Assembly: GCA_021292105.1 (NCBI GenBank)
Contig: CM037866.1
Coordinates: 2,155,256-2,219,255, forward strand
Reading direction: 5' to 3'
Length of the DNA: 64,000 bases
DNA from: Anadara kagoshimensis
Taxonomy: Eukaryota; Mollusca; Bivalvia; Arcoida; Arcidae
The position numbers were made by a program, and so were the translations under genes. Shown here piece by piece: positions 1-64,000 of the stretch. The notes under the pieces were generated by a model. It was not told the DNA's origin. It saw only the letters and a program-made list of their open reading frames with translations, and searched no databases. Position 1 is the first letter of the stretch. Each line of letters starts with the position of its first letter.

Positions 1-176
1 TAGCCCAAAGCACAAAGTCCTGTTACCCCATAACAAAAAGTTCTGTCACATTGCCAATACTCAAAGTTCTGTTTTCCTGGCCCATCCATTAAATGAAGTT
101 CTGAAACCCTTTGACATTAATGTCAATACAATAATTTGAGACCAATCTGATTTGTTATATGTGTCTTTGTAACCAT
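1..176. other. left-edge intron sequence of the DNAAF8-like gene
   Basis: A short motif, AAAGTTCTGT, recurs irregularly in the first 100 bases. No coding signal or splice site fitting the neighbouring exon is visible. The next exon of the minus-strand gene must lie beyond the left edge. Confidence 0.4.
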
Positions 177-568
177 GGTAACAGACTCTACACAAATACC
201 ACTTCTATGTTATAATAAAATCTGGTTGTCATGGTAACAGACTCTACACAAATATCACTTCTACTTCATAATAAAATCTGGTTGTCATGGTAACAGACTC
301 TACACAAATATCACTTCTAGGTCATAATAAAATCTGGTTGTCATGGTAACAGGCTCTACACAAATATCACTTCTACGTCATAATAAAATCTGGTTGTCAT
401 GGTAACAGACTCTACACAAATATCACTTCTACATCATAATAAAATCTGGTTGTCATGGTAACAGACTCTACACAAATATCACTTCTACGTCATAATAAAA
501 TCTGGTTGTTATGGTAACAGACTCTACACAAATATCACTTCTACGTCATAATAAAATCTGGTACACAA
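177..568. repeat. 56-bp tandem repeat, seven copies
   Basis: The start GGTAACAGACTC recurs every 56 bases at 177, 233, 289, 345, 401, 457 and 513, each followed by TCACTTCTACGTCATAATAA-like sequence. Copies differ by few substitutions, so the array is young. It lies in the intron just downstream, in transcript sense, of the exon ending at 619. Confidence 0.9.
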
Positions 569-618
569 GAAGTGTCATCTCATATATTCATAATTTATAG
601 TATAAAAGTTAATCTTAC

Positions 619-855
619 TTGATTGATTGACTTGTTCTGCTGATTTATATGCTGTTTGTTTGGTTGCCATGGTGACATTTCCTGCTTTAGTAGTATTGTT
701 ATTGTTCATTGTCTGAAGTACATCTTTTTCTTCTGCATCTGTGACTCTAGGAGCACCAGTAACTGGGTCTATTTCTAACAAATCTTCCCCCGACTGACGC
801 ATCGACAATCTCGCTAATCTCTCCAGTAGTGTCTCGTTAGTGTTCTGAGAAGAAT
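619..855 (-). CDS. DNAAF8: DNAAF8-like exon 4 (last in window)
   Basis: The acceptor is TTTTGACAG before 855 and the donor is GTAAG at 618-614. The exon is 237 nt, phase 1 to 1. It reads DSSQNTNETLLERLARLS..., then an acidic EDLLEIDPVTGAPR stretch and an Asn/Thr-rich end (MNNNNTTKAGN). LLERLARLSMRQS is the part most like the vertebrate family. The codon left open at the donor needs an exon beyond the left edge. Confidence 0.75.
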
Positions 856-3179
856 CTGTCAAAATATACAAAAACTGTGAAATATTCATTCATGGCCACC
901 ATTTGTTCTATCAGATTTTGGCGTTATAATGGGGCTTGGCGATAAATCAATGGCGGCTCAAAAGATAATCATAGGAGAAATGACTGGATTGGAGTATTGA
1001 AGCTGTATGCCCCATTCAAGATTTTTTTCACGTATATTTAGGTGGTCAGTTCAGAAATGGTGAAAAAGAAACCAGAGTGCCAAGAGAAAGGCCCTGACCC
1101 CATATGGTGAAATTACAATCACTATTGCCATGGTAATGATACAAATCAATCACCATGGTGATAATACAAATCATAGCTGTTTTAATGATTATACAAATTA
1201 GTTGCCATGGTGATGATTCAAATTACAGTTATGATGTTGATGATACAAATTACTGTTGCCATGATGATAATATAAATCATTGTTGCCATAGTGATGATAT
1301 GTATACAAAACCATACCTTCAATTCTGTTATTTCCTTCTCCTGCTGCAAATAGTGCCTCAATATTTCTTTGTTCTGGCCATGCCATGTTGGATATTATTG
1401 GAGGAGGGGCAAACTGGTTATCCTCATTGATAGTGTTAAGTAAAGTATCTATAAAACCAGAAATAAAAATTAATGTGTTGTTTTCTTTATTAAAACTAAG
1501 TAATCAATACAACAGATTAATATTACAAGAAGTCATGACTATAAGCATTTCAAACACCTGGAATTAGGATAAAGGAATTACTTATAATAACCACCAGCAT
1601 GTTGTAACTCACTTCAGTTTTATGCCAGTTCGTTCTTTTTAAAGAATGAATGTAAGTTGCATCATGATTTAGAAAAAAAGAGAAAAAATTGGTTTTGAAT
1701 TTGAACATATTGAACTGTGTAACAAATTGATAAGGTTAGACATGACAGTGAACCCTGTGCATCAGTAAACTGCTACACCCCTAATATTGAAAATGGGGCT
1801 ATCAACCATTTTGATCCTAAAATTGACCTGAAACTAAAACCCTGTAGTTATAATTGAGAATCTCACCTAGATCCACCGATTCTAATCCCGGCATGATCAA
1901 TCTTGGAGCTCGTGATGATATGACATTGTCTACGATTTCCCGTTCTTTTATTCTTAGTTCCTCCTTCTTGACCAGTCTATCCATTCTTCTATCTCCAGAG
2001 TTGACCTCAACATTGGAAACGGAGGAGGCTTTCTTCGGTTTTTCACTTGTAGACTCAATTTCATGTTTTTCCTCATTGTCAGATAAATCTGTTTGTATAT
2101 CTATACTTTTACTTTCAGAATAAATCTCCCCTTTTTCACTTGTGGACTCTTCTGTTTCCTCCTTTGGATCAATCCAGTTTTGAATTCTAGGTGCTGGCCT
2201 ATCCCCTTCTGCCTCTATCACAACATCAGTCCAACTTGTATTTTTGGGTGCCACATTTTTACTTCTTTGTTGCATATAAAAAGCCATATCATTATCAAAT
2301 GAAGTATTTTGAGGTACTGTGATGTCATCGTTTGTGAAGGATTTAAGTGACAAGTTGTCAGAGTTCGGAGGAAGTAGCTCCGACAATGACTCGCCACTCA
2401 GGCTCGTGTCTAAGTCCTTGTCATCGTCGTAATCGTAATCACTCTTCTTCAAATGTCGATGAAATATAATTGGTTCTTCATTGTCTGAACTGACCTAGAA
2501 ACAAAAAAAATATGAATCAAAGTACTGATAGTACTGAAATCAAAGATTGAGGTTAGTGGTGTCTTATAAAAGTTAAAATCTTGTAAAAATGGTACCATTA
2601 CTGTTGATTTTTTCTGCTAAATGGAATTATATGCAAACCACATGGTATACATTTGTTTACTGGTTGTGATTATTTGGAACTAACCCGGATCCTATCGACC
2701 AATTTACTACAGGTTATACACATATACCTTAAACATTACCTAATTTTTATTATAGTCTATTTGTTTGGTGTGTCTTCTAATTTCAAACGACATATTGTTT
2801 ATACCAATATACCAATAGATTTATGAATCAGATTTTACAGCTCTACCCTTTAATATTAGCAATCTAATGTCTTAAAGGTACAATTTAAGTACTATTCAGA
2901 ACCAAGGCCATTTGACCTTTTTTGACCTGGAAGTGTTTAATGAGACCTAAATAAAAAGACAATTATCTCCCTTACATCAGATAGATCAAAATCAATAGAA
3001 GGTAGACTTCTCTCTACTTCAGCAAATATTGTGTCCAGTTTGGGTTTCAACAGCGAGTTCTCCGACATGGCTAGATCAGTTCCTGTTGTTGTCTTTTTGC
3101 CTGCTTTGACATTTTGTTGTCGCCTTGACAACAGCGATGGAGGAGATTCAATGTCACTTCCCTCTTCACTGGAATCCAT
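619..3179 (-). CDS. DNAAF8: DNAAF8-like (C16orf71-like) protein, N-terminal four coding exons; partial
   Basis: Four exons join in frame on the minus strand (2976-3179, 1867-2494, 1317-1448, 619-855), giving about 400 residues from an ATG at 3179. The gene runs off the left edge. The product is hydrophilic and acidic, with no signal peptide or membrane span. Segments resemble vertebrate C16orf71 in the same order: a SLPSIDFDLSD stretch followed by EEPIIFHRH; a basic RRMDRLVKKEE stretch followed by ESVDLGD and INEDNQ; then LLERLARLSMRQS. That vertebrate protein is known as an axonemal dynein assembly protein of cytoplasmic assembly foci. The match is from memory, without alignment; another ciliary scaffold is possible. 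SORL1 lies upstream on the same strand. Confidence 0.6.
1105..1305. repeat. degenerate GTTGCCATGGTGATGATACAAAT array
   Basis: About seven diverged units of 24-32 bases share TTGCCATGGTGATGATACAA. Open frames through it give only His/Tyr/Asn-rich sequence and are not real genes. The array ends about 10 bases from the donor of the exon at 1317-1448. Confidence 0.7.
1317..1448 (-). CDS. DNAAF8: DNAAF8-like exon 3
   Basis: The acceptor is TTTTATAG and the donor is GTATG at 1316-1312. It is 132 nt, phase 1 to 1. It reads DTLLNTINEDNQ, then a proline stretch (FAPPPIISN) and MAWPEQRNIEALF. Joined to the previous exon it gives ESVDLGDTLLNTINEDNQ, which resembles a conserved DLDDILQ...EDNQ stretch of vertebrate C16orf71. 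Confidence 0.75.
1867..2494 (-). CDS. DNAAF8: DNAAF8-like exon 2
   Basis: The acceptor TTTCTAG precedes 2494 and the donor GTGAG lies at 1866-1862. The length is 628 nt, phase 0 to 1. It begins VSSDNEEPIIFHRHLKK, runs through Asp/Ser/Glu-rich sequence, and ends in a basic amphipathic stretch (RRMDRLVKKEELRIKEREI) and PRLIMPGLESVDLG. Apart from that helix it looks disordered. Confidence 0.8.
2495..2975. other. intron, no recognised content
   Basis: The interval lies between two in-phase exons of the DNAAF8-like gene. I see no tandem repeat, mobile element or extra exon in it. Confidence 0.5.
2976..3179 (-). CDS. DNAAF8: DNAAF8-like exon 1 (coding start)
   Basis: ATG is at 3179-3177, with a spliced leader likely, because AG acceptors with a pyrimidine tract (TTTTTTTCCAG and CTTCAG) lie just upstream. 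The donor is GTAAG at 2975-2971. The exon has 204 nt, or 68 codons, and ends in phase 0. The protein starts MDSSEEGSDIESPP and ends EVERSLPSIDFDLSD. The non-coding first exon and promoter were not found. Confidence 0.7.
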
Positions 3180-3307
3180 TCTGAAGCTGGAAAAAAATGA
3201 TGTAATTATCAAAATCATTTTCAGACTAGAAATAAAATATTATAATAATTTTTACGTGTCCGAATCACAATCCAGAAGCAAAGTAAGAACTTTGGAACTG
3301 ACATGTG

Positions 3308-3356
3308 AACTTCCACTAGGGAAGTGAGGCCGGGTGCTCAGGAAGGGTAAGCACTT
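3308..3356. repeat. fragment of an interspersed repeat
   Basis: The GGAAGTGAGGCCGGGTGCTC stretch is the reverse complement of sequence near 13890-13945, and a related sequence is at 12560-12605. It is a small fragment of the LINE-associated family seen there. Confidence 0.4.
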
Positions 3357-3403
3357 CCTGTTGAGAAAACTATGATTGTAATAATTTAATTATCAGAAAG
3401 AAA

Positions 3404-3648
3404 TGCATTGCCAATGCTGGGGTTCAAATTTCCCCGAGTACAGCCGAGGTCCTGTTAATTTTATATTTGGATCCTTGATATTTAAACTGTAAAAATCTGA
3501 TGGACATGCGGTTACTATGTTAATCCAACTTTTATTATATGATTACATCTTTTAATTTGATACTGGACTTTAAAAACTTTACATGGGACCTGCAAAAAAT
3601 AAAGACAAAAGGTCCTGGACCTTCCATTACAAAGCATAACTATGAACC
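3404..3648. repeat. interspersed repeat with GGTTCAAA ends, copy 1
   Basis: The sequence starts GGGGTTCAAATTTCCCC and ends GGACCTTCCATTACAAAGCA plus TATGAACCC. Copies of the same family lie at 30010-30285 and 53285-53815. The ends are loosely inverted, suggesting a small DNA element; the class is not established. Confidence 0.6.
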
Positions 3649-3656
3649 CATGCAGC

Positions 3657-4402
3657 TAGGGCTGTGACGAGTACCCGGGTACCCGTTCACGGTTAGGGTA
3701 ATGACTGTACCCGGGTAACAAATTGTGTACCCGTTACCTGTTAAAACATGTATCATTGTTGTAGACCTAAAATAAAATGTATATAAGTTCAATTAAACTC
3801 TTGACTTTCATTCAAAATGACACGACATGTTAGTAATCGTGAACATTGTTTATACTTCTGTCAGTTTGTGACACACAAGGTAAGTATCGGATCACCTTGA
3901 GGAACTACATTCAACCAAATAATACGATATAGGGTTCCGAATGGTGATATTTGTTATCGGGGAACCAATATAAGCAACTTTAAACATGACCGAAAGAAAA
4001 TCGGAAATTTTGAAATTACTTTATTTAATAACATTTAATAACATTAACAAAACAATGACAGTTATTGATTCTATTTAACCTAGCTTGCAAGACAAAACCT
4101 TTGAAGTGTAACTCGTATAAGCATTGCGCATGCGTAGTTAAGGTTTCATCATGGAAAGCCGGGATTCACAATAGGTTACTATTATCTGCAATTTACTGCA
4201 TTTGTTTACGGTAAAATCATCTATATAGATTAATAATCATTTATTTAATAATATTTGTTTATTCTGGTTACTTATTCACGGTTTGTGAAATAGATTCTTA
4301 ATTGAAATGTGTGGAAGTTGAAAAGCATCGGGTACTCAGCACCGGGTCGGGTACAAGATTTCAGGTACCCGGGTACAGAATTCTCTACCCGTCACAGCCC
4401 TA
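3657..4402. mobile_element. hAT-like non-autonomous DNA transposon with 8-bp target duplication
   Basis: The left end TAGGGCTGTGACGAGTACCC and the right end (reverse complement TAGGGCTGTGACGGGTAGAG) are terminal inverted repeats. The 8-bp CATGCAGC flanks both sides (3649-3656 and 4403-4410). An 8-bp duplication with TAGGG-type ends is typical of hAT elements. The 746-bp interior has no transposase frame, so this is a MITE. Confidence 0.9.
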
Positions 4403-4772
4403 CATGCAGCATGTGCAATGTTGAGTAATATATGCTTATTTAGTATTTACCCTTACAACATTAGAATAAAGTGAGTAATGAAGTGTAAAAATGGTGATCT
4501 AATCTCTAATGTTATTATTATACTAGACAAGTGTAAACTATTTGTCTCTAAAGAGTCTGCTCTAGCTAACATCACATCAGAAAAATGTAGTTTTAGACTG
4601 GGTCTGACTCTGAAACCCAGTCCCTCTGCACTGTATGCGAGTGCTTCAACTGAAACAAGACAGAGTTTGCCTTATAATACGACCATATCTCTCTCCACAT
4701 ATGCTGTATTGTTCAGTTTAAGGCAGTTCTATTTAAATATGTTTAAAATATTATAAAATTTAGTTGTTTTCA

Positions 4773-4830
4773 ACACACACACAGTGACACACAGACACAG
4801 ACAGACACACACACACACACACACACACAT
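4773..4830. repeat. (CA)n/(CAGA)n microsatellite
   Basis: ACACAG-type units run into uninterrupted CA dinucleotides. Confidence 0.9.
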
Positions 4831-5059
4831 CTGTATTACCTTCAGGAAGGCTAGATTATTCCAATTTTTAACCTTTTCAGAACTTATCTTTAACTTAAGT
4901 ACAAGAACATGTGTTAAAATCAATTTATTTAATACCCAGGACCCATATAATGGCTATCTGACAAAAACAAAAATTAACTGGCAATAATCCAAAAACATTA
5001 TATATGTATATCCACCAGACATTAAAGCTATCAAAAGAATACACTATAGCTAATGTCAG

Positions 5060-6115
5060 AGAAATCTTATCCCAGGGGTCTATTGATTTTGGTCCAGAGG
5101 ACTAATGATTTTGGTCTAGTGGTCTAATATTCTTGGTCCAGAGGTCTAATATTATTGGTCCAGATGTCTAATTTTTTGGTACAGAGGTCCAATATTTTTG
5201 GACTCAAGGTCTAATATTTTTTGTCCAGAGGTCCAGTATTTTTGGTCCATATGTCTACAGGTTTAAAATGTTTGGTACAGACTCCTAATATTTTTTCTAG
5301 AGGTCTATTTGTCCATTTTTTTTAACCAGAGGTCCAATAATGGTCCAGAGGTCTAATACATGCATTTATGGTCCAAAGGTTTTATATTTTTGCTTCAGGG
5401 GTCTAATGATTTTGGTCTAGAGGTCTAATATTTTTGGTCCAGAGGTATAATATTTTTATTCCTGAGGTCTAATGATTTTGGCCAAGAGATCTTATATTTT
5501 TGGTCCAGAGGTCTAATATTTTTGTCCAGAGATAATATTTTTAATCCAGAGGTCTGATGATTTTGTTCAAAAGGTCAAATATTTTTGGTCCAAAGGTCTA
5601 ATATTTTTAGTCCAGAGGTCTAATATTTTTAGTCCAGAGGTCTAATATTTTTAGTCCAGAGGTCTAATATTTTTGGTCCAGATGTCTAATGATTTTGTTC
5701 CAGAGGTCTAATATTTTTATTCCAGAGGTATAATTGTTTTGTTCCAGAGATTTAATGATTTTGGTCAAGAAGTCTAATATTTTTGGTTTAGACGTCTAAT
5801 AATTTTGGTCCAGAAGTCGAATATTTTTGGTTTTTCAGTCTAGAGGTTTAATGATTTTGGTCAAGAGATCTAATATTTTTATTCCAGAGGTCTAATGATT
5901 TTAGTCCAGAGGTTTTATATTTTTAGTCCAGATGTCCAATATTTTTTCTAAAAATGTCTAATTTTTTGGGAGCAGTAGTCTAATATTTAGGTCCAGGGAA
6001 CTGATGTTTTTGGTCTAGAGGTCTAATTTTTGTGGTCCAAATGTCTTATATTATGGCCCACAGGTCTAATATTTTTGTTTAAGAGGTCCAATATTTTTGG
6101 TCCAGAGTATTTTCC
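5060..6115. repeat. degenerate ~22-bp array
   Basis: Roughly 45 diverged units share the core CAGAGGTCTAATATTTTTGGT. Units vary from about 19 to 26 bases with many substitutions, so the array is old compared with others in the window. Confidence 0.85.
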
Positions 6116-6592
6116 TAATATTTCTTATGATATTGTAATCAAACTTCCATCACCAAAACATTGATACCTTATACTTCATGCTTCATATGAAGGAAAACGC
6201 AGGTCATGTTATTACCACATATTTTTTATACCTGTGTTATACTTCATACATAGATTGATTAGGATTAAATAGTCAAATTTAAGCTCAAATTAAATTTTAT
6301 TGATTTTGAAATGAAAAAAAAAATATTTTGAGCGAGATTTGTAAAATAGCCTTCCAAAATATCGCTGCTTTAAATGATGGATGATCCTACCATATGTTGA
6401 AAACAAAATGGCAGATCTAAAAACGTATTTATGTTTTTGATCAAAATGATGTATTATTTGACCCAATATGACAAATTTCTTTTATTTACCCTTTAATTAT
6501 CACTAAATTGATGTATTTAGGCCATTATGAATTTAAGCCATTTATAATATTATATAGCCCATATATATATATATAAATGTAATGATAAATAC

Positions 6593-6758
6593 ATATTATA
6601 TACACAGTGTGTAGGTACAACCCTCAGTATCAGGTCGAGTCCTTTTTTCGTAGCCGTATCACTACGAGTCGCGCTTGCGCGACGAGTAGTGATACAGCTA
6701 CGAAAAAAGGACGAGACCTGATACGAAGGGTTGTACCTACACACTGTGTATATAATAT
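6593..6758. mobile_element. palindromic foldback element 1
   Basis: A nearly perfect inverted repeat has arms of about 80 bases meeting at GCGCTTGCGC near 6675. The outer arms read TACACAGTGTGTAGGTACAA and its complement; the inner arms read GTAGTGATAC. It could form one long hairpin. No coding capacity. Confidence 0.8.
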
Positions 6759-6929
6759 TTTTATGTAACATTTCCAATTACCTTATTTAAAATAATAAAA
6801 ATACAATACGTAATGTGAAAAAATTACATTTTACCACAGAAAACCACTGAACTATGTTTTGACCGACAAATCCAAGACTCTCTGATGACGTAACAATGAG
6901 AAAGTCACGTGCGCTTTACCGCCAATGTT

Positions 6930-6956
6930 GTATCACCACAGTGTGGTGATACAAGA
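6930..6956. repeat. short perfect palindrome
   Basis: GTATCACCACAGTGTGGTGATAC is self-complementary. It resembles the inner arms (GTATCAC...GTGATAC) of the foldback element just upstream and may be a remnant of the same family. Confidence 0.5.
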
Positions 6957-7264
6957 TTCTGTATCATACGTGTTCGATAAAACTTGTATTTCATCAAATA
7001 CAGACAGAAAAACTAGTCTAATGTTAGATAAAATATGTGGCAATAAAACACTTGTTATTAACATGTATGGGGCAATAACCACTTCGATTGTTATGTAAAG
7101 TACAAACACTTACAAGAAGTATTCGGACACTTTATAAAAACCTACTTTGTTTTAAACAAGAGGCCCATGGGCCTTATACGCTCACCTGATAACTAATGGC
7201 TAGCTGATAGATTTAAAGTAAACGTAAATACTAAACCCCAATGACTTTTTTCTTTACATCAAAA

Positions 7265-8930
7265 TGATCATTGTATCAATACCTACAACATTCTAATATA
7301 CATGCCTATACAAAACGTTTATAGTTTTCAAGATAATTAACCATTTCAGTATTGTTTTACATCTGTGACCTTGACCTTTAAACCCATGACCTTTTTCTAT
7401 ACATCGAAATGATTGTTGTATCAATACCTACAACATTCTAATATACATGCCTATACAAAACGTTTATAGTTTTCAAGATAATTAACCATTTCAGTGTTTT
7501 ACATCTGTGACCTTGACCTTTAAACCCATGACCTTTTTCTATACATCGAAATGATTGTTGTATCAATACCTACAACATTCTAATATACATGCCTATACAA
7601 AAAGTTTATAGTTTTCGAGATAATTAACCATTTCAGAATTGTTTGCATCTGTGACCTTGACCTTTGAACCCATGACCGTTTACTATACATCAAAATGATT
7701 GTTGTATCAATACCTACAACATTCTAATATACATGCCTATACAAAAAGTTTATAGTTTTCGAGATAATTAACCATTTCTGTATTGTTTCGCATCTGTGAC
7801 CTTGACCTTTGAACCCATGACCTTTTTCTATACATCAAAATGATCGTTGTATCAATGCCTACAACATTCTAATATACATGCCTATACAAAACGTTTATAG
7901 TTTTCAAGATAATTAACCATTTCGGTTTTGTTTCGCATCTGTGACCTTGACCTATGAACCCATGACCTTTTTCTATACATCAAAATGATCATTGTATCAG
8001 TACCTACAACATTCTAATATACATGCCTATACAAAAAGTTTATAGTTTTCGAGATAATTAACCATTTCAGTATTGATTTGCATCTGTGACCTTGACCTTT
8101 GAACCCATGACCTTTTTTCTATACATCAAAATGATCATCGTATCAATACCTACAACATTCTAATATACATGTCTTTACAAAAAGTTTATAGTTTTCGAGA
8201 TAATTAACCATTTGGGTATTTTTTCACATCTGTGACCTTGACCTTTGAACCCATGACCTTTTTCTATACATCAAAATGATCGTTGTATCAATACCTACAA
8301 CATTCTAATATATATGCCTGTACAAAAAGTTTATAGTTTTCGAGATAAATAACCATTTCAGTATTGATTCGCATCTGTGACCTTGACCTTTGAACCCATG
8401 ACCTTTTTCTATACATCAAAATGATCGTCGTATCAATACCTACAACATTCTAATATACTTGCCTATACAAAAAGTTTATAGTTTTCGAGATAATTAACCA
8501 TTTAGGTGTTGTTTCACATCTGTGACCTTGACCTTTGAACCCATGACCTTTTTCTATACATCGAAATGATTGTTGTATCAATACCTACAACATTCTAATA
8601 TACATGCCTATACAAAAAGTTTATAGTTTTCGAGATAATTAACCATTTCTGTATTGTTTCGCATCTGTGACCTTGACCTTTGAACCCATGACCTTTTTCT
8701 ATACATCAAAATGATCGTTGTATCAATATCTACAACATACTAATATACATGCCTATACAAAAAGTTTATAGTTTTCGAGATAATTAACCATTTCTGTATT
8801 GTTTCGCATCTGTGACCTTGACCTTTGAACCCATGACCTTTTTCTATACATCAAAATGATTGTTGTATCAATACCTACAACATTCTAATATACATGACTA
8901 TACAAAAAGTTTATAGTTTTCGAGATAATA
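7265..8930. repeat. 144-bp tandem repeat, about eleven copies
   Basis: CATCTGTGACCTTGACCTTT recurs at intervals of about 144 bases from ~7360 to ~8805. Each unit also has CAAAATGATCGTTGTATCAA and AGTTTATAGTTTTCGAGATA. Divergence between copies is low. Confidence 0.9.
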
Positions 8931-9387
8931 ATTATAATCAGAGGTAAAAAAAAATTAGGTCACGACCTTCACAATTGACCTTGACCTCATTTTGAAGATA
9001 CTAACAAGAAGATGTCAAAACTGAAAACCCCATGTCATTATCTGGTCAAGTAGTCAAGTTATAACAATTTGAAGGTATTTTACGATTTTTTCAAAATTAA
9101 ACGCAAAAAGGCGTAACCCATTTTTCGACCGAATTTCACGAAATGAACAAACTACAGGCTTAAGACGCTAGAGAAGCCAAATATCACATCAGATTTTTTT
9201 CCCATCATCGGTTTCAGAGAAGAAGATTTTTCAAGATTTTTGCACCCCTAGGTCACTGTGACCTAGTTTTGGTAGCCATGGCAACGCCATGAACAAATCT
9301 AAATTGCACCGATCCAGACATGCTTCTGACCAAGTCTCGTTGAAATCTGCCAAGTACTTTCAGAGGAGAAGTCGAAAATGTGTGTTA

Positions 9388-9455
9388 ACGACGCACACAC
9401 ACACACACGCACGCACACACACGCATGCACGCACGCACACACGCACATACACACG
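9388..9455. repeat. (CA)n/(CACG)n microsatellite
   Basis: Alternating CA and CACG units inside the right part of the composite element. Confidence 0.9.
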
Positions 9456-9505
9456 CCGCACCATACCATAAGCTCACATGACCTTTGGTCAGGTGAGCTA
9501 ATAAA

Positions 9506-9936
9506 ACCAAATATTTTTACAAAAAATTCTCAACATTTATTTTTTGGTCAATTTCCATGAGTTTTTTGCTGTTAAATGTAAATTTTGTTGAATTTTTCTT
9601 AAAAATAATTAGAAAAGGGAATTTTGTTGTTATTTTTATAGATAAACTTTTCAAATTCAATTGAATATTTCTAAAATTGAAATATACTATATAATTATGC
9701 TTTACCATGCTGTTCACCTTATGTTTTCTTGAATGTTATAAGACAGACTTTAATTTGAAAATTATTAGAAGAAACTACAACTAATTTTGGATTTATCAGA
9801 GAAAATTTCATGGTATTTGACAGAGAAATAAATTTTTGAGAAAAAAATACTTGGTTTAGATGAAACAAAAAAGGATTTTAAAAAGTGCCTGAATACTTCC
9901 AAGTCATGTTAGAATTGAAATGATCATCATTTACCC
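9506..9936. other. intergenic, AT-rich, nothing recognised
   Basis: AT-rich sequence without a repeat boundary, splice site set or conserved coding frame that I can support. Confidence 0.4.
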
Positions 9937-10066
9937 TTGGTATATCGTCGAATAATACACAGGCCGGAGTTCACATGCGACCAATATATCACTCGGTGGC
10001 TTTTCTACCTCGTGATATATTCTTCCGTATGTGAACTCCGGCCCGTGTATTATTCGACAATATACC
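9937..10066. mobile_element. palindromic foldback element 2
   Basis: The arms CGAATAATACACAGGCCGGA / TCCGGCCCGTGTATTATTCG and GTTCACAT / ATGTGAAC are complementary over about 55 bases, with a ~20-base centre. The organisation matches the element at 6593-6758 but the sequence differs. Confidence 0.75.
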
Positions 10067-10725
10067 ACAGGGAGATGTTGATTATTTCTTAAATAACATC
10101 AGCCAATAACAACAGTATATGACATGATACAAAATTTATTGATTTTCATTTCTAAAAATATATGAATTTAAGTTTAATACACCTGTTTTCGATAAAATTG
10201 TATTTTTTATTTATTTAGCCTATTTCAGAGAACGCAAGATCGCAAAATATTTTATGAATTTCAATATGATGTGTACAAATCAATGATTCTTTTACTTACA
10301 TGAGCAGAGTTGTTACTTCATACATCATTGTATGCGACAAAATATAACCTGGGTGAGTGTTTACAATGGTTATTTGTTTTACGAAATGGCAGGGTTCTTT
10401 ATGTTACATAGTCATTACGAAAGAGTTGACTATTTACGTAGGTTAGTGCAGCTCAAGAACCGATTGATTTTTGCGTAACTGGGATGAACAAAATTGTTTT
10501 AATAAAGTCAACTAACTTTCTGCATTTTCAAATTTTTGGAAAATTGACATAAATTCAAACTTTTAAACTCAACTCGACCTTTGAGCTACCCTTCATTGTA
10601 CCCCTTGCGCACCTACGTAAAGATTCTTCCGTCATCATTACGTCACACGAAAGACACCGTCATTTTGTCAAAATTTTTACCATTGTAAACAACCACCTAA
10701 AATACATTTTGGTGTATTTAAGGAG

Positions 10726-11045
10726 TGAGTGAGTAATGGTGTTTAACGTCCCAGTCAAGAATATTTCACTTATATCGAGACATCGCCAGCTATAGGCGAA
10801 GGTGCAGAAATTTTGCCTGTGCGTTGTGCTGATGGCATTATACAGCAGGGTTCTTTAGCATGCCACTGAGCCCACCGTGACACGGGACCTCCATTATTTT
10901 AAGTTCCCATCCGAAAGAACCGTGATTTTCATTTCGTAATGCAGAGTGCTTGGCGAAAGAACAGTCACTACCCACTTTTAAGTCTTGGGTCAGTCCCGGC
11001 CGGGGTACGAACCCAAGACCTTCCACTTATGGAGCGAGCACTCTA
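10726..11045 (-). mobile_element. tRNA-derived SINE, full copy with 16-bp target duplication
   Basis: TGGTGTATTTAAGGAG occurs at 10710-10725 and 11046-11061, a target duplication expected from LINE-driven insertion. Read on the minus strand, the element has a tRNA-like box B (GGGTTCGTACCCC) near its start, a GTGACTGTTCTTTCGCCAAG body, and the tail TTCTTGACTGGGACGTTAAA. Partial copies lie at 14090, 24590, 27200, 30540, 34595, 49395, 54105 and 63735. Confidence 0.9.
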
Positions 11046-11280
11046 TGGTGTATTTAAGGAGTTATAATGTATGGACTAGATCAAAATTAGGATTGTTAGC
11101 TACGACTCGGCTCATGTAAGTAAATGATTAATTGATTTTTAACTGCGTCATTAAAATCTTTGAAATATTCGTGTTGTTCCTTTCTCTCCAGCAGAGTAAA
11201 CGAACAGTAGGCCTGTAGCGATATAGCTACATGGTATAGTATGTACTATGTACAGGTTGAGACATTAATACTGTCTCACC

Positions 11281-11370
11281 TATGGGGTACCTTTCTGGCA
11301 AAACAGTAGAGCATTCACTTTACAAACGGGTGACCCAGGTTCAATTCCCGGCATCAGGGAAGGGATTTTT
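11281..11370 (+). mobile_element. tRNA-like fragment, probably a second SINE type
   Basis: CAGTAGAGCATTCACTTTAC followed by GGTTCAATTCCCGGCATCAG looks like tRNA anticodon-arm and T-arm (box B) sequence. No complete cloverleaf can be drawn, so this is a tRNA-derived repeat, not a tRNA gene. Confidence 0.4.
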
Positions 11371-12545
11371 ATAATATATTTCATTGTAACTAGCATTTAC
11401 GGTTAGTGTGAAAAATTACAAGTTTTGAAATGGCAATAATTTCACATAAATATATTCAATTAAACTGACAATCAAAAGTTCTAATGAACCACCTGACAAA
11501 ACTGTGTTTGGACGGATAGACAGATAAGGTGATTCCCCAAGTAACCCCCCACCCCACCCCCACGAGGTAAAAGGATATAAAAACCTGAAGTCCAATTTAC
11601 ATCAAACTTTTAAATTTGAAATTATGTATAAATCTAATAATTCTTTTCCATTTTACTTACAGGTCACTGTCAATGACTTGGAAGTGATTGACTAAAATCT
11701 AAAATCATGGGTCGGGGGGGGGGTGTAATTGATTGATAGATATCCAACCAGTTTGTGCATGTCCCAACAGAACAGGGTCAATGACATGCAAAAAGTGTCT
11801 TGTGAATCATAATCAATCAAAATAAACAGAATAACTCTTACAATAATTTATAAGAACAATAAACAAATCATAATCAAGTCACAGAAAAATCGAGATCACT
11901 CGTGCTTCCATGGTGATTATGTCAACTACCGACCATTTTTCTCACTTTCACGCAAGGACGCCGGCACATCTATCGGAATAATTATATACCTTTTCGTGAT
12001 TAAAATACGAAGTCCTGAAGTAAATACATAATCTATAGCTTTTAAGAACAGCTTTTTCTAAAAGTCATCAGTAAATTCTTTTAACAAACTAACAAAATCC
12101 ACAAGTAAAAATGTGCTGGTTTTCTAACCAAAACATTCCGCAGCCATATTTCAAGTGCCCGGATGAAATACGAAAATCCTCGGGATTTGCCATGTTCAAT
12201 TTTTCACACGCAAGTGATAGCTTTCGAAAACACACCCTCCCTATAATAATAATGCATTTTTGAAATGCATTGAATAATAAAATTTATAATGATAATAATA
12301 ATAATAATAAATACCGTAACAGCGAGATTAACGCAGGCATGTATTAAATGTTCATGATCATGAATGATATCAGATAAAAATATTTTTATTGGATCGTCAG
12401 AATATGGATACTAGTAACATATGAGCTGTAACACGCATTGCAAATTACAAACATTTAATTCTGACATGTAAATAACCAGCAATCCATTATCGGAATGAAA
12501 TAATCCAAGTAAAAACTGTCAAATTAAATTCATAAACACGCATAA
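11371..12545. other. intergenic, no gene seen
   Basis: Contains a C-run and G-run (near 11548 and 11710) and an (AAT)n tract at about 12290-12312. No coding or mobile-element structure is supported. Confidence 0.4.
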
Positions 12546-12555
12546 CTTCCCGCCA

Positions 12556-13865
12556 TTAGGGATGTGAGACCGAATGCTCTGGAAGTATACGCACTTCCCG
12601 TTTAGGCACACCCATCACGTGCGAAATTAAATTGAGAATGAAAGGAACATGGAACCATGGGGTATATCCGGCGAAAGCATACCGTTCAACATTATTGTCA
12701 CGGTAACCTCCATACCGATTTTTAACTTTTTCGGCACGGGGCTTGAGAAGCATATGCTTGCAATATCCATGTGTCAATATGTTTAATATTGGTGGTCACT
12801 AATTGTGTATCATTTTTCCATTTTCTGTGCACAGGTCTTCCGATGATACCGAGTAGGTTGGTGACTTCAACTTCAAGGATGATACTCATGTTGCCTCGGT
12901 AACAATTTTGTCACATAATTGTCCCAGTGACATCTGACAAGTTCCTCCAATATTCTGGTGTATTCCGGCTCAGTGTCAAACTTCTGAAAGGTCTGTACTG
13001 TAGTTTGGTAATGTGTAGGGTGTATTTGAGGTTGTCGCCGAGTTTGATGTCGACTGAGGTAAGGGTTGTGGTTAACGATCATCGATGTCAACCGATTCTC
13101 CTTTCTTTTTGTAGTTAAATTTTTGTTTCCTCACTGGAGATAACAATTGCATGAATCGATGGTACACTTCTTGACACTGAAATCCATCTATCAGGTGTTA
13201 CTACAATGGACCAGAGTGTCCAGGTCTTGTAATGTCATATGGTCACCGATGTTATTCACTGGTTGATATATATTACACAGTTATCTGCAAACAGTCTGAT
13301 GGACGATGTTGTCACATTATGTTGTCCGCTATGTCATTGATATGGGCGAAAAACAGTGTTGGTCCTCCTTGTACGGTTCCCTGTGGTACGCCGGATGTTA
13401 CTGGTGTGGTACCCCGGATGTTACTGGTGTGGTACTGGATGTTGCATTATCTACAACCACTTGTTGTTGGCGATCTTTTAGACAATTGGTCCGGATAGAT
13501 AAACTAAAGGGTTGTTCCTTGGATGCCATAGTAATTGAGTTTCTGAGACAATCTGTTGTGCAGAACCCTACCCGTTGAAGTCTTAGGAAACGTCAAGATC
13601 CCCGTATCCACTCGACTTCCTTGATTCACGGACACTTTGCTATATCATGTCATTAATTAGCTGTGGTTCATATGGTTATTTGGCACAGGATTCATATTAG
13701 TTTTCATATAAGACATAGGTCTGAGTCCATTAGGCTTATCAAGACTCTCAAAGGTTTATGGCCGTCATCATAATATTGTTGATAAGTTTGATGTCTCAGT
13801 ACCCTGGATACTAGTATATATTTGCCGTCCCATGTTCCCTTTATTTCAATTCCCAATTTGATGAT
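12556..13865 (-). pseudogene. decayed LINE reverse transcriptase, C-terminal part
   Basis: On the minus strand, frames broken by stops and shifts give, in order, DRQQQVVVDN and PVTSGVP, then a GPTLFFAHINDIADNI-like stretch, YNIYQPVNNIGDH, KLGDNLKYTLHITK and RYGGYRDNNVER. This is the palm, thumb and C-terminal order of a non-LTR retrotransposon reverse transcriptase, and the GVPQGT...INDI block is diagnostic. The FADD catalytic block cannot be read intact. The subfamily (CR1/Jockey-like) is a guess. Confidence 0.75.
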
Positions 13866-14089
13866 ACACATGGCGGGCGTAGCTAGCTAACCAGGAGGTG
13901 CTTACCCTCCCGGAGCACCCAACCTCACTTCCCTGGTAGAAGTTCACGTGTCTAACCTAACTTGTTAGTTTTAAAAGTTCAAAGATTTTACTTTGCTTTT
14001 GGGGTATGGTTTAAACAGATTGATAATATTATTTTTTATTGTGATACTATAGTGTGTTCAAGCATGTTTGGCACAACGGTTGTTAAGAG

Positions 14090-14275
14090 TTGAGTTAAGG
14101 CTAGTAATGATGTTTTACGTCCCAGTCAAGACTATTTCACTTATATCGAAACGTCGCCAGCTATAGGCAAAGTTATAGAATTTTGCACTACCCACTTTCA
14201 AGTCTTAGGTCAGACCCGATCGAGGTTTGAACCCACGTCCTCCCACTTACGGAGTGAGCACTCTACCAACTAAAA
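14090..14275 (-). mobile_element. SINE fragment inserted in the LINE relic
   Basis: It has the tail TTTTACGTCCCAGTCAAGAC (plus strand) and the tRNA-like end CGAGGTTTGAACCCACGTCC of the SINE family at 10726-11045, with the middle deleted. Confidence 0.75.
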
Positions 14276-14338
14276 TACCGCAGTGGTTAGAGAGCCTCGT
14301 CTTTAGTTTGCTGGAGTTGATCTACCGTCTTTCTTATA

Positions 14339-14516
14339 CAGTCAAACTTGTCTATAAAGGCCATCAAAGCGAACAAGTAAAAGTGGTCTTTATGGGAAGG
14401 TGGTCTTTATATACAGGTTCAAATAATATGAATAAAGAACATCTGGGATATAATGCTACTGGCCTTTATAAGCAGGTGTGCCTTATATAGAAGTGGCTTT
14501 AAGGCAGGTTGGACTG
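14339..14516. mobile_element. CAGTCAAAC-ended MITE with TA target site
   Basis: The ends CAGTCAAACTTGTCTATAAA and its imperfect complement (...GGCAGGTTGGACTG) are flanked by TA on both sides, as in Tc1/mariner and pogo elements. Interior repeats read GGTCTTTATA. Relatives are at 21283-21516 and 39780-40012. Confidence 0.75.
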
Positions 14517-14529
14517 TAAATTGAAACTT

Positions 14530-14937
14530 TCAATCTTCTCCCGTATCCAGTGACTGTTGAAACATCCTGGGCAGTGTGGGTGCAATTACTTCTGATGTTT
14601 GTTTTGAGGATTTTATTCGGATCCTTTTAGGGCTACTCACTTTTTTGGCCTACAAATAGTTCTATATATTTAGGAAACCATTAATTGCTGGTAATTGTCA
14701 TGGTATTCATTGGTTTGAATGATGATGGTCATTTTTCTGGTATGTTTATTGTGTCATCCATTGTATTAACCGAAGTGAACTGATGATTGAAAATATTTCC
14801 TTTGTCTAATGGTATTTCGTCTATTTTCCCCACAATGTTTCAGTATTGTTCCAATGCCCATGGTGTCTTGCCTCCTGGATTTGATGTATTTCCAGAATGT
14901 TTTGGAAGTCGTCTCTTCTTTTAGGTGTAATATTTAA
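14530..14937 (-). pseudogene. decayed LINE reverse transcriptase, N-terminal part
   Basis: On the minus strand, broken frames give PWALEQYCNIVGKIDEIPLDK-like sequence followed by NIFNHQFTSV. This resembles the linker and fingers region that precedes the reverse transcriptase core of CR1/Jockey-type LINEs. It is probably the same insertion as 12556-13865, separated by the SINE and MITE between them. Confidence 0.55.
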
Positions 14938-14939
14938 TG

Positions 14940-15160
14940 AGTTCAATTCCCAATTTTAATTACATGCGTGGCGGAAGTAGCGGTACTTACACTTCCGCAG
15001 CTCCCGGACTCATTTTTCGTGGTGGAAGTTTGCAGTACGTTCAGGGCAATGTGCAGAGAGGGTTCTTTAACATAACACACCCGCAGAGACATGGAGCAAC
15101 AGATTTTAAGGTCTCTTCTGAAGACAAAATCGGGAGAAAATTGAATCAACAATGGTAATT
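14940..15160. repeat. interspersed repeat fragments
   Basis: The first part (GGCGGAAGTAGCGGTACTTA) resembles 13860-13945. The second part (GTGCAGAGAGGGTTCTTTAA) matches the body of the SINE family in minus orientation. The 73-residue open frame here is a by-product. Confidence 0.5.
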
Positions 15161-15374
15161 TTAGGGATTTTGCTATTTATAGTAACAGTGGCCATCTTGG
15201 ATTTCATATAGGGATGCCTTGTACAAACTTTGATCTACTCCACCTAGGGACCTTCCACACCAAATATGGTTTCAATTAGCCCAGTGGTTTCACAGGAGAA
15301 GATCAAAATTTATGGACACACACTTCACCATACCATAAGCTTAGCTGGTTATACTGAGGACTGGAGGTTAAATA

Positions 15375-15510
15375 AGGAAAATGACAATGGAAGTAACTAA
15401 TCAAAGTACTGAAAGTACTGAAAGACAGTCTGATGGAAAGCAATGAAACACGGTACTGAGGACTGGGGATTTAATAAGGAAAATGAAAATTGAAGTAACA
15501 TGTGCAGAAA
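15375..15510. repeat. AGTACTGAAAG repeat family, copy
   Basis: ATCAAAGTACTGAAAGTACT and GGACTGGAGGTTAAATAAGG are shared with the array at 62115-62465, with 25010 and with 35815-36010. It is dispersed through both genes; the class is unknown. Confidence 0.6.
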
Positions 15511-16600
15511 TGAACAAAATACAAAAACAGAACACATCATTTTATATATTAAGGCTTTTTAATCATAATTCAAACATGATATGTAAATACATTTTGAGTC
15601 AAAATTAAGCAGAAAGGTAAACCAAAAGCAAAATAGATATCAAAACAAAACAAATAAAAATACAAATACAGGGGTCAGTTGTTAGAAGCTTGATCAGTTT
15701 AACCAGTTTTAACAAATTAAAAACAGCAATAAAAATCAACATAACATCATGATGAAATTGACATTTGTATAACAATGTGCTTTAGATTGGTGAATTTTTA
15801 TCCATTTTTTGGAATTTTCATGTTTAATTTCATACCTTAATTGGAATTATGCAAAATTCAAATTTTGACTAACTTATCGAATAAACTAATTAAACTTCAA
15901 AGAACTGACCCCGGATAAAGACAAACAACATTGACCTGTCCAGACATGTCCACTTGACCTTTCATTAGGAATATTCATATAAGATCCACCAAAAATATTG
16001 GTACTAATGTACACATGGTTAATTTCAAATGGTGGTAATTTTCATGTAATTGGTGGTTTTTCACGAGGGAGAATTTTTTTTGCGATTTTGATCTTTCATT
16101 AGGAATATTCATATACCAAGATCACCCAAAATATGGGTACTAATGTACTAATGTTTCTTTTCATAAGTGGAAAATTTTTCATTTAAACGTATTGTTGATA
16201 TTTTGAGGGGGTTATTTCTCCTCAATTTTAACCATTCTTATGTCAAAATCAAGGTTTTATCTTAATTTGCGAGGGAGAAATTTTCTTTATTTCTTCAATT
16301 CTTGATAATAGAGAAAATTTCCATCACACACAAAAAACAACCAAGTTTACAGTATTAAGATTCACAGTCAATATATTTACAATGAATGTTTTCCCATGAT
16401 GTAGAGGAAATAACCACCTGTGCTCCCTGTAGGCAAATGACCTGATCTGTAGTAAAGATTTAAATTATGGATGAAGTGGACAGGTCAATGTTGTTTACCT
16501 AAACTTAGTGATGGCACCAGAGATTCTATTATCAGATATCTATCCTATAACAAATGATAATAATCCCCTCACAATAGAGCACTGTCAGAAATAATGTGAT
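15511..16600. other. intergenic, no gene seen
   Basis: AT-rich. The phrase ATTAGGAATATTCATATA occurs twice (near 15964 and 16098), so a small duplication exists. Nothing coding. Confidence 0.4.
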
Positions 16601-17860
16601 TTTACTCAAATAAACAAAAACAAAAAGCAATAACTGTGTTGAATAGGGTTTGCCAGTTACAAAACATGAACTAGTAAAAGATATTAATACGATACTCTTG
16701 TATCAAATTCAGTTTGATTAAATTCTGCCCAGAAATAAAGTTGCTGGAGAGCTGAGTATTTAACTGACTCAAATAAACAAAGGGCAATAACTCTGACAAA
16801 TAGTGTTCGCCAGTTACAAAATGCAAACTTGCCCAAGATATTACCATGATAAACTCCTGTATCAAGTTTGATATAATTCTGCTCAAAAATAAAGTTGTTG
16901 GAGAGCTGAGAGAAATAATAGTATTAAACTGACTCAAATAAACAAAGGGCAATAACTCTGTCAAATGGGGTTCACCATTTACAAACACAAACTTGTCCAA
17001 GATATTACCATGATAAACCCTTGTATTAAAGTTGATATAATTCTGCTCAGAAATAAGTTGCTAGAGTGCTTAAAGAAATACTGGTATTTCATTCAGATAA
17101 ACAAAGGGCAATAACTCTTGTCAAATCAGGTTGGTCAGTTACAAGATGCGAACTTGTCCAAGATATTACCATGATAAACCCTTGTATCAAGTTTGATTAA
17201 ATTCTGCTCAGAAATAAAGTTGTTGGAGAGCTGAGAGAAATAATAGTATTTAACTGACTCAAATAAACAAAGGGCAATAACTCTGTCAAATGGGGTTCAC
17301 CATTTACAAACACAAACTTGTCCAAGATATTACCATGATAAACCCTTGTATTAAAGTTGATATAATTCTGCTCAGAAATAAGTTGCTAGAGTGCTTAAAG
17401 AAATACTGGTATTTCATTCAGATAAACAAAGGGCAATAACTCTTGTCAAATCAGGCTGGTCAGTTACAAAATGCAAACTTGTCCAAGATATTACCATGAT
17501 AAACCCTTGTATCAAGTTTGATTAAATTCTGCTCAGAAATAAAGTTATTTGAGTGCTTAGAGAAACATTGGTATTTCACTCAGGGTTATAATAAACAAAG
17601 GGCAATAACTGTGTCAAATCAAGTTAGCCAGTTACAACACACTAATTTGTCCAAGATATTACAATGACGAACTCTTGTATCAAGTATGATTAAACTCTGC
17701 CCAGAAATAAAGTTGCTAGAGTGCTTAGAGAAATACAGGTATTTCACTAAAATAAACAAAGGGCAATAACACTTGTCAAATCAGGTTGGCTAGTTACAAA
17801 ACATGAACTTGTCCATGATAAACTCTTGTACCAAGTTTGATTCACTTTAATTCACAATTG
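16600..17860. repeat. ~163-bp tandem repeat, about seven to eight copies
   Basis: ACAAAGGGCAATAACTCTGT recurs at about 16776, 16938, 17099, 17266, 17425, 17594 and 17754, each followed by TTGTCCAAGATATTACCATG. The first unit near 16620 is diverged. A two-unit block (near 16938-17099 and 17266-17425) is itself repeated almost identically. Confidence 0.85.
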
Positions 17861-20800
17861 TGGAGATGTGAAATGCACAAAGCCATGTTTGTGTAACAGT
17901 CAGTTTCTATTGCAATTAAATCTGTTTTCTGCATCATTGTTCTAAAGGGCCTTTCTGCTTACGTAACATCATATAAATCAAAACGTGAATATCAATACAC
18001 TAAGAAAACTTGAATTTTAAAATTTTTAACACAATTTTATTGTATTATTACCTCCAAAATCCATAACAATGTAATATAAATTATAATTCACATTCTGTAA
18101 TATCCTTATGCTTCTTTGGTTAGTGACATCATATGATTGTTGTAGTATATTATGACATCATATTTTAGACGGCGTGGCTTGTAGTTTTGCAGTTACTTTG
18201 TCTGTTCTATTATAGCTGAGAAATCACTTATCAGATAAATGGATTTTTTCTATGTTATACAATAAACAGAATCTAAGATGCATTTTTATGTTATATTGAA
18301 TTTATTAAACTTGTCAAAAAAAGTGCAACTCGCACAAGACTCGTTGCTTAAATTTTTCTTCAACTTATTTAATAAATATAATATAAATAGAATTTATCAC
18401 AACTTGTGGTGAAAGATAGGGAAATCTCAATCCGAGTTCTAATATATTTGGACCAGAACTGCAAGAAGTGATTAATTCTAATTCTTGCACCAGAAAGTAC
18501 AATTTTTAAATTTAAAATCAATTTCAACTTATCGATACACCTCTGATTTTGTTGATAAAATTTTGCAGGAAAAATAGCATGTAAGCTATCTTGCACAAGG
18601 GGTACAAGATTCATGTAAGATCCTCTATACATGTATATTGCAAGTGAAAAATAAACAATAAATTCTGATTATGGAATTGGAATATTTTTTAAAAATTTAA
18701 TACCACAACAAATCTGATATTTTTATAAAGCAGCAAATCAGGTAATAAAGCATGAAAATGCAATTAAAAAACGTAATAATAATAATAATAATAATAATAA
18801 TCATAAAAATAATGTGAGTATAGTCAAATAGCAATGACCTGTCTGCTTGACCTTTAATTTAAATATTTATCATGGATGAGTTAATTTATATATAGATAGT
18901 TCCCATGGACCTCTAGCAAACAAATTTTTCAGTAGAGTGGTCAACATATTTTGGCAATCTATATCATTTATCTATCTATTTTATCCAAATTTGTTTATTT
19001 TTAAATTATTGTTATTCAAAAAGTAATCGGGATATCAATAAAGTTTTTAAATTTATGAAATTGCAAATGTTTTTACTTTGATTTGATATATTTTATAAGA
19101 TTTTTGTCCCTGTTACAATGATGTGACAATCAATTTTATACACCCTATTTTAGAAAGAATTAATAAGACTCTATTTCCAATGCCTACCAAAATGGCCGCT
19201 ACTTTACCTGGAAAGTGGACAGTGTGATGTCACATAGGAAGTATCTATAGGGAACACATGTTTATTTCTTCAACATAATGAGAAACACTAAGAACAAACA
19301 CTGTACATGTATAAACTGTTAATCCTAACACTACCAAAGGGTAGATTCTCCTATATGAATATTCCCAATGAAAGGTCAAGCGGACAGGTCAATGGTGTTT
19401 GACTACAGTAATCCTTGAAAATGCAAAAAACAATAAAGAAAATAATAATGATAATAATATTGCGAATAAAAAACCATGAAAATGCATTAATAATAATGTT
19501 GATAATAATGATGAAAATGCAAATAAAGAAAAAATATAATAATAATAATAATGTTGCGAGTAATTAACCATGAAAATGCAAATAAGGCTTTATAAAATTA
19601 ATTCCTATATTTTCATCTCCGCCCACCCCACTTTTTTCTATTTGATTATTTTTGTTGTGTTCTTTCATTAAGTTTCTGTTGTCATTACTGTCTTTTGAAT
19701 CTGAAAATAAAAAATAAAATTCACCCACCCTCCCCCATTATGAAAAAAAAATTGATGAAAATCTAAGAATTAATTTTATATGGCCTAATAAAATAATATT
19801 GGGAGTAGTTAAACATGAAAATGCAAATAAAGAAAATAAAAAATAGAATAATAAAAATAGTAAAGATAGTAACAAATATAAAATGACATAGCCATTACAC
19901 AGTAACATAAAAATAAGGAAATATTTATAATTAGGTTTCTATGGAAACAGCACTATTTACATCAGGAGATTGCAAAAATGTATAACATATCGACTTTAAT
20001 CAGATCAAGTATCTTTATTTGTTCTTTATCTGTTGTACATCAGTTAAAATTAGCTAAAGCATTTCAGGGTCATTACACACACTTTTAACACTAGGTCTGA
20101 GGCAATGGTGTTCGCTGCTATATCACATGATACCCTCTAATGCTTGTGCCCAACACTTATTTCCAATGTATATGGAATTTCATAGGATGACGTTTTTCCG
20201 TAAAAATAAGGTTATTCTGGGAAAACACAACATGTTAAGGGGTATTGATCATGTTTTACAGACGCGACCCCATTGAAACTTGGAATAAGTGATGTTTCAT
20301 GCAATTTTGGGAAAAAACTTATAGCTTACAGTGTAAAATATACGATGTCTGATTAATGAATATGACTTAATGTATTACATCATCATCTTTATATCAACAA
20401 AAAATACACAAACTTGTTAAAAATTGCTCCAGTAGAGTATATACATGACCCAATTATGGATGATTTCATTTGATTAAACAGGTTTTTTGGTTATTTAAGA
20501 TATAAATTTTTATAATGGAATGATCTTAAATTTCAAGAGACCTTGGTAGATGATATAAAAGGTCAACTGTCACTGTCTCATTACAGTGTATGGATCACAG
20601 CCCCTCTCACTGTCTAGCTTCAGGTACCACTTGGGGAAAATCTACAGTAAGAAACATGCTTTCCATAGGCTGATAATTTTTCTCTGAATAATTCAGTCTT
20701 GGTTTTTTCCATCGTACCAGGAATGACAACCCAGATACACCCCTAAGTAAAAGAACCTTGACTGAGGTCTATAACATTGAACTCTCCTTCCTTCTCAAAA

Positions 20801-21282
20801 ACAAAGGAGAGTTCTTCTTTCTAAGATTTGACATTTTGTCCTTGACCTTTGACCTTTGCACCTAAATTAGGATCCAGCACACTGTCTCATGTCTATTTAC
20901 ATTTCTGCCAAGTTTGATCAAAGTCCATCCATTGACATGCAGAATAAGGAGTGGACACAGAATTGGAAGGGGCTGCATAATTCCTACATATCCCTAGATA
21001 TCTTCCACGTAACTTCAAATGCAGGAGGCATAAAAATTGTTTATAAGGCAATAGAGCATTGATAATCGCACCAAATACCTTTCCCAAAGCTCTCTCACAT
21101 AGGGACTGGGCTGAGTGAGAGGGGATGTAATTTGTAAACAAGTGCTGTGGACGCTTGGCTACCAAGGATCTTCATTATATGAGCAGTTAAAGAGGAACCT
21201 CCATTATGAGAGAAATCATCAAAGACACTCTACAACTGTCTCAATAAGACAAGGTTTTACACAAATCATCAATTGGGCCATA
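17861..21282. other. intergenic, low-complexity and repeat fragments
   Basis: Holds (AAT)n tracts at about 18777-18802 and 19440-19560, AAATGCAAATAA-type motifs, a GATACCCTCTAA repeat shared with 33400, and a TTTCTGCCAAGTTTGATCAAA repeat shared with 35040. No gene is supported. Part of the right end could be a long SORL1 3' UTR, but I cannot show this. Confidence 0.4.
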
Positions 21283-21516
21283 CAGTCAAACCTGTCTATT
21301 AAGTTCACCCAATGAAACCAGTAAGAGTGTCCTTTACAGGCAAGCAGCCCCTGTAAAGAAATGGTATATAGAGTTGGTCATTACAGGCAGGTAACACCAT
21401 ATAGAGATTGCCTTTACAGGCAGGTAACCCCTAAATAGAGATGGCCTATAGGGGCATGGAGTGATCTTTAAAGCCAGGTATCCCCTTAAGAGATGGCCTT
21501 CAAGGCAGGTTTGACT
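21283..21516. mobile_element. CAGTCAAACCTGTC MITE with TA target site
   Basis: The ends CAGTCAAACCTGTCTATTAA and ...AGGCAGGTTTGACTG are inverted and flanked by TA. The interior repeats GGCAGGTAACCCC-type units of about 45 bases. Confidence 0.85.
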
Positions 21517-22232
21517 GTACTTAAACAACATAACTAAAGCAATAAACAATGTCAAATATCACAGATCTATAGATACGAAATTAGATATTATGTCACATGA
21601 TTATTTCCATGGCAACAAAACACATTAAATATCACATGATGTAACATATATCTCCATAGCAACAATGTTAAAACACTTTTTATATTGCATCAATATTAAA
21701 TTGGTTTTTACATGACATGATATCCATTCCATACACTCTGTTGTCATGTCAACTTCCATACACTCTGTTGTCATGTCAACAGTTTCCATAGCAACCAAAT
21801 TTTACACAACAGATCTCTTTGTTTAGTCAGGATCACAATCTCTTTCCAATCATACCAAATTTATACAAAATTTATAAGTAAGTGATCAGTAATAATATTT
21901 AGCCAAATATTAACATGTTTTAATATAATAAACAAAATTTCTTAACATTAAACAAAATGATTTAATAACTCATGTTACCATAGAAACAGAACTTGACCAG
22001 TTTATCCTAACTGGTTTACTGATAGTTTTAGGCCTATGAACTAATACAAGGATACTGTATTAAAGTTTGAAGAAAGAGCTGGAATGGAATGCCTCATCTC
22101 TGCTGTAAAAGAGTTACAATTCGTCTCTATGGTAACATAAATTATAATAAAAGATATGTAAACAAAACAATAAATTAAATTCATAATTATCTATAAAAAC
22201 CTACTGTTGCCATGGTAACACAATATAACAGT

Positions 22233-22238
22233 TTTATT
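22233..22238 (-). terminator. SORL1: candidate polyadenylation signal of SORL1
   Basis: AATAAA on the minus strand lies about 120 bases after the stop codon at 22357. Other AATAAA copies occur farther on, so the true cleavage site cannot be chosen from sequence. Confidence 0.3.
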
Positions 22239-22356
22239 ATGATTTTACAGCATGCATTAACATACAGACACCTTGAAGGCTAAGAGAGTATCATTGTTCA
22301 TCTGTTTATATTTATAACAATCTTTGGAATGTAACAGACATACTGTAAAACCTGGA

Positions 22357-22421
22357 CTACGCTATAACAAGTGGTTCATCATCTGAAAATCCTCGAATCA
22401 TCGGTGAATCCTCGTCTTCAT
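22357..22421 (-). CDS. SORL1: SORL1 last coding exon: acidic cluster and C-terminus
   Basis: The acceptor TATTTCTAG precedes 22421 and the TAG stop is at 22359-22357. With the split codon it reads [21 protein letters not shown]. Vertebrate SorLA ends with a nearly identical acidic cluster and DDVPMVIA, used by AP-1 and GGA adaptors. The Val-to-Glu and Met-to-Leu changes inside that motif are the main differences. Confidence 0.95.
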
Positions 22422-25400
22422 CTAGAAATAAATTAAAATATAACTCATAAATTCTAAATGTGACATAGTCTCAAGCAAAGTCTGTACTTATTGACAAATT
22501 AATGGACCAACTAAAACTATATCAATTCCTAATTTTAAGATTTTTCTTGCATAATGATTAGTTAACTTGCTGGGTACATAAAACTTTGTTCGGGAATCTT
22601 CAGGGGTATATACAAGTACACAACGTTTAGCAGTAAAAGGGAAGTAATTTGTACACTGCTCTTAACTCTAGATACGGTAAACAAACATGGTGACAACCTC
22701 TAGATAGGGTAAACAAACATGGTGACAACCTCTAGATACGGTAAACAAACATGGTGACAACCTCTAGATACGGTAAACAAACATGGTGACAACCTCTAGA
22801 TACGGTAAACAAACATGGTGACAACCTCTAGATACGGTAAACAAACATGGTGACAACCTCTAGATACGGTAAACAAACATGGTGACAACCTCTAGATACG
22901 CGGTAAACAAACATGGTGACAACCTCTAGATACGGTAAACAAACATGGTGACAACCTCTAGATACGGTAAACAAACATGGTGACATCTTTCATAAGTTAC
23001 ACAGGATAAGAAATTAAAGTTAAACAGACCAAAATTTTACTGCTTTGAAGGGTGACCGGCCTTGCAGTTCAGGGTGCAAAAATCTTTGACAGGGTTAATG
23101 GGGCTGTGTAACCTGTCAAAAGCCTGTATAACTTATAATGTATCATGATATACCTGGTAATAATATTCTTACCTAATTCATTAGCAGCTGTAAATGTAGT
23201 TGTTCCAGACCTAGTGTCATAGTGACTGTTAGCGAATGCTAGGAAACTACGCTGTAAACGGCGATGTCGTATTACAAAGAATGACAACACAACAACCAGC
23301 GCTATGACGACCACGGACACTGACACTGCTATTGCTATGACGTTGGTTTTTGACAGCACTATAGTTTGTTTGGATGGCTCACTAATAATCACTGAAACAA
23401 GAAACAATAAGATAGTATTTATTAGGTTCATACAAATTAGGAGATAAGTGTGTTGCATTTGAAGAGTTGCAACAGTAAAATCAATGTTTTGTGGTCACAA
23501 CTCTTCAAATGCAGCACAGTTATCTCCATTCTAAATAACAACCTTTCACACAAAATGTTTCTCCATTTTAAATAATACTATAAAATCAACTGAATTTAAA
23601 TTAATGTAGATTTCCGCTGCTCCAATTAGACTTTATGTTTTGTACAAATGCATAAATGTAGACCCATATCTTTACACCAAAAATATAGTTCTATTACATA
23701 ATAGTAAATTCAAAAGTCTAATTATTACACCTCAGATAAGATTATTGAATTTTGATTGTTTTCTTTTGTAATCACTGTTTCCCACTTTTGACCAAAAAAA
23801 TCTCTGCTTTGTTTCACTCTTTCCCACTTTTGACCAAAATAATCTCTGCTTTGTTAACTATTGACCTGGTCAATATTAATAACTGGCAATGGCATTTAAA
23901 TTTCAATACAAACTATAAATTCATTCAAATTTTGAAACAAACTATAGACATTAAAACAACGGGAATACAAATTTTTGCTGTATTTTTTTCTCCTTATAAC
24001 ATTAAGTGGTCTCAAACAAAATTCAATATAATAAAAATGTACGAGGTCAATGTAGTGAAATGAGGTCCCTAGATCTGACCCTCTCAGTGGTCAGACCTTG
24101 AAGGTCAGGGTTAGGGTCCTCATTTCACCATATAGAACTCATACACAGTAAATAATTGTATAATACATACTTGATCCAGCAACATCTACTATATATGAGA
24201 ATGTCCCTGGATATCCCTGGTAAGCAGCCACTCGGACTTTGTATGAGGATTTTACTCCTGGTTTTGGTTGAACTATTACACTTGTATTTGTTGTTTTTGT
24301 CAGATATACAAATTTAGCGTCCTGATGATAATGTACCATTTTATTATCAAATTCTGTCTGTTTTTCATATATCTCGTATGTCTGAAAATTGAGAAATATT
24401 AAAATATTAATGTGTATCTGGCAGTAAAATTTGAGAAATATTAAAATGTTAGTGCATATTTTAGTAGATTAGATGAGAGACCCCCCTTTCCATCTCAATT
24501 TGTAGATGTCTATTTATTATGATTCAAAGTTAATCAATAATATTTCTTAATAAATAAACCCAACATAGAGCACACAACTCTCAAATCACCAGTTGAAGAG
24601 ATCGTGGGTTTGAATCCCGACTGGGTTTGACCAAGACTTGAATTTAGAAATCAAAGTCATGAGATCCTTCAAAAGAAACATAAAACATCACTCTCCAATA
24701 TCAGACCACCACTCTTCCATCCAAGAACACCATTTTTAAATCCAAGAACACAACTCTCCAATCTCAGAACACCATTTGGCACTAATGGATTTGCAAAAAT
24801 TTGTTACAATGATGAAATGTACATACCAGAGGAATATTTTTAGGAAAGTCTTCAGGACGAATCCATGCGAGTCGCACTGTTCCATCATTCTCAATGATTC
24901 TTTGGAAATCTAATGGTTCACCAATAGAAGCTGAAAAAATAAATATAACCAATATTAATAATATCCACCAAAATCAAGCTCTCCTCCAAATATTATAAAC
25001 GAATCAAAGTACTGAAAGTACTGTAAGACAATCTAATGAGAAAAAATGAATCCACACAGCCAAGCTTTCCTCAATGCAAGTGATAATTAAGAAACCAATA
25101 ATCAGAAATAATCAGATGCATAGAGAATGAACAAAATATGGCATTATAGAGAATTTTGAACTGTAATTTTTCATATTCACTTCTAAAAATGTTTTAATTA
25201 TGATTTATATTAACAGCCAAGTATACATGCATGACATTTTTTTTGTTTTTATTTTTTATTTCTTCATATCCATGAATATTGATTGGAAATTTGTGGAAAT
25301 TCATCCCATTTTTACATACATTTACAAGTACAGTCGAAACCACTTAATTGCATATCGGATAATCGCATAAATCGGTTAATCGCATAGGATTTTGAAATCC

Positions 25401-28400
25401 AAAACCATTTCTTATTTATTCTATTGAAAATTACCCGCATAATTGCATAGCCAAAAATGCCCAACTCCGGTTAATCGCATAGAAAATTTCCCGACCCGAT
25501 CCCAAAACCCTAGGATTTTAAAAAAATATCATAATTTTTCTTCAAAATACGATGTGCACTTGATTTCATTTCCAGGTTTTGTGACAAATCCAAGATCGTC
25601 ACCGTTATCAAGGGAAAGTGTCAAATATGTTTATTATACAGACGTAGAAGAACATTTGTATTTAATGAATAAAATATGTTGTATAAATTGTGTTTACTTG
25701 TTTGTGTTTTGTATTTTTTCCTTCTTTCTGAACATATCGCGGTACTCCAGAAAAGCAGTCGCCATTTTGAATATTTATTGGTTGTCTCCCTTATCGGGAA
25801 TTTACTAAAATGTGTATCGCCGATGACACAAAACCTAACAGAACTCACAGGTGTTTAACTTATTTACAATGGGTCATTCCGATTAGCCATTTAGAGCTGT
25901 TTGAAGTTTTAATTGTGTAAATATTCCGATACAAACAGTAACTTCAGTGACATATGTCAGTTATAATTTTAATTGTTAAAAAAACACAGTGGTAGGTTAA
26001 GAAACTGAAACCAATGATAGTAAAGTAAACATCGGGATTATTCTATGATCACAGGAGACAACACTTTGATTATTAAAATAACAATGATTGGAATAAAAAC
26101 TGCAATTAAAATTAGAAAAAGTTCTAATGTTGTTTATCACGATCTTTGATGGTGATCTGAAAAAAGAAGAAACTAACAAAAAGTTCAGTTACTTCACCAA
26201 TAGACGGAATTTATTTTCATGGAATTTTTCCTAAGTTTCTTATTTTACAACTTAAAAAATTATTATAACTTAATAAAATTATTAAAAAAAATATCGTTTT
26301 AATAACTTGATGTAGATGCCGTTTTATTTACACATTATCGAGCACATGTTACACTTCTTAGTAATACTATCAAACCGGAAGTTATCAAGTTTTTGTATTC
26401 TATTCAACTCGTGGCTAAAAAACGACAACAACAACACTTTTTAAATTATTTTATTCTCGGGATTATCATCTTTCTTTTTGTTAAAAACAAGAAGTGTAGA
26501 CATGTTACTTATTCTGAAATTATTTACAAGTACAATGTACTTTATGACAACTGTAGATGTAGACCCCCCCAGCATGCGTCTCGAGTCCCGACATCGGATA
26601 TTCTTGCTTATCGGTTAATTGCATATATCGGTTAATCGCATAGAATTTTGAATCACGGAGCCTATGCGATTAACCGGGTTCGACTGTACTATTAAATCTA
26701 ATAATTCAGTATTGTCTTGCTAGGATGGGAGTGTTTTGTTATCCTACAATGATGAATATAATATTTTGCTATTATTAAACATACACATAGTTTAAAACAG
26801 TCATTTATTGATCCATGTTAATTCTGTTTGAATGCCAAACAAAATTATTTTACTTCATTTTTAAATTGACGTTAACATTATGAATGTGGTACTATATTTA
26901 CTTACGTATTGTAAAAACATATTTTTCGGATAACGACGACATGTTCCCAGAAGACGATACCAACACCTTATAGGTCGCACTCGTATTAAACTTTGTCAAA
27001 CTCATTGATAATTTAAAATTCTTGGTATTTTTATATGGTGTAAAAGTTCTCGGTTTCTTATTGCCTTCTTGAACTGATACCATGTAATTCTGAAACATGA
27101 AAGATAAACATATATAAGTAACACGATCTCACCCTCCAACTCCCCCCCCCCCTTCTCATTTCTGGACATAAATTACAGGCAGTTGACTTCATTTTTAACA
27201 GTAACAGATTGATTGAATAAGGTTTTACATCCCAGTCAAGGATAATTCACTTATATTGAAACATCACCAGGTATAGGTGAAATGACAGAAATTTTTATCT
27301 TTGCAGTGCGCTCGGGGCAATGTGCAGGGAGGGTTCTTCAATGTGACATGCCTGCCGTAAGACAGGACATCAGTTTTAAGATCTCTTCCAAAGAACCCCT
27401 TGACTTTCATTCTAGATGCAGAATGCTTGCCAAAAGAACAGTCACCAAGCCTTGGTAAGAACCAACCAGAGTTCAAATTCATAATGCAAATCTTTGAGGA
27501 AAATCTGAGACATTTGAATTTACTCAATAAGTTTTATTTGTGTCTATGTAAGTAACCTAACTCTGGCCCAATTCTCCACAAGGAGAGATGGACATAAGTC
27601 AAGTAAGTCAAGTAACCTAACTACTCACTAGGGATATCACAATATACTGATATACCGGTATATTGCGATTTTGATAAAAATTGTATTGTATCGCAATATG
27701 TTGCTCCTTACCAGTATTTAATAATATTTTCACAGCTTTTGAAAATCAATTCTTTTATCCGTATTTTTTGTATTTTCTTATAACATTTAAGTTTGAAATC
27801 GAATTCAGTCAGTTTATCTCTTTACGCCAAAAAAAGTATCTGTCACATGGGCTTTTGTAAGACAGAGTAAATCATATATACAAACGTCCATGTGATGTAG
27901 TCAAGTAAACACATGGTGGAACAACAGTACGAATTAAAGTTATTCATAACAAAATATAGAAAAAGAATATTTGGCAATATATTGTGGTATGTATTGCAAT
28001 ACACTCTTTTAATTGCAATATATTGTGGCATGTATTGCAATACACTCTACTTATATGCAATAATTGTGGTAAGCTATGGGGTATCGTGACACCACTACTA
28101 CTCACCACAGTAACACCTGGATAGGACACGGTGCCTGCCATGTTAACTTTCCACTAGTGGCATCAATCTGACTAAAATGAACCTCTTCTGGTTACCCCGA
28201 TGTCTGAAAATAAATATTTACACGTCTAATGTTTTGTTTATTGAAATCTTCAGAGACCAATTATATGATCATAATTATCATAAGTAAACATAATCATGGT
28301 CATTCACTTTCTCCCGAGGCATAAACTTGTAAGGTAATTTATTGTCCAGTGTTTGGACATGCATTTCATTAGTTTTAGATAAGAAGAGTTTTAAGATTTT

Positions 28401-31400
28401 TGCCCCCTAGGTCACCTTGACCTAGTTTTGGTAGCAATGGCAACGCCACAAACAAATCTGAATCACACTGGCCCATGGATACTTCTGACTAAGTTTCATT
28501 GAAATCTGTTCATCAGTTTCAAAGAAGAAGTCGAACAATTGGTGTTAAGTGCTAGGGATGAATGCATGTACACAAGCCTGCACAATGCTGTTTGAAAATA
28601 TGCCTCTCCCAAGGTTCAATGTTTCTATGGTAACTATGAATTTGACATAAATGTATCAAGGGGATTTTATTGGTGTTCTAATGAAGTACAATTACCTGGT
28701 CCTATCTGCCGAGTGTGTACAGGACTGAGGGGACATATTCCTGGAGATGTTATCGCTATTCTGAAGGAGTATGATTCACATGACCGTAGATCGGTGATGA
28801 CCATGTCTTGTTTACCGACGACGGATTGACGGAAGGCTTTCTTGGCGATGTTTCTATCTTCCAGATAAATAGGATTATAACTATAGTAAACTGTATATTC
28901 CTGAAAAATATGACCAAAAAAATCTTAGTTACTTGATGCTATAGTAGAGCTTGATCCCACAGGAGGACCCAGTTTTTTAATAATTTCTTAAATAAGATTT
29001 TATTCAACTTAAATCTGGTAAATTTTAACGATCTATTATGCTGTAAATAAAAAGTGTCAACAAATTAGAATGTAGATGAAATCACAAAATAAAAATACAT
29101 TTTGTTGCTAAGGACTTTCTGCGTGATTGTTAAGTACATCAACTAGGTAAAACATTGACCTTCACCTGCCCTTCACCTCCAAAAGTTGTAAATCACTAGC
29201 TTACTGTAGGAACCACTGTGGCTGTGACAGTGAAATACTCTTTATATCCATAGAAAATCAAATAAATCTGAATAAAGATCGATATTTTTCACTTACTTGT
29301 ATCTAGTTGTAACAGGAAATCTGTATGCGCAACCGCGATTGTCATAAAATATGTCTGTAGAAAGGCAAATGTTGGCGGTATGGGGATTTAACATGTTGAA
29401 AAACCAGGCAAATGGCGGATTCTGTTGCGCATATGACGTAAAATGTCACCAAAGACATCACTTCCGGTGTAAACATCGTCATTTTCGCATGTATAAAATC
29501 CCCATACCGCCAACATTTTCCTTTCTACAGACATATTTTATGACAATCGCCGATGCGCATACAGATTTCCTATTATGACTAGGTACAAGTATGTGAATAA
29601 TATCAACCTTTATTTAAATTTATTTGATTTTCTATGGATATGAAGAGTATTTCACTGTCACAGTCACAGTGGTTCCTACAGTAAGCCAATTTAGCTAAAA
29701 ACAACACTAATACACATAAAGTATCTTTAAACCTCGAAAATTTAGACACCTCATAACTACATCACAATACAGTATGAATGACATAAGCTACACCAAATTA
29801 ATTTTCAATTTGTCAGATTTTTATTTTTATCAAACTCACCGTGTCTGCTGGAGCACCTGCAGGTTGATCCCATCTAACAGTTAACTGTCCAGGAGCTTTA
29901 CTTGTAAATGTTAAATTATTAGGAACTTCCAAAATATTTCCTACAATATAAAATAATAATTGAAAATTCTATCAAGTAAAAGAATCAGTTATCACCATGA
30001 ATCAGTCTGAATGAGAAATGGCAGGGATTCAAAATTCCCCAGCTCTGAGGTTCAGGACCAATTGATTTTACACTAGGACCCTTGATATTGAAACTGAAAA
30101 AGTCAGAAGCTGTTTTATTTTTTTTTACCAGCATAACAATACTTCTTCCATATGTTAATATAATTTCAATGACCTTTCAATGATGGTATTGGACTTTCAG
30201 AGCTTTATGTGCGACATGCCAAAAATAAAGACAAGGGGTCCTGGACCTTCCATAACAAAACATAATTTTGAATCTCTGAATGGGTTCAAACTCCTGGCCA
30301 GGTCTCACTCAAAACTTGAAAGTGGGTATTGACTTTTCTTTCGCCAAGAACTCATCATTACGAAATGAAAGTCAGAATTTGTTTTATCTTAAATGAGCTT
30401 TAACATGTTTAATGAGTTATTGACTCAAATAATTAGACTTAAGAATTTCCTCTACCTAACACAAAAGGTATCATTTAGGTGATATTACTGAGACTATTAC
30501 TGTCTAGACCCTAAGTAACTTATAGTGTTTACTTCCAATATGGGAGATCTGGGTTCCAAAGCTGGCCGCGTCTGGACAAGACTTGAAAATAGGTAAAACA
30601 TGTTCTTTTTCCATCAGTTTTGGCATTAAGAAATTAAAGTCATTGGGTTCTTCAATAAAGACCTTAATAACTGATGTCCTGTCACCACAGGCATGTTTAA
30701 GAACCCTATCTGCATATTACCCTTCACTTAAAAAGCATAAATTCCTACCACTTCACCCATAACTGGTGATGTCTCAGTATAAGTGAAACATTCTTGACTG
30801 GGATGTTAAACCCTAATCCCAAACTAACTACTTTGATATTATTGTTTCACTCCACAATTCCAAAACTGATAACCTTGATATTAAAGAAAGATTCTGGGGT
30901 GTAAACACCATTATTCCACTTCACTTCAAATACTAAGGAGACCTACCTTTTGCTTTATAAGGTATAGTCTTGCTAGGTCCAGTACCATGGTCATTATGGG
31001 CCTGTACATCAAACACATAGTAATATCCCCAACATAACTTATCAACTACAATATAAATACAATATTTTATAAGGTATAGTCTTGCTAGGTCCAGTACCAT
31101 GGTCATTATGGGCCTGTACATCAAACACATAGTAATATCCCCAACATAACTTATCAACTACAATATAAATACAATATTTTATAAGGTATAGTCCTGCTAG
31201 GTCCAGTACCATGGTCATTATGGGCCTGTACATCAAACACATAGTAATATCCCCAACATAACTTATCAACTACAATATAAATACAATATTTTATAAGGTA
31301 TAGTCCTGCTAGGTCCAGTACCGTGGTCATTATGGGCCTGTACATCAAACACATAGTAATATCCCCAACATAACTTATCAACTACAATATAAATACAATA

Positions 31401-34400
31401 TTTTATAAGGTATAGTCCTGCTAGGTCCAGTACCATGGTCATTATGGGCCTGTACATCAAACACATAGTAATATCCCCAACATAACTTATCAACTACAAT
31501 ATAAATACAATATTTTATAAGGTATAGTCCTGCTAGGTCCAGTACCATGGTCATTATGGGCCTGTACATCAAACACATAGTAATATCCCCAACATAACTT
31601 ATCAACTACAATATAAAGTTAAATACAATAATTATAAGAACATATAAAGACTATCTACCACCAAACTAGCAGAATTTACACCACATCAAACTAGAGCTGT
31701 CCCTTGAGTGCCATATACCCCCGGCCCCCAACATTTAATGTTTTTCCACAGCCTTGACCATTCTGATTTGACCTGACACACCTTTAGACCATATCGATTA
31801 TTCATGTGAAGTTTATAACAGTTTTCCAAAGCAATTATGAGATATGGCTGGGAAATGATTTTACACAGACAAACATACAGACAGGCAGACAGACAGACAG
31901 ACACACACATACACACAAGCAGATGGATGAACAGACAGACAGATAGACATGGTGTGCCCCCCTCTAGCAAACTAGTGCAAATCAGTCGGGAGGGTGAGGG
32001 TATAAAATACAATTTTTTTTGTATCATGGCAGCTATGAACAAGGGCTTTTAGAAAAAGCAAGATTCCAAGATGAGAGGCAATTGTTGTATTTGAATAATT
32101 CATCACTCCTAAAATTCAATGAAACAGAACAGGAAAACAACATGCATAACAACACATTTCATTGATCATTCCTGTAAAGTGTCATCCATATCTAATGGAG
32201 GGTATTGGAGAACTGATGTGGACAAAAAATGTGACACACAGACATCCAGATGATGGACAGATGGTCAGAATGCAGAACTATATCCTCTCGTGAATTTCTC
32301 AGAAAAAGAAATGTTGCAATTATCATGATTATTGTCTTGTTAAAGTTTGTCTTTCATTCTTCAAAATTTAAAACATTGAAAGTGCAAATATAACATACCT
32401 TAATGAAAGCTAGCATGGCGATAATCAGACCCAGGATTGGTAAGTATATTACTTTTTTCAGAAATTTTTTTGGTCATTAGCAACACATATATACCAAGAT
32501 GAAAAATATTGAAAAAAAAACCATATAAGATCTACTAACACTCATGTACAAATAAAAACATATATTTACTTATTATCTTTATCATTGTTGTGTGGCTACT
32601 GCATGATTTTGTCAGAATCATTCTTTTTGTATATCACAGATTTATGAGATTACAAAACAAATTGTTCAAAAGGGTGAAAAAAATTTAGGTTTGGCTTTAC
32701 CAAATAAAGCCCATCTGGAAACAGGGGAAAAAACACATTTGTTTGTTTGTTTGGCCTTAATACAGTACTTACTCTGAAAATGTGGGTCAGTAGTTGTTTT
32801 TGTTTGTTCATCTTCCCAGGCATCTTGATATGACACAACATAATCCTTGACTATTTTAGGGTCCTTAAATGGTGATTTCCAAGTTAACAAGGCGCTAGAA
32901 CCATTCCCTGTGACAGCCAGATCATCGACTGCCTTCTGTATGGCACCAGTGTCGTATACCATGGTTTTGACGTCAGTTTTACTCCCTTCTCCAGCAACTG
33001 TAAAGGCTGTTACCTGTAATACAACAAAAACAAACTAGAACTGTCTCCTGAGAGCCAAATACCCCCGCCCCCAACAAGTTTTCCTGCGACCTTGACCTTT
33101 CCAATGTGACCTTTGTTCAAGGCCATGACACACCTTAGGACCATGAAGATTTTTCATGTGAAGTTTTATAACAGTCATCCAAAGAAGCAATAAGATATGG
33201 CCCGGACATGATTTTAAACGGACAGACAGACATGGTGATTCCTATATACCCCTCTAAAACTAGTTTGCGGGTGATATAAATATTAGAAGTTATCCAAAAC
33301 GTAGCAAAACAAACATCTATTGGCCACTTGAATGTTGTACTATTTGATTGATGTTTCATAAATCAGAAGTCTCCATTTAGGGCCACACATTGAAGAATGG
33401 GGTTTGCCGCTATACCACGTGATACCCTCTAACGTTTGTGCGGTACACCTATTTCCATTGGATATGGAATTGCATTATCAGTTATATCTAAGGTCTAACT
33501 ATGGTTCAGATTTTTTAAATTACTTATAAGGAGACCTTTTATATCCCCATTTAGGGACCAACTCCTTTCATACCAGTTAATTAAGAATGACTTACCCAAA
33601 ATTCATATTCTTTTCCAAATGATAATTCTTGACTTGACAGCCGGAATGTAAAGTTTGTTTTGCCTTCAGCGGGAAAATTTCTGTAGCCAATATCTTTAGA
33701 ATCTTTACTTTGGTAATACAACTGTAAATGATAAAGCATTAACAATTATAATGATTAATACATGTATGTCAATGAAGTATATACAGTGTCATCCATAACA
33801 GGGCTCTACGATTGCAATTAAACTTCTTGTACTAGTGTGGCGACACCTTTAGGGGTTTCGCGGGAAAGAATGGAACAATCTAGAGGATTTCTATTAATAG
33901 AGCTCATCCACAGAACTTGCCACTCAAAAGTTTAACACAGACCTAAGGGATAAGTGCCAAACCTACCAATACTTTGGTAAAGAATTGGTTACTTTATTAT
34001 GGGTACGAATTCAAAACGGTACGTTAAATTTATTTTGAATGATAGGGCCTGGCCGACTTTAAACAGTTATTGTGGATTTTATGTGCAAGATAGAAAAAAT
34101 ATAAAAATACCGTCTTTTCTGTCAGATCTTAAACATTTTTCGGTCAATGGACGACTTTTTCGTACAATGAACGGCAAGATAGAAAAAATATAAAAATACC
34201 GTCTTTTCCGTCAGATCTTAAACATTTTTCGGTCAATGGACGACTTTTTCGTACAATGAACGGTTATTGAACAGGAGTGCGTTAAACGTAATTGTGTTTT
34301 GGAAAATTCATTTTTTGCATGTTTGACCCCAAAATTTAGTATGATACCGATTTTTCCCAAAAATTTCACCAAGTTAGATAGCCAGATCGTATTAGACTCC

Positions 34401-37400
34401 ATAACCTCAGAAATGTTTAGTAAAATCTATCGAGTAGTTTTCAAGGTCCCCAAGATGCTGATATATGCTGCTAAAAAGGGAAAAGTTGTCGCCTTTATCA
34501 TTTCACATCCAGAGGATGTTCCGAATGAATTCGTCACTATCCTCTAGATTGTTCCATTCTTTACCCAAGATTGAAATATCAATATCTCTCTCTTGAGTAC
34601 AACTGTAGTAGCTCAGTTGGCAGACTGCCCACTTTGTAAGTGGGAGGTTGTGGGTATGAATCTCGGCTGGGTCTGATTTAAGACGTGAAAGTGGGTAGTT
34701 ACTGTCCTTTTGCCAAGCACCCAGCATAACGAAATGAAAGTCGTGGTTCTTTGAGATGGGAAACTTAAAATAAACGAGGTCCTGTGTCAGGTAGGCGTGG
34801 TATGATAAAGAACCCTGCTGTATAATGCCATCAGCGCAACACACACAAATTGTTTTTACACCTTCGCCTAAAGCTTGTGGAGTCTCAATATAAGTTAATT
34901 ATTCTTTACTGGGAAGTTTAACACCATTTAAAAACTCAATTCTCTCTTGAGTTGGTATTTCTTAGATTTTATCTTGTGACCTTGACCCTTGAACTTAGCA
35001 CCTCAATTTGGTATGTTGACACATTGTTTTATGTTGGTTTACATTTCTGCCAAGTTTTATCAAAATCCATCTATAGGCATGGTAGATATGGTGGGGACAC
35101 AATATTGGGAGGGATAAAAGGACATCGGATTGAGTCCGAAAGACTACTGAGTAACGAGCTTGTTGCAGTATGGGCCTGAGATGAAAATCATCTCAGAAAA
35201 TTTCAAAGTCCCAACCCACAACCCTTGACTTCAAAAGCCAGTGACAATACCACGTGGTCATATCTGTCAGTCTATACCACTGTCCTCACCAAATTTGTTT
35301 CCAAAAGGCCCTTTCAGAAGAGAAGAATTTCAGAGAATTTAGTAAATATTACACCTCATTTGCATAATTTATTTAAATTAGGTCAGTGAAAACTGCCTTT
35401 GAAACCTGTTCCATATGTAAAGTGACATGTGTTATAGGAATTAACAAACTTACAATGTTGAAAAAGAAACAAAGTCGGTTATCAGGAAGTAGATGTCTGG
35501 TAGATTTGAAATTGGTACTTGTGACATGGGACCTCATACTGAACTCACGTACAGAATTTCAAGTGGCTGTGTTAAGTAGTTGCTGAGAAAACTGTTACGA
35601 AAAATTTTGTTTCGCAAGGATGGAAGGAAAATGGTAAACCAGTATACCCCTTCCCCTCTTCTTTGAAGCAGGGTTATAATAACAAACTTACATGATATCG
35701 TAATATTTTTCCTCTTCTGTCTCCTGGTGTTCTCCATGATGCGATCAAAATTGTGGGATCTAGGCTGTCAGTTTGAACTTTAAAGCCAACTGGTCTTGTA
35801 GGCACTGCAAATAAAATATCAAAGTACTGAAAGTGCTGAAAGCCAATCTAAAGACTGTTATATCAAAGTACTGAAAGCATACAAGCCTAAAAGTGCTGAA
35901 AGACAATCTAAAACTAAAATATCAAAGTACTGAAAGACGATCTAAAACTGGTCTTATAGGCGCTGTAAAAATAAACTATCAAAGTACTGAAAGTACTGAA
36001 ACACAATCTTAACATGGTTCCCACACTTGACTTCATTCAAAATTCCCTGATAATTCCCTGACAGAATTTTATTTTTACCTGACATTCTAATGCATTTCAA
36101 AACTAGAACACAGCTAATTACATCCATTTAAATTTCTACCCTTAAATTGTCAGTAAAAATAGCAATGATAGCAAAGTGAAAAGCATCATAAAATATTTAA
36201 GCAGTATCATGTGAAAAAGCAACAAACATAAAAGCTCTAGTCGATAATATCTCCTGCTCTGTTCAACAGTGTGGTCCCAAATAAAAAATAGTGTTTATAA
36301 AGAATTGATAGCTATATTAGGCAGTGATGTTGTTGAATTTTCAAAAACTACTTTCTGCCTTTAAAATTGGGAGAATTAAAGTTCTGAAACTTCTTTATGA
36401 CAAGCTGACAATAAATAGCTAGGGTACTTATTTCCAAGACATTATATTGTGACAATATCTGAAATTTTGAAGGTAAGGACAAGTAGATTTAATTGTTGGT
36501 GCATCGCTTATTTTGGGAATTTTAGTGATCAAATCAGGAAATTTAACTCATTTTTTCGAAGGGGAAACTCCATTTCTTTGGTAGTAATTTTAAGCAGGCA
36601 AGTTATATATTACTTACATCCTTCAAAAGTGGAAAATGTTACGGGGTTTGGTGGAGGGTTAAATATTCCCCCATTACGACTTTTCACATAAATAGTCGCC
36701 CTGTAGGTGGTTATGGGACTTAACTTTGTCAGATTGTAGCTTGTTACACTGACATTATATGGCAAAGTTATGTTTCTTCCACTTTTATCATTCCCTTGTT
36801 CTCTGTAAATATAATAAAAACAAAAATTACAATTAACTAATGTCTTGCCTCCTTGGAAAATTAACAGAGAAAGTTTTAAAGGGCCATAAACTCCCTTAAG
36901 TCTTAAGAGGCCATAACTCATAAAACAAAAGGTCATGTAACACTCGATTGTCACTCAACTGGCACTTAATATATCTATTATCTTGACAACTGGATGATCA
37001 GTAGTAATGTGAAATGAAGTAACTTGTTTAAGGTCACACCATGCCAGGATTCAAACCCGCAACCTTTAAATCTGGATTCTGTATCAACAGACCTACATGT
37101 CTCCATATAAGCTTGGAAAAGTCTTTAATATTATGATATAATTTAATTCTCCTTTGTTTTGATTGGTCAGATCTTTTCTGTTACGTTTATCTTATATTGG
37201 ACGACACACAAGAGATATTTGAATTCTTATGCCATTGCCAATTGCCTATGATATTTTTTTCACTTCCTAAGGCTATATTGTTATTTAAATTTTTGACTAA
37301 TTTTGTTGTTGAAAACAATCTATAAATTAAATTATAAGAAATGAAATTTTCCTTTTGTTATGGAAGTATGAAAGAATTCGACAATTTGCACACATAACAT

Positions 37401-40400
37401 AATTTGCTACGAGAATTATCCAGTGTGCAAAATGACCAAATCTTTCATACTTACATAATTTTTTTTAAAATTTTATTTCTATAATGACCATACTTACACA
37501 TATGAGATGGTATAAACAGGGTTAGGTATATTAGCTGGCCTCCAATTCAACATGACACTGACACTTGTTCTTTCTTTCACAAAGATTTCTGACATAACTG
37601 CAATGAAATAAAAAACATTTAGAAACAAAATATAACCATGGCAACTCTAAATGTATCTATTTTCAATGTTTACTATTTTTAACCAAATTATAATTTGGGT
37701 AAATTGATGTGGACTTAAATTTGGCGTATATCTCATGAATCATTTAGTGCATGCACTATAATTGTATTTAATTTGGCAGTTGATTTAAACTAGAACTGTC
37801 TCTTGAGAGCCAAATACCCCCCCCCCCCTTTAACATTTAAAGTTTCCCTTGCGACCTTGACCTTTCTGATATGACCTTGGTTCAAGGTCATGACACACCT
37901 TTGGACCATGAAGATTATTCATGTGATGTTTTATGAGAGTGGTTCATAGCATTGACATGAAATGGCCCAGACAAGATTTTACATGGACAGACGGACAGAC
38001 AGACATTGCGATTCATATATTTCCACTCAAACTAGTTTGCAGAGGGGTATAAGTGCTACTGCATCATCATGGATGTCACTCAAATTAGTACACTGCTAAA
38101 ATTATGACAATATAATGAAAACTTTTGTCATGTACAGAAAAAGTAAGCCAGGCATGGTAGTAAAAAAACCATGTCACATGGTAATAAAAAAACCATGTCA
38201 TTCAAATCCCATCAGTACAACCGAATAAGAAATAATGATTAGTCTGTCTTAAAGGCCACCTCTATATAAAGGTCATCTACTTATAATTACAGTTTGTCTT
38301 AAAGGCCAACTCTATATAAAGGTCATCTACTTATAATTACAGTTTGTCTTAAAGGCCACCTCTATATAAAGGTCATCTACTTATAATTACAGTTTGTCTT
38401 AAAGGCCACCTCTATATAAAGGTCATCTACTTATAATTACAGTCTGTCTTAAAGGCCACCTCTATATAAAGATCATCTACTTATAATTACAGTTTGTCTT
38501 AAAGGCTACCTCTATATAAAGGTCATCTACTTATAATTACAGTTTGTCTTAAAGGCCACCTCTATATAAAGGTCATCTACTTATAATTACAGTCTGTCTT
38601 AAAGGCCACCTCTATATAAAGGTCATCTACTTATAATTACAGTCTGTCTTAAAGGCCACCTCTATATAAAGGTCATCTACTTATAATTACAGTCTGTCTT
38701 AAAGGCCACCTCTATATAAAGGTCATCTACTTATAATTACAGTCTGTCTTAAAGGCCACCTCTATATAAAGGTCATCTACTTATAATTACAGTTTGTCTT
38801 AAAGGCCACCTCTATATAAAGGTCATCTACTTATAATTACAGTTTGTCTTAAAGGCCACCTCTATATAAAGGTCATCTACTTATAATTACAGTCTGTCTT
38901 AAAGGCCACCTCTATATAAAGGTCATCTACTTATAATTACAGTCTGTCTTAAAGGCCACCTCTATATAAAGGTCATCTACTTATAATTACAGTTTGTCTT
39001 AAAGGCCACCTCTATATAAAGGTCATCTACTTATAATTACAGTTTGTCTTAAAGGCCACCTCTATATAAAGGTCATCTACTTATAATTACAGTTTGTCTT
39101 AAAGGCCACCTCTATATAAAGGTCATCTACTTATAATTACAGTCTGTCTTAAAGGCCACCTCTATATAAAGGTCATCTACTTATAATTACAGTTTGTCTT
39201 AAAGGCCACCTCTATATAAAGGTCATCTACTTATAATTACAGTTTGTCTTAAAGGCCACCTCTATATAAAGGTCATCTACTTATAATTACAGTCTGTCTT
39301 AAAGGCCACCTCTATATAAAGGTCATCTACTTATAATTACAGTTTGTCTTAAAGGCCACCTCTATATAAAGGTCATCTACTTATAATTACAGTTTGTCTT
39401 AAAGGCCACCTCTATATAAAGGTCATCTACTTATAATTACAGTTTGTCTTAAAGGCCACCTCTATATAAAGGTCATCTACTTATAATTACAGTCTGTCTT
39501 AAAGGCCACCTCTATATAAAGGTCATCTACTTATAATTACAGTTTGTCTTAAAGGCCACCTCTATATAAAGGTCATCTACTTATAATTACAGTCTGTCTT
39601 AAAGGCCACCTCTATATAAAGGTCATCTACTTATAATTACCGTCTGTCTTAAAGGCCACCTCTATATAAAGGTCATCTACTTATAATTACAGTCTGTCTT
39701 AAAGGCCACCTCTATATAAAGGTCATCTACTTATAAAGGCCAGTAGAATTGTATCCCAATTGTTTTTTATTCATATTATTTGAGCTTGTGTATACAGGTC
39801 ACCTGCCAATAAAGGCCACTTTTACTGGTTCCCTTGGTGGCCTTTATCGACAGGTTTGACTGTATATAAGGACCACCTGTCCATAAAGACCACTTTTACT
39901 TGTCCCCGTGGGTGGCCTTTATCGACAGGTTTGACTGTATATAAGGGCCACCTGTCTATAAAGACCACTTTAACTTGTCCCCGTGGATGGCCTCTATCGA
40001 CAGGTTTGACTGTAACTATAAACCAACTTTTATGCAATTAATTGCTGCGTGTTTGGCGAGAACAAAATAGTTGCAAACGTTAATTGATGGAAACTTATTT
40101 TTGAAAATGGTATTATTTATACCAAACATTAAAGTCAAAGTTAATTGCGAAAGTTAATAGTCTCAAAATGGTTTTTGCAAGAGAATCAGGAACATTACCG
40201 GTAATATCCATGAATAACAGTTGGTTTACAGTAATAATCAAAAAAAAAAAAAAAGAGCAAATTTTTGTAATATTTTGCAAGTCCCAAAAAAGCGAAAATT
40301 TCCAGTCACAAAAAATTCATTTACAGTACTTACCCTTTGGATTGTCACAAAATGAAGCTTCATAGCATGGATTTACACACAGATCCATGTATAACACACA

Positions 40401-43400
40401 CTGCCTTGATAATAAACATGTACTTACCCTTTGGCTTGTCACAAAATGAAGCTTCATAGCATGGATTTACACACAGATCCATGTATAACACACACTGCCT
40501 TGATAATAAACATGTAAAGTAGATATCACTCTGACAGCTGAAGGGAGGGGGAGGCTTCACAGACGCTGAAAAAAATAAACAAAAGGTAATTTTTACTTCA
40601 ATACCTTTTTTGACAATTTACAATAAAGATATCTATGTATGTTTCAAAATTTCTCGAGTAAATATGGAAGAATTTAGAAGTAGACAGACATTACCAAGTA
40701 TTACAGATATGTGAGCAATACTGATGTATGCTGATTGGTGGGCAAGTATAACAGATGTTTAATAAGCAAGGGAGATAACATACTGCCCCGTCAGAGTTCC
40801 GTTACAAATCATTACAATAACGTCCAAGGGAGATAACATTACTGCCCCGTCAGAGTTCCGTTACAACGTCCAAGGGAGATAACATTACTGCCCCGTCAGA
40901 GTTCTGTTACAACGTCCAAGGGAGATAACATTACTGCCCCGTCAGAGTTCCATTACAAATCATCACAATAACGTCCAAGGGAGATAACATTACTGCCCCG
41001 TCAGAGTTCCGTTACAACATCCAAGGGAGATAACATTACTGCCCCGTCAGAGTTCCGTTACAAATCATCACAATAACGTCCAAGGGAGATAACATTACTG
41101 CCCGTCAGAGTTCTGTTACAAATCATCACAATAACTCCAAGGGAGATAACATTACTGCCCCGTCAGAGTTCTGTTACAAATCATCACAATAACGTCCAAG
41201 GGAGATAACATTACTGCCCCGTCAGAGTTCTGTTACAACGTCCAAGGGAGATAACATTACTGCCCCGTCAGAGTTCCGTTACAAATCATCACAATAACGT
41301 CCAAGGGAGATAACATTACTGCCCCGTCAGAGTTCTGTTACAAATCATCACAATAACGTCCAAGGGAGATAACATTACTGCCCCGTCAAAGTTCTGTTAC
41401 AACATCCAAGGGAGATAACATTACTGCCCCGTCAGAGTTCCGTTACAAATCATCACAATAACGTCCAAGGGAGATAACATTACTGCCCCGTCAGAGTTCC
41501 GTTACAACATCCAAGGGAGATAACATTACTGCCCTGTCAGAGTTCCGTTACAACATCCAAGGGAGATAACATTACTGCCCCGTCAGAGTTCCGTTACAAC
41601 GTCCAAGGGAGATAACATTACTGCCCCGTCAGAGTTCCGTTACAACATCCAAGGGAGATAACATTACTGCCCCGTCAGAGTTCCGTTACAAATCATCACA
41701 ATAACGTCCAAGGGAGATAACATTACTGCCCCGTCAGAGTTCTGTTACAAATCATCACAATAACGTCCAAGGGAGATAACATTACTGCCCCGTCAGAGTT
41801 CCGTTACAACATCCAAGGGAGATAACATTACTGCCCTGTCAGAGTTCTGTTACAAATCATCACAATAACGTCCAAGGGAGATAACATTACTGCCCCGTCA
41901 GAGTTCTGTTACAACATCCAAGGGAGATAACATTACTGCCCCGTCAAAGTTCTGTTACAACATCCAAGGGAGATAACATTACTGCCCCGTCAAAGTTCTG
42001 TTACAACATCCAAGGGAGATAACATTACTGCCCCGTCAAAGTTCTGTTACAACATCCAAGGGAGATAACATTACTGCCCCGTCAAAGTTCTGTTACAACA
42101 TCCAAAGGAGATAACATTACTGCCCCGTCAAAGTTCTGTTACAAATCATCACAATAACGTCCAAGGGAGATAACATTACTGCCCCGTCAGAGTTCTGTTA
42201 CAACATCCAAGGGAGATAACATTACTGCCCTGTCAGAGTTCTGTTACAAATCATCACAATAACGTCCAAGGGAGATAACATTACTGCCCCATCAAAGTTC
42301 TGTTACAAATCATCACAATAACGTCCAAGGGAGATAACATTACTATCCCGTCAGAGTTCCAATACAACGTCCAAGGGAGATAACATTACTGCTCCGTCAG
42401 AGTTCCATTACAACGTCCAAGGGAGATAACATTACTGCCCCGTCAGAGTTCCATTACAACGTCCAAGGGAGATAACATTACTGCCCCGTCAGAGTTCTGT
42501 TACAACATCCAAGGGAGATAACATTACTGCCCCGTCAAAGTTCCGTTACAAATCATCAAAATAACGTCCAAGGGAGATAACATTACTGCCCCGTCAAAGT
42601 TCTGTTACAAATCATCACAATAACCTCCAAGGGAGATAACATTACTGCCCCGTCAAAGTTCCGTTACAAATCATCACAATAACCTCCAAGGGAGATAACA
42701 TTACTACCCCGTCAGAGTTCTGTTACAAATCATCACAATAACGTCCAAGGGAGATAACATTACTGCCCCGTCAAAGTTCTGTTACAAATCATCACAATAA
42801 CGTCCAAGGGAGATAACATTACTGCCCCGTCAGAGTTCTGTTACAAATCATCACAATAACCTCCAAGGGAGATAACATTACTGCCCCGTCAAAGTTCTGT
42901 TACAAATCATCACAATAACGTCCAAGGGAGATAACATTACTGCCCCGTCAGAGTTCCATTACAAATCATCACAATAACGTCCAAGGGAGATAACATTACT
43001 GCCCCGTCAGAGTTCTGTTACAAATCATCACAATAACGTCCAAGGGAGATAACATTACTGCCCCGTCAGAGTTCTGTTACAAATCATCACAATAACCTCC
43101 AAGGGAGATAACATTACTGCCCCGTCAGAGTTCCGTTACAATGTCCAAGGGAGATAACATTACTGCCCCGTCAGAGTTCTGTTACAAATCATCACAATAA
43201 CGTCCAAGGGAGATAACATTACTGCCCCGTCAGAGTTCTGTTACAAATCATCACAATAACCTCCAAGGGAGATAACATTACTGCCCCGTCAGAGTTCCGT
43301 TACAACGTCCAAGGGAGATAACATTACTGCCCCGTCAAAGTTCTGTTACAAATCATCACAATAACGTCCAAGGGAGATAACATCACTGCCCCGTCAGAGT

Positions 43401-46400
43401 TCCATTACAACGTCCAAGGGATAAATTACTGCCCCGTCAGAGTTCCATTACAACGTCCAAGGGAGATAACATTACTGCCCCGTCAGAGTTCCATTACAAC
43501 GTCCAAGGGAGATAACATTACTGCCCCGTCAGAGTTCTGTTACAACATCCAAGGGAGATAACATTACTGCCCCGTCAAAGTTCCGTTACAAATCATCAAA
43601 ATAACGTCCAAGGGAGATAACATTACTGCCCCGTCAAAGTTCTGTTACAAATCATCACAATAACCTCCAAGGGAGATAACATTACTGCCCCGTCAAAGTT
43701 CCGTTACAAATCATCACAATAACGTCCAAGGGAGATAACATTACTGCCCCGTCAAAGTTCTATTACAAATCATCACAATAACATCCAAGGGAGATAACAT
43801 TACTGCCCCGTCAAAGTTCCGTTACAAATCATCACAATAACGTCCAAGGGAGATAACATTACTGCCCCGTCAAAGTTCTGTTACAAATCATCACAATAAC
43901 GTCCAAGGGAGATAACATTACTGCCCCGTCAGAGTTCTGTTACAAATCATCACAATAACGTCCAAGGGAGATAACATTACTGCCCCGTCAAAGTTCTGTT
44001 ACAAATCATCACAATAACGTCCAAGGGAGATAACATTACTGCCCCGTCAGAGTTCCATTACAAATCATCACAATAACGTCCAAGGAGATAACATTACTGC
44101 CCCGTCAGAGTTCTGTTACAAATCATCACAATAACGTCCAAGGGAGATAACATTACTGCCCCGTCAGAGTTCTGTTACAAATCATCACAATAACCTCCAA
44201 GGGAGATAACATTACTGCCCCGTCAGAGTTCCGTTACAACGTCCAAGGGAGATAACATTACTGCCCCGTCAGAGTTCCGTTACAACGTCCAAGGGAGATA
44301 ACATTACTGCCCCGTCAGAGTTCTGTTACAAATCATCACAATAACGTCCAAGGGAGATAACATTACTGCCCGTCAGAGTTCTGTTACAAATCATCACAAT
44401 AACCTCCAAGGGAGATAACATAACTGCCCCGTCAGAGTTCCGTTACAACGTCCAAGGGAGATAACATTACTGCCCCGTCAAAGTTCTGTTACAAATCATC
44501 ACAATAACGTCCAAGGGAGATAACATCACTGCCCCGTCAGAGTTCCATTACAACGTCCAAGGGAGATAACATTACTGCCCCGTCAGAGTTCCATTACAAC
44601 GTCCAAGGGAGATAACATTACTGCCCCGTCAGAGTTCCATTACAACGTCCAAGGGAGATAACATTACTGCCCCGTCAGAGTTCTGTTACAACATCCAAGG
44701 GAGATAACATTACTGCCCCGTCAAAGTTCCGTTACAAATCATCAAAATAACGTCCAAGGGAGATAACATTACTGCCCCGTCAAAGTTCTGTTACAAATCA
44801 TCACAATAACCTCCAAGGGAGATAACATTACTGCCCCGTCAAAGTTCCGTTACAAATCATCATAATAACGTCCAAGGGAGATAACATTACTGCCCCGTCA
44901 AAGTTCTATTACAAATCATCACAATAACATCCAAGGGAGATAACATTACTGCCCCGTCAGAGTTCCGATACAAATCATCACAATAACATCCAAGGGAGAT
45001 AACATTACTGCCCCGTCAGAGTTCCGTTACAAATCATCACAATAACGTCCAAGGGAGATAACATTACTGCCCCGTCAGAGTTCTGTTACAAATCATCACA
45101 ATAACGTCCAAGGGAGATAACATTACTGCCCCGTCAGAGTTCTGTTACAAATCATCACAATAACGTCCAAGGGAGATAACATTACTGCCCCGTCAGAGTT
45201 CGGTTACAACATCCAAGGGAGATAACATTACTGCCCTGTCAGAGTTCTGTTACAAATCATCACAATAACGTCCAAGGGAGATAACATTACTGCCCCGTCA
45301 GAGTTCTGTTACAACATCCAAGGGAGATAACATTACTGCCCCGTCAAAGTTCTGTTACAACATCCAAGGGAGATAACATTACTGCCCCGTCAAAGTTCTG
45401 TTACAACATCCAAGGGAGATAACATTACTGCCCCGTCAAGTTCTGTTACAACATCCAAGGGAGATAACATTACTGCCCCGTCAAAGTTCTGTTACAAATC
45501 ATCACAATAACGTCCAAGGGAGATAACATTACTGCCCCGTCAGAGTTCTGTTACAACATCCAAGGGAGATAACATTACTGCCATGTCAGAGTTCTGTTAC
45601 AAATCATCACAATAACGTCCAAGGGAGATAACATTACTGCCCCATCAAAGTTCTGTTACAAATCATCACAATAACGTCCAAGGGAGATAACATTACTGCC
45701 CCGTCAGAGTTCCATTACAACGTCCAAGGGAGATAACATTACTGCCCCGTCAGAGTTCCATTACAACGTCCAAGGGAGATAACATTATTGCCCCGTCAGA
45801 GTTCCATTACAACGTCCAAGGGAGATAACATTACTGCCCCGTCAGAGTTCTGTTACAACATCCAAGGGAGATAACATTACTGCCCTGTCAGAGTTCTGTT
45901 ACAAATCATCACAATAACGTCCAAGGGAGATAACATTACTGCCCCTCAAAGTTCTGTTACAAATCATCACAATAACGTCCAAGGGAGATAACATTACTGC
46001 CCCGTCAGAGTTCCATTACAACGTCTAAGGGAGATAACATTACTGCCCCGTCAGAGTTCCATTACAACGTCCAAGGGAGATAACATTACTGCCCCGTCAG
46101 AGTTCTGTTACAACATCCAAGGGAGATAACATTACTGCCCCGTCAGAGTTCCGATACAAATCATCACAATAACGTCCAAGGGAGATAACATTACTGCCCC
46201 GTCAGAGTTCTGTTACAAATCATCACAATAACATCCAAGGGAGATAACATTACTGCCCCGTCAAAGTTCCGTTACAAATCATCACAATAACGTCCAAGGG
46301 AGATAACATTACTGCCCCGTCAGAGTTCCGATACAAATCATCACAATAACATCCAAGGGAGATAACATTACTGCCCCGTCCGAGTTCCATTACAAATCAT

Positions 46401-49400
46401 CACAATAACGTCCAAGGGAGATAACATTACTGCCCCGTCAGAATTCCGATACAAATCATCACAATAACGTCCAAGGGAGATAACATTACTGCCCCGTCAG
46501 AGTTCCGATACAAATCATCACAATAACGTCCAAGGGAGATAACATTACTGCCCCGTCAGAGTTCCGTTACAAATCATCACAATAACGTCCAAGGGAGATA
46601 ACATTACTGCCCAGTCAGAGTTCCGATACAAATCATCACAATAACGTCCAAGGGAGATAACATTACAGCCCCGTCAGAGTTCCGATACAAATCATCACAA
46701 TAACATCCAAGGGAGATAACATTACTGCCCCGTCAAAGTTCCGTTACAACATCCAAGGGAGATAACATTATTGCCCCGTCAGAGTTCCGTTACAAATCAT
46801 CACAATAACGTTCCAAGGGAGATAACATTACTGCCCCGTCAGAGTTCTGTTACAAATCATCACAATAACATCCAAGGGAGATAACATTACTGCCCCGTCA
46901 AAGTTCCGTTACAAATCATCACAACAACGTCCAAGGGAGATAACATTACTGCCCCGTCAGAGTTCCATTACAAATCATCACAATAACGTCCAAGGGAGAT
47001 AACATTACTGCCCCGTCAAAGTTCCGTTACAACATCCAAGGGAGATAACATTACTGCCCCGTCAAGTTCCGTTACAAATCATCACAATAACGTCAAGGGA
47101 GATAACATTACTGCCCCGTCAGAGTTCCGATACAAATCATCACAATAACATCCAAGGGAGATAACATTACTGCCCCATCAAGTTCCGTTACAACATCCAA
47201 GGGAGATAACATTACTGCCCCGTCAAAGTTCCGTTACAAATCATCACAATAACGTCCAAGGGAGATAACATTACTGCCCCGTCAGAGTTCCGATACAAAT
47301 CATCACAATAACATCCAAGGGAGATAACATTACTGCCCCGTCAAAGTTCCGTTACAACATCCAAGGGAGATAACATTACTGCCCCGTCAAAGTTCCGTTA
47401 CAAATCATCACAATAACGTCCAAGGGAGATAACATTACTGCCCCGTCAGAGTTCCGATACAATCATCACAATAACATCCAAGGGAGATAACATTACTGCC
47501 CCGTCAAAGTTCCGTTACAAATCATCACAATAACGTCCAAGGGAGATAACATTACTGCCCCGTCAGAGTTCCGATACAAATCATCACAATAACATCCAAG
47601 GGAGATAACATTACTGCCCCGTCAAAGTTCCGTTACAACATCCAAGGGAGATAACATTACTGCCCCGTCAAAGTTCCGTTACAAATCATCACAATAACGT
47701 CCAAGGGAGATAACATTACTGCCCCGTCAGAGTTCCGATACAAATCATCACAATAACGTCCAAGGGAGATAACATTACTGCCCCGTCAGAGTTCCGTTAC
47801 AAATCATCACAATAACGTCCAAGGAAGATAACATTACTGCCCCGTCAGAGTTCTGTTACAACATCCAAGGGAGATAACATTACTGCCCCGTCAGAGTTCT
47901 GTTACAAATCATTACAATAACATCCAAGGGAGATAACATTACTGCCCGTCAGAGTTCTGTTACAAATCATCACAATAACGTCCAAGGGAGATAACATTAC
48001 TGCCCCGCCAGAGTTCTGTTAAAAATCATCACAATAACGTCCAAGGGAGATAACATTACTGCCCCGTCAGAGTTCTGTTACAACATCCAAGGGAGATAAC
48101 ATTACTGCCCCGTCAGAGTTCTGTTACAAATCATTACAATAACGTCCAAGGGAGATAACATTACTGCCCCGTCAGAGTTCTGTTACAAATCATCACAATA
48201 ACGTCCAAGGGAGATAACATTACTGCCCCGTCAGAGTTCTGTTACAAATCATCACAATAACGTCCAAGGGAGATAACATTACTGCCCCGTCAGAGTTCTG
48301 TTACAAATCATCACAATAACGTCCAAGGGAGATAACATTACTGCCCCGTCAAAGTTCCGTTACAACGTTCAAGGGAGATAACATTACTGCCCCGTCAGAG
48401 TTCCATTACAAATCATCACAATAACGACCAAGGGAGATAACATTACTGCCCCGTCAGAGTTCCGTTACAAATCATCACAATACATCCAAGGGATAACATT
48501 ACTGCCCCGTCAGAGTTCCGTTACAAATCATCACAATAACATCCAAGGGAGATAACATTACTGCCCCGTCAGAGTTCCGTTACAAATCATCACAATAACA
48601 TCCAAGGGAGATAACATACTGCCCCGTCAAAGTTCCGTTACAAATCATCACAATAACGTCCAAGGGAGATAACATTACTGCCCCGTCAAGTTCCGTTACA
48701 AATCATCACAATAACGTCCAAGGGAGATAACATTACTGCCCCGTCAAAGTTCCGTTACAAATCATCACAATAACGTCGAAGGGAGATAACATTACTGCCC
48801 TGCAGAGTTCTGTTACAAATCATCACAATAACGTCCAAGGGAGATAACATTACTGCCCCGTCAAAGTTCCGTTACAACGTCCAAGGGAGATAACATTACT
48901 GCCCCGTCAGAGTTCCGTTACAAATCATCACAATAACATCCAAGGGAGATAACATTACTGCCCCGTCAGAGTTCCGTTACAAATCATCACAATAACGTCC
49001 AAGGGAGATACCATTACTGCCCCGTCAAAGTTCCTTTACAACGTCCATGGGAGATAACATTACTGCCCCGTCAGAGTTCTGTTACAAATCATCACAATTA
49101 TGTCCAACCCAAAATATTGTTTTGGCATTAAAAATATACATGTATAATGAGGATCTTGACAAGTCAGGGTTTAATATGAAATTTATTAAACAAGTTTCAT
49201 ACTTAAATATGCCACGAGGATTGGCACTACACACCATATCAAGTATATAAGTCATCACCTTTGTCATCCAGCTAAAAATGTAGCCTTTCGTTAGCGTCAT
49301 AATTGAGGTATAAGCTTCAGTATGAATCAGATTTGAAGAATCAGTCATATTGTTTTCAAGCACACTAGGATATACATCATACTGCTGATATAATAACTCA

Positions 49401-49997
49401 GATTGATTGATTGAATCGGTTTTAATGTTAGAGTCAAGAATATTTCACTTATATCAAGACATCACCAGCTGTAGGTGAAGTGGCAGAAATTTTTACCTTT
49501 GCAGTGTACTCAGGGCAAGCTACAGGGAGGGTTCTTTTATGTGCCGCACGTACCAGGATACAGAGCATCAGTTTAAGTGATTGGAGCAAGAAAAGTCACT
49601 ACCTTTTAGTCTTTGTCAGAACCGGCCAGGGCTTGAACCCACAACCTCCCACATGTGGAATGAGCACTCTACCAAATGAGCTATCATAGTATAGATAATT
49701 CAAATAAAACTATTTTTTAGTCTTTCTTGGAACCGGCCAAAGTTTAAACCCACAACCTCCCACATATGGAATGAGCACTCTACCAAATGAGCTATCATAG
49801 TATAGATAATTCAAATAACAGAAGGTCAATACTTACTGTGACTGCGACAGCCGATGCCTTCATCTGTGCCGTCTGTACAATCCTGTATACCATCACAGAC
49901 CTTGTTTCTTGGTATACACCCACCTTCATTTACACAGCGGAAATATCCATCACCACAATGTTGTGAACCTAAAACAACAGAGAGAATGATTATTATT

Positions 49998-50034
<37 letters not shown>

Positions 50035-53000
50035 ACTGTATACCAAAACGGTAATTAGTTTTTCACATGAATTTTACTATGATCCTTAATATATTATTAA
50101 GATATTGTGTTCATTTTGTAAATTATCCCAATTCTGATACCGACTTATGTAGTTTGAGCAGGATAACTACTACGTCAAACTAGGACTCGATACCAAGGAT
50201 TGTACATACACACTGTTATATAATACCAAGGATTGTACATACACACTGCGTAAATAATATGTATATATAAAGTCTGTACCTCCACAGTGTTTCTCATCAG
50301 TCTCGTCAGTACAATCCGCCGAGTTGTCACAGACCCAACTTTCTGGTATACACTTGGGGTCATGGTCTATATCACAGGAGAATGTACCTACAGCACATGA
50401 TGGTGGGGTAGGACTTGATGTTCCTAGAAGTAGAAAAAATTTGTAACTATAAAACATATATACTCGGAAACAGCCAATAAAACTAAGAACATAACTTATG
50501 ACAAACAGGTCACAACAAAGAAGAACATAAATTTGCATGGGAGTAAATGTTCAGTGCTATTACTGAAGGGTCCTAAACAATCACACTTATTTTACAAATA
50601 GTTATCCGCAAATAAATACATACATTTAAAATTCAACAAATTTAGTAATTAGGTCAGTAGGTACTTTTTTGTGATTTGCACTTATATCAAAAGGGCCATA
50701 ACTCCCAAGAAAATCAGCAAACCAACTTGGGTTAATGAAAAGATATGTCTATAATGAAACTACTCACTACAGTGACATTCATCACTATTATCTCTAGTTA
50801 TCTTATGTTCAAAAGGGCCATAACTTCCTGGAAAATCAGTAGGGTTATTAATATATTTATAACTACTCACTACAGTGATATTCGTCACTATAATCGCCAC
50901 AGTTATCTTATGTTCAAAGGGCCATAACTCCTTGGAAAATCAGTAGGGTTAATGATATATCTATAACTACTCACTACAATTATATTCGTCACTATAATCG
51001 CCACAGTTATCTTATGTTCAAAGGGCCGTAACTCCCTGGAAAATCAGTAGGGTTAATGATATATCTATAACTACTCACTACAATTATATTCGTCACTATA
51101 ATCGCCACAGTTATCTTATGTTCAAAGGGCCATAACTCCTTGGAAAATCAGTAGGGTTAATGATATATCTATAACTACTCACTACAATTATATTCGTCAC
51201 TATAATCGCCACAGTTATCTTATGTTCAAAGGGCCATAACTCCTTGGAAAATCAGTAGGGTTATTAATATATATAACTACTCACTACAATTATATTCGTC
51301 ACTATAATCGCCACAGTTATCTTATGTTCAAAGGGCCATAACTCCTTGGAAAATCAGTAGGGTTAATGATATATCTATAACTACTCACTACAATTATATT
51401 CGTCACTATAATCGCCACAGTTATCTTATGTTCAAAGGGCCGTAACTCCCAGGAAAATCAGTAGGGTTATTAATATATTTATAACTACTCACTACAGTGA
51501 TATTCGTCACTATAATCGCCACAGTTATCTTATGTTCAAAGGGCCGTAACTCCCAGGAAAATCAGTAGAGTTAATGATATATCTATAAATACTCACTACA
51601 ATTATATTCGTCACTATAATCGCCACAGTTACCTTATGTTCAAAGGGCCATAACTCCTTGGAAAATCAGTAGGGTTATTAATATATCTATAATTACTCAC
51701 TACAATTATATTCGTCACTATAATCGCCACAGTTATCTTATGTTCAAAGGGCCGTAACTCCCAGGAAAATCAGTAGGGTTATTAATATATTTATAACTAC
51801 TCACTACAGTGATATTCGTCACTATAATCGCCACAGTTATCTTATGTTCAAAGGGCCATAACTCCCAGGAAAATCAGTAGGGTTAATGATATATTTATAA
51901 ATACTCACTACAATGATATTCGTCACTATAATCGCCACAGTTATCTCTGCCATCACATCTAAGCCAGATACCAATACATCGTCCATTGTCACAGCGGAAC
52001 ATGTCAAAGATACACGGTCTGCTGGTCGTGTTGGGTTGAACAGAAGGTCTGGAAGTTACTAAATAATTAAAAATGAAAATAAAAACATGGTAAGAATCAA
52101 ACAAGAACAAAAAATCTGTGAGTTACTGCTCACTTAGTATACGCCCACTTTTAACAGCTCACTTAGTATATCCCCAGTTTAACAGCTCACTTAGCATATC
52201 CCCAGTTTAACAGCTCACTTAGTATATCCCCAGTTTAACAGCTCACTTAGCATATCCCCAGTTTAACAGCTCACTTAGTATATCCCCAGTTTAACAGCTC
52301 ACTTAGTATATCCCCAGTTTAACAGCTCACTTAGTATATCCCCAGTTTAACAGCTCACTTAGTATATCCCCAGTTTAACAGCTCACTTAGTATATCCCCA
52401 GTTTAACAGCTCACTTAGTATATCCCCAGTTTAACAGCTCACTTAGCATATCCCCACTTTGAACAGCTCACTTAGTATACGCCCACTTTTAACAGCTCAC
52501 TTAGTATATCCCCAGTTTAACAGCTCACTTAGCATATCCCCAGTTTAACAGCTCACTTAGTATATCCCCAGTTTAACAGCTCACTTAGTATATCCCCAGT
52601 TTAACAGCTCACTTAGCATATCCCCACTTTGAACAGCTCACTTAGTATACCCCCACTTTGAAGAGCTCAAAAATTCAAATATCACACGAACATTACACTG
52701 CACAGATATTTCTATGTTGACATACATATGTAGTATTCAATAAGATTTCAAACGCGAATTCAAATATTCACGAATAAGGCCAAGATGGTTTTGATGCAAA
52801 ATTTTATCCTCGCAAAAAATAAGTGATCTACAGTAGTTTGAGCATCATAGCAATACTCACAAGTAAAAGATCTACAAGAAAGTCATTTCTAGGCTCATAT
52901 ACATTTGTAAAATTTGCATAACATTCATGTATAACATGGCAAGAAAATTACTTCAGTAAAGTATATTTTGCACATAAATTTATTTTTATTTTCACTTTTA

Positions 53001-56000
53001 AAAACAAAATATCTTCACACTGAAGAACAGTATGTTACTGGAGCTGATTTTACTATACAACAGACGGATCACCGGGCATGCCCACAAAGTTCCTACAAAG
53101 GCCCAGCATGCTAAATTACACCAAAAAAAAAATGAAAACTCAGCCTGAATTGTGTGGTCGTGACGCTGCTTTGGTACCGTGATGGTGGCAAGTGTCAGAA
53201 CATTTAATGCATGGCCAGCGATACGTCAACTCTTCATATAGGCTTTATATTAGAATTACATGGCAAATATGGTCAGTACGCAGGGGTTCAAAATTATGCT
53301 TTGTAATGGAAGGTCCAGGGCCTTTTGTCTCTAACTTTGATAGGGTCCACATAAAGTTTTGAAAATCCAATATCACCACTGAAAGATCGATGTGCAATGT
53401 ATATAGAAAAAGTTGTACTGTAGATTACTTTGAATTGGCGAGCATCACATTTTGCGTACCAACCCCTTATTATCAATTAGCGATCACAATCCATGTAAAT
53501 ATTAAATATCATCATCGATAAGCAATTATCTCCCTTTCCTAAGACGTTTTGTCGTTATATAATTACATCTACCGTCATAAACAACTGCCGGCATGTTTTG
53601 CATTTTGGCTTTTTTAATTTCCCTTTTCTGGGAATTTCTGAGTGTTATATGAATTTGCGACCGAGAGTCCTCGCAAAATTACATGTCAAATAATCTCTTG
53701 GTGTAAAAAAGTATATTTACAGTATTATCCTGGTAAAAATGACAGGTCCATCAGACTTTTACAGTTAAAACATGAAAGATTCCTGTGTAAACTCAACAGG
53801 TCCTAGACCTTGGAACCAGGGAATTAAAAAAAAACCATGGTATGGAGTAGAAATCTGAAAAATAAATAACATACGTACCACAGTTAGCTTCATCACTGGA
53901 ATCTTCACAATCTGGGACACCATCACAATAAAAAAACCAATTTATACAGTTACCATTATGACACATAAACTCATCACCTTGACAGTTGTGTTTTCTGGGA
54001 GTGCTTGTTGTCATTGCTGCTGTCGTAGTAACTGAAAGAAAAAATCAATCAAAGTACTGATAATGACCTCTACTGAAATACAATCAATTGTACTCCAATT
54101 TGGCATGCTTAAGAGTGCTATACCTAAGACTTGAAAGTGGGTAGTGACTGTTCTTTTGCCAAGCACACGACATTAGGAAATGAAAGTCACTGTTCTTTTG
54201 GATGGGAACTTGAAATAAACAAGGTCCCTTGTCAGGGCAGAAATGGCACGATAAAGAAACCTGCTGTAAAATGCCATCAGATCAACATACAGGCAAAATG
54301 TATGCACCTATCTCATATAGCTGGCAACATCTTGATATAAGTAAAATATTCTTGAATGGGACTTTAAACACCATTACTCAACTCAACTTTTCCATATCTG
54401 CTCATGTGAGATACAGGTATCCCCAACAAACTATGATCATTGGAAGGCCCACACCTAAGATTTCTGAAAATTGAAAATTTCATGCCATGCAGATAATGTA
54501 CTTAAAACTTATATGTTCATCTAAATAAATTGTACAAGTGCTTCTACTTTTTCCCATTTGGGGCCCGACAGCCAAGGTTTATGCAAGCCAAATATTGCTA
54601 CATTTAACAGATTTTAAGTCTAGCTTTTTAACATAAGTCATTAATGAGCCTACACAATATATAATATATAGAGATTCCTCTAAAGTCATCCAGGACATTG
54701 CAATTTTAATAGTCAACTTTTTCAGTGAATTAACAAACATTTACACACTAGGATCTGTCAAAAGTGGGATTCAAATCTAGGGAACAAGAAGCACTGTGTA
54801 GGCCAATGCATTAGACCACATGGCCATCGGGGCCCATTACATCAACACATCAGGGCTCAAAATAAGGGCCAAGTTGGGCAATATCTTCGCCCTGTTCCAA
54901 AAAACTTCGCCCTAAACTGTCCCAAAAGGGAAGTTCTAGTCGCCCTTAATTTTGACAAGTTTATTTAACCCCTGAGGCGCATTACACACATACAAAGGTA
55001 AACACAGGTAACTCCGGATATCTACAGGTGTCTTAATCTGATAATTAGATTAACTTGAGATCATTCATACCTGCACATATACTTATATTTACCTGTACAA
55101 TTATGTTCATCACTGCCACTGCCTCCATCATGGCAGTCGTTCATTCCGTCACATACCCAGCTCTTTTCAATACAGTCACCATTCTTACATTTAAAACCAG
55201 AACAGTCTGTATTGTTACAATTGGCTTCATCGGACCTATCTCCACAATCAGGATTGCCATCACATCGCCGACTCATGGCCACCATTTAGGCTCTTGTGAT
55301 AAACAAAGGAACTCATCATCTCCACATGTCACTGAAATAAACAAGAGATTTCAATGAAAACAAGATTTCCGATCCGATATTTGTAAGTATTTATATCAAA
55401 TTCTAAAAGGTTTAACTTTCTTTTGAAATCAATGAACCGGAACAGGAAAACAATATGCACAACTACACCTCCTAATGATAATTTCTGTAAAGTTCCATAA
55501 ATATTTGGTTTATGGTATTGAAGACCTGGTGTAGACAAAAAGTGTGACATATGGACAGACAGACAGACAGAATGACCTACTACAGTACAAAAGTGTGACA
55601 TATGGACAGACAGACAGACAGAATGACCTACTACAGTACAAAAGTGTGACATATGGACAGACAGACAGACAGACAGAATGACCTACTACAATACAAAAGT
55701 GTGACATATGGACAGACAGACAGACAGACAGAATGACCTACTACAGTACAAAAGTGTGACATATGGACAGACAGACAGACAGAATGACCTACTACAGTAC
55801 AAAAGTGTGACATATGGACAGACAGACAGACAGAATGACCTACTACAGTACAAAAGTGTGACATATGGACAGACAGACAGACAGACAGAATGACCTACTA
55901 CAATACAAAAGTGTGACATATGGACAGACAGACAGACAGACAGAATGACCTACTACAGTACAAAAGTGTGACATATGGACAGACAGACAGACAGAATGAC

Positions 56001-58582
56001 CTACTACAGTACAAAAGTGTGACATATGGACAGACAGACAGACAGACGGAATGATTTACTACAGTATAGACCTGTTGAAAGTTTAATGTTACGCTAACAG
56101 TTTACTGCTAAATCAGAGACTTGTCTTGGTCCCTAGTAAGCTATACATGTATGTCGACAGTTGCCACTATCCATTTGCTGAAGCTTTTTAATTGTTAGCT
56201 ATTAACATATCTGCCCCGGTCGAATGTCGATTTCTTTTTGTAAGCTTACTGTTTAACTTTAACCGGCCAGTGCTGTATACTCTGTATTTGTGTATTCAGA
56301 ATTCTATTTTTCCCGACATTCTTGGCCAATTGAGGATATTTGTAAATTTGATAATTATTTTCTCTACATACAAAAATTAATACAATGATTAAAATTTTTC
56401 ATGTATTTTTCCTTGTCAGTATTTTTGTTTTTAAACACACATGGTCGGTCATTTATGAGAAAGAAAATTATAATGTAGCATACAAAAGACGAATACAAGT
56501 ACAATAACTCACCATTATAATTACAATGTAATTCATCAGTGCCGTCATGACAATCGTCGTCATAGTCACACTGCCACTTTTTCACAATACATCTGCCATT
56601 ACCACAACGGAACTCAAGATCTGTACAATTTCTATATCCTAAAACACAGGAAAAATAGAAAAATCTTAGATAAATCATTGAGTTATAGTTAGTTAATCAA
56701 AGCACTGATGGTGCTGATTGAACAGAGGAAAAACACAGGAAAAATAGAAAAATCTTAGATAAATCATTGAGTTATAGTTTGTTAATCAAAGCACTGATGG
56801 TGCTGATTGAACAGAGCATGACCTTCATGAGATCAAGTAGTCATGATGTTAATCCCCACATTGAACCAAATAATACTGTAAACATATCTATTTTCATGAT
56901 GTACTAATTTGCGCTTATTTCGCGGTCGTTTGTTTTGCCTGAAAATTAATACCAAGCGAAAATTATATTATGCTTATTGTCTTATAGTGCATATTTTAGA
57001 ATCGCAAAAATTTAACAACAAAAATATGTCTAAATTTTCTATACCCCGAAAATAATTACACGCGAAATTATATATGTTAATTTAACAGTAAATCAGCTGA
57101 ATGGTCTAGATTGTCCCTGTGAAGTCTCTGAACCCTTTGTAGTCCCTAAAACCTATGAAGTCCCTAAACCTTGTGACGTCCCTAAACCCTATAAAGTCCC
57201 CTAACACTTTGTTAAATTGTAGTCCCTGAGCCCTTTGAAGTCCCTAAACCCTATGAAGTCCCTAATCCCTATAAAGTCCCCAAATCCTTTGTAGTCGTCC
57301 CTAAACCCTATGAAGTCCCTAAACCCTATGAAGTCCCTAATCCCTATAAAGTCCCCAAACCCTTTGTAGTCCCTGAACCCTTTGAAGTCCCTAAACCTTG
57401 TGACGTCCCTAAACCCTATAAAGTCCCCAAATCCTTTGTAGTCCCTAACCCTATGAGGTCCCTAAACCTTGTGACGTCCCTGAACCCTTTGTAGTCCCAG
57501 AGCCCTTTGAAGTCCCTAAAACTTGTGACGTCCCTAAACTCTATAAAGTCCCCAAATCCTTTGTAGTCCCTAACCCTATGAAGTCCCTAAACTCTATGAA
57601 GTCCCTAAACCCTATAAAGTCCCGAAACCCTTTGTAGTCCCTGAACCCTTTGAAGTCCCTAAACCTTGTGACATCCCTAAACCCTATAAAGTCCCGAATC
57701 CTTTGTAGTCCCTAACCCTATGAAGTCCCTAACCCTATGAAGTCCCTAAACCCTATAAAGTCCCCGAACCCTTTGTAGTCCCTAAGCCTTTGAAGTCCCT
57801 AAACCTTGTGAAGTCCCTAAACCCTATAAAGTCCCCAAACCCTTTGCAGTCCCTAAACCCTATAAAGTCCCCAAATCCTTTGTAGTCCCTGAGCCCTTTG
57901 AAGTCCCTAAAACTTGTGACGTCCCTAAACTCTATAAAGTCCCCGAATCCTTTGTAGTCCCTAACCCTATGAAGTCCCTAAACCCTATGAAGTCCCTAAA
58001 CCCTATAAAGTCCCCAAACCCTTTGTAGTCCCTGAACCCTTTGAAGTCTCTAAACCTTGTGACATCCCTAAACCCTATAAAGTCCCGAATCCTTTGTAGT
58101 CCCTAACCCTATGAAGTCCCTAAACCCTATGAAGTCCCTAAACCCTATAAAGTCCCCAAACCCTTTGTAGTCCCTAAGCCTTTGAAGTCCCTAAACCTTG
58201 TGACGTCCCTAAACCCTATAAAGTCCCCGAACCCTTTGTAGTCCCTAAACCCTATGAAGTCCCTGAACTTTTGTAGTCCCTGAATCCTTTTTAGTCCCTG
58301 AATCCTTTTTAAGTCCTTAAGCCTTGTGAGGTACCTAAACCCTATGAAGTCCCTAAACCTTGTGAAGTCCCTGAACCCTTTGTAGTCCCTGAATCCTTTG
58401 AAGTCCCTAAGCCTTGTGAGGTCCCCGAACCCGGTGAAAAAACCTGAACTCTGTGAAGTCCCTGGAATTGTGATATAATCATGTTAATGTGTCTATAAAG
58501 CCATGTGAATGGGAAAATGAAGCTCCATAAAAAAAAATTAAATTCACTGGGCTTGTAATTACAATAAGAATAATATATATAT

Positions 58583-58647
<65 letters not shown>

Positions 58648-61600
58648 ACATACTACAATTTTTTTCATCAGAGCCATCCCCACAATCGTTATCATAATCA
58701 CATTTCCACCTGGATGGAATACATTTAGAACTATTTGAACAGGTGAACTGTTCACTTGAACATGTGGCATATTCTGAAAACAGAAAAGTGACAATCTTAG
58801 TGATCTGCCCTTGTAATTCCATGTGATAAAACTTGGACATAATTTCACTCAATAAAAGTTAAACCTAGTTATAATGTCACTCCATAAAGTAGAATCCAAT
58901 GTCACTTGATAACTTCACTTCATCATTTTTTATCACAGTTCAAGTGTATTATGAATTCCTTGATTATTGGTAGTTATTTAGTATAAAGCATCCACTGATG
59001 GATAAAATCAAATGTACCATGTATGACCACCTATTGGTTTTGATTCACACTCGGGATACATCCTTTCAGGAGAAAACTTTTCGGTACTCTTGCCAAAGGT
59101 GGATTTTTAGAAGCACTCCTGCTTCCTCCACTGTCTCTAGACCGGTATAACCTAGTTATAATGTCACTGGTTGATGGTTTTCTGTAGGCACTCTGTATTC
59201 CTCCACTGTCTCTAGACCGGTATAACCTAGTTATAATGTCATTGGTTGATGGTTTTCTGTAGGCACTCTGTATTCCTCCACCATCTCTGAACTGACCTCA
59301 CTGATTTAAGTGAAAGATTCCTGTCTGTGTGATTAAACACCATTTATAGGAATTCCTAAAGTGTATCACTTATATGGTTTTGTTTAAATTTATCAACTAA
59401 CTAAACAAATGAATCTGTGTTCAGGGTTCCAAAAATTAAGCTTGCAATTTTGCTAAATGCATTTTGAAAACTGTGACCTAGAAGTTGACCCTAGGTAATA
59501 AGTTTAGCAACTAGTCTGTTTTCATTAGTGTGAATATACAAACTTTGATTTAATATTGGAGTCCTTGGTATTGGCATTGGTCCACATAATCTCAACATAT
59601 TCTAAGTAACAGAATTATTGGAAACAGAAATTGAAATAACAAACTTGAAATGTATCATGTATTATGTTTAGTTTGAACATGTTTGATGGAATGGTAAACT
59701 TTTTTTTTAACTTTTTTTCACTGTTCCGACTGTAGGGAAAGTGAATAAAGGGAAATAAATAATTTTCACCAAGAAAATTATGTTCGCCGTATAAGTGTCA
59801 CTGTGAAAACAATGAATGTTTCTTCTTATACAGTACAAGAAATGTAAAATGTTTTATTAATGTTTCAAAAGGACATATAGGTACATGTACATTCCCTGAA
59901 CATTTATAAGGGCCACGGTGGCCTAATGGATAAGACATCACAACACACTCGCACTTCACATGCATACACAAACTTGTTCACAGATTAATCCATAGAGATT
60001 ATTAAAATAGTTCTGGTGGCGAATAGCTGAAAAATTGCTGATGTGACGTTAAGCAACATTAAACCAACCAACCTTAACATTTATTACAAGGCTTTATGAC
60101 TTACTACAGTCTTTTTCATCTGATCCGTCGGTACAGTCATCATCACGGTCACACAGCCATGTTGATGGTATACAGCGACCGTCTGATTCACATCGTATCT
60201 CATTTAAACCACAACCAGTACCTACAAAACATTAAAATATATGTTTTACCAGTGATTTTCTGGCCACTTAAATGGCTGGACACTCTGGTAAAAGAACCCA
60301 TTTCCAATATGGCTGGATATTCTGGTAAAAGAACCCATTTCCAATATGGCTGGATATTCTGGTAAAAGAACCTATTTCCAATACCAAAAAGTGAACATTT
60401 GTCTGGCCACTTAAATGGCTGCAGTGGATATTCTGGTAAAATGACCCATTTCCAATGCCAAAAAGTGCACATTTTCTCAAATTTTTTGAGTAAAAATTAC
60501 TAAATGAGGGGGAACACTCACCAAAAAGTGTCAATAACCCCATACTGTAGATAACTTATTTTTCGCGAGTAGAAAATTTTGCGTCACGGTCACGTTGGCT
60601 TTATTCGCGAATATTAAAATTCGCGTTTGGAATCTTATTGAATACAAGACATATTTGAACATAGAAATATCTGTGTGCTGGAAATATTTGTGTGATATTT
60701 TTATTCGCGAATGGGATGAGTCGCGAATTTACGTGAAAATAAGTCTCTCGCAAAATAAAAGCGATCTACAGTATTTCAGCAAAGCTTGTATATCCTCTTT
60801 ACAAACCACGTTTAGGCACACAGTCATGTGTATTCAATTAATTATTACAGATAAATTATTCTATTTTTTTCCAATGTTTACAAAATTCGGTAGACATAAA
60901 AACAAAACTTTTTGAAAAAAAATAGTTTTATGCTAAACACACTAAAGAAATTAACTAAAGGCTATCATATGTGGGGCACAGTTGAAGCATATTTAGGACA
61001 GCAGGGCTCTCTCTAATCTTTATGTGAATGGGGCCTGGGCTATTGCAATTGTGAGAAAAAGCATCAAAATGGTCAAAATCGTGAAAAAAGAAAACTCGAA
61101 ATATTACTGGTTTTAAAGATTAAAATTTCCTAAATTGTGAAAATTAGCAAAATCATCTGTGAAAAACCATAACATTCTGAAATATAAATGGAGCAAAATA
61201 TCAGCCACCAAAACAAACCAGCGAAAGCCCTGGACAGAGTGTTATTATTTTAGGGGCAGTGTCCTGAGGGTCCCTTCTCGATCGATGTCCGATACAATAC
61301 TTACTATTTCTGTTCTCACAGACTCCATTAATCATTGTCCCATTCAAACAAGTACACTTCTGGTTCCCATCGTTGCCATGTGACAAGTATCCCGATCTAT
61401 CATCACATCGACAGGTTCTGTTCTTCTGTGTCATGTCCTGTAACTGTGGGTGTGGCAGACAAAGCTGTGAACAGTGGCCGTTGTCATGGCTACAAGCTGA
61501 TATAGCTGTAAAATAATTAAAAAGATGCAATTCAAAATGTGTTTGCGTCTTAAGGGCTAAATGGCTCATTCAGATAAAATTTAATTTATTTTAAGCAGTT

Positions 61601-64000
61601 TCACAATTATTTTTTAAATAAGAACAACAACTTGCAAACAGTGTCCATTGTCATGGATACAAGCTGATAAAATAAATGTATAAAAAATTAACTAGAACAG
61701 TCTCTTGAGAGCCAAATACCCCCCCTCCCCTGCCCACAAAAGGCACACAACTCTTGACATTACAAAATCCCCAGACATTCCACAATTTTTTTTTACATTC
61801 CCCCGACATTTTTTGAAAATCCTTGACAATTCCATGAAAAAAAATTTCCATGACTTTTCCTCTGGTGTGTGGAAACCGTGTCATCTGTAGAAAACTTACA
61901 GTGTTGTGACGTATTATGTACAATCTTTAGATTCATTACATTGTTCAGGTTACTAACGACCGGGGCTATATACGTTCCCGTTGTTTTATCACAATTCATC
62001 AAAGATCTTTTCTGCCAATCAGTCCAGTATACCATGTTCTGTTAATAAAAAAATTATCAAATATTTTAATCTGAACATCAATAGAAAAACATTATCATAC
62101 ATGTGTATCTCTATCATAATCAAAGTACTGAAAGTACTGAAAGACTATGTAATGAAACACAATAGAACTGAGGACTGGAGGTTAGATAAGGAAAATGACA
62201 ATGGCAGTAACCAATCAAAGTACTGAAAGGACTGAAAGACTATGTAATGAAACACAATAGAACTGAGGACTGGAGGTTAGATAAGGAAAATGACAATGGC
62301 AGTAACCAATCAAAGTACTGAAAGGACTGAAAGACTATGTAATGAAACACAATAGACCTGAGGACTGGAGGTTAGATAAGGGAAATGACAATGGAAGTAA
62401 CTAATCAAAGTACTGAAAGGACTGAAATACAATCTGTTGAGAAGCAATAAAACAAGATACTGATGACTAGGAGAGGTGGGGATAAATAGGGAAAAATGAC
62501 ACTAAAATAGGCACAGTGGCATCTAAAATTTTGATTTTGCAACCATTTCTTTCCTATAGGTAATTAATTTGGCTACCATCATCAAAATCTAACTTTGACA
62601 GTTTACAGTTAAAATACGGTTGTACACAAACAGAAAGATTAAACTAGAATTGACTTTTGAGAACCAAATATCCCCTGAATCCAAAATCTATTGTTTTCAT
62701 GCGACCTTGACTTGTCAGGTATGACCTTGGTTCAAGGTCATGACACACCTTTGGACCATGAAGATTATTCATCTTAAGTTTTATGACAGTCGTCCAAAGC
62801 AATAATGAGATATGGCCCGGACACAATTTTATACAGACCAATAGATATGGTAGTTCCTATATACCGACCTTCAAACTAAATTGCAACAGGAGGGGGAGGG
62901 GTGGTATAATTAAACTATGAGGGATGGTCAGAAGAAAATTTAAATACTTACCTTATAAATTCCTATAGAATATGGGTGTGGTGTGTTGAAGCTTCCTTGA
63001 ACAAGCACACGGACATTGGAGCCATCCAGTTTTGCTGATGAGATATGATGCAGATAGGCGTCTGTCCAATAAATCCTGTCTGTCATGTGATCTATTGTAA
63101 TACCATTTGGCCAATGAACATTGGAACCAGTTACAATCTCAGAATAAGATGAAGCTGTCCCATCCATATATGCCCTCGCTATCCGTGGTCTCGTTGTAGA
63201 CCAGTCCGTCCAGTACATCCATCTACAATGGAGCATACAAGTTTGTATCTGCAAACCTTATAATTGCACTTGAAACTATCGGAAGATAGTTACACAGTAA
63301 CCCAAGAAAAAGTGAGCAAGCTCACATAACCCCATTTTTATACCACCCTCATGACTTTGACTGTTGACATGACCTTGACAGCTGACATATATAACTAAAC
63401 ATGCTTCATATACCCCCATTTCAGCATCACTCTCATGACCTTGGCTTTGTAGTGATGCTGTCATTTGGCATTTATAGTCCTCTGAATGCCAAAAGTCTCA
63501 AACTAGAAAAAATATGAAATATGCAAAGCTAATATAAACATTCTACCATGAAGTGACCCCTAAAACAATGTCATTTCTTATATATTACAATTCATTTTCT
63601 TATACCTAATGCTATGTAGACTTAAAACTGCATTAGTATACAACCTCCATTAATTTTTGTACACCATGGAACTCGCTCTTCATGCAATTTGTACCCAGAA
63701 CACCCAGTAACTTACTACCACGAAGTGACCCCAAACAATGTCTTTTCTTAAATGCAGAGCTTGGCAAAAGAACAGTCACTACATTTCATCAAGTCTTCCT
63801 CAGACTTGGCCAGGATTCAAACCCTCAAATTCCACATACAAAGTGAAATTAAGCTTACCCATAATGCTGCGTGTCCAGAGTAATGGCTCTTGGTAAATCA
63901 AGTTTAGTTGAGTTAAACAAAGTCGCCTCAAATCTTCCGTCCTTGCTTGCCACAATGATCTTCTTTAAACTGGCTTCAACCCAATATATATTTCCTGCCG
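22357..64000 (-). CDS. SORL1: sortilin-related receptor SORL1/SorLA, C-terminal 27 exons; partial
   Basis: Twenty-seven exons, about 4.12 kb of coding sequence (~1,374 codons), join with GT-AG introns. Domains in order are the final YWTD propeller blades, one EGF-like module, ten LDLa modules, six fibronectin III domains, one transmembrane helix and a tail with FANSHY (retromer binding), DEDED and DDEPLVIA (GGA-type end). This order and tail are specific to SorLA, a sorting receptor of endosomes and trans-Golgi. Vertebrate SORL1 has about 2,200 residues and eleven LDLa modules; here ten are seen. The VPS10 domain is beyond the right edge. Reading defects are an exon one base short (55093-55331) and paired indels in 28106-28203. 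Exons: 63859-64000, 62952-63222, 61900-62038, 61305-61505, 60105-60221, 58654-58773, 56513-56638, 55093-55331, 53879-54031, 51909-52058, 50280-50423, 49837-49968, 40428-40565, 37498-37597, 36618-36802, 35692-35804, 33596-33721, 32773-33013, 30947-31045, 29840-29940, 28696-28900, 28106-28203, 26906-27089, 24827-24930, 24171-24381, 23173-23391, 22357-22421. Confidence 0.95.
22674..22985. repeat. 32-bp tandem repeat, about ten copies
   Basis: Units of ACAACCTCTAGATACGGTAA plus ACAAACATGGTG repeat almost without change; one copy has an extra CG. The array lies in the last intron of SORL1. Confidence 0.95.
23173..23391 (-). CDS. SORL1: SORL1 exon: transmembrane helix and FANSHY tail
   Basis: The acceptor is TTGTTTCAG and the donor GTAAG is at 23172-23168. 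It is 219 nt, phase 1 to 1. About 20 juxtamembrane residues precede a hydrophobic span ([20 protein letters not shown] and four more). A basic stop-transfer IRHRRLQRS follows, then [20 protein letters not shown] is the VPS26/retromer binding motif of SorLA and is unchanged here. Confidence 0.97.
23447..23523. repeat. inverted repeat near the membrane-span exon
   Basis: TGTGTTGCATTTGAAGAGTT and AACTCTTCAAATGCAGCACA are complementary, separated by about 35 bases. It lies about 60 bases upstream, in transcript sense, of the acceptor at 23391. It could be a small MITE; function unknown. Confidence 0.6.
24171..24381 (-). CDS. SORL1: SORL1 exon: sixth FN3 domain, second half
   Basis: The acceptor is TTTTCAG and the donor is GTATG. 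It is 211 nt, phase 0 to 1. It reads [11 protein letters not shown] and ends [19 protein letters not shown], with the Tyr/Val/Ala pattern of FN3 strand F. Confidence 0.93.
24590..24720 (+). mobile_element. SINE head fragment
   Basis: GATCGTGGGTTTGAATCCCG followed by ACTGGGTTTGACCAAGACTT matches the tRNA-like head of the SINE family. The tail is missing, and ATCTCAGAACACCATTT-type units follow. Confidence 0.55.
24827..24930 (-). CDS. SORL1: SORL1 exon: sixth FN3 domain, first half
   Basis: It is 104 nt, phase 1 to 0. It reads [12 protein letters not shown], then [14 protein letters not shown] with the FN3 strand B tryptophan. Confidence 0.93.
25331..26686. mobile_element. pogo-like DNA element with TA target site
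   Basis: The left end CAGTCGAAACCACTTAATTG and the right end (complement CAGTCGAACCCGGTTAATCG) are inverted and flanked by TA. Subterminal GGTTAATCGCATA motifs repeat near both ends. The 1.36-kb interior holds short open frames with no recognisable transposase, so it is non-autonomous or degraded. Confidence 0.75.
26906..27089 (-). CDS. SORL1: SORL1 exon: fifth FN3 domain, second half
   Basis: The acceptor TTTCAG precedes AATTACATGG and the donor GTAAG is at 26905-26901. It is 184 nt, phase 0 to 1. It reads [12 protein letters not shown], then [15 protein letters not shown]. The phase-0 start shows that the previous exon must end in phase 0, which matters for reading 28106-28203. Confidence 0.93.
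27200..27485 (-). mobile_element. SINE copy, degraded
   Basis: ATCCCAGTCAAGGATAATTC and GTATAGGTGAAATGACAGAA match the tail of the SINE family. The tRNA-like head (CAACCAGAGTTCAAATTCAT) is weak. Confidence 0.7.
27629..28097. mobile_element. hAT-like MITE inserted at a SORL1 splice donor
   Basis: The ends TAGGGATATCACAATATA and, complemented, TAGTGGTGTCACGATACC are imperfect inverted repeats. CTACTCAC flanks both sides (27621-27628 and 28098-28105), an 8-bp duplication typical of hAT. The right copy supplies the GTGAGTAG donor (minus strand) of the FN3 exon ending at 28106. The interior repeats GCAATATATTGTGGCATGTA; no transposase. Confidence 0.85.
28106..28203 (-). CDS. SORL1: SORL1 exon: fifth FN3 domain, first half, with compensating indels
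   Basis: The acceptor TTTTCAG precedes 28203 and the donor GTGAG is at 28105-28101. The 98 nt fit phase 1 to 0. The frame implied by both junctions is broken by stops. FN3 sequence appears only if one extra base near 28191 (GTAACC, where GTACC fits) and one missing base near 28128 (GCACCGTG) are assumed: DIGV, then [20 protein letters not shown], then VSYPGVTV. An acceptor 16 bases inside (AACCAG) repairs the first break but not the second. It is either sequence error or a damaged allele. Confidence 0.75.
28380..28565. repeat. fragment of the 7150-9505 element family
   Basis: GGTCACCTTGACCTAGTTTT, GCAATGGCAACGCCACAAAC and TTTCATTGAAATCTG match the unique part at about 9250-9370. Confidence 0.7.
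28696..28900 (-). CDS. SORL1: SORL1 exon: fourth FN3 domain, second half
   Basis: The acceptor is TTTTTCAG and the donor is GTAATT. It is 205 nt, phase 0 to 1. It reads [14 protein letters not shown], then [18 protein letters not shown], a standard FN3 strand E-F pattern, with two extra cysteines (SCES and GICP). Confidence 0.93.
29199..29686. mobile_element. MITE with ~190-bp terminal inverted repeats
   Basis: GCTTACTGTAGGAACCACTG at the left and its complement at the right begin long arms that match over about 190 bases, up to GGCGGTATGGGGATTT. The centre is about 105 bp. No clear target duplication. It lies in a SORL1 intron. Confidence 0.85.
29840..29940 (-). CDS. SORL1: SORL1 exon: fourth FN3 domain, first half
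   Basis: The acceptor is ATTGTAG and the donor is GTGAG. It is 101 nt, phase 1 to 0. It reads [13 protein letters not shown], then [17 protein letters not shown]. Confidence 0.93.
30010..30285. repeat. interspersed repeat with GGTTCAAA ends, copy 2
   Basis: GGGATTCAAAATTCCCCAGC at the start and CTGGACCTTCCATAACAAAA at the end match the copy at 3404-3648. Confidence 0.65.
30540..30830 (+). mobile_element. SINE copy in SORL1 intron
   Basis: AAGACTTGAAAATAGGTAAA, ATGTCCTGTCACCACAGGCA and the tail TTCTTGACTGGGATGTTAAA follow the order of the SINE family in plus orientation. The tRNA-like head is degraded. Confidence 0.7.
30947..31045 (-). CDS. SORL1: SORL1 exon: third FN3 domain, second half (copy with donor)
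   Basis: The acceptor TATATTGTAG precedes 31045 and the donor GTAGG is at 30946-30942. It is 99 nt, phase 1 to 1. It reads [19 protein letters not shown], then [15 protein letters not shown], completing the FN3 domain begun in 32773-33013. It is the only one of six tandem copies that keeps a donor; the other five acceptors lead to a stop. Confidence 0.9.
30957..31628. repeat. 112-bp tandem repeat, six copies, of an FN3 exon and its acceptor
   Basis: Units start at 30957, 31069, 31181, 31293, 31405 and 31517. Each holds the 3' splice site (TATATTGTAG on the minus strand) and about 86 bases of exon. Copies differ by one to three bases. Potential exon starts are at 31045, 31157, 31269, 31381, 31493 and 31605. 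Confidence 0.95.
31690..32002. repeat. CTAGAACTGTCTCTTGAGAGCC interspersed repeat, copy 1
   Basis: It opens with AGAGCTGTCCCTTGAGTGCC and a C-rich run, then a CTTGACC motif, AAGTTTATAACAGTTTTCCA, a (CAGA)n tract and CTCTAGCAAACTAG. Other copies are at 33035, 37790 and 62642, with a truncated one at 61692. Confidence 0.75.
32773..33013 (-). CDS. SORL1: SORL1 exon: end of second and start of third FN3 domain
   Basis: The acceptor is ATTACAG and the donor is GTAAG. It is 241 nt, phase 0 to 1. [15 protein letters not shown] closes FN3-2; [19 protein letters not shown] opens FN3-3, ending [13 protein letters not shown] and TTTDPHFQ. Confidence 0.95.
33035..33275. repeat. CTAGAACTGTCTCTTGAGAGCC interspersed repeat, copy 2
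   Basis: It has the ACTAGAACTGTCTCCTGAGA start, GACCTTTGTTCAAGGCCATG centre and ACTAGTTTGCGGGTGATA end. Confidence 0.8.
33596..33721 (-). CDS. SORL1: SORL1 exon: second FN3 domain, middle
   Basis: The acceptor is TTTACAG and the donor is GTAAG. It is 126 nt, phase 0 to 0. It reads [19 protein letters not shown] and ends [10 protein letters not shown], which continues into VTAF of the next exon. Confidence 0.94.
33862..34565. mobile_element. unclassified DNA element with ~25-bp inverted ends
   Basis: GGGAAAGAATGGAACAATCT at the left and AGATTGTTCCATTCTTTACC at the right are complementary, extending to CTAGAGGAT. The interior holds open frames of 64 and 82 codons, plus strand, with an 87-bp internal duplication (34086-34172 and 34173-34261). 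The protein fragments match nothing I know. It lies in a SORL1 intron. Confidence 0.6.
34595..34935 (+). mobile_element. SINE copy, nearly full length
   Basis: The head GTAGCTCAGTTGGCAGACTG (box A) and GGTTGTGGGTATGAATCTC (box B) is clearly tRNA-like. The body AGTGGGTAGTTACTGTCCTT and the tail TTCTTTACTGGGAAGTTTAA follow. It is the clearest tRNA-like head in the window. Confidence 0.85.
35692..35804 (-). CDS. SORL1: SORL1 exon: second FN3 domain, start
   Basis: The acceptor is TTTGCAG and the donor is GTAAG. It is 113 nt, phase 1 to 0. It reads [13 protein letters not shown], then [20 protein letters not shown]. Confidence 0.94.
35815..36010. repeat. AGTACTGAAAG repeats next to an exon
   Basis: ATCAAAGTACTGAAAG recurs four times in 190 bases, immediately upstream, in transcript sense, of the acceptor at 35804. 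Confidence 0.7.
36011..36617. other. SORL1 intron, nothing recognised
   Basis: AT-rich; no repeat boundary, exon or element supported. Confidence 0.4.
36618..36802 (-). CDS. SORL1: SORL1 exon: first FN3 domain, second half
   Basis: The acceptor is ATTTACAG and the donor is GTAAG. It is 185 nt, phase 2 to 1. It reads [19 protein letters not shown], then [19 protein letters not shown], a textbook FN3 E-F segment. Confidence 0.95.
37020..37105 (-). mobile_element. tRNA-like repeat fragment
   Basis: AAGGTCACACCATGCCAGGA and TTCAAACCCGCAACC (box B on the minus strand) mark a tRNA-derived repeat different from the main SINE family. Confidence 0.45.
37498..37597 (-). CDS. SORL1: SORL1 exon: first FN3 domain, first half
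   Basis: The acceptor is ATTGCAG and the donor is GTAAG. It is 100 nt, phase 1 to 2. It reads [19 protein letters not shown], then NPVYTISYV. Confidence 0.94.
37790..38060. repeat. CTAGAACTGTCTCTTGAGAGCC interspersed repeat, copy 3
   Basis: It starts ACTAGAACTGTCTCTTGAGA, has a C-run, TTGGTTCAAGGTCATGACAC and an end with ACTAGTTTGCAGAGGGGTAT. Confidence 0.85.
38241..39736. repeat. 50-bp tandem repeat, about 30 copies
   Basis: AGTTTGTCTTAAAGGCCACC, TCTATATAAAGGTCATCTAC and TTATAATTAC make the 50-base unit. Copies are almost identical; the main difference is AGTCTG versus AGTTTG. The AAAGGCCACC...TATAAAGG words are those of the CAGTCAAAC MITE family, so the array seems to have grown from inside such an element. 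Confidence 0.95.
39780..40012. mobile_element. CAGTCAAAC MITE end with internal ~89-bp duplication
   Basis: CGACAGGTTTGACTGTA occurs at about 39850, 39927 and 40000, separated by ACCACCTGTCCATAAAGACC-like sequence. It is the right end of the MITE whose interior makes the 50-bp array. Confidence 0.7.
40328..40516. repeat. 94-bp duplication of a SORL1 exon tail with its donor
   Basis: The two copies (donors at 40333-40329 and 40427-40423) are identical except for about one base (GGATTG versus GGCTTG). The right copy belongs to exon 40428-40565; the left copy lies in the intron. Confidence 0.95.
40428..40565 (-). CDS. SORL1: SORL1 exon: tenth LDLa module, degenerate
   Basis: The acceptor is TTTTTTTCAG and the donor is GTAAG. 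It is 138 nt, phase 1 to 1. It reads [19 protein letters not shown], then [20 protein letters not shown] and SFCDKPKG. Six cysteines are kept, but the acidic calcium-binding D-x-SDE end is gone. It lies between LDLa-9 and FN3-1. Confidence 0.88.
40767..49105. repeat. 8.3-kb satellite array in a SORL1 intron
   Basis: The unit is CCAAGGGAGATAACATTACT, GCCCCGTCAGAGTTCCGTTA, CAAATCATCACAATAACGT (about 59 bases), with a short form of about 45 bases that lacks AATCATCACAATAA. I estimate about 150 units from total length. Each carries AGATAA. Higher-order structure exists: the variant AATCATCAAAATAA recurs at 42551, 43591 and 44737, and the block at 41833 recurs at 45233. Confidence 0.97.
49395..49690 (-). 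mobile_element. SINE copy with duplicated tRNA-like head
   Basis: TGTTAGAGTCAAGAATATTT (tail) to CAGGGCTTGAACCCACAACC and ACCAAATGAGCTATCATAGT (head with box B and box A on the minus strand). Confidence 0.8.
49691..49815 (-). repeat. tandem copy of the SINE head
   Basis: About 115 bases (TCTTTCTTGGAACCGGCCAA to GAGCTATCATAGTATAGATA) duplicate the preceding SINE head with a few changes. It ends 20 bases from the donor of the next exon. Confidence 0.85.
49837..49968 (-). CDS. SORL1: SORL1 exon: ninth LDLa module
   Basis: The acceptor is TTTTAG and the donor is GTAAG. It is 132 nt, phase 1 to 1. It reads [18 protein letters not shown], then [18 protein letters not shown], six cysteines and a complete acidic cluster. 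Confidence 0.95.
50002..50031. repeat. (GA)n microsatellite
   Basis: About 14 GA dinucleotides starting about 35 bases upstream, in transcript sense, of the acceptor at 49968; on the transcript it reads as a CT tract. Confidence 0.9.
50280..50423 (-). CDS. SORL1: SORL1 exon: eighth LDLa module
   Basis: The acceptor is TTCTAG and the donor is GTACAG. It is 144 nt, phase 1 to 1. A TSSPTPPS linker precedes [20 protein letters not shown], then [17 protein letters not shown]. Confidence 0.95.
50690..51900. repeat. ~103-bp tandem repeat, about eleven copies, of an LDLa exon tail and its donor
   Basis: Each unit has TACTCACTACAATTATATTC (donor and exon end), GTCACTATAATCGCCACAGT (exon) and CTTATGTTCAAAGGGCCATA (intron-derived part). 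Spacing is 102-104 bases. The exon-derived part is about 40 bases and would encode [12 protein letters not shown]. The real exon 51909-52058 is the rightmost member. Confidence 0.95.
51909..52058 (-). CDS. SORL1: SORL1 exon: seventh LDLa module
   Basis: The acceptor is TTATTTAG and the donor is GTGAGTA. It is 150 nt, phase 1 to 1. The linker [15 protein letters not shown] precedes [17 protein letters not shown], then [17 protein letters not shown]. Its last 40 bases and donor seeded the array at 50690-51900. Confidence 0.95.
52125..52670. repeat. 28-bp tandem repeat, about 19 copies
   Basis: The unit is AACAGCTCACTTAGTATATC plus CCCAGTTT. Variants with ACGCCCACTTTT occur at both ends and in the middle (about 52140, 52480 and 52640), so a block of units was duplicated. 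It starts about 70 bases upstream, in transcript sense, of the acceptor at 52058. Confidence 0.95.
53285..53815. repeat. interspersed repeat with GGTTCAAA ends, copy 3 (split)
   Basis: GGGGTTCAAAATTATGCTTT and GGAAGGTCCAGGGCC at 53284-53330 and CAGGTCCATCAGACTTTTAC near 53742 match the family at 3404 and 30010. The centre contains CTCGCAAAATTACAT-type sequence, probably a later insertion. Confidence 0.55.
53879..54031 (-). CDS. SORL1: SORL1 exon: sixth LDLa module with Thr-rich linker
   Basis: The acceptor is TTTCAG and the donor is GTACG. It is 153 nt, phase 1 to 1. [16 protein letters not shown] could be O-glycosylated. The module is [18 protein letters not shown], then [17 protein letters not shown]. 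Confidence 0.95.
54105..54385 (+). mobile_element. SINE copy, head missing
   Basis: AAGACTTGAAAGTGGGTAGT, AAATGAAAGTCACTGTTCTT and the tail TTCTTGAATGGGACTTTAAA. Confidence 0.8.
54760..54850 (-). mobile_element. tRNA-like repeat, second SINE type
   Basis: On the minus strand GATGGCCATGTGGTCTAATG (box A) and CTAGATTTGAATCCC (box B) are about 40 bases apart. No folded cloverleaf. Confidence 0.55.
55093..55331 (-). CDS. SORL1: SORL1 exon: fourth and fifth LDLa modules, one base short
   Basis: The acceptor is TATTTCAG and the donor is GTAAAT. The length is 239 nt, where phase 1 to 1 needs a multiple of three. The first part reads [14 protein letters not shown]; after a shift at 55283/55282 it reads [19 protein letters not shown]. 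The missing base falls in the codon that should be the third LDLa cysteine (AAATG, gap, GTGG). LDLa-5 ([11 protein letters not shown]..., GSDEHNC) is intact. Read as it stands, a stop (TGA) follows two codons later. Confidence 0.9.
55530..56050. repeat. ~51-bp tandem repeat with (GACA)n, about ten copies
   Basis: The unit is ATGACCTACTACAGTACAAA, AGTGTGACATATG and a run of GACAGACAGACA that varies in length between copies. Open frames across it are by-products. Confidence 0.95.
56513..56638 (-). CDS. SORL1: SORL1 exon: third LDLa module
   Basis: The acceptor is TTTTAG and the donor is GTGAG. It is 126 nt, phase 1 to 1. It reads [18 protein letters not shown], then [17 protein letters not shown]. 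Confidence 0.95.
56640..56820. repeat. ~90-bp tandem duplication
   Basis: ACAGGAAAAATAGAAAAATC followed by TTAGATAAATCATTGAGTTA and CAAAGCACTGATGGTGCTGA occurs twice, starting at about 56646 and 56736. The first copy overlaps the pyrimidine tract of the acceptor at 56638. Confidence 0.85.
57110..58440. repeat. ~18-bp CCCTAAACCCTATGAAGT array, about 70 units
   Basis: Units alternate between CCCTAAACCCTATGAAGT, CCCTAAACCCTATAAAGT and CCCTGAACCCTTTGTAGT, and these sets recur as larger blocks of about 100-200 bases. It lies in the intron between LDLa-2 and LDLa-3. Confidence 0.95.
58583..58643. repeat. (GA)n microsatellite beside a splice donor
   Basis: About 30 GA dinucleotides. On the transcript it reads as (CT)n starting about 10 bases after the donor of the LDLa-2 exon. 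Confidence 0.95.
58654..58773 (-). CDS. SORL1: SORL1 exon: second LDLa module
   Basis: The acceptor is TTTTCAG and the donor is GTATG. It is 120 nt, phase 1 to 1. It reads [18 protein letters not shown], then [17 protein letters not shown]. Confidence 0.95.
59105..59290. repeat. ~75-bp tandem duplication
   Basis: CTCCACTGTCTCTAGACCGG and GGTTGATGGTTTTCTGTAGG occur twice in a row with one or two changes. The rest of this intron (58774-60104) shows only the SINE below. Confidence 0.8.
59905..60076 (+). mobile_element. tRNA-Arg-like SINE
   Basis: The head GGCCACGGTGGCCTAATGGA plus TAAGACATC resembles the D-arm half of a tRNA-Arg. The tail reads TGATGTGACGTTAAGCAACA plus TTAAACCAACC. The T arm is lost, so it is not a tRNA gene. 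Confidence 0.7.
60105..60221 (-). CDS. SORL1: SORL1 exon: first LDLa module
   Basis: The acceptor is TTTTGTAG and the donor is GTAAG. It is 117 nt, phase 1 to 1. It reads [17 protein letters not shown], then [17 protein letters not shown]. Confidence 0.95.
60255..60475. repeat. ~37-bp GGCTGGATATTCTGGTAAAA repeats
   Basis: Four units of GGCTGGATATTCTGGTAAAA plus GAACCCATTTCCAATAT, some joined by CTGGCCACTTAAAT. Confidence 0.8.
60545..60774. mobile_element. MITE with TACTGTAGATC ends
   Basis: TACTGTAGATAACTTATTTT at the left and AAAATAAAAGCGATCTACAGTA at the right are inverted. TTCGCGA words recur inside. Related words occur near 52815-52840 and 56910-57080. Confidence 0.7.
60775..61304. other. 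SORL1 intron, nothing recognised
   Basis: AT-rich, no exon or element with supported boundaries. Confidence 0.4.
61305..61505 (-). CDS. SORL1: SORL1 exon: EGF-like module
   Basis: The acceptor is TTTTACAG and the donor is GTAAG. It is 201 nt, phase 1 to 1. It reads [17 protein letters not shown], then [15 protein letters not shown] and [14 protein letters not shown]. It closes the YWTD propeller, as in LDL-receptor relatives, just before the LDLa cluster. Confidence 0.95.
61692..61860. repeat. truncated CTAGAACTGTCTCTTGAGAGCC repeat and CCGACATT units
   Basis: ACTAGAACAGTCTCTTGAGA and a C-run, then degenerate TTGACATT/CCAGACATTCC units and poly-T runs. Confidence 0.5.
61900..62038 (-). CDS. 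SORL1: SORL1 exon: last YWTD blade
   Basis: The acceptor is TTAACAG and the donor is GTAAG. It is 139 nt, phase 0 to 1. It reads [18 protein letters not shown], then [10 protein letters not shown] leading to the EGF module. Confidence 0.95.
62115..62465. repeat. ~96-bp tandem repeat, about 3.5 copies
   Basis: CAAAGTACTGAAAGGACTGA, AACACAATAGAACTGAGGAC and GGAAAATGACAATGGCAGTA repeat at about 62120, 62215, 62311 and 62404. It is the tandem form of the AGTACTGAAAG family. Confidence 0.9.
62642..62912. repeat. CTAGAACTGTCTCTTGAGAGCC interspersed repeat, copy 4
   Basis: ACTAGAATTGACTTTTGAGA, GGTTCAAGGTCATGACACAC and the end GGAGGGGGAGGGGTGGTATA. Confidence 0.8.
62952..63222 (-). CDS. SORL1: SORL1 exon: two YWTD blades
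   Basis: The acceptor is TTGTAG and the donor is GTAAG. It is 271 nt, phase 2 to 0. It has [19 protein letters not shown], then [20 protein letters not shown] and [11 protein letters not shown]: two repeats with the IYWTD and L/I-x-LDG motifs. Confidence 0.96.
63285..63480. repeat. CATGACCTTGAC-type interspersed repeat
   Basis: GTGAGCAAGCTCACATAACC, CCACCCTCATGACTTTGAC and a second similar half (CACTCTCATGACCTTGGC). Confidence 0.45.
63735..63840 (-). mobile_element. SINE head fragment
   Basis: AATGCAGAGCTTGGCAAAAG, ACAGTCACTAC and GGCCAGGATTCAAACCCTCA match the head part of the SINE family at 10726-11045. Confidence 0.65.
63859..64000 (-). CDS. SORL1: SORL1 exon cut by the right edge: YWTD blade
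   Basis: The donor is GTAAG at 63858-63854; the acceptor is outside. It reads [20 protein letters not shown], then [13 protein letters not shown], ending in phase 2. The VPS10 domain and earlier blades are upstream, off the window. Confidence 0.93.

Follow-up and report, generated by a model that had tools for sequence, protein, structure and literature searches.

Organization of the SORL1-like locus

The window analysed here is a stretch of 64,000 nucleotides from the bivalve Anadara kagoshimensis (GenBank assembly GCA_021292105.1, contig CM037866.1, positions 2,155,256 to 2,219,255), and it carries on the minus strand a gene which, as judged by its predicted domains, is a SORL1-like sorting receptor (Table 1). 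Exon matches to VPS10 (PF15902) over the cut-off lie on the same strand ~5.8-11 kb beyond the high end of the window (contig coordinates C10:2225056-2225244 and 2230081-2230266). YWTD and cysteine-rich frames were recognized by eye at 61-63 kb, the LDLR class A domain (LDLa, PF00057) exceeded its cut-off in exon 52058-51909 with further LDLa repeats read by eye, and exon 40565-40428 gave no Pfam match. Pfam detected four fn3 stretches in one joined chain and FN3 domains 5-6 were placed by eye; fn3_SORL1 (PF25814) scored 20.7 bits, below its cut-off of 27, and the chain of the sixth FN3 domain and the transmembrane segment gave no Pfam fn3 match. One exon sought in the frames between 28696 and 27089 was not found, nor was the first exon of the fifth FN3 domain when the frames were examined by eye. 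The cytoplasmic tail contains the FANSHY motif, which we take to mark SORL1. Similarity searches against solved structures, among them a PDB sequence search with the transmembrane/tail part, returned no SORL1 entry.

Table 1 Features of the SORL1-like gene discussed in this work (window coordinates)
Feature	Position	Strand	Basis
Transmembrane exon and start of cytoplasmic tail with FANSHY	23173..23391	-	sequence read directly
Downstream exon, start of fourth FN3 domain	29840..29940	-	frame
Single donor GTAGGT	30941..30946	-	exact search, donor matrix
Productive 99-nt exon, second half of third FN3 domain	30947..31045	-	frame; Pfam fn3 in joined chain
112-bp tandem array, six x (3' splice site + most of FN3 exon)	30954..31617	-	Tandem Repeats Finder, exact search
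Productive acceptor AG	31046..31047	-	exact search
Five unproductive acceptors, AG 31158-31159, 31270-31271, 31382-31383, 31494-31495, 31606-31607	31158..31607	-	
Upstream exon, first half of third FN3 domain, leaves one base	32773..33013	-	frame
Exon 40565-40428 with its end and donor in two 94-bp copies	40326..40565	-	
Mirror array, 104-bp unit = last 38 nt of LDLa exon + donor	50758..51946	-	
LDLa exon with repeated donor	51909..52058	-	frame; Pfam PF00057

Structure and reading frames of the acceptor array

Tandem Repeats Finder reported a repeat of period 112 (5.9 copies, 99% matches) at 30954-31617, and exact search retrieved six acceptors TGTAG/TTGATAAG at 112 bp spacing on the minus strand (the slash marks the splice junction), with exon starts at 31605, 31493, 31381, 31269, 31157 and 31045. 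All six are served by one donor, AAAG/GTAGGT, whose first intron base is 30946. The first-pass annotation, made from the letters of the DNA, is confirmed in its six tandem 112-bp copies, of which one is productive, and in its single donor; its assignment of the exon to FN3 is borne out by the Pfam match in the joined chain. Its division of the unit into about 86 exon bases and 26 others has to be corrected: the units straddle the splice site, with 92 nt identical to the exon and 20 nt derived from the intron. The acceptors, described there as identical, are so over a 23-nt site (-20 to +3) in the five nearest to the donor, while the one furthest upstream (31606-31607) retains the older form of the intron, whose tract is longer by 6 nt (AACTTT). 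The array is homogenised, non-final units departing from the consensus in 2 of 5 cases here and in 10 of 21 in the 22-acceptor copy of the locus described below, at 1-2 places each.

Only the acceptor at 31045 gives a 99-nt exon that fits the frames and phases of both neighbouring exons, and only entry at this site, joined to exon 33013-32773, stays open to 28696. The five upstream entries joined to the same exon all stop after 118 residues at TGA TAA, the start of the next unit, as had been claimed for the TGA. The introns flanking the productive exon are 1,727 and 1,006 nt long, and those between placed exons measure at least 311 nt. The donor lies 99 nt from the nearest 3' splice site and 211-659 nt from the other array acceptors; entry at the next acceptor upstream would make the exon 211 nt long, within the 99 to 271 nt covered by the placed exons of the gene. 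An additional exon at ~32450-32401, prompted by the donor-like ATTAAG/GTATGT, was rejected since its phase-1 frame has a stop and its open frame does not fit.

Splice-site strength within the array

Splice sites were scored with matrices built on this gene's own exons. The real donor reached 7.5 and every other GT in the array at most 2.5. The competing acceptors are near-equal (7.02 for five, 5.36 for the furthest upstream) and occupy the lower portion of the range seen in this gene, where the leave-one-out median is 9.75 (21 exons). Every unit contains a branch-point-like CTTAT, whose distance to the exon is 25 nt, or 30 nt for the furthest-upstream copy. It constitutes weak evidence of a branch point because the YTNAY motif occurs in 11 of the 21 other acceptors of the gene. 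As each unit has its own CTTAT, the choice would lie between complete 3' splice sites; the earlier suggestion that the array reverses first-AG-wins is therefore not quite apt, this rule acting downstream of the chosen branch point. The 23-nt site being common to the five downstream acceptors, the core site cannot pick among them.

RNA hairpins that might mask the upstream acceptors were sought as inverted repeats of at least 14 bp (seed 9) in 30930-32780 and none was found. Recursive or two-step splicing was rejected, since TT and not GT follows the acceptor and no array GT other than the real donor exceeds 2.5. The likeliest selector of the productive copy would be position, i.e. exon definition from the single donor; this proposal of the first-pass annotation gains from the low scores of the other GTs and from the core acceptor shared by five sites.

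Mirror-image donor arrays

Repetition of an exon edge is also seen on the donor side of the same gene. The array at the LDLa exon has 12 donor-bearing copies, the last one diverged, and the frame hits a stop soon past the first donor (G at 51908); the second copy of the locus has 5 such donors. At exon 40565-40428 the donors have their G at 40427 and 40333, and use of the second introduces a stop. Tandem arrays make up 36% of the gene span. They are mostly kept away from exon edges in the SORL1-like gene, though the genome is full of them, and the gene shows what exceptions to array-free exon edges look like.

Second copy of the locus and constraint on the protein

At a distance of 0.9 Mb there is an inverted second copy of the locus, ~97% identical around the array and probably the other haplotype, misplaced. 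Its array has 22 acceptors vs 6 in the first copy, and the two terminate alike, their last exons differing by a single synonymous change; a variant at unit position 58 is common to the arrays of both copies. The recurrence of the array, with 22 acceptors, excludes a chance pattern. Within the same assembly the second locus copy has more units, not fewer. Differences among non-final units include A/D, L/I, H/Q, G/C and R/K as well as two 1-nt deletions, as expected for non-coding copies.

Between the locus copies, the codon differences counted in the 19 ungapped exons of 21 compared were synonymous in 30 cases and nonsynonymous in 9 (pS 0.049, pN 0.0039, pN/pS ~0.08), and the ratio therefore indicates selection for a working protein. 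Two other exons of the second copy hold three 1-nt indels between them, one a net frameshift, and these represent either sequencing error or early decay.

Probable origin and tolerance of the array

We consider it probable that a mirage-type array arose here by chance duplications and is tolerated since the spliceosome pairs the sites that are nearest across the exon. As to the order of events, we infer a tandem duplication by which the FN3 exon, at its end region (..CTTATAAA), became fused to the intron upstream of it, at the branch-point region (..CTTATAAT..). Every copy so added would have comprised 92 exon nt and, ahead of them, a complete 3' splice site made up of branch-point-like CTTAT, tract and AG, without the exon end and donor. 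Unequal exchange or slippage would later have brought the number of units to 6 in one locus copy and to 22 in its counterpart. Given the length of the flanking introns (1,727 and 1,006 nt), pairing of sites would take place across the exon. With U1 on the sole donor, the 3' splice site 99 nt away would be preferred to those 211-659 nt away, the upstream copies would leave with the removed intron and the receptor would still be made.

This explanation is favoured by the match of phases at 31045 only, the like ending of the array in the second copy, the amino acid changes and 1-nt deletions of the non-final units, the constraint on the protein and the lack of a near-equal cryptic donor in the array. 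Introns of at least 311 nt also exceed the 200-250 nt switch given in the part of PMC9225289 considered, and the regular splicing reported for lancelet mirages suggests by analogy that splicing may be regular here too. Against it stand the upstream preference at human 3' splice sites with long introns, which in the same part of PMC9225289 is merely reduced, the low acceptor scores (7.02 and 5.36 vs a median of 9.75) and the 1-nt indels of the second copy, including the net frameshift. By analogy with the inhibition by two occupied 3' splice sites noted in the section of PMC5389562 considered, some transcripts may be wasted. Moreover, a duplication of this kind will by its geometry always leave the productive site nearest across the exon, and the three arrays by themselves therefore prove no rule.

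The choice could instead be leaky, all acceptors being partly used, transcripts from the upstream ones being stopped early and degraded, and copy number merely lowering the output. We regard this as unlikely, although the 23-nt acceptor is the same in the five downstream sites, the 211-nt exon of the first upstream competitor is within the gene's range of 99-271 nt and the human upstream preference is just weakened (PMC9225289, in the part considered); the constraint on the protein implies enough correct mRNA, yet a loss is compatible with it, and lancelet mirages are reported, in the portions considered, as leaving splicing undisturbed. Were the upstream acceptors a regulated switch, lowering SORL1 or giving a soluble receptor that ends after the third FN3 domain, the same stop reached from every upstream entry and the presence of the array in both locus copies with their common position 58 variant would be accounted for; the upstream units bear no sign of selection beyond homogenisation, however, and neutrality is the default because tandem arrays occupy 36% of the gene span, which makes such a switch very improbable. 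Very doubtful, too, is a reading in which the arrays act as copy-number dials, alleles that carry 6 or 22 decoy acceptors, and either 12 or 5 donors, differing in the share of productive or soluble SORL1, with the variation among animals under selection. That a single exon was mis-assembled into an array is hardly credible: all data come from one assembly and the 1-nt indels of the second copy are typical of less polished sequence, but the array is present in both copies with differing numbers and unit variants between the same flanks.

Comparison with known systems

Tandem alternative splice sites lie very close to one another, a few nt apart, whereas the SORL1-like acceptors are 112 nt apart. 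Several acceptors per exon are likewise described for them in the part of PMC8055015 considered. The dual-specific splice sites of polyubiquitin UBC (PMC10809524) are likewise repeated in a tandem array of a coding gene; according to the sections considered they read AGGT and work both ways, while the SORL1-like acceptor, AG/TT, cannot act as a donor. With AGGT absent at the array acceptor, the array falls outside the dual-specific class.

Variable internal tandem repeats at exon-intron boundaries have been described in human segmental duplications (De Grassi and Ciccarelli 2009, PMC2812944). As far as the part considered goes, these also are minisatellites across the boundary whose copy number differs in near-identical gene copies, but their units, 30 bp x 4 on average, are discussed as a source of novel introns, while the SORL1-like unit holds a 3' splice site and has one productive copy only.

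An exon-centric proximity rule for competing splice sites has been formulated by Carranza et al. 2022 (PMC9225289). In the sections considered, the exon-proximal one of two identical strong donors was used exclusively in minigenes, the intron-length switch was placed at 200-250 nt, the upstream preference at human 3' splice sites was reduced for long-intron exons (a reversal is not stated there) and intron-side proximity was credited to Reed and Maniatis. Two occupied 3' splice sites have been found to inhibit or slow splicing (PMC5389562, in the section considered). The SORL1-like arrays resemble the exon-centric cases in their near-equal competing sites and long flanking introns, but they are natural and hold 6 and 22 acceptors, whereas the minigene test involved two donors. 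In the proximity literature considered here the minigene test covers donors, and the human 3' splice-site survey gives a weakened upstream preference. One constrained coding gene now offers 6 and 22 near-identical acceptors together with 12 and 5 near-identical donors.

Judging from its sequence, the array is a 'mirage' of the lancelet type, i.e. of an already known kind, and a large, clean example of it. Lancelet mirages are minisatellite-like, haplotype-variable tandem repeats of exon-intron boundaries which, in the parts of the two papers considered, leave splicing undisturbed, as judged there by RT-PCR (PMC3087553, PMC3902484); regular splicing is stated likewise for Adh and TnC, cited in PMC3902484. 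The genes concerned are the globins BflGb6 and BflGb9 (PMC3087553) and PGBD5 (PMC3902484). In BflGb6 the intron end and exon start are repeated as 150-160 bp units, 6 and 3 on two haplotypes, and in BflGb9 the exon end is repeated with one duplicate (PMC3087553, same part). The SORL1-like arrays share the boundary repeats, the homogenised units and the varying copy number (6 vs 22, 12 vs 5, the two locus copies being presumed haplotypes). Their acceptor units, 112 bp long, are nearly identical, those of BflGb6 being 81-100% identical (PMC3087553), and splicing, followed by RT-PCR in lancelet, is here predicted from DNA. Unlike the lancelet mirages, the SORL1-like gene combines acceptor and donor arrays, with the constraint on its protein counted.

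Results

Gene identity

We call the gene carrying the array of acceptors a SORL1 orthologue on the basis of the exon types placed from reading frames (Table) and of VPS10 exons on the same strand past the window's high end. Pfam recognized fn3 at four places along the joined FN3 1-4 chain, with fn3_SORL1 scoring below its cut-off; two LDLa-like exons were tested, and LDLa was recognized in one. The exon set is incomplete, the LDLa exons having been placed only in part, and the phases fail to match from 28696 to 27089, which indicates that one exon has been missed there.

Table. Features of the SORL1-like gene (slash, splice junction; G000:C10, contig positions on the window's own contig)
Feature	Position	Strand	Basis or remark
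112-bp tandem array	30954-31617	minus	tandem repeat detection; units 99% alike
Six acceptors TGTAG/TT, exon starts	31605, 31493, 31381, 31269, 31157, 31045	minus
Single donor AAAG/GTAGGT, first intron base	30946	minus
Upstream neighbour exon	33013-32773	minus	leaves one base, fits 99-nt exon
Downstream neighbour exon	29940-29840	minus	needs two bases, fits 99-nt exon
YWTD and cysteine-rich exons	61-63 kb	minus	frames
LDLa exons	50-59 kb	minus	frames
FN3 exons	24-38 kb	minus	frames
Transmembrane exon with FANSHY	23 kb	minus	frames
LDLa exon, end and donor repeated 12 times in ~104-bp steps	exon 52058-51909, array 50758-51946	minus
94-bp x 2 array doubling exon end and donor	exon 40565-40428, array 40326-40516	minus
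Second copy, inverted and collinear	G000:C10:1230269 to beyond 1466000

One productive acceptor among six

Compared with the complete copy, each unit consists of 92 exon and 20 intron nucleotides. The 99-nt exon, which codes for the second half of the third placed FN3 domain, is obtained from the acceptor at 31045 only, and with this acceptor alone is the joined frame 33013-28696 open; from the five others, translation runs into the TGA TAA of the following unit once 118 residues have been read. Acceptors were scored with a matrix built from 21 other exons of the gene, whose own leave-one-out scores have a median of 9.75 and range from -0.8 to 13.5 (the lowest value may reflect a misplaced boundary). 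On it the first acceptor of the array obtained 5.36 and the other five 7.02 each. The donor scored 7.5 and no other GT in the array exceeded 2.46, and a search for hairpins around the array found none. Position is the main remaining candidate for a selector among the five equal acceptors.

The second copy of the locus

A search of the species' own genome (1.115 Gb, 36 contigs) revealed one further copy of the locus, inverted on the same contig, with 22 acceptors in its array. Within 110 kb around it, a greedy chain of collinear blocks of at least 300 bp comprised 48 blocks totalling 59.2 kb with a mean identity of 93.5%, the block adjoining the array reaching 97.1%. One end coincides with, or is close to, a 1,000-N gap (1229269-1230268); the stretch at 2002000 partially matches its mirror place (717 of 4,000 bases), and for that at 2302000 there was no mirror match among the best candidates listed. 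The second copy could be a real inverted duplication, or a second haplotype contig placed backwards; the data fit the latter, and a retained haplotype is likely. Another VPS10 gene occurs twice with near-equal scores on one other contig (G000:C6:6664866 and C6:9479515), which may be another case of a retained haplotype.

Twenty-one exons were located in the second copy, and the 19 ungapped ones differ in 30 synonymous and 9 nonsynonymous codons (pS 0.049, pN 0.0039), which indicates that the protein is kept; most simply, the array exon is kept along with it. Of the two gapped exons left out, one is a single nucleotide shorter on balance, within a run of A, and the other carries two compensating 1-nt indels. 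Directly before the exon matching 35804-35692, the second copy alone has a 38-bp x 2.9 array (G000:C10:1287461-1287561).

Unit variation and origin

Among the five non-final units in the window, two depart from the consensus, each at a single base. In the second copy 10 of 21 depart from it, with amino acid changes and two 1-nt deletions among the differences. T58C is common to both arrays, and the final units are one synonymous base apart. The 70 bp 5' of the first acceptor are identical in both copies, and both keep before it six nucleotides (AACTTT) absent from the other units. The variants and the shared 70 bp suggest that the array predates the split of the copies and has since been homogenised and changed in number. 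CTTATAA, common to the exon end (CTTATAAA) and the intron (CTTATAAT), is likely the microhomology of the duplication; the join of exon end to intron involves one or two more changes. The repeated CTTAT places a branch-point-like motif 25 nt 5' of each new exon start, weak evidence for a branch point since such a motif precedes just 11 of 21 other acceptors in this gene. A neutral origin of the array is most likely.

Tandem arrays at exon boundaries

Tandem arrays (period at least 20, length at least 60 bp) make up 30.5% of the window and 36.4% of the span of the gene. The 22 placed exons have 44 boundaries, of which arrays contain only 3 (2 of 42 without the exon at 40565); 2,000 circular shifts averaged 16.0, and three or fewer occurred in 8 of them. 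Arrays are therefore common in the gene but scarce at exon edges, the three boundary arrays being exceptions. At each of the three, the site nearest across the exon is the productive one, as follows from the way such duplications arise. The repeated LDLa donor occurs 5 times in the second copy (matches with at most 4 substitutions), and both copies have a pair of donors at exon 40565-40428, 81 bp apart in the second. An 89-bp x 2 array (56641-56816) ends in the acceptor tract of exon 56638-56513, with an extra copy lacking AG at the matching place. Long arrays inside the gene span occupy 38241-39736 (50 bp x 30) and 40767-49107 (8 kb of 46/59-bp units).

Discussion

The array sets up a genuine competition in nature between near-identical acceptors of a gene under constraint. 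Most likely it is settled by exon definition, which is expected because introns between placed exons are at least 311 nt long, above the threshold of 200-250 nt cited in PMC9225289. In minigenes of that study the exon-proximal of two identical strong donors was used exclusively, and weakened donors with large exons gave mainly skipping. Since the upstream preference of human 3' splice sites is reduced in long-intron exons (PMC9225289) and double occupancy slows splicing (PMC5389562), it is possible that part of the transcripts is wasted via upstream acceptors.

Variable repeats at human exon-intron boundaries have already been described (PMC2812944), and 60- and 108-bp repeats span splice sites of lancelet PGBD5 (PMC3902484), where Adh and TnC are cited as mirage carriers without aberrant mRNAs. 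These mirages are minisatellite-like tandem duplications of exon-intron boundaries in lancelet genes: in BflGb6 the intron end and exon 2 start are repeated six and three times on two haplotypes, in BflGb9 the 3' boundary of one exon is duplicated, and RT-PCR together with earlier Adh3 data suggested undisturbed regular splicing (PMC3087553). At the level of DNA, the SORL1 array resembles them in anatomy, homogenisation and variable number. The phenomenon itself is already known; the SORL1 array, a good test bed, is a large, clean further case of it and not something new in kind.
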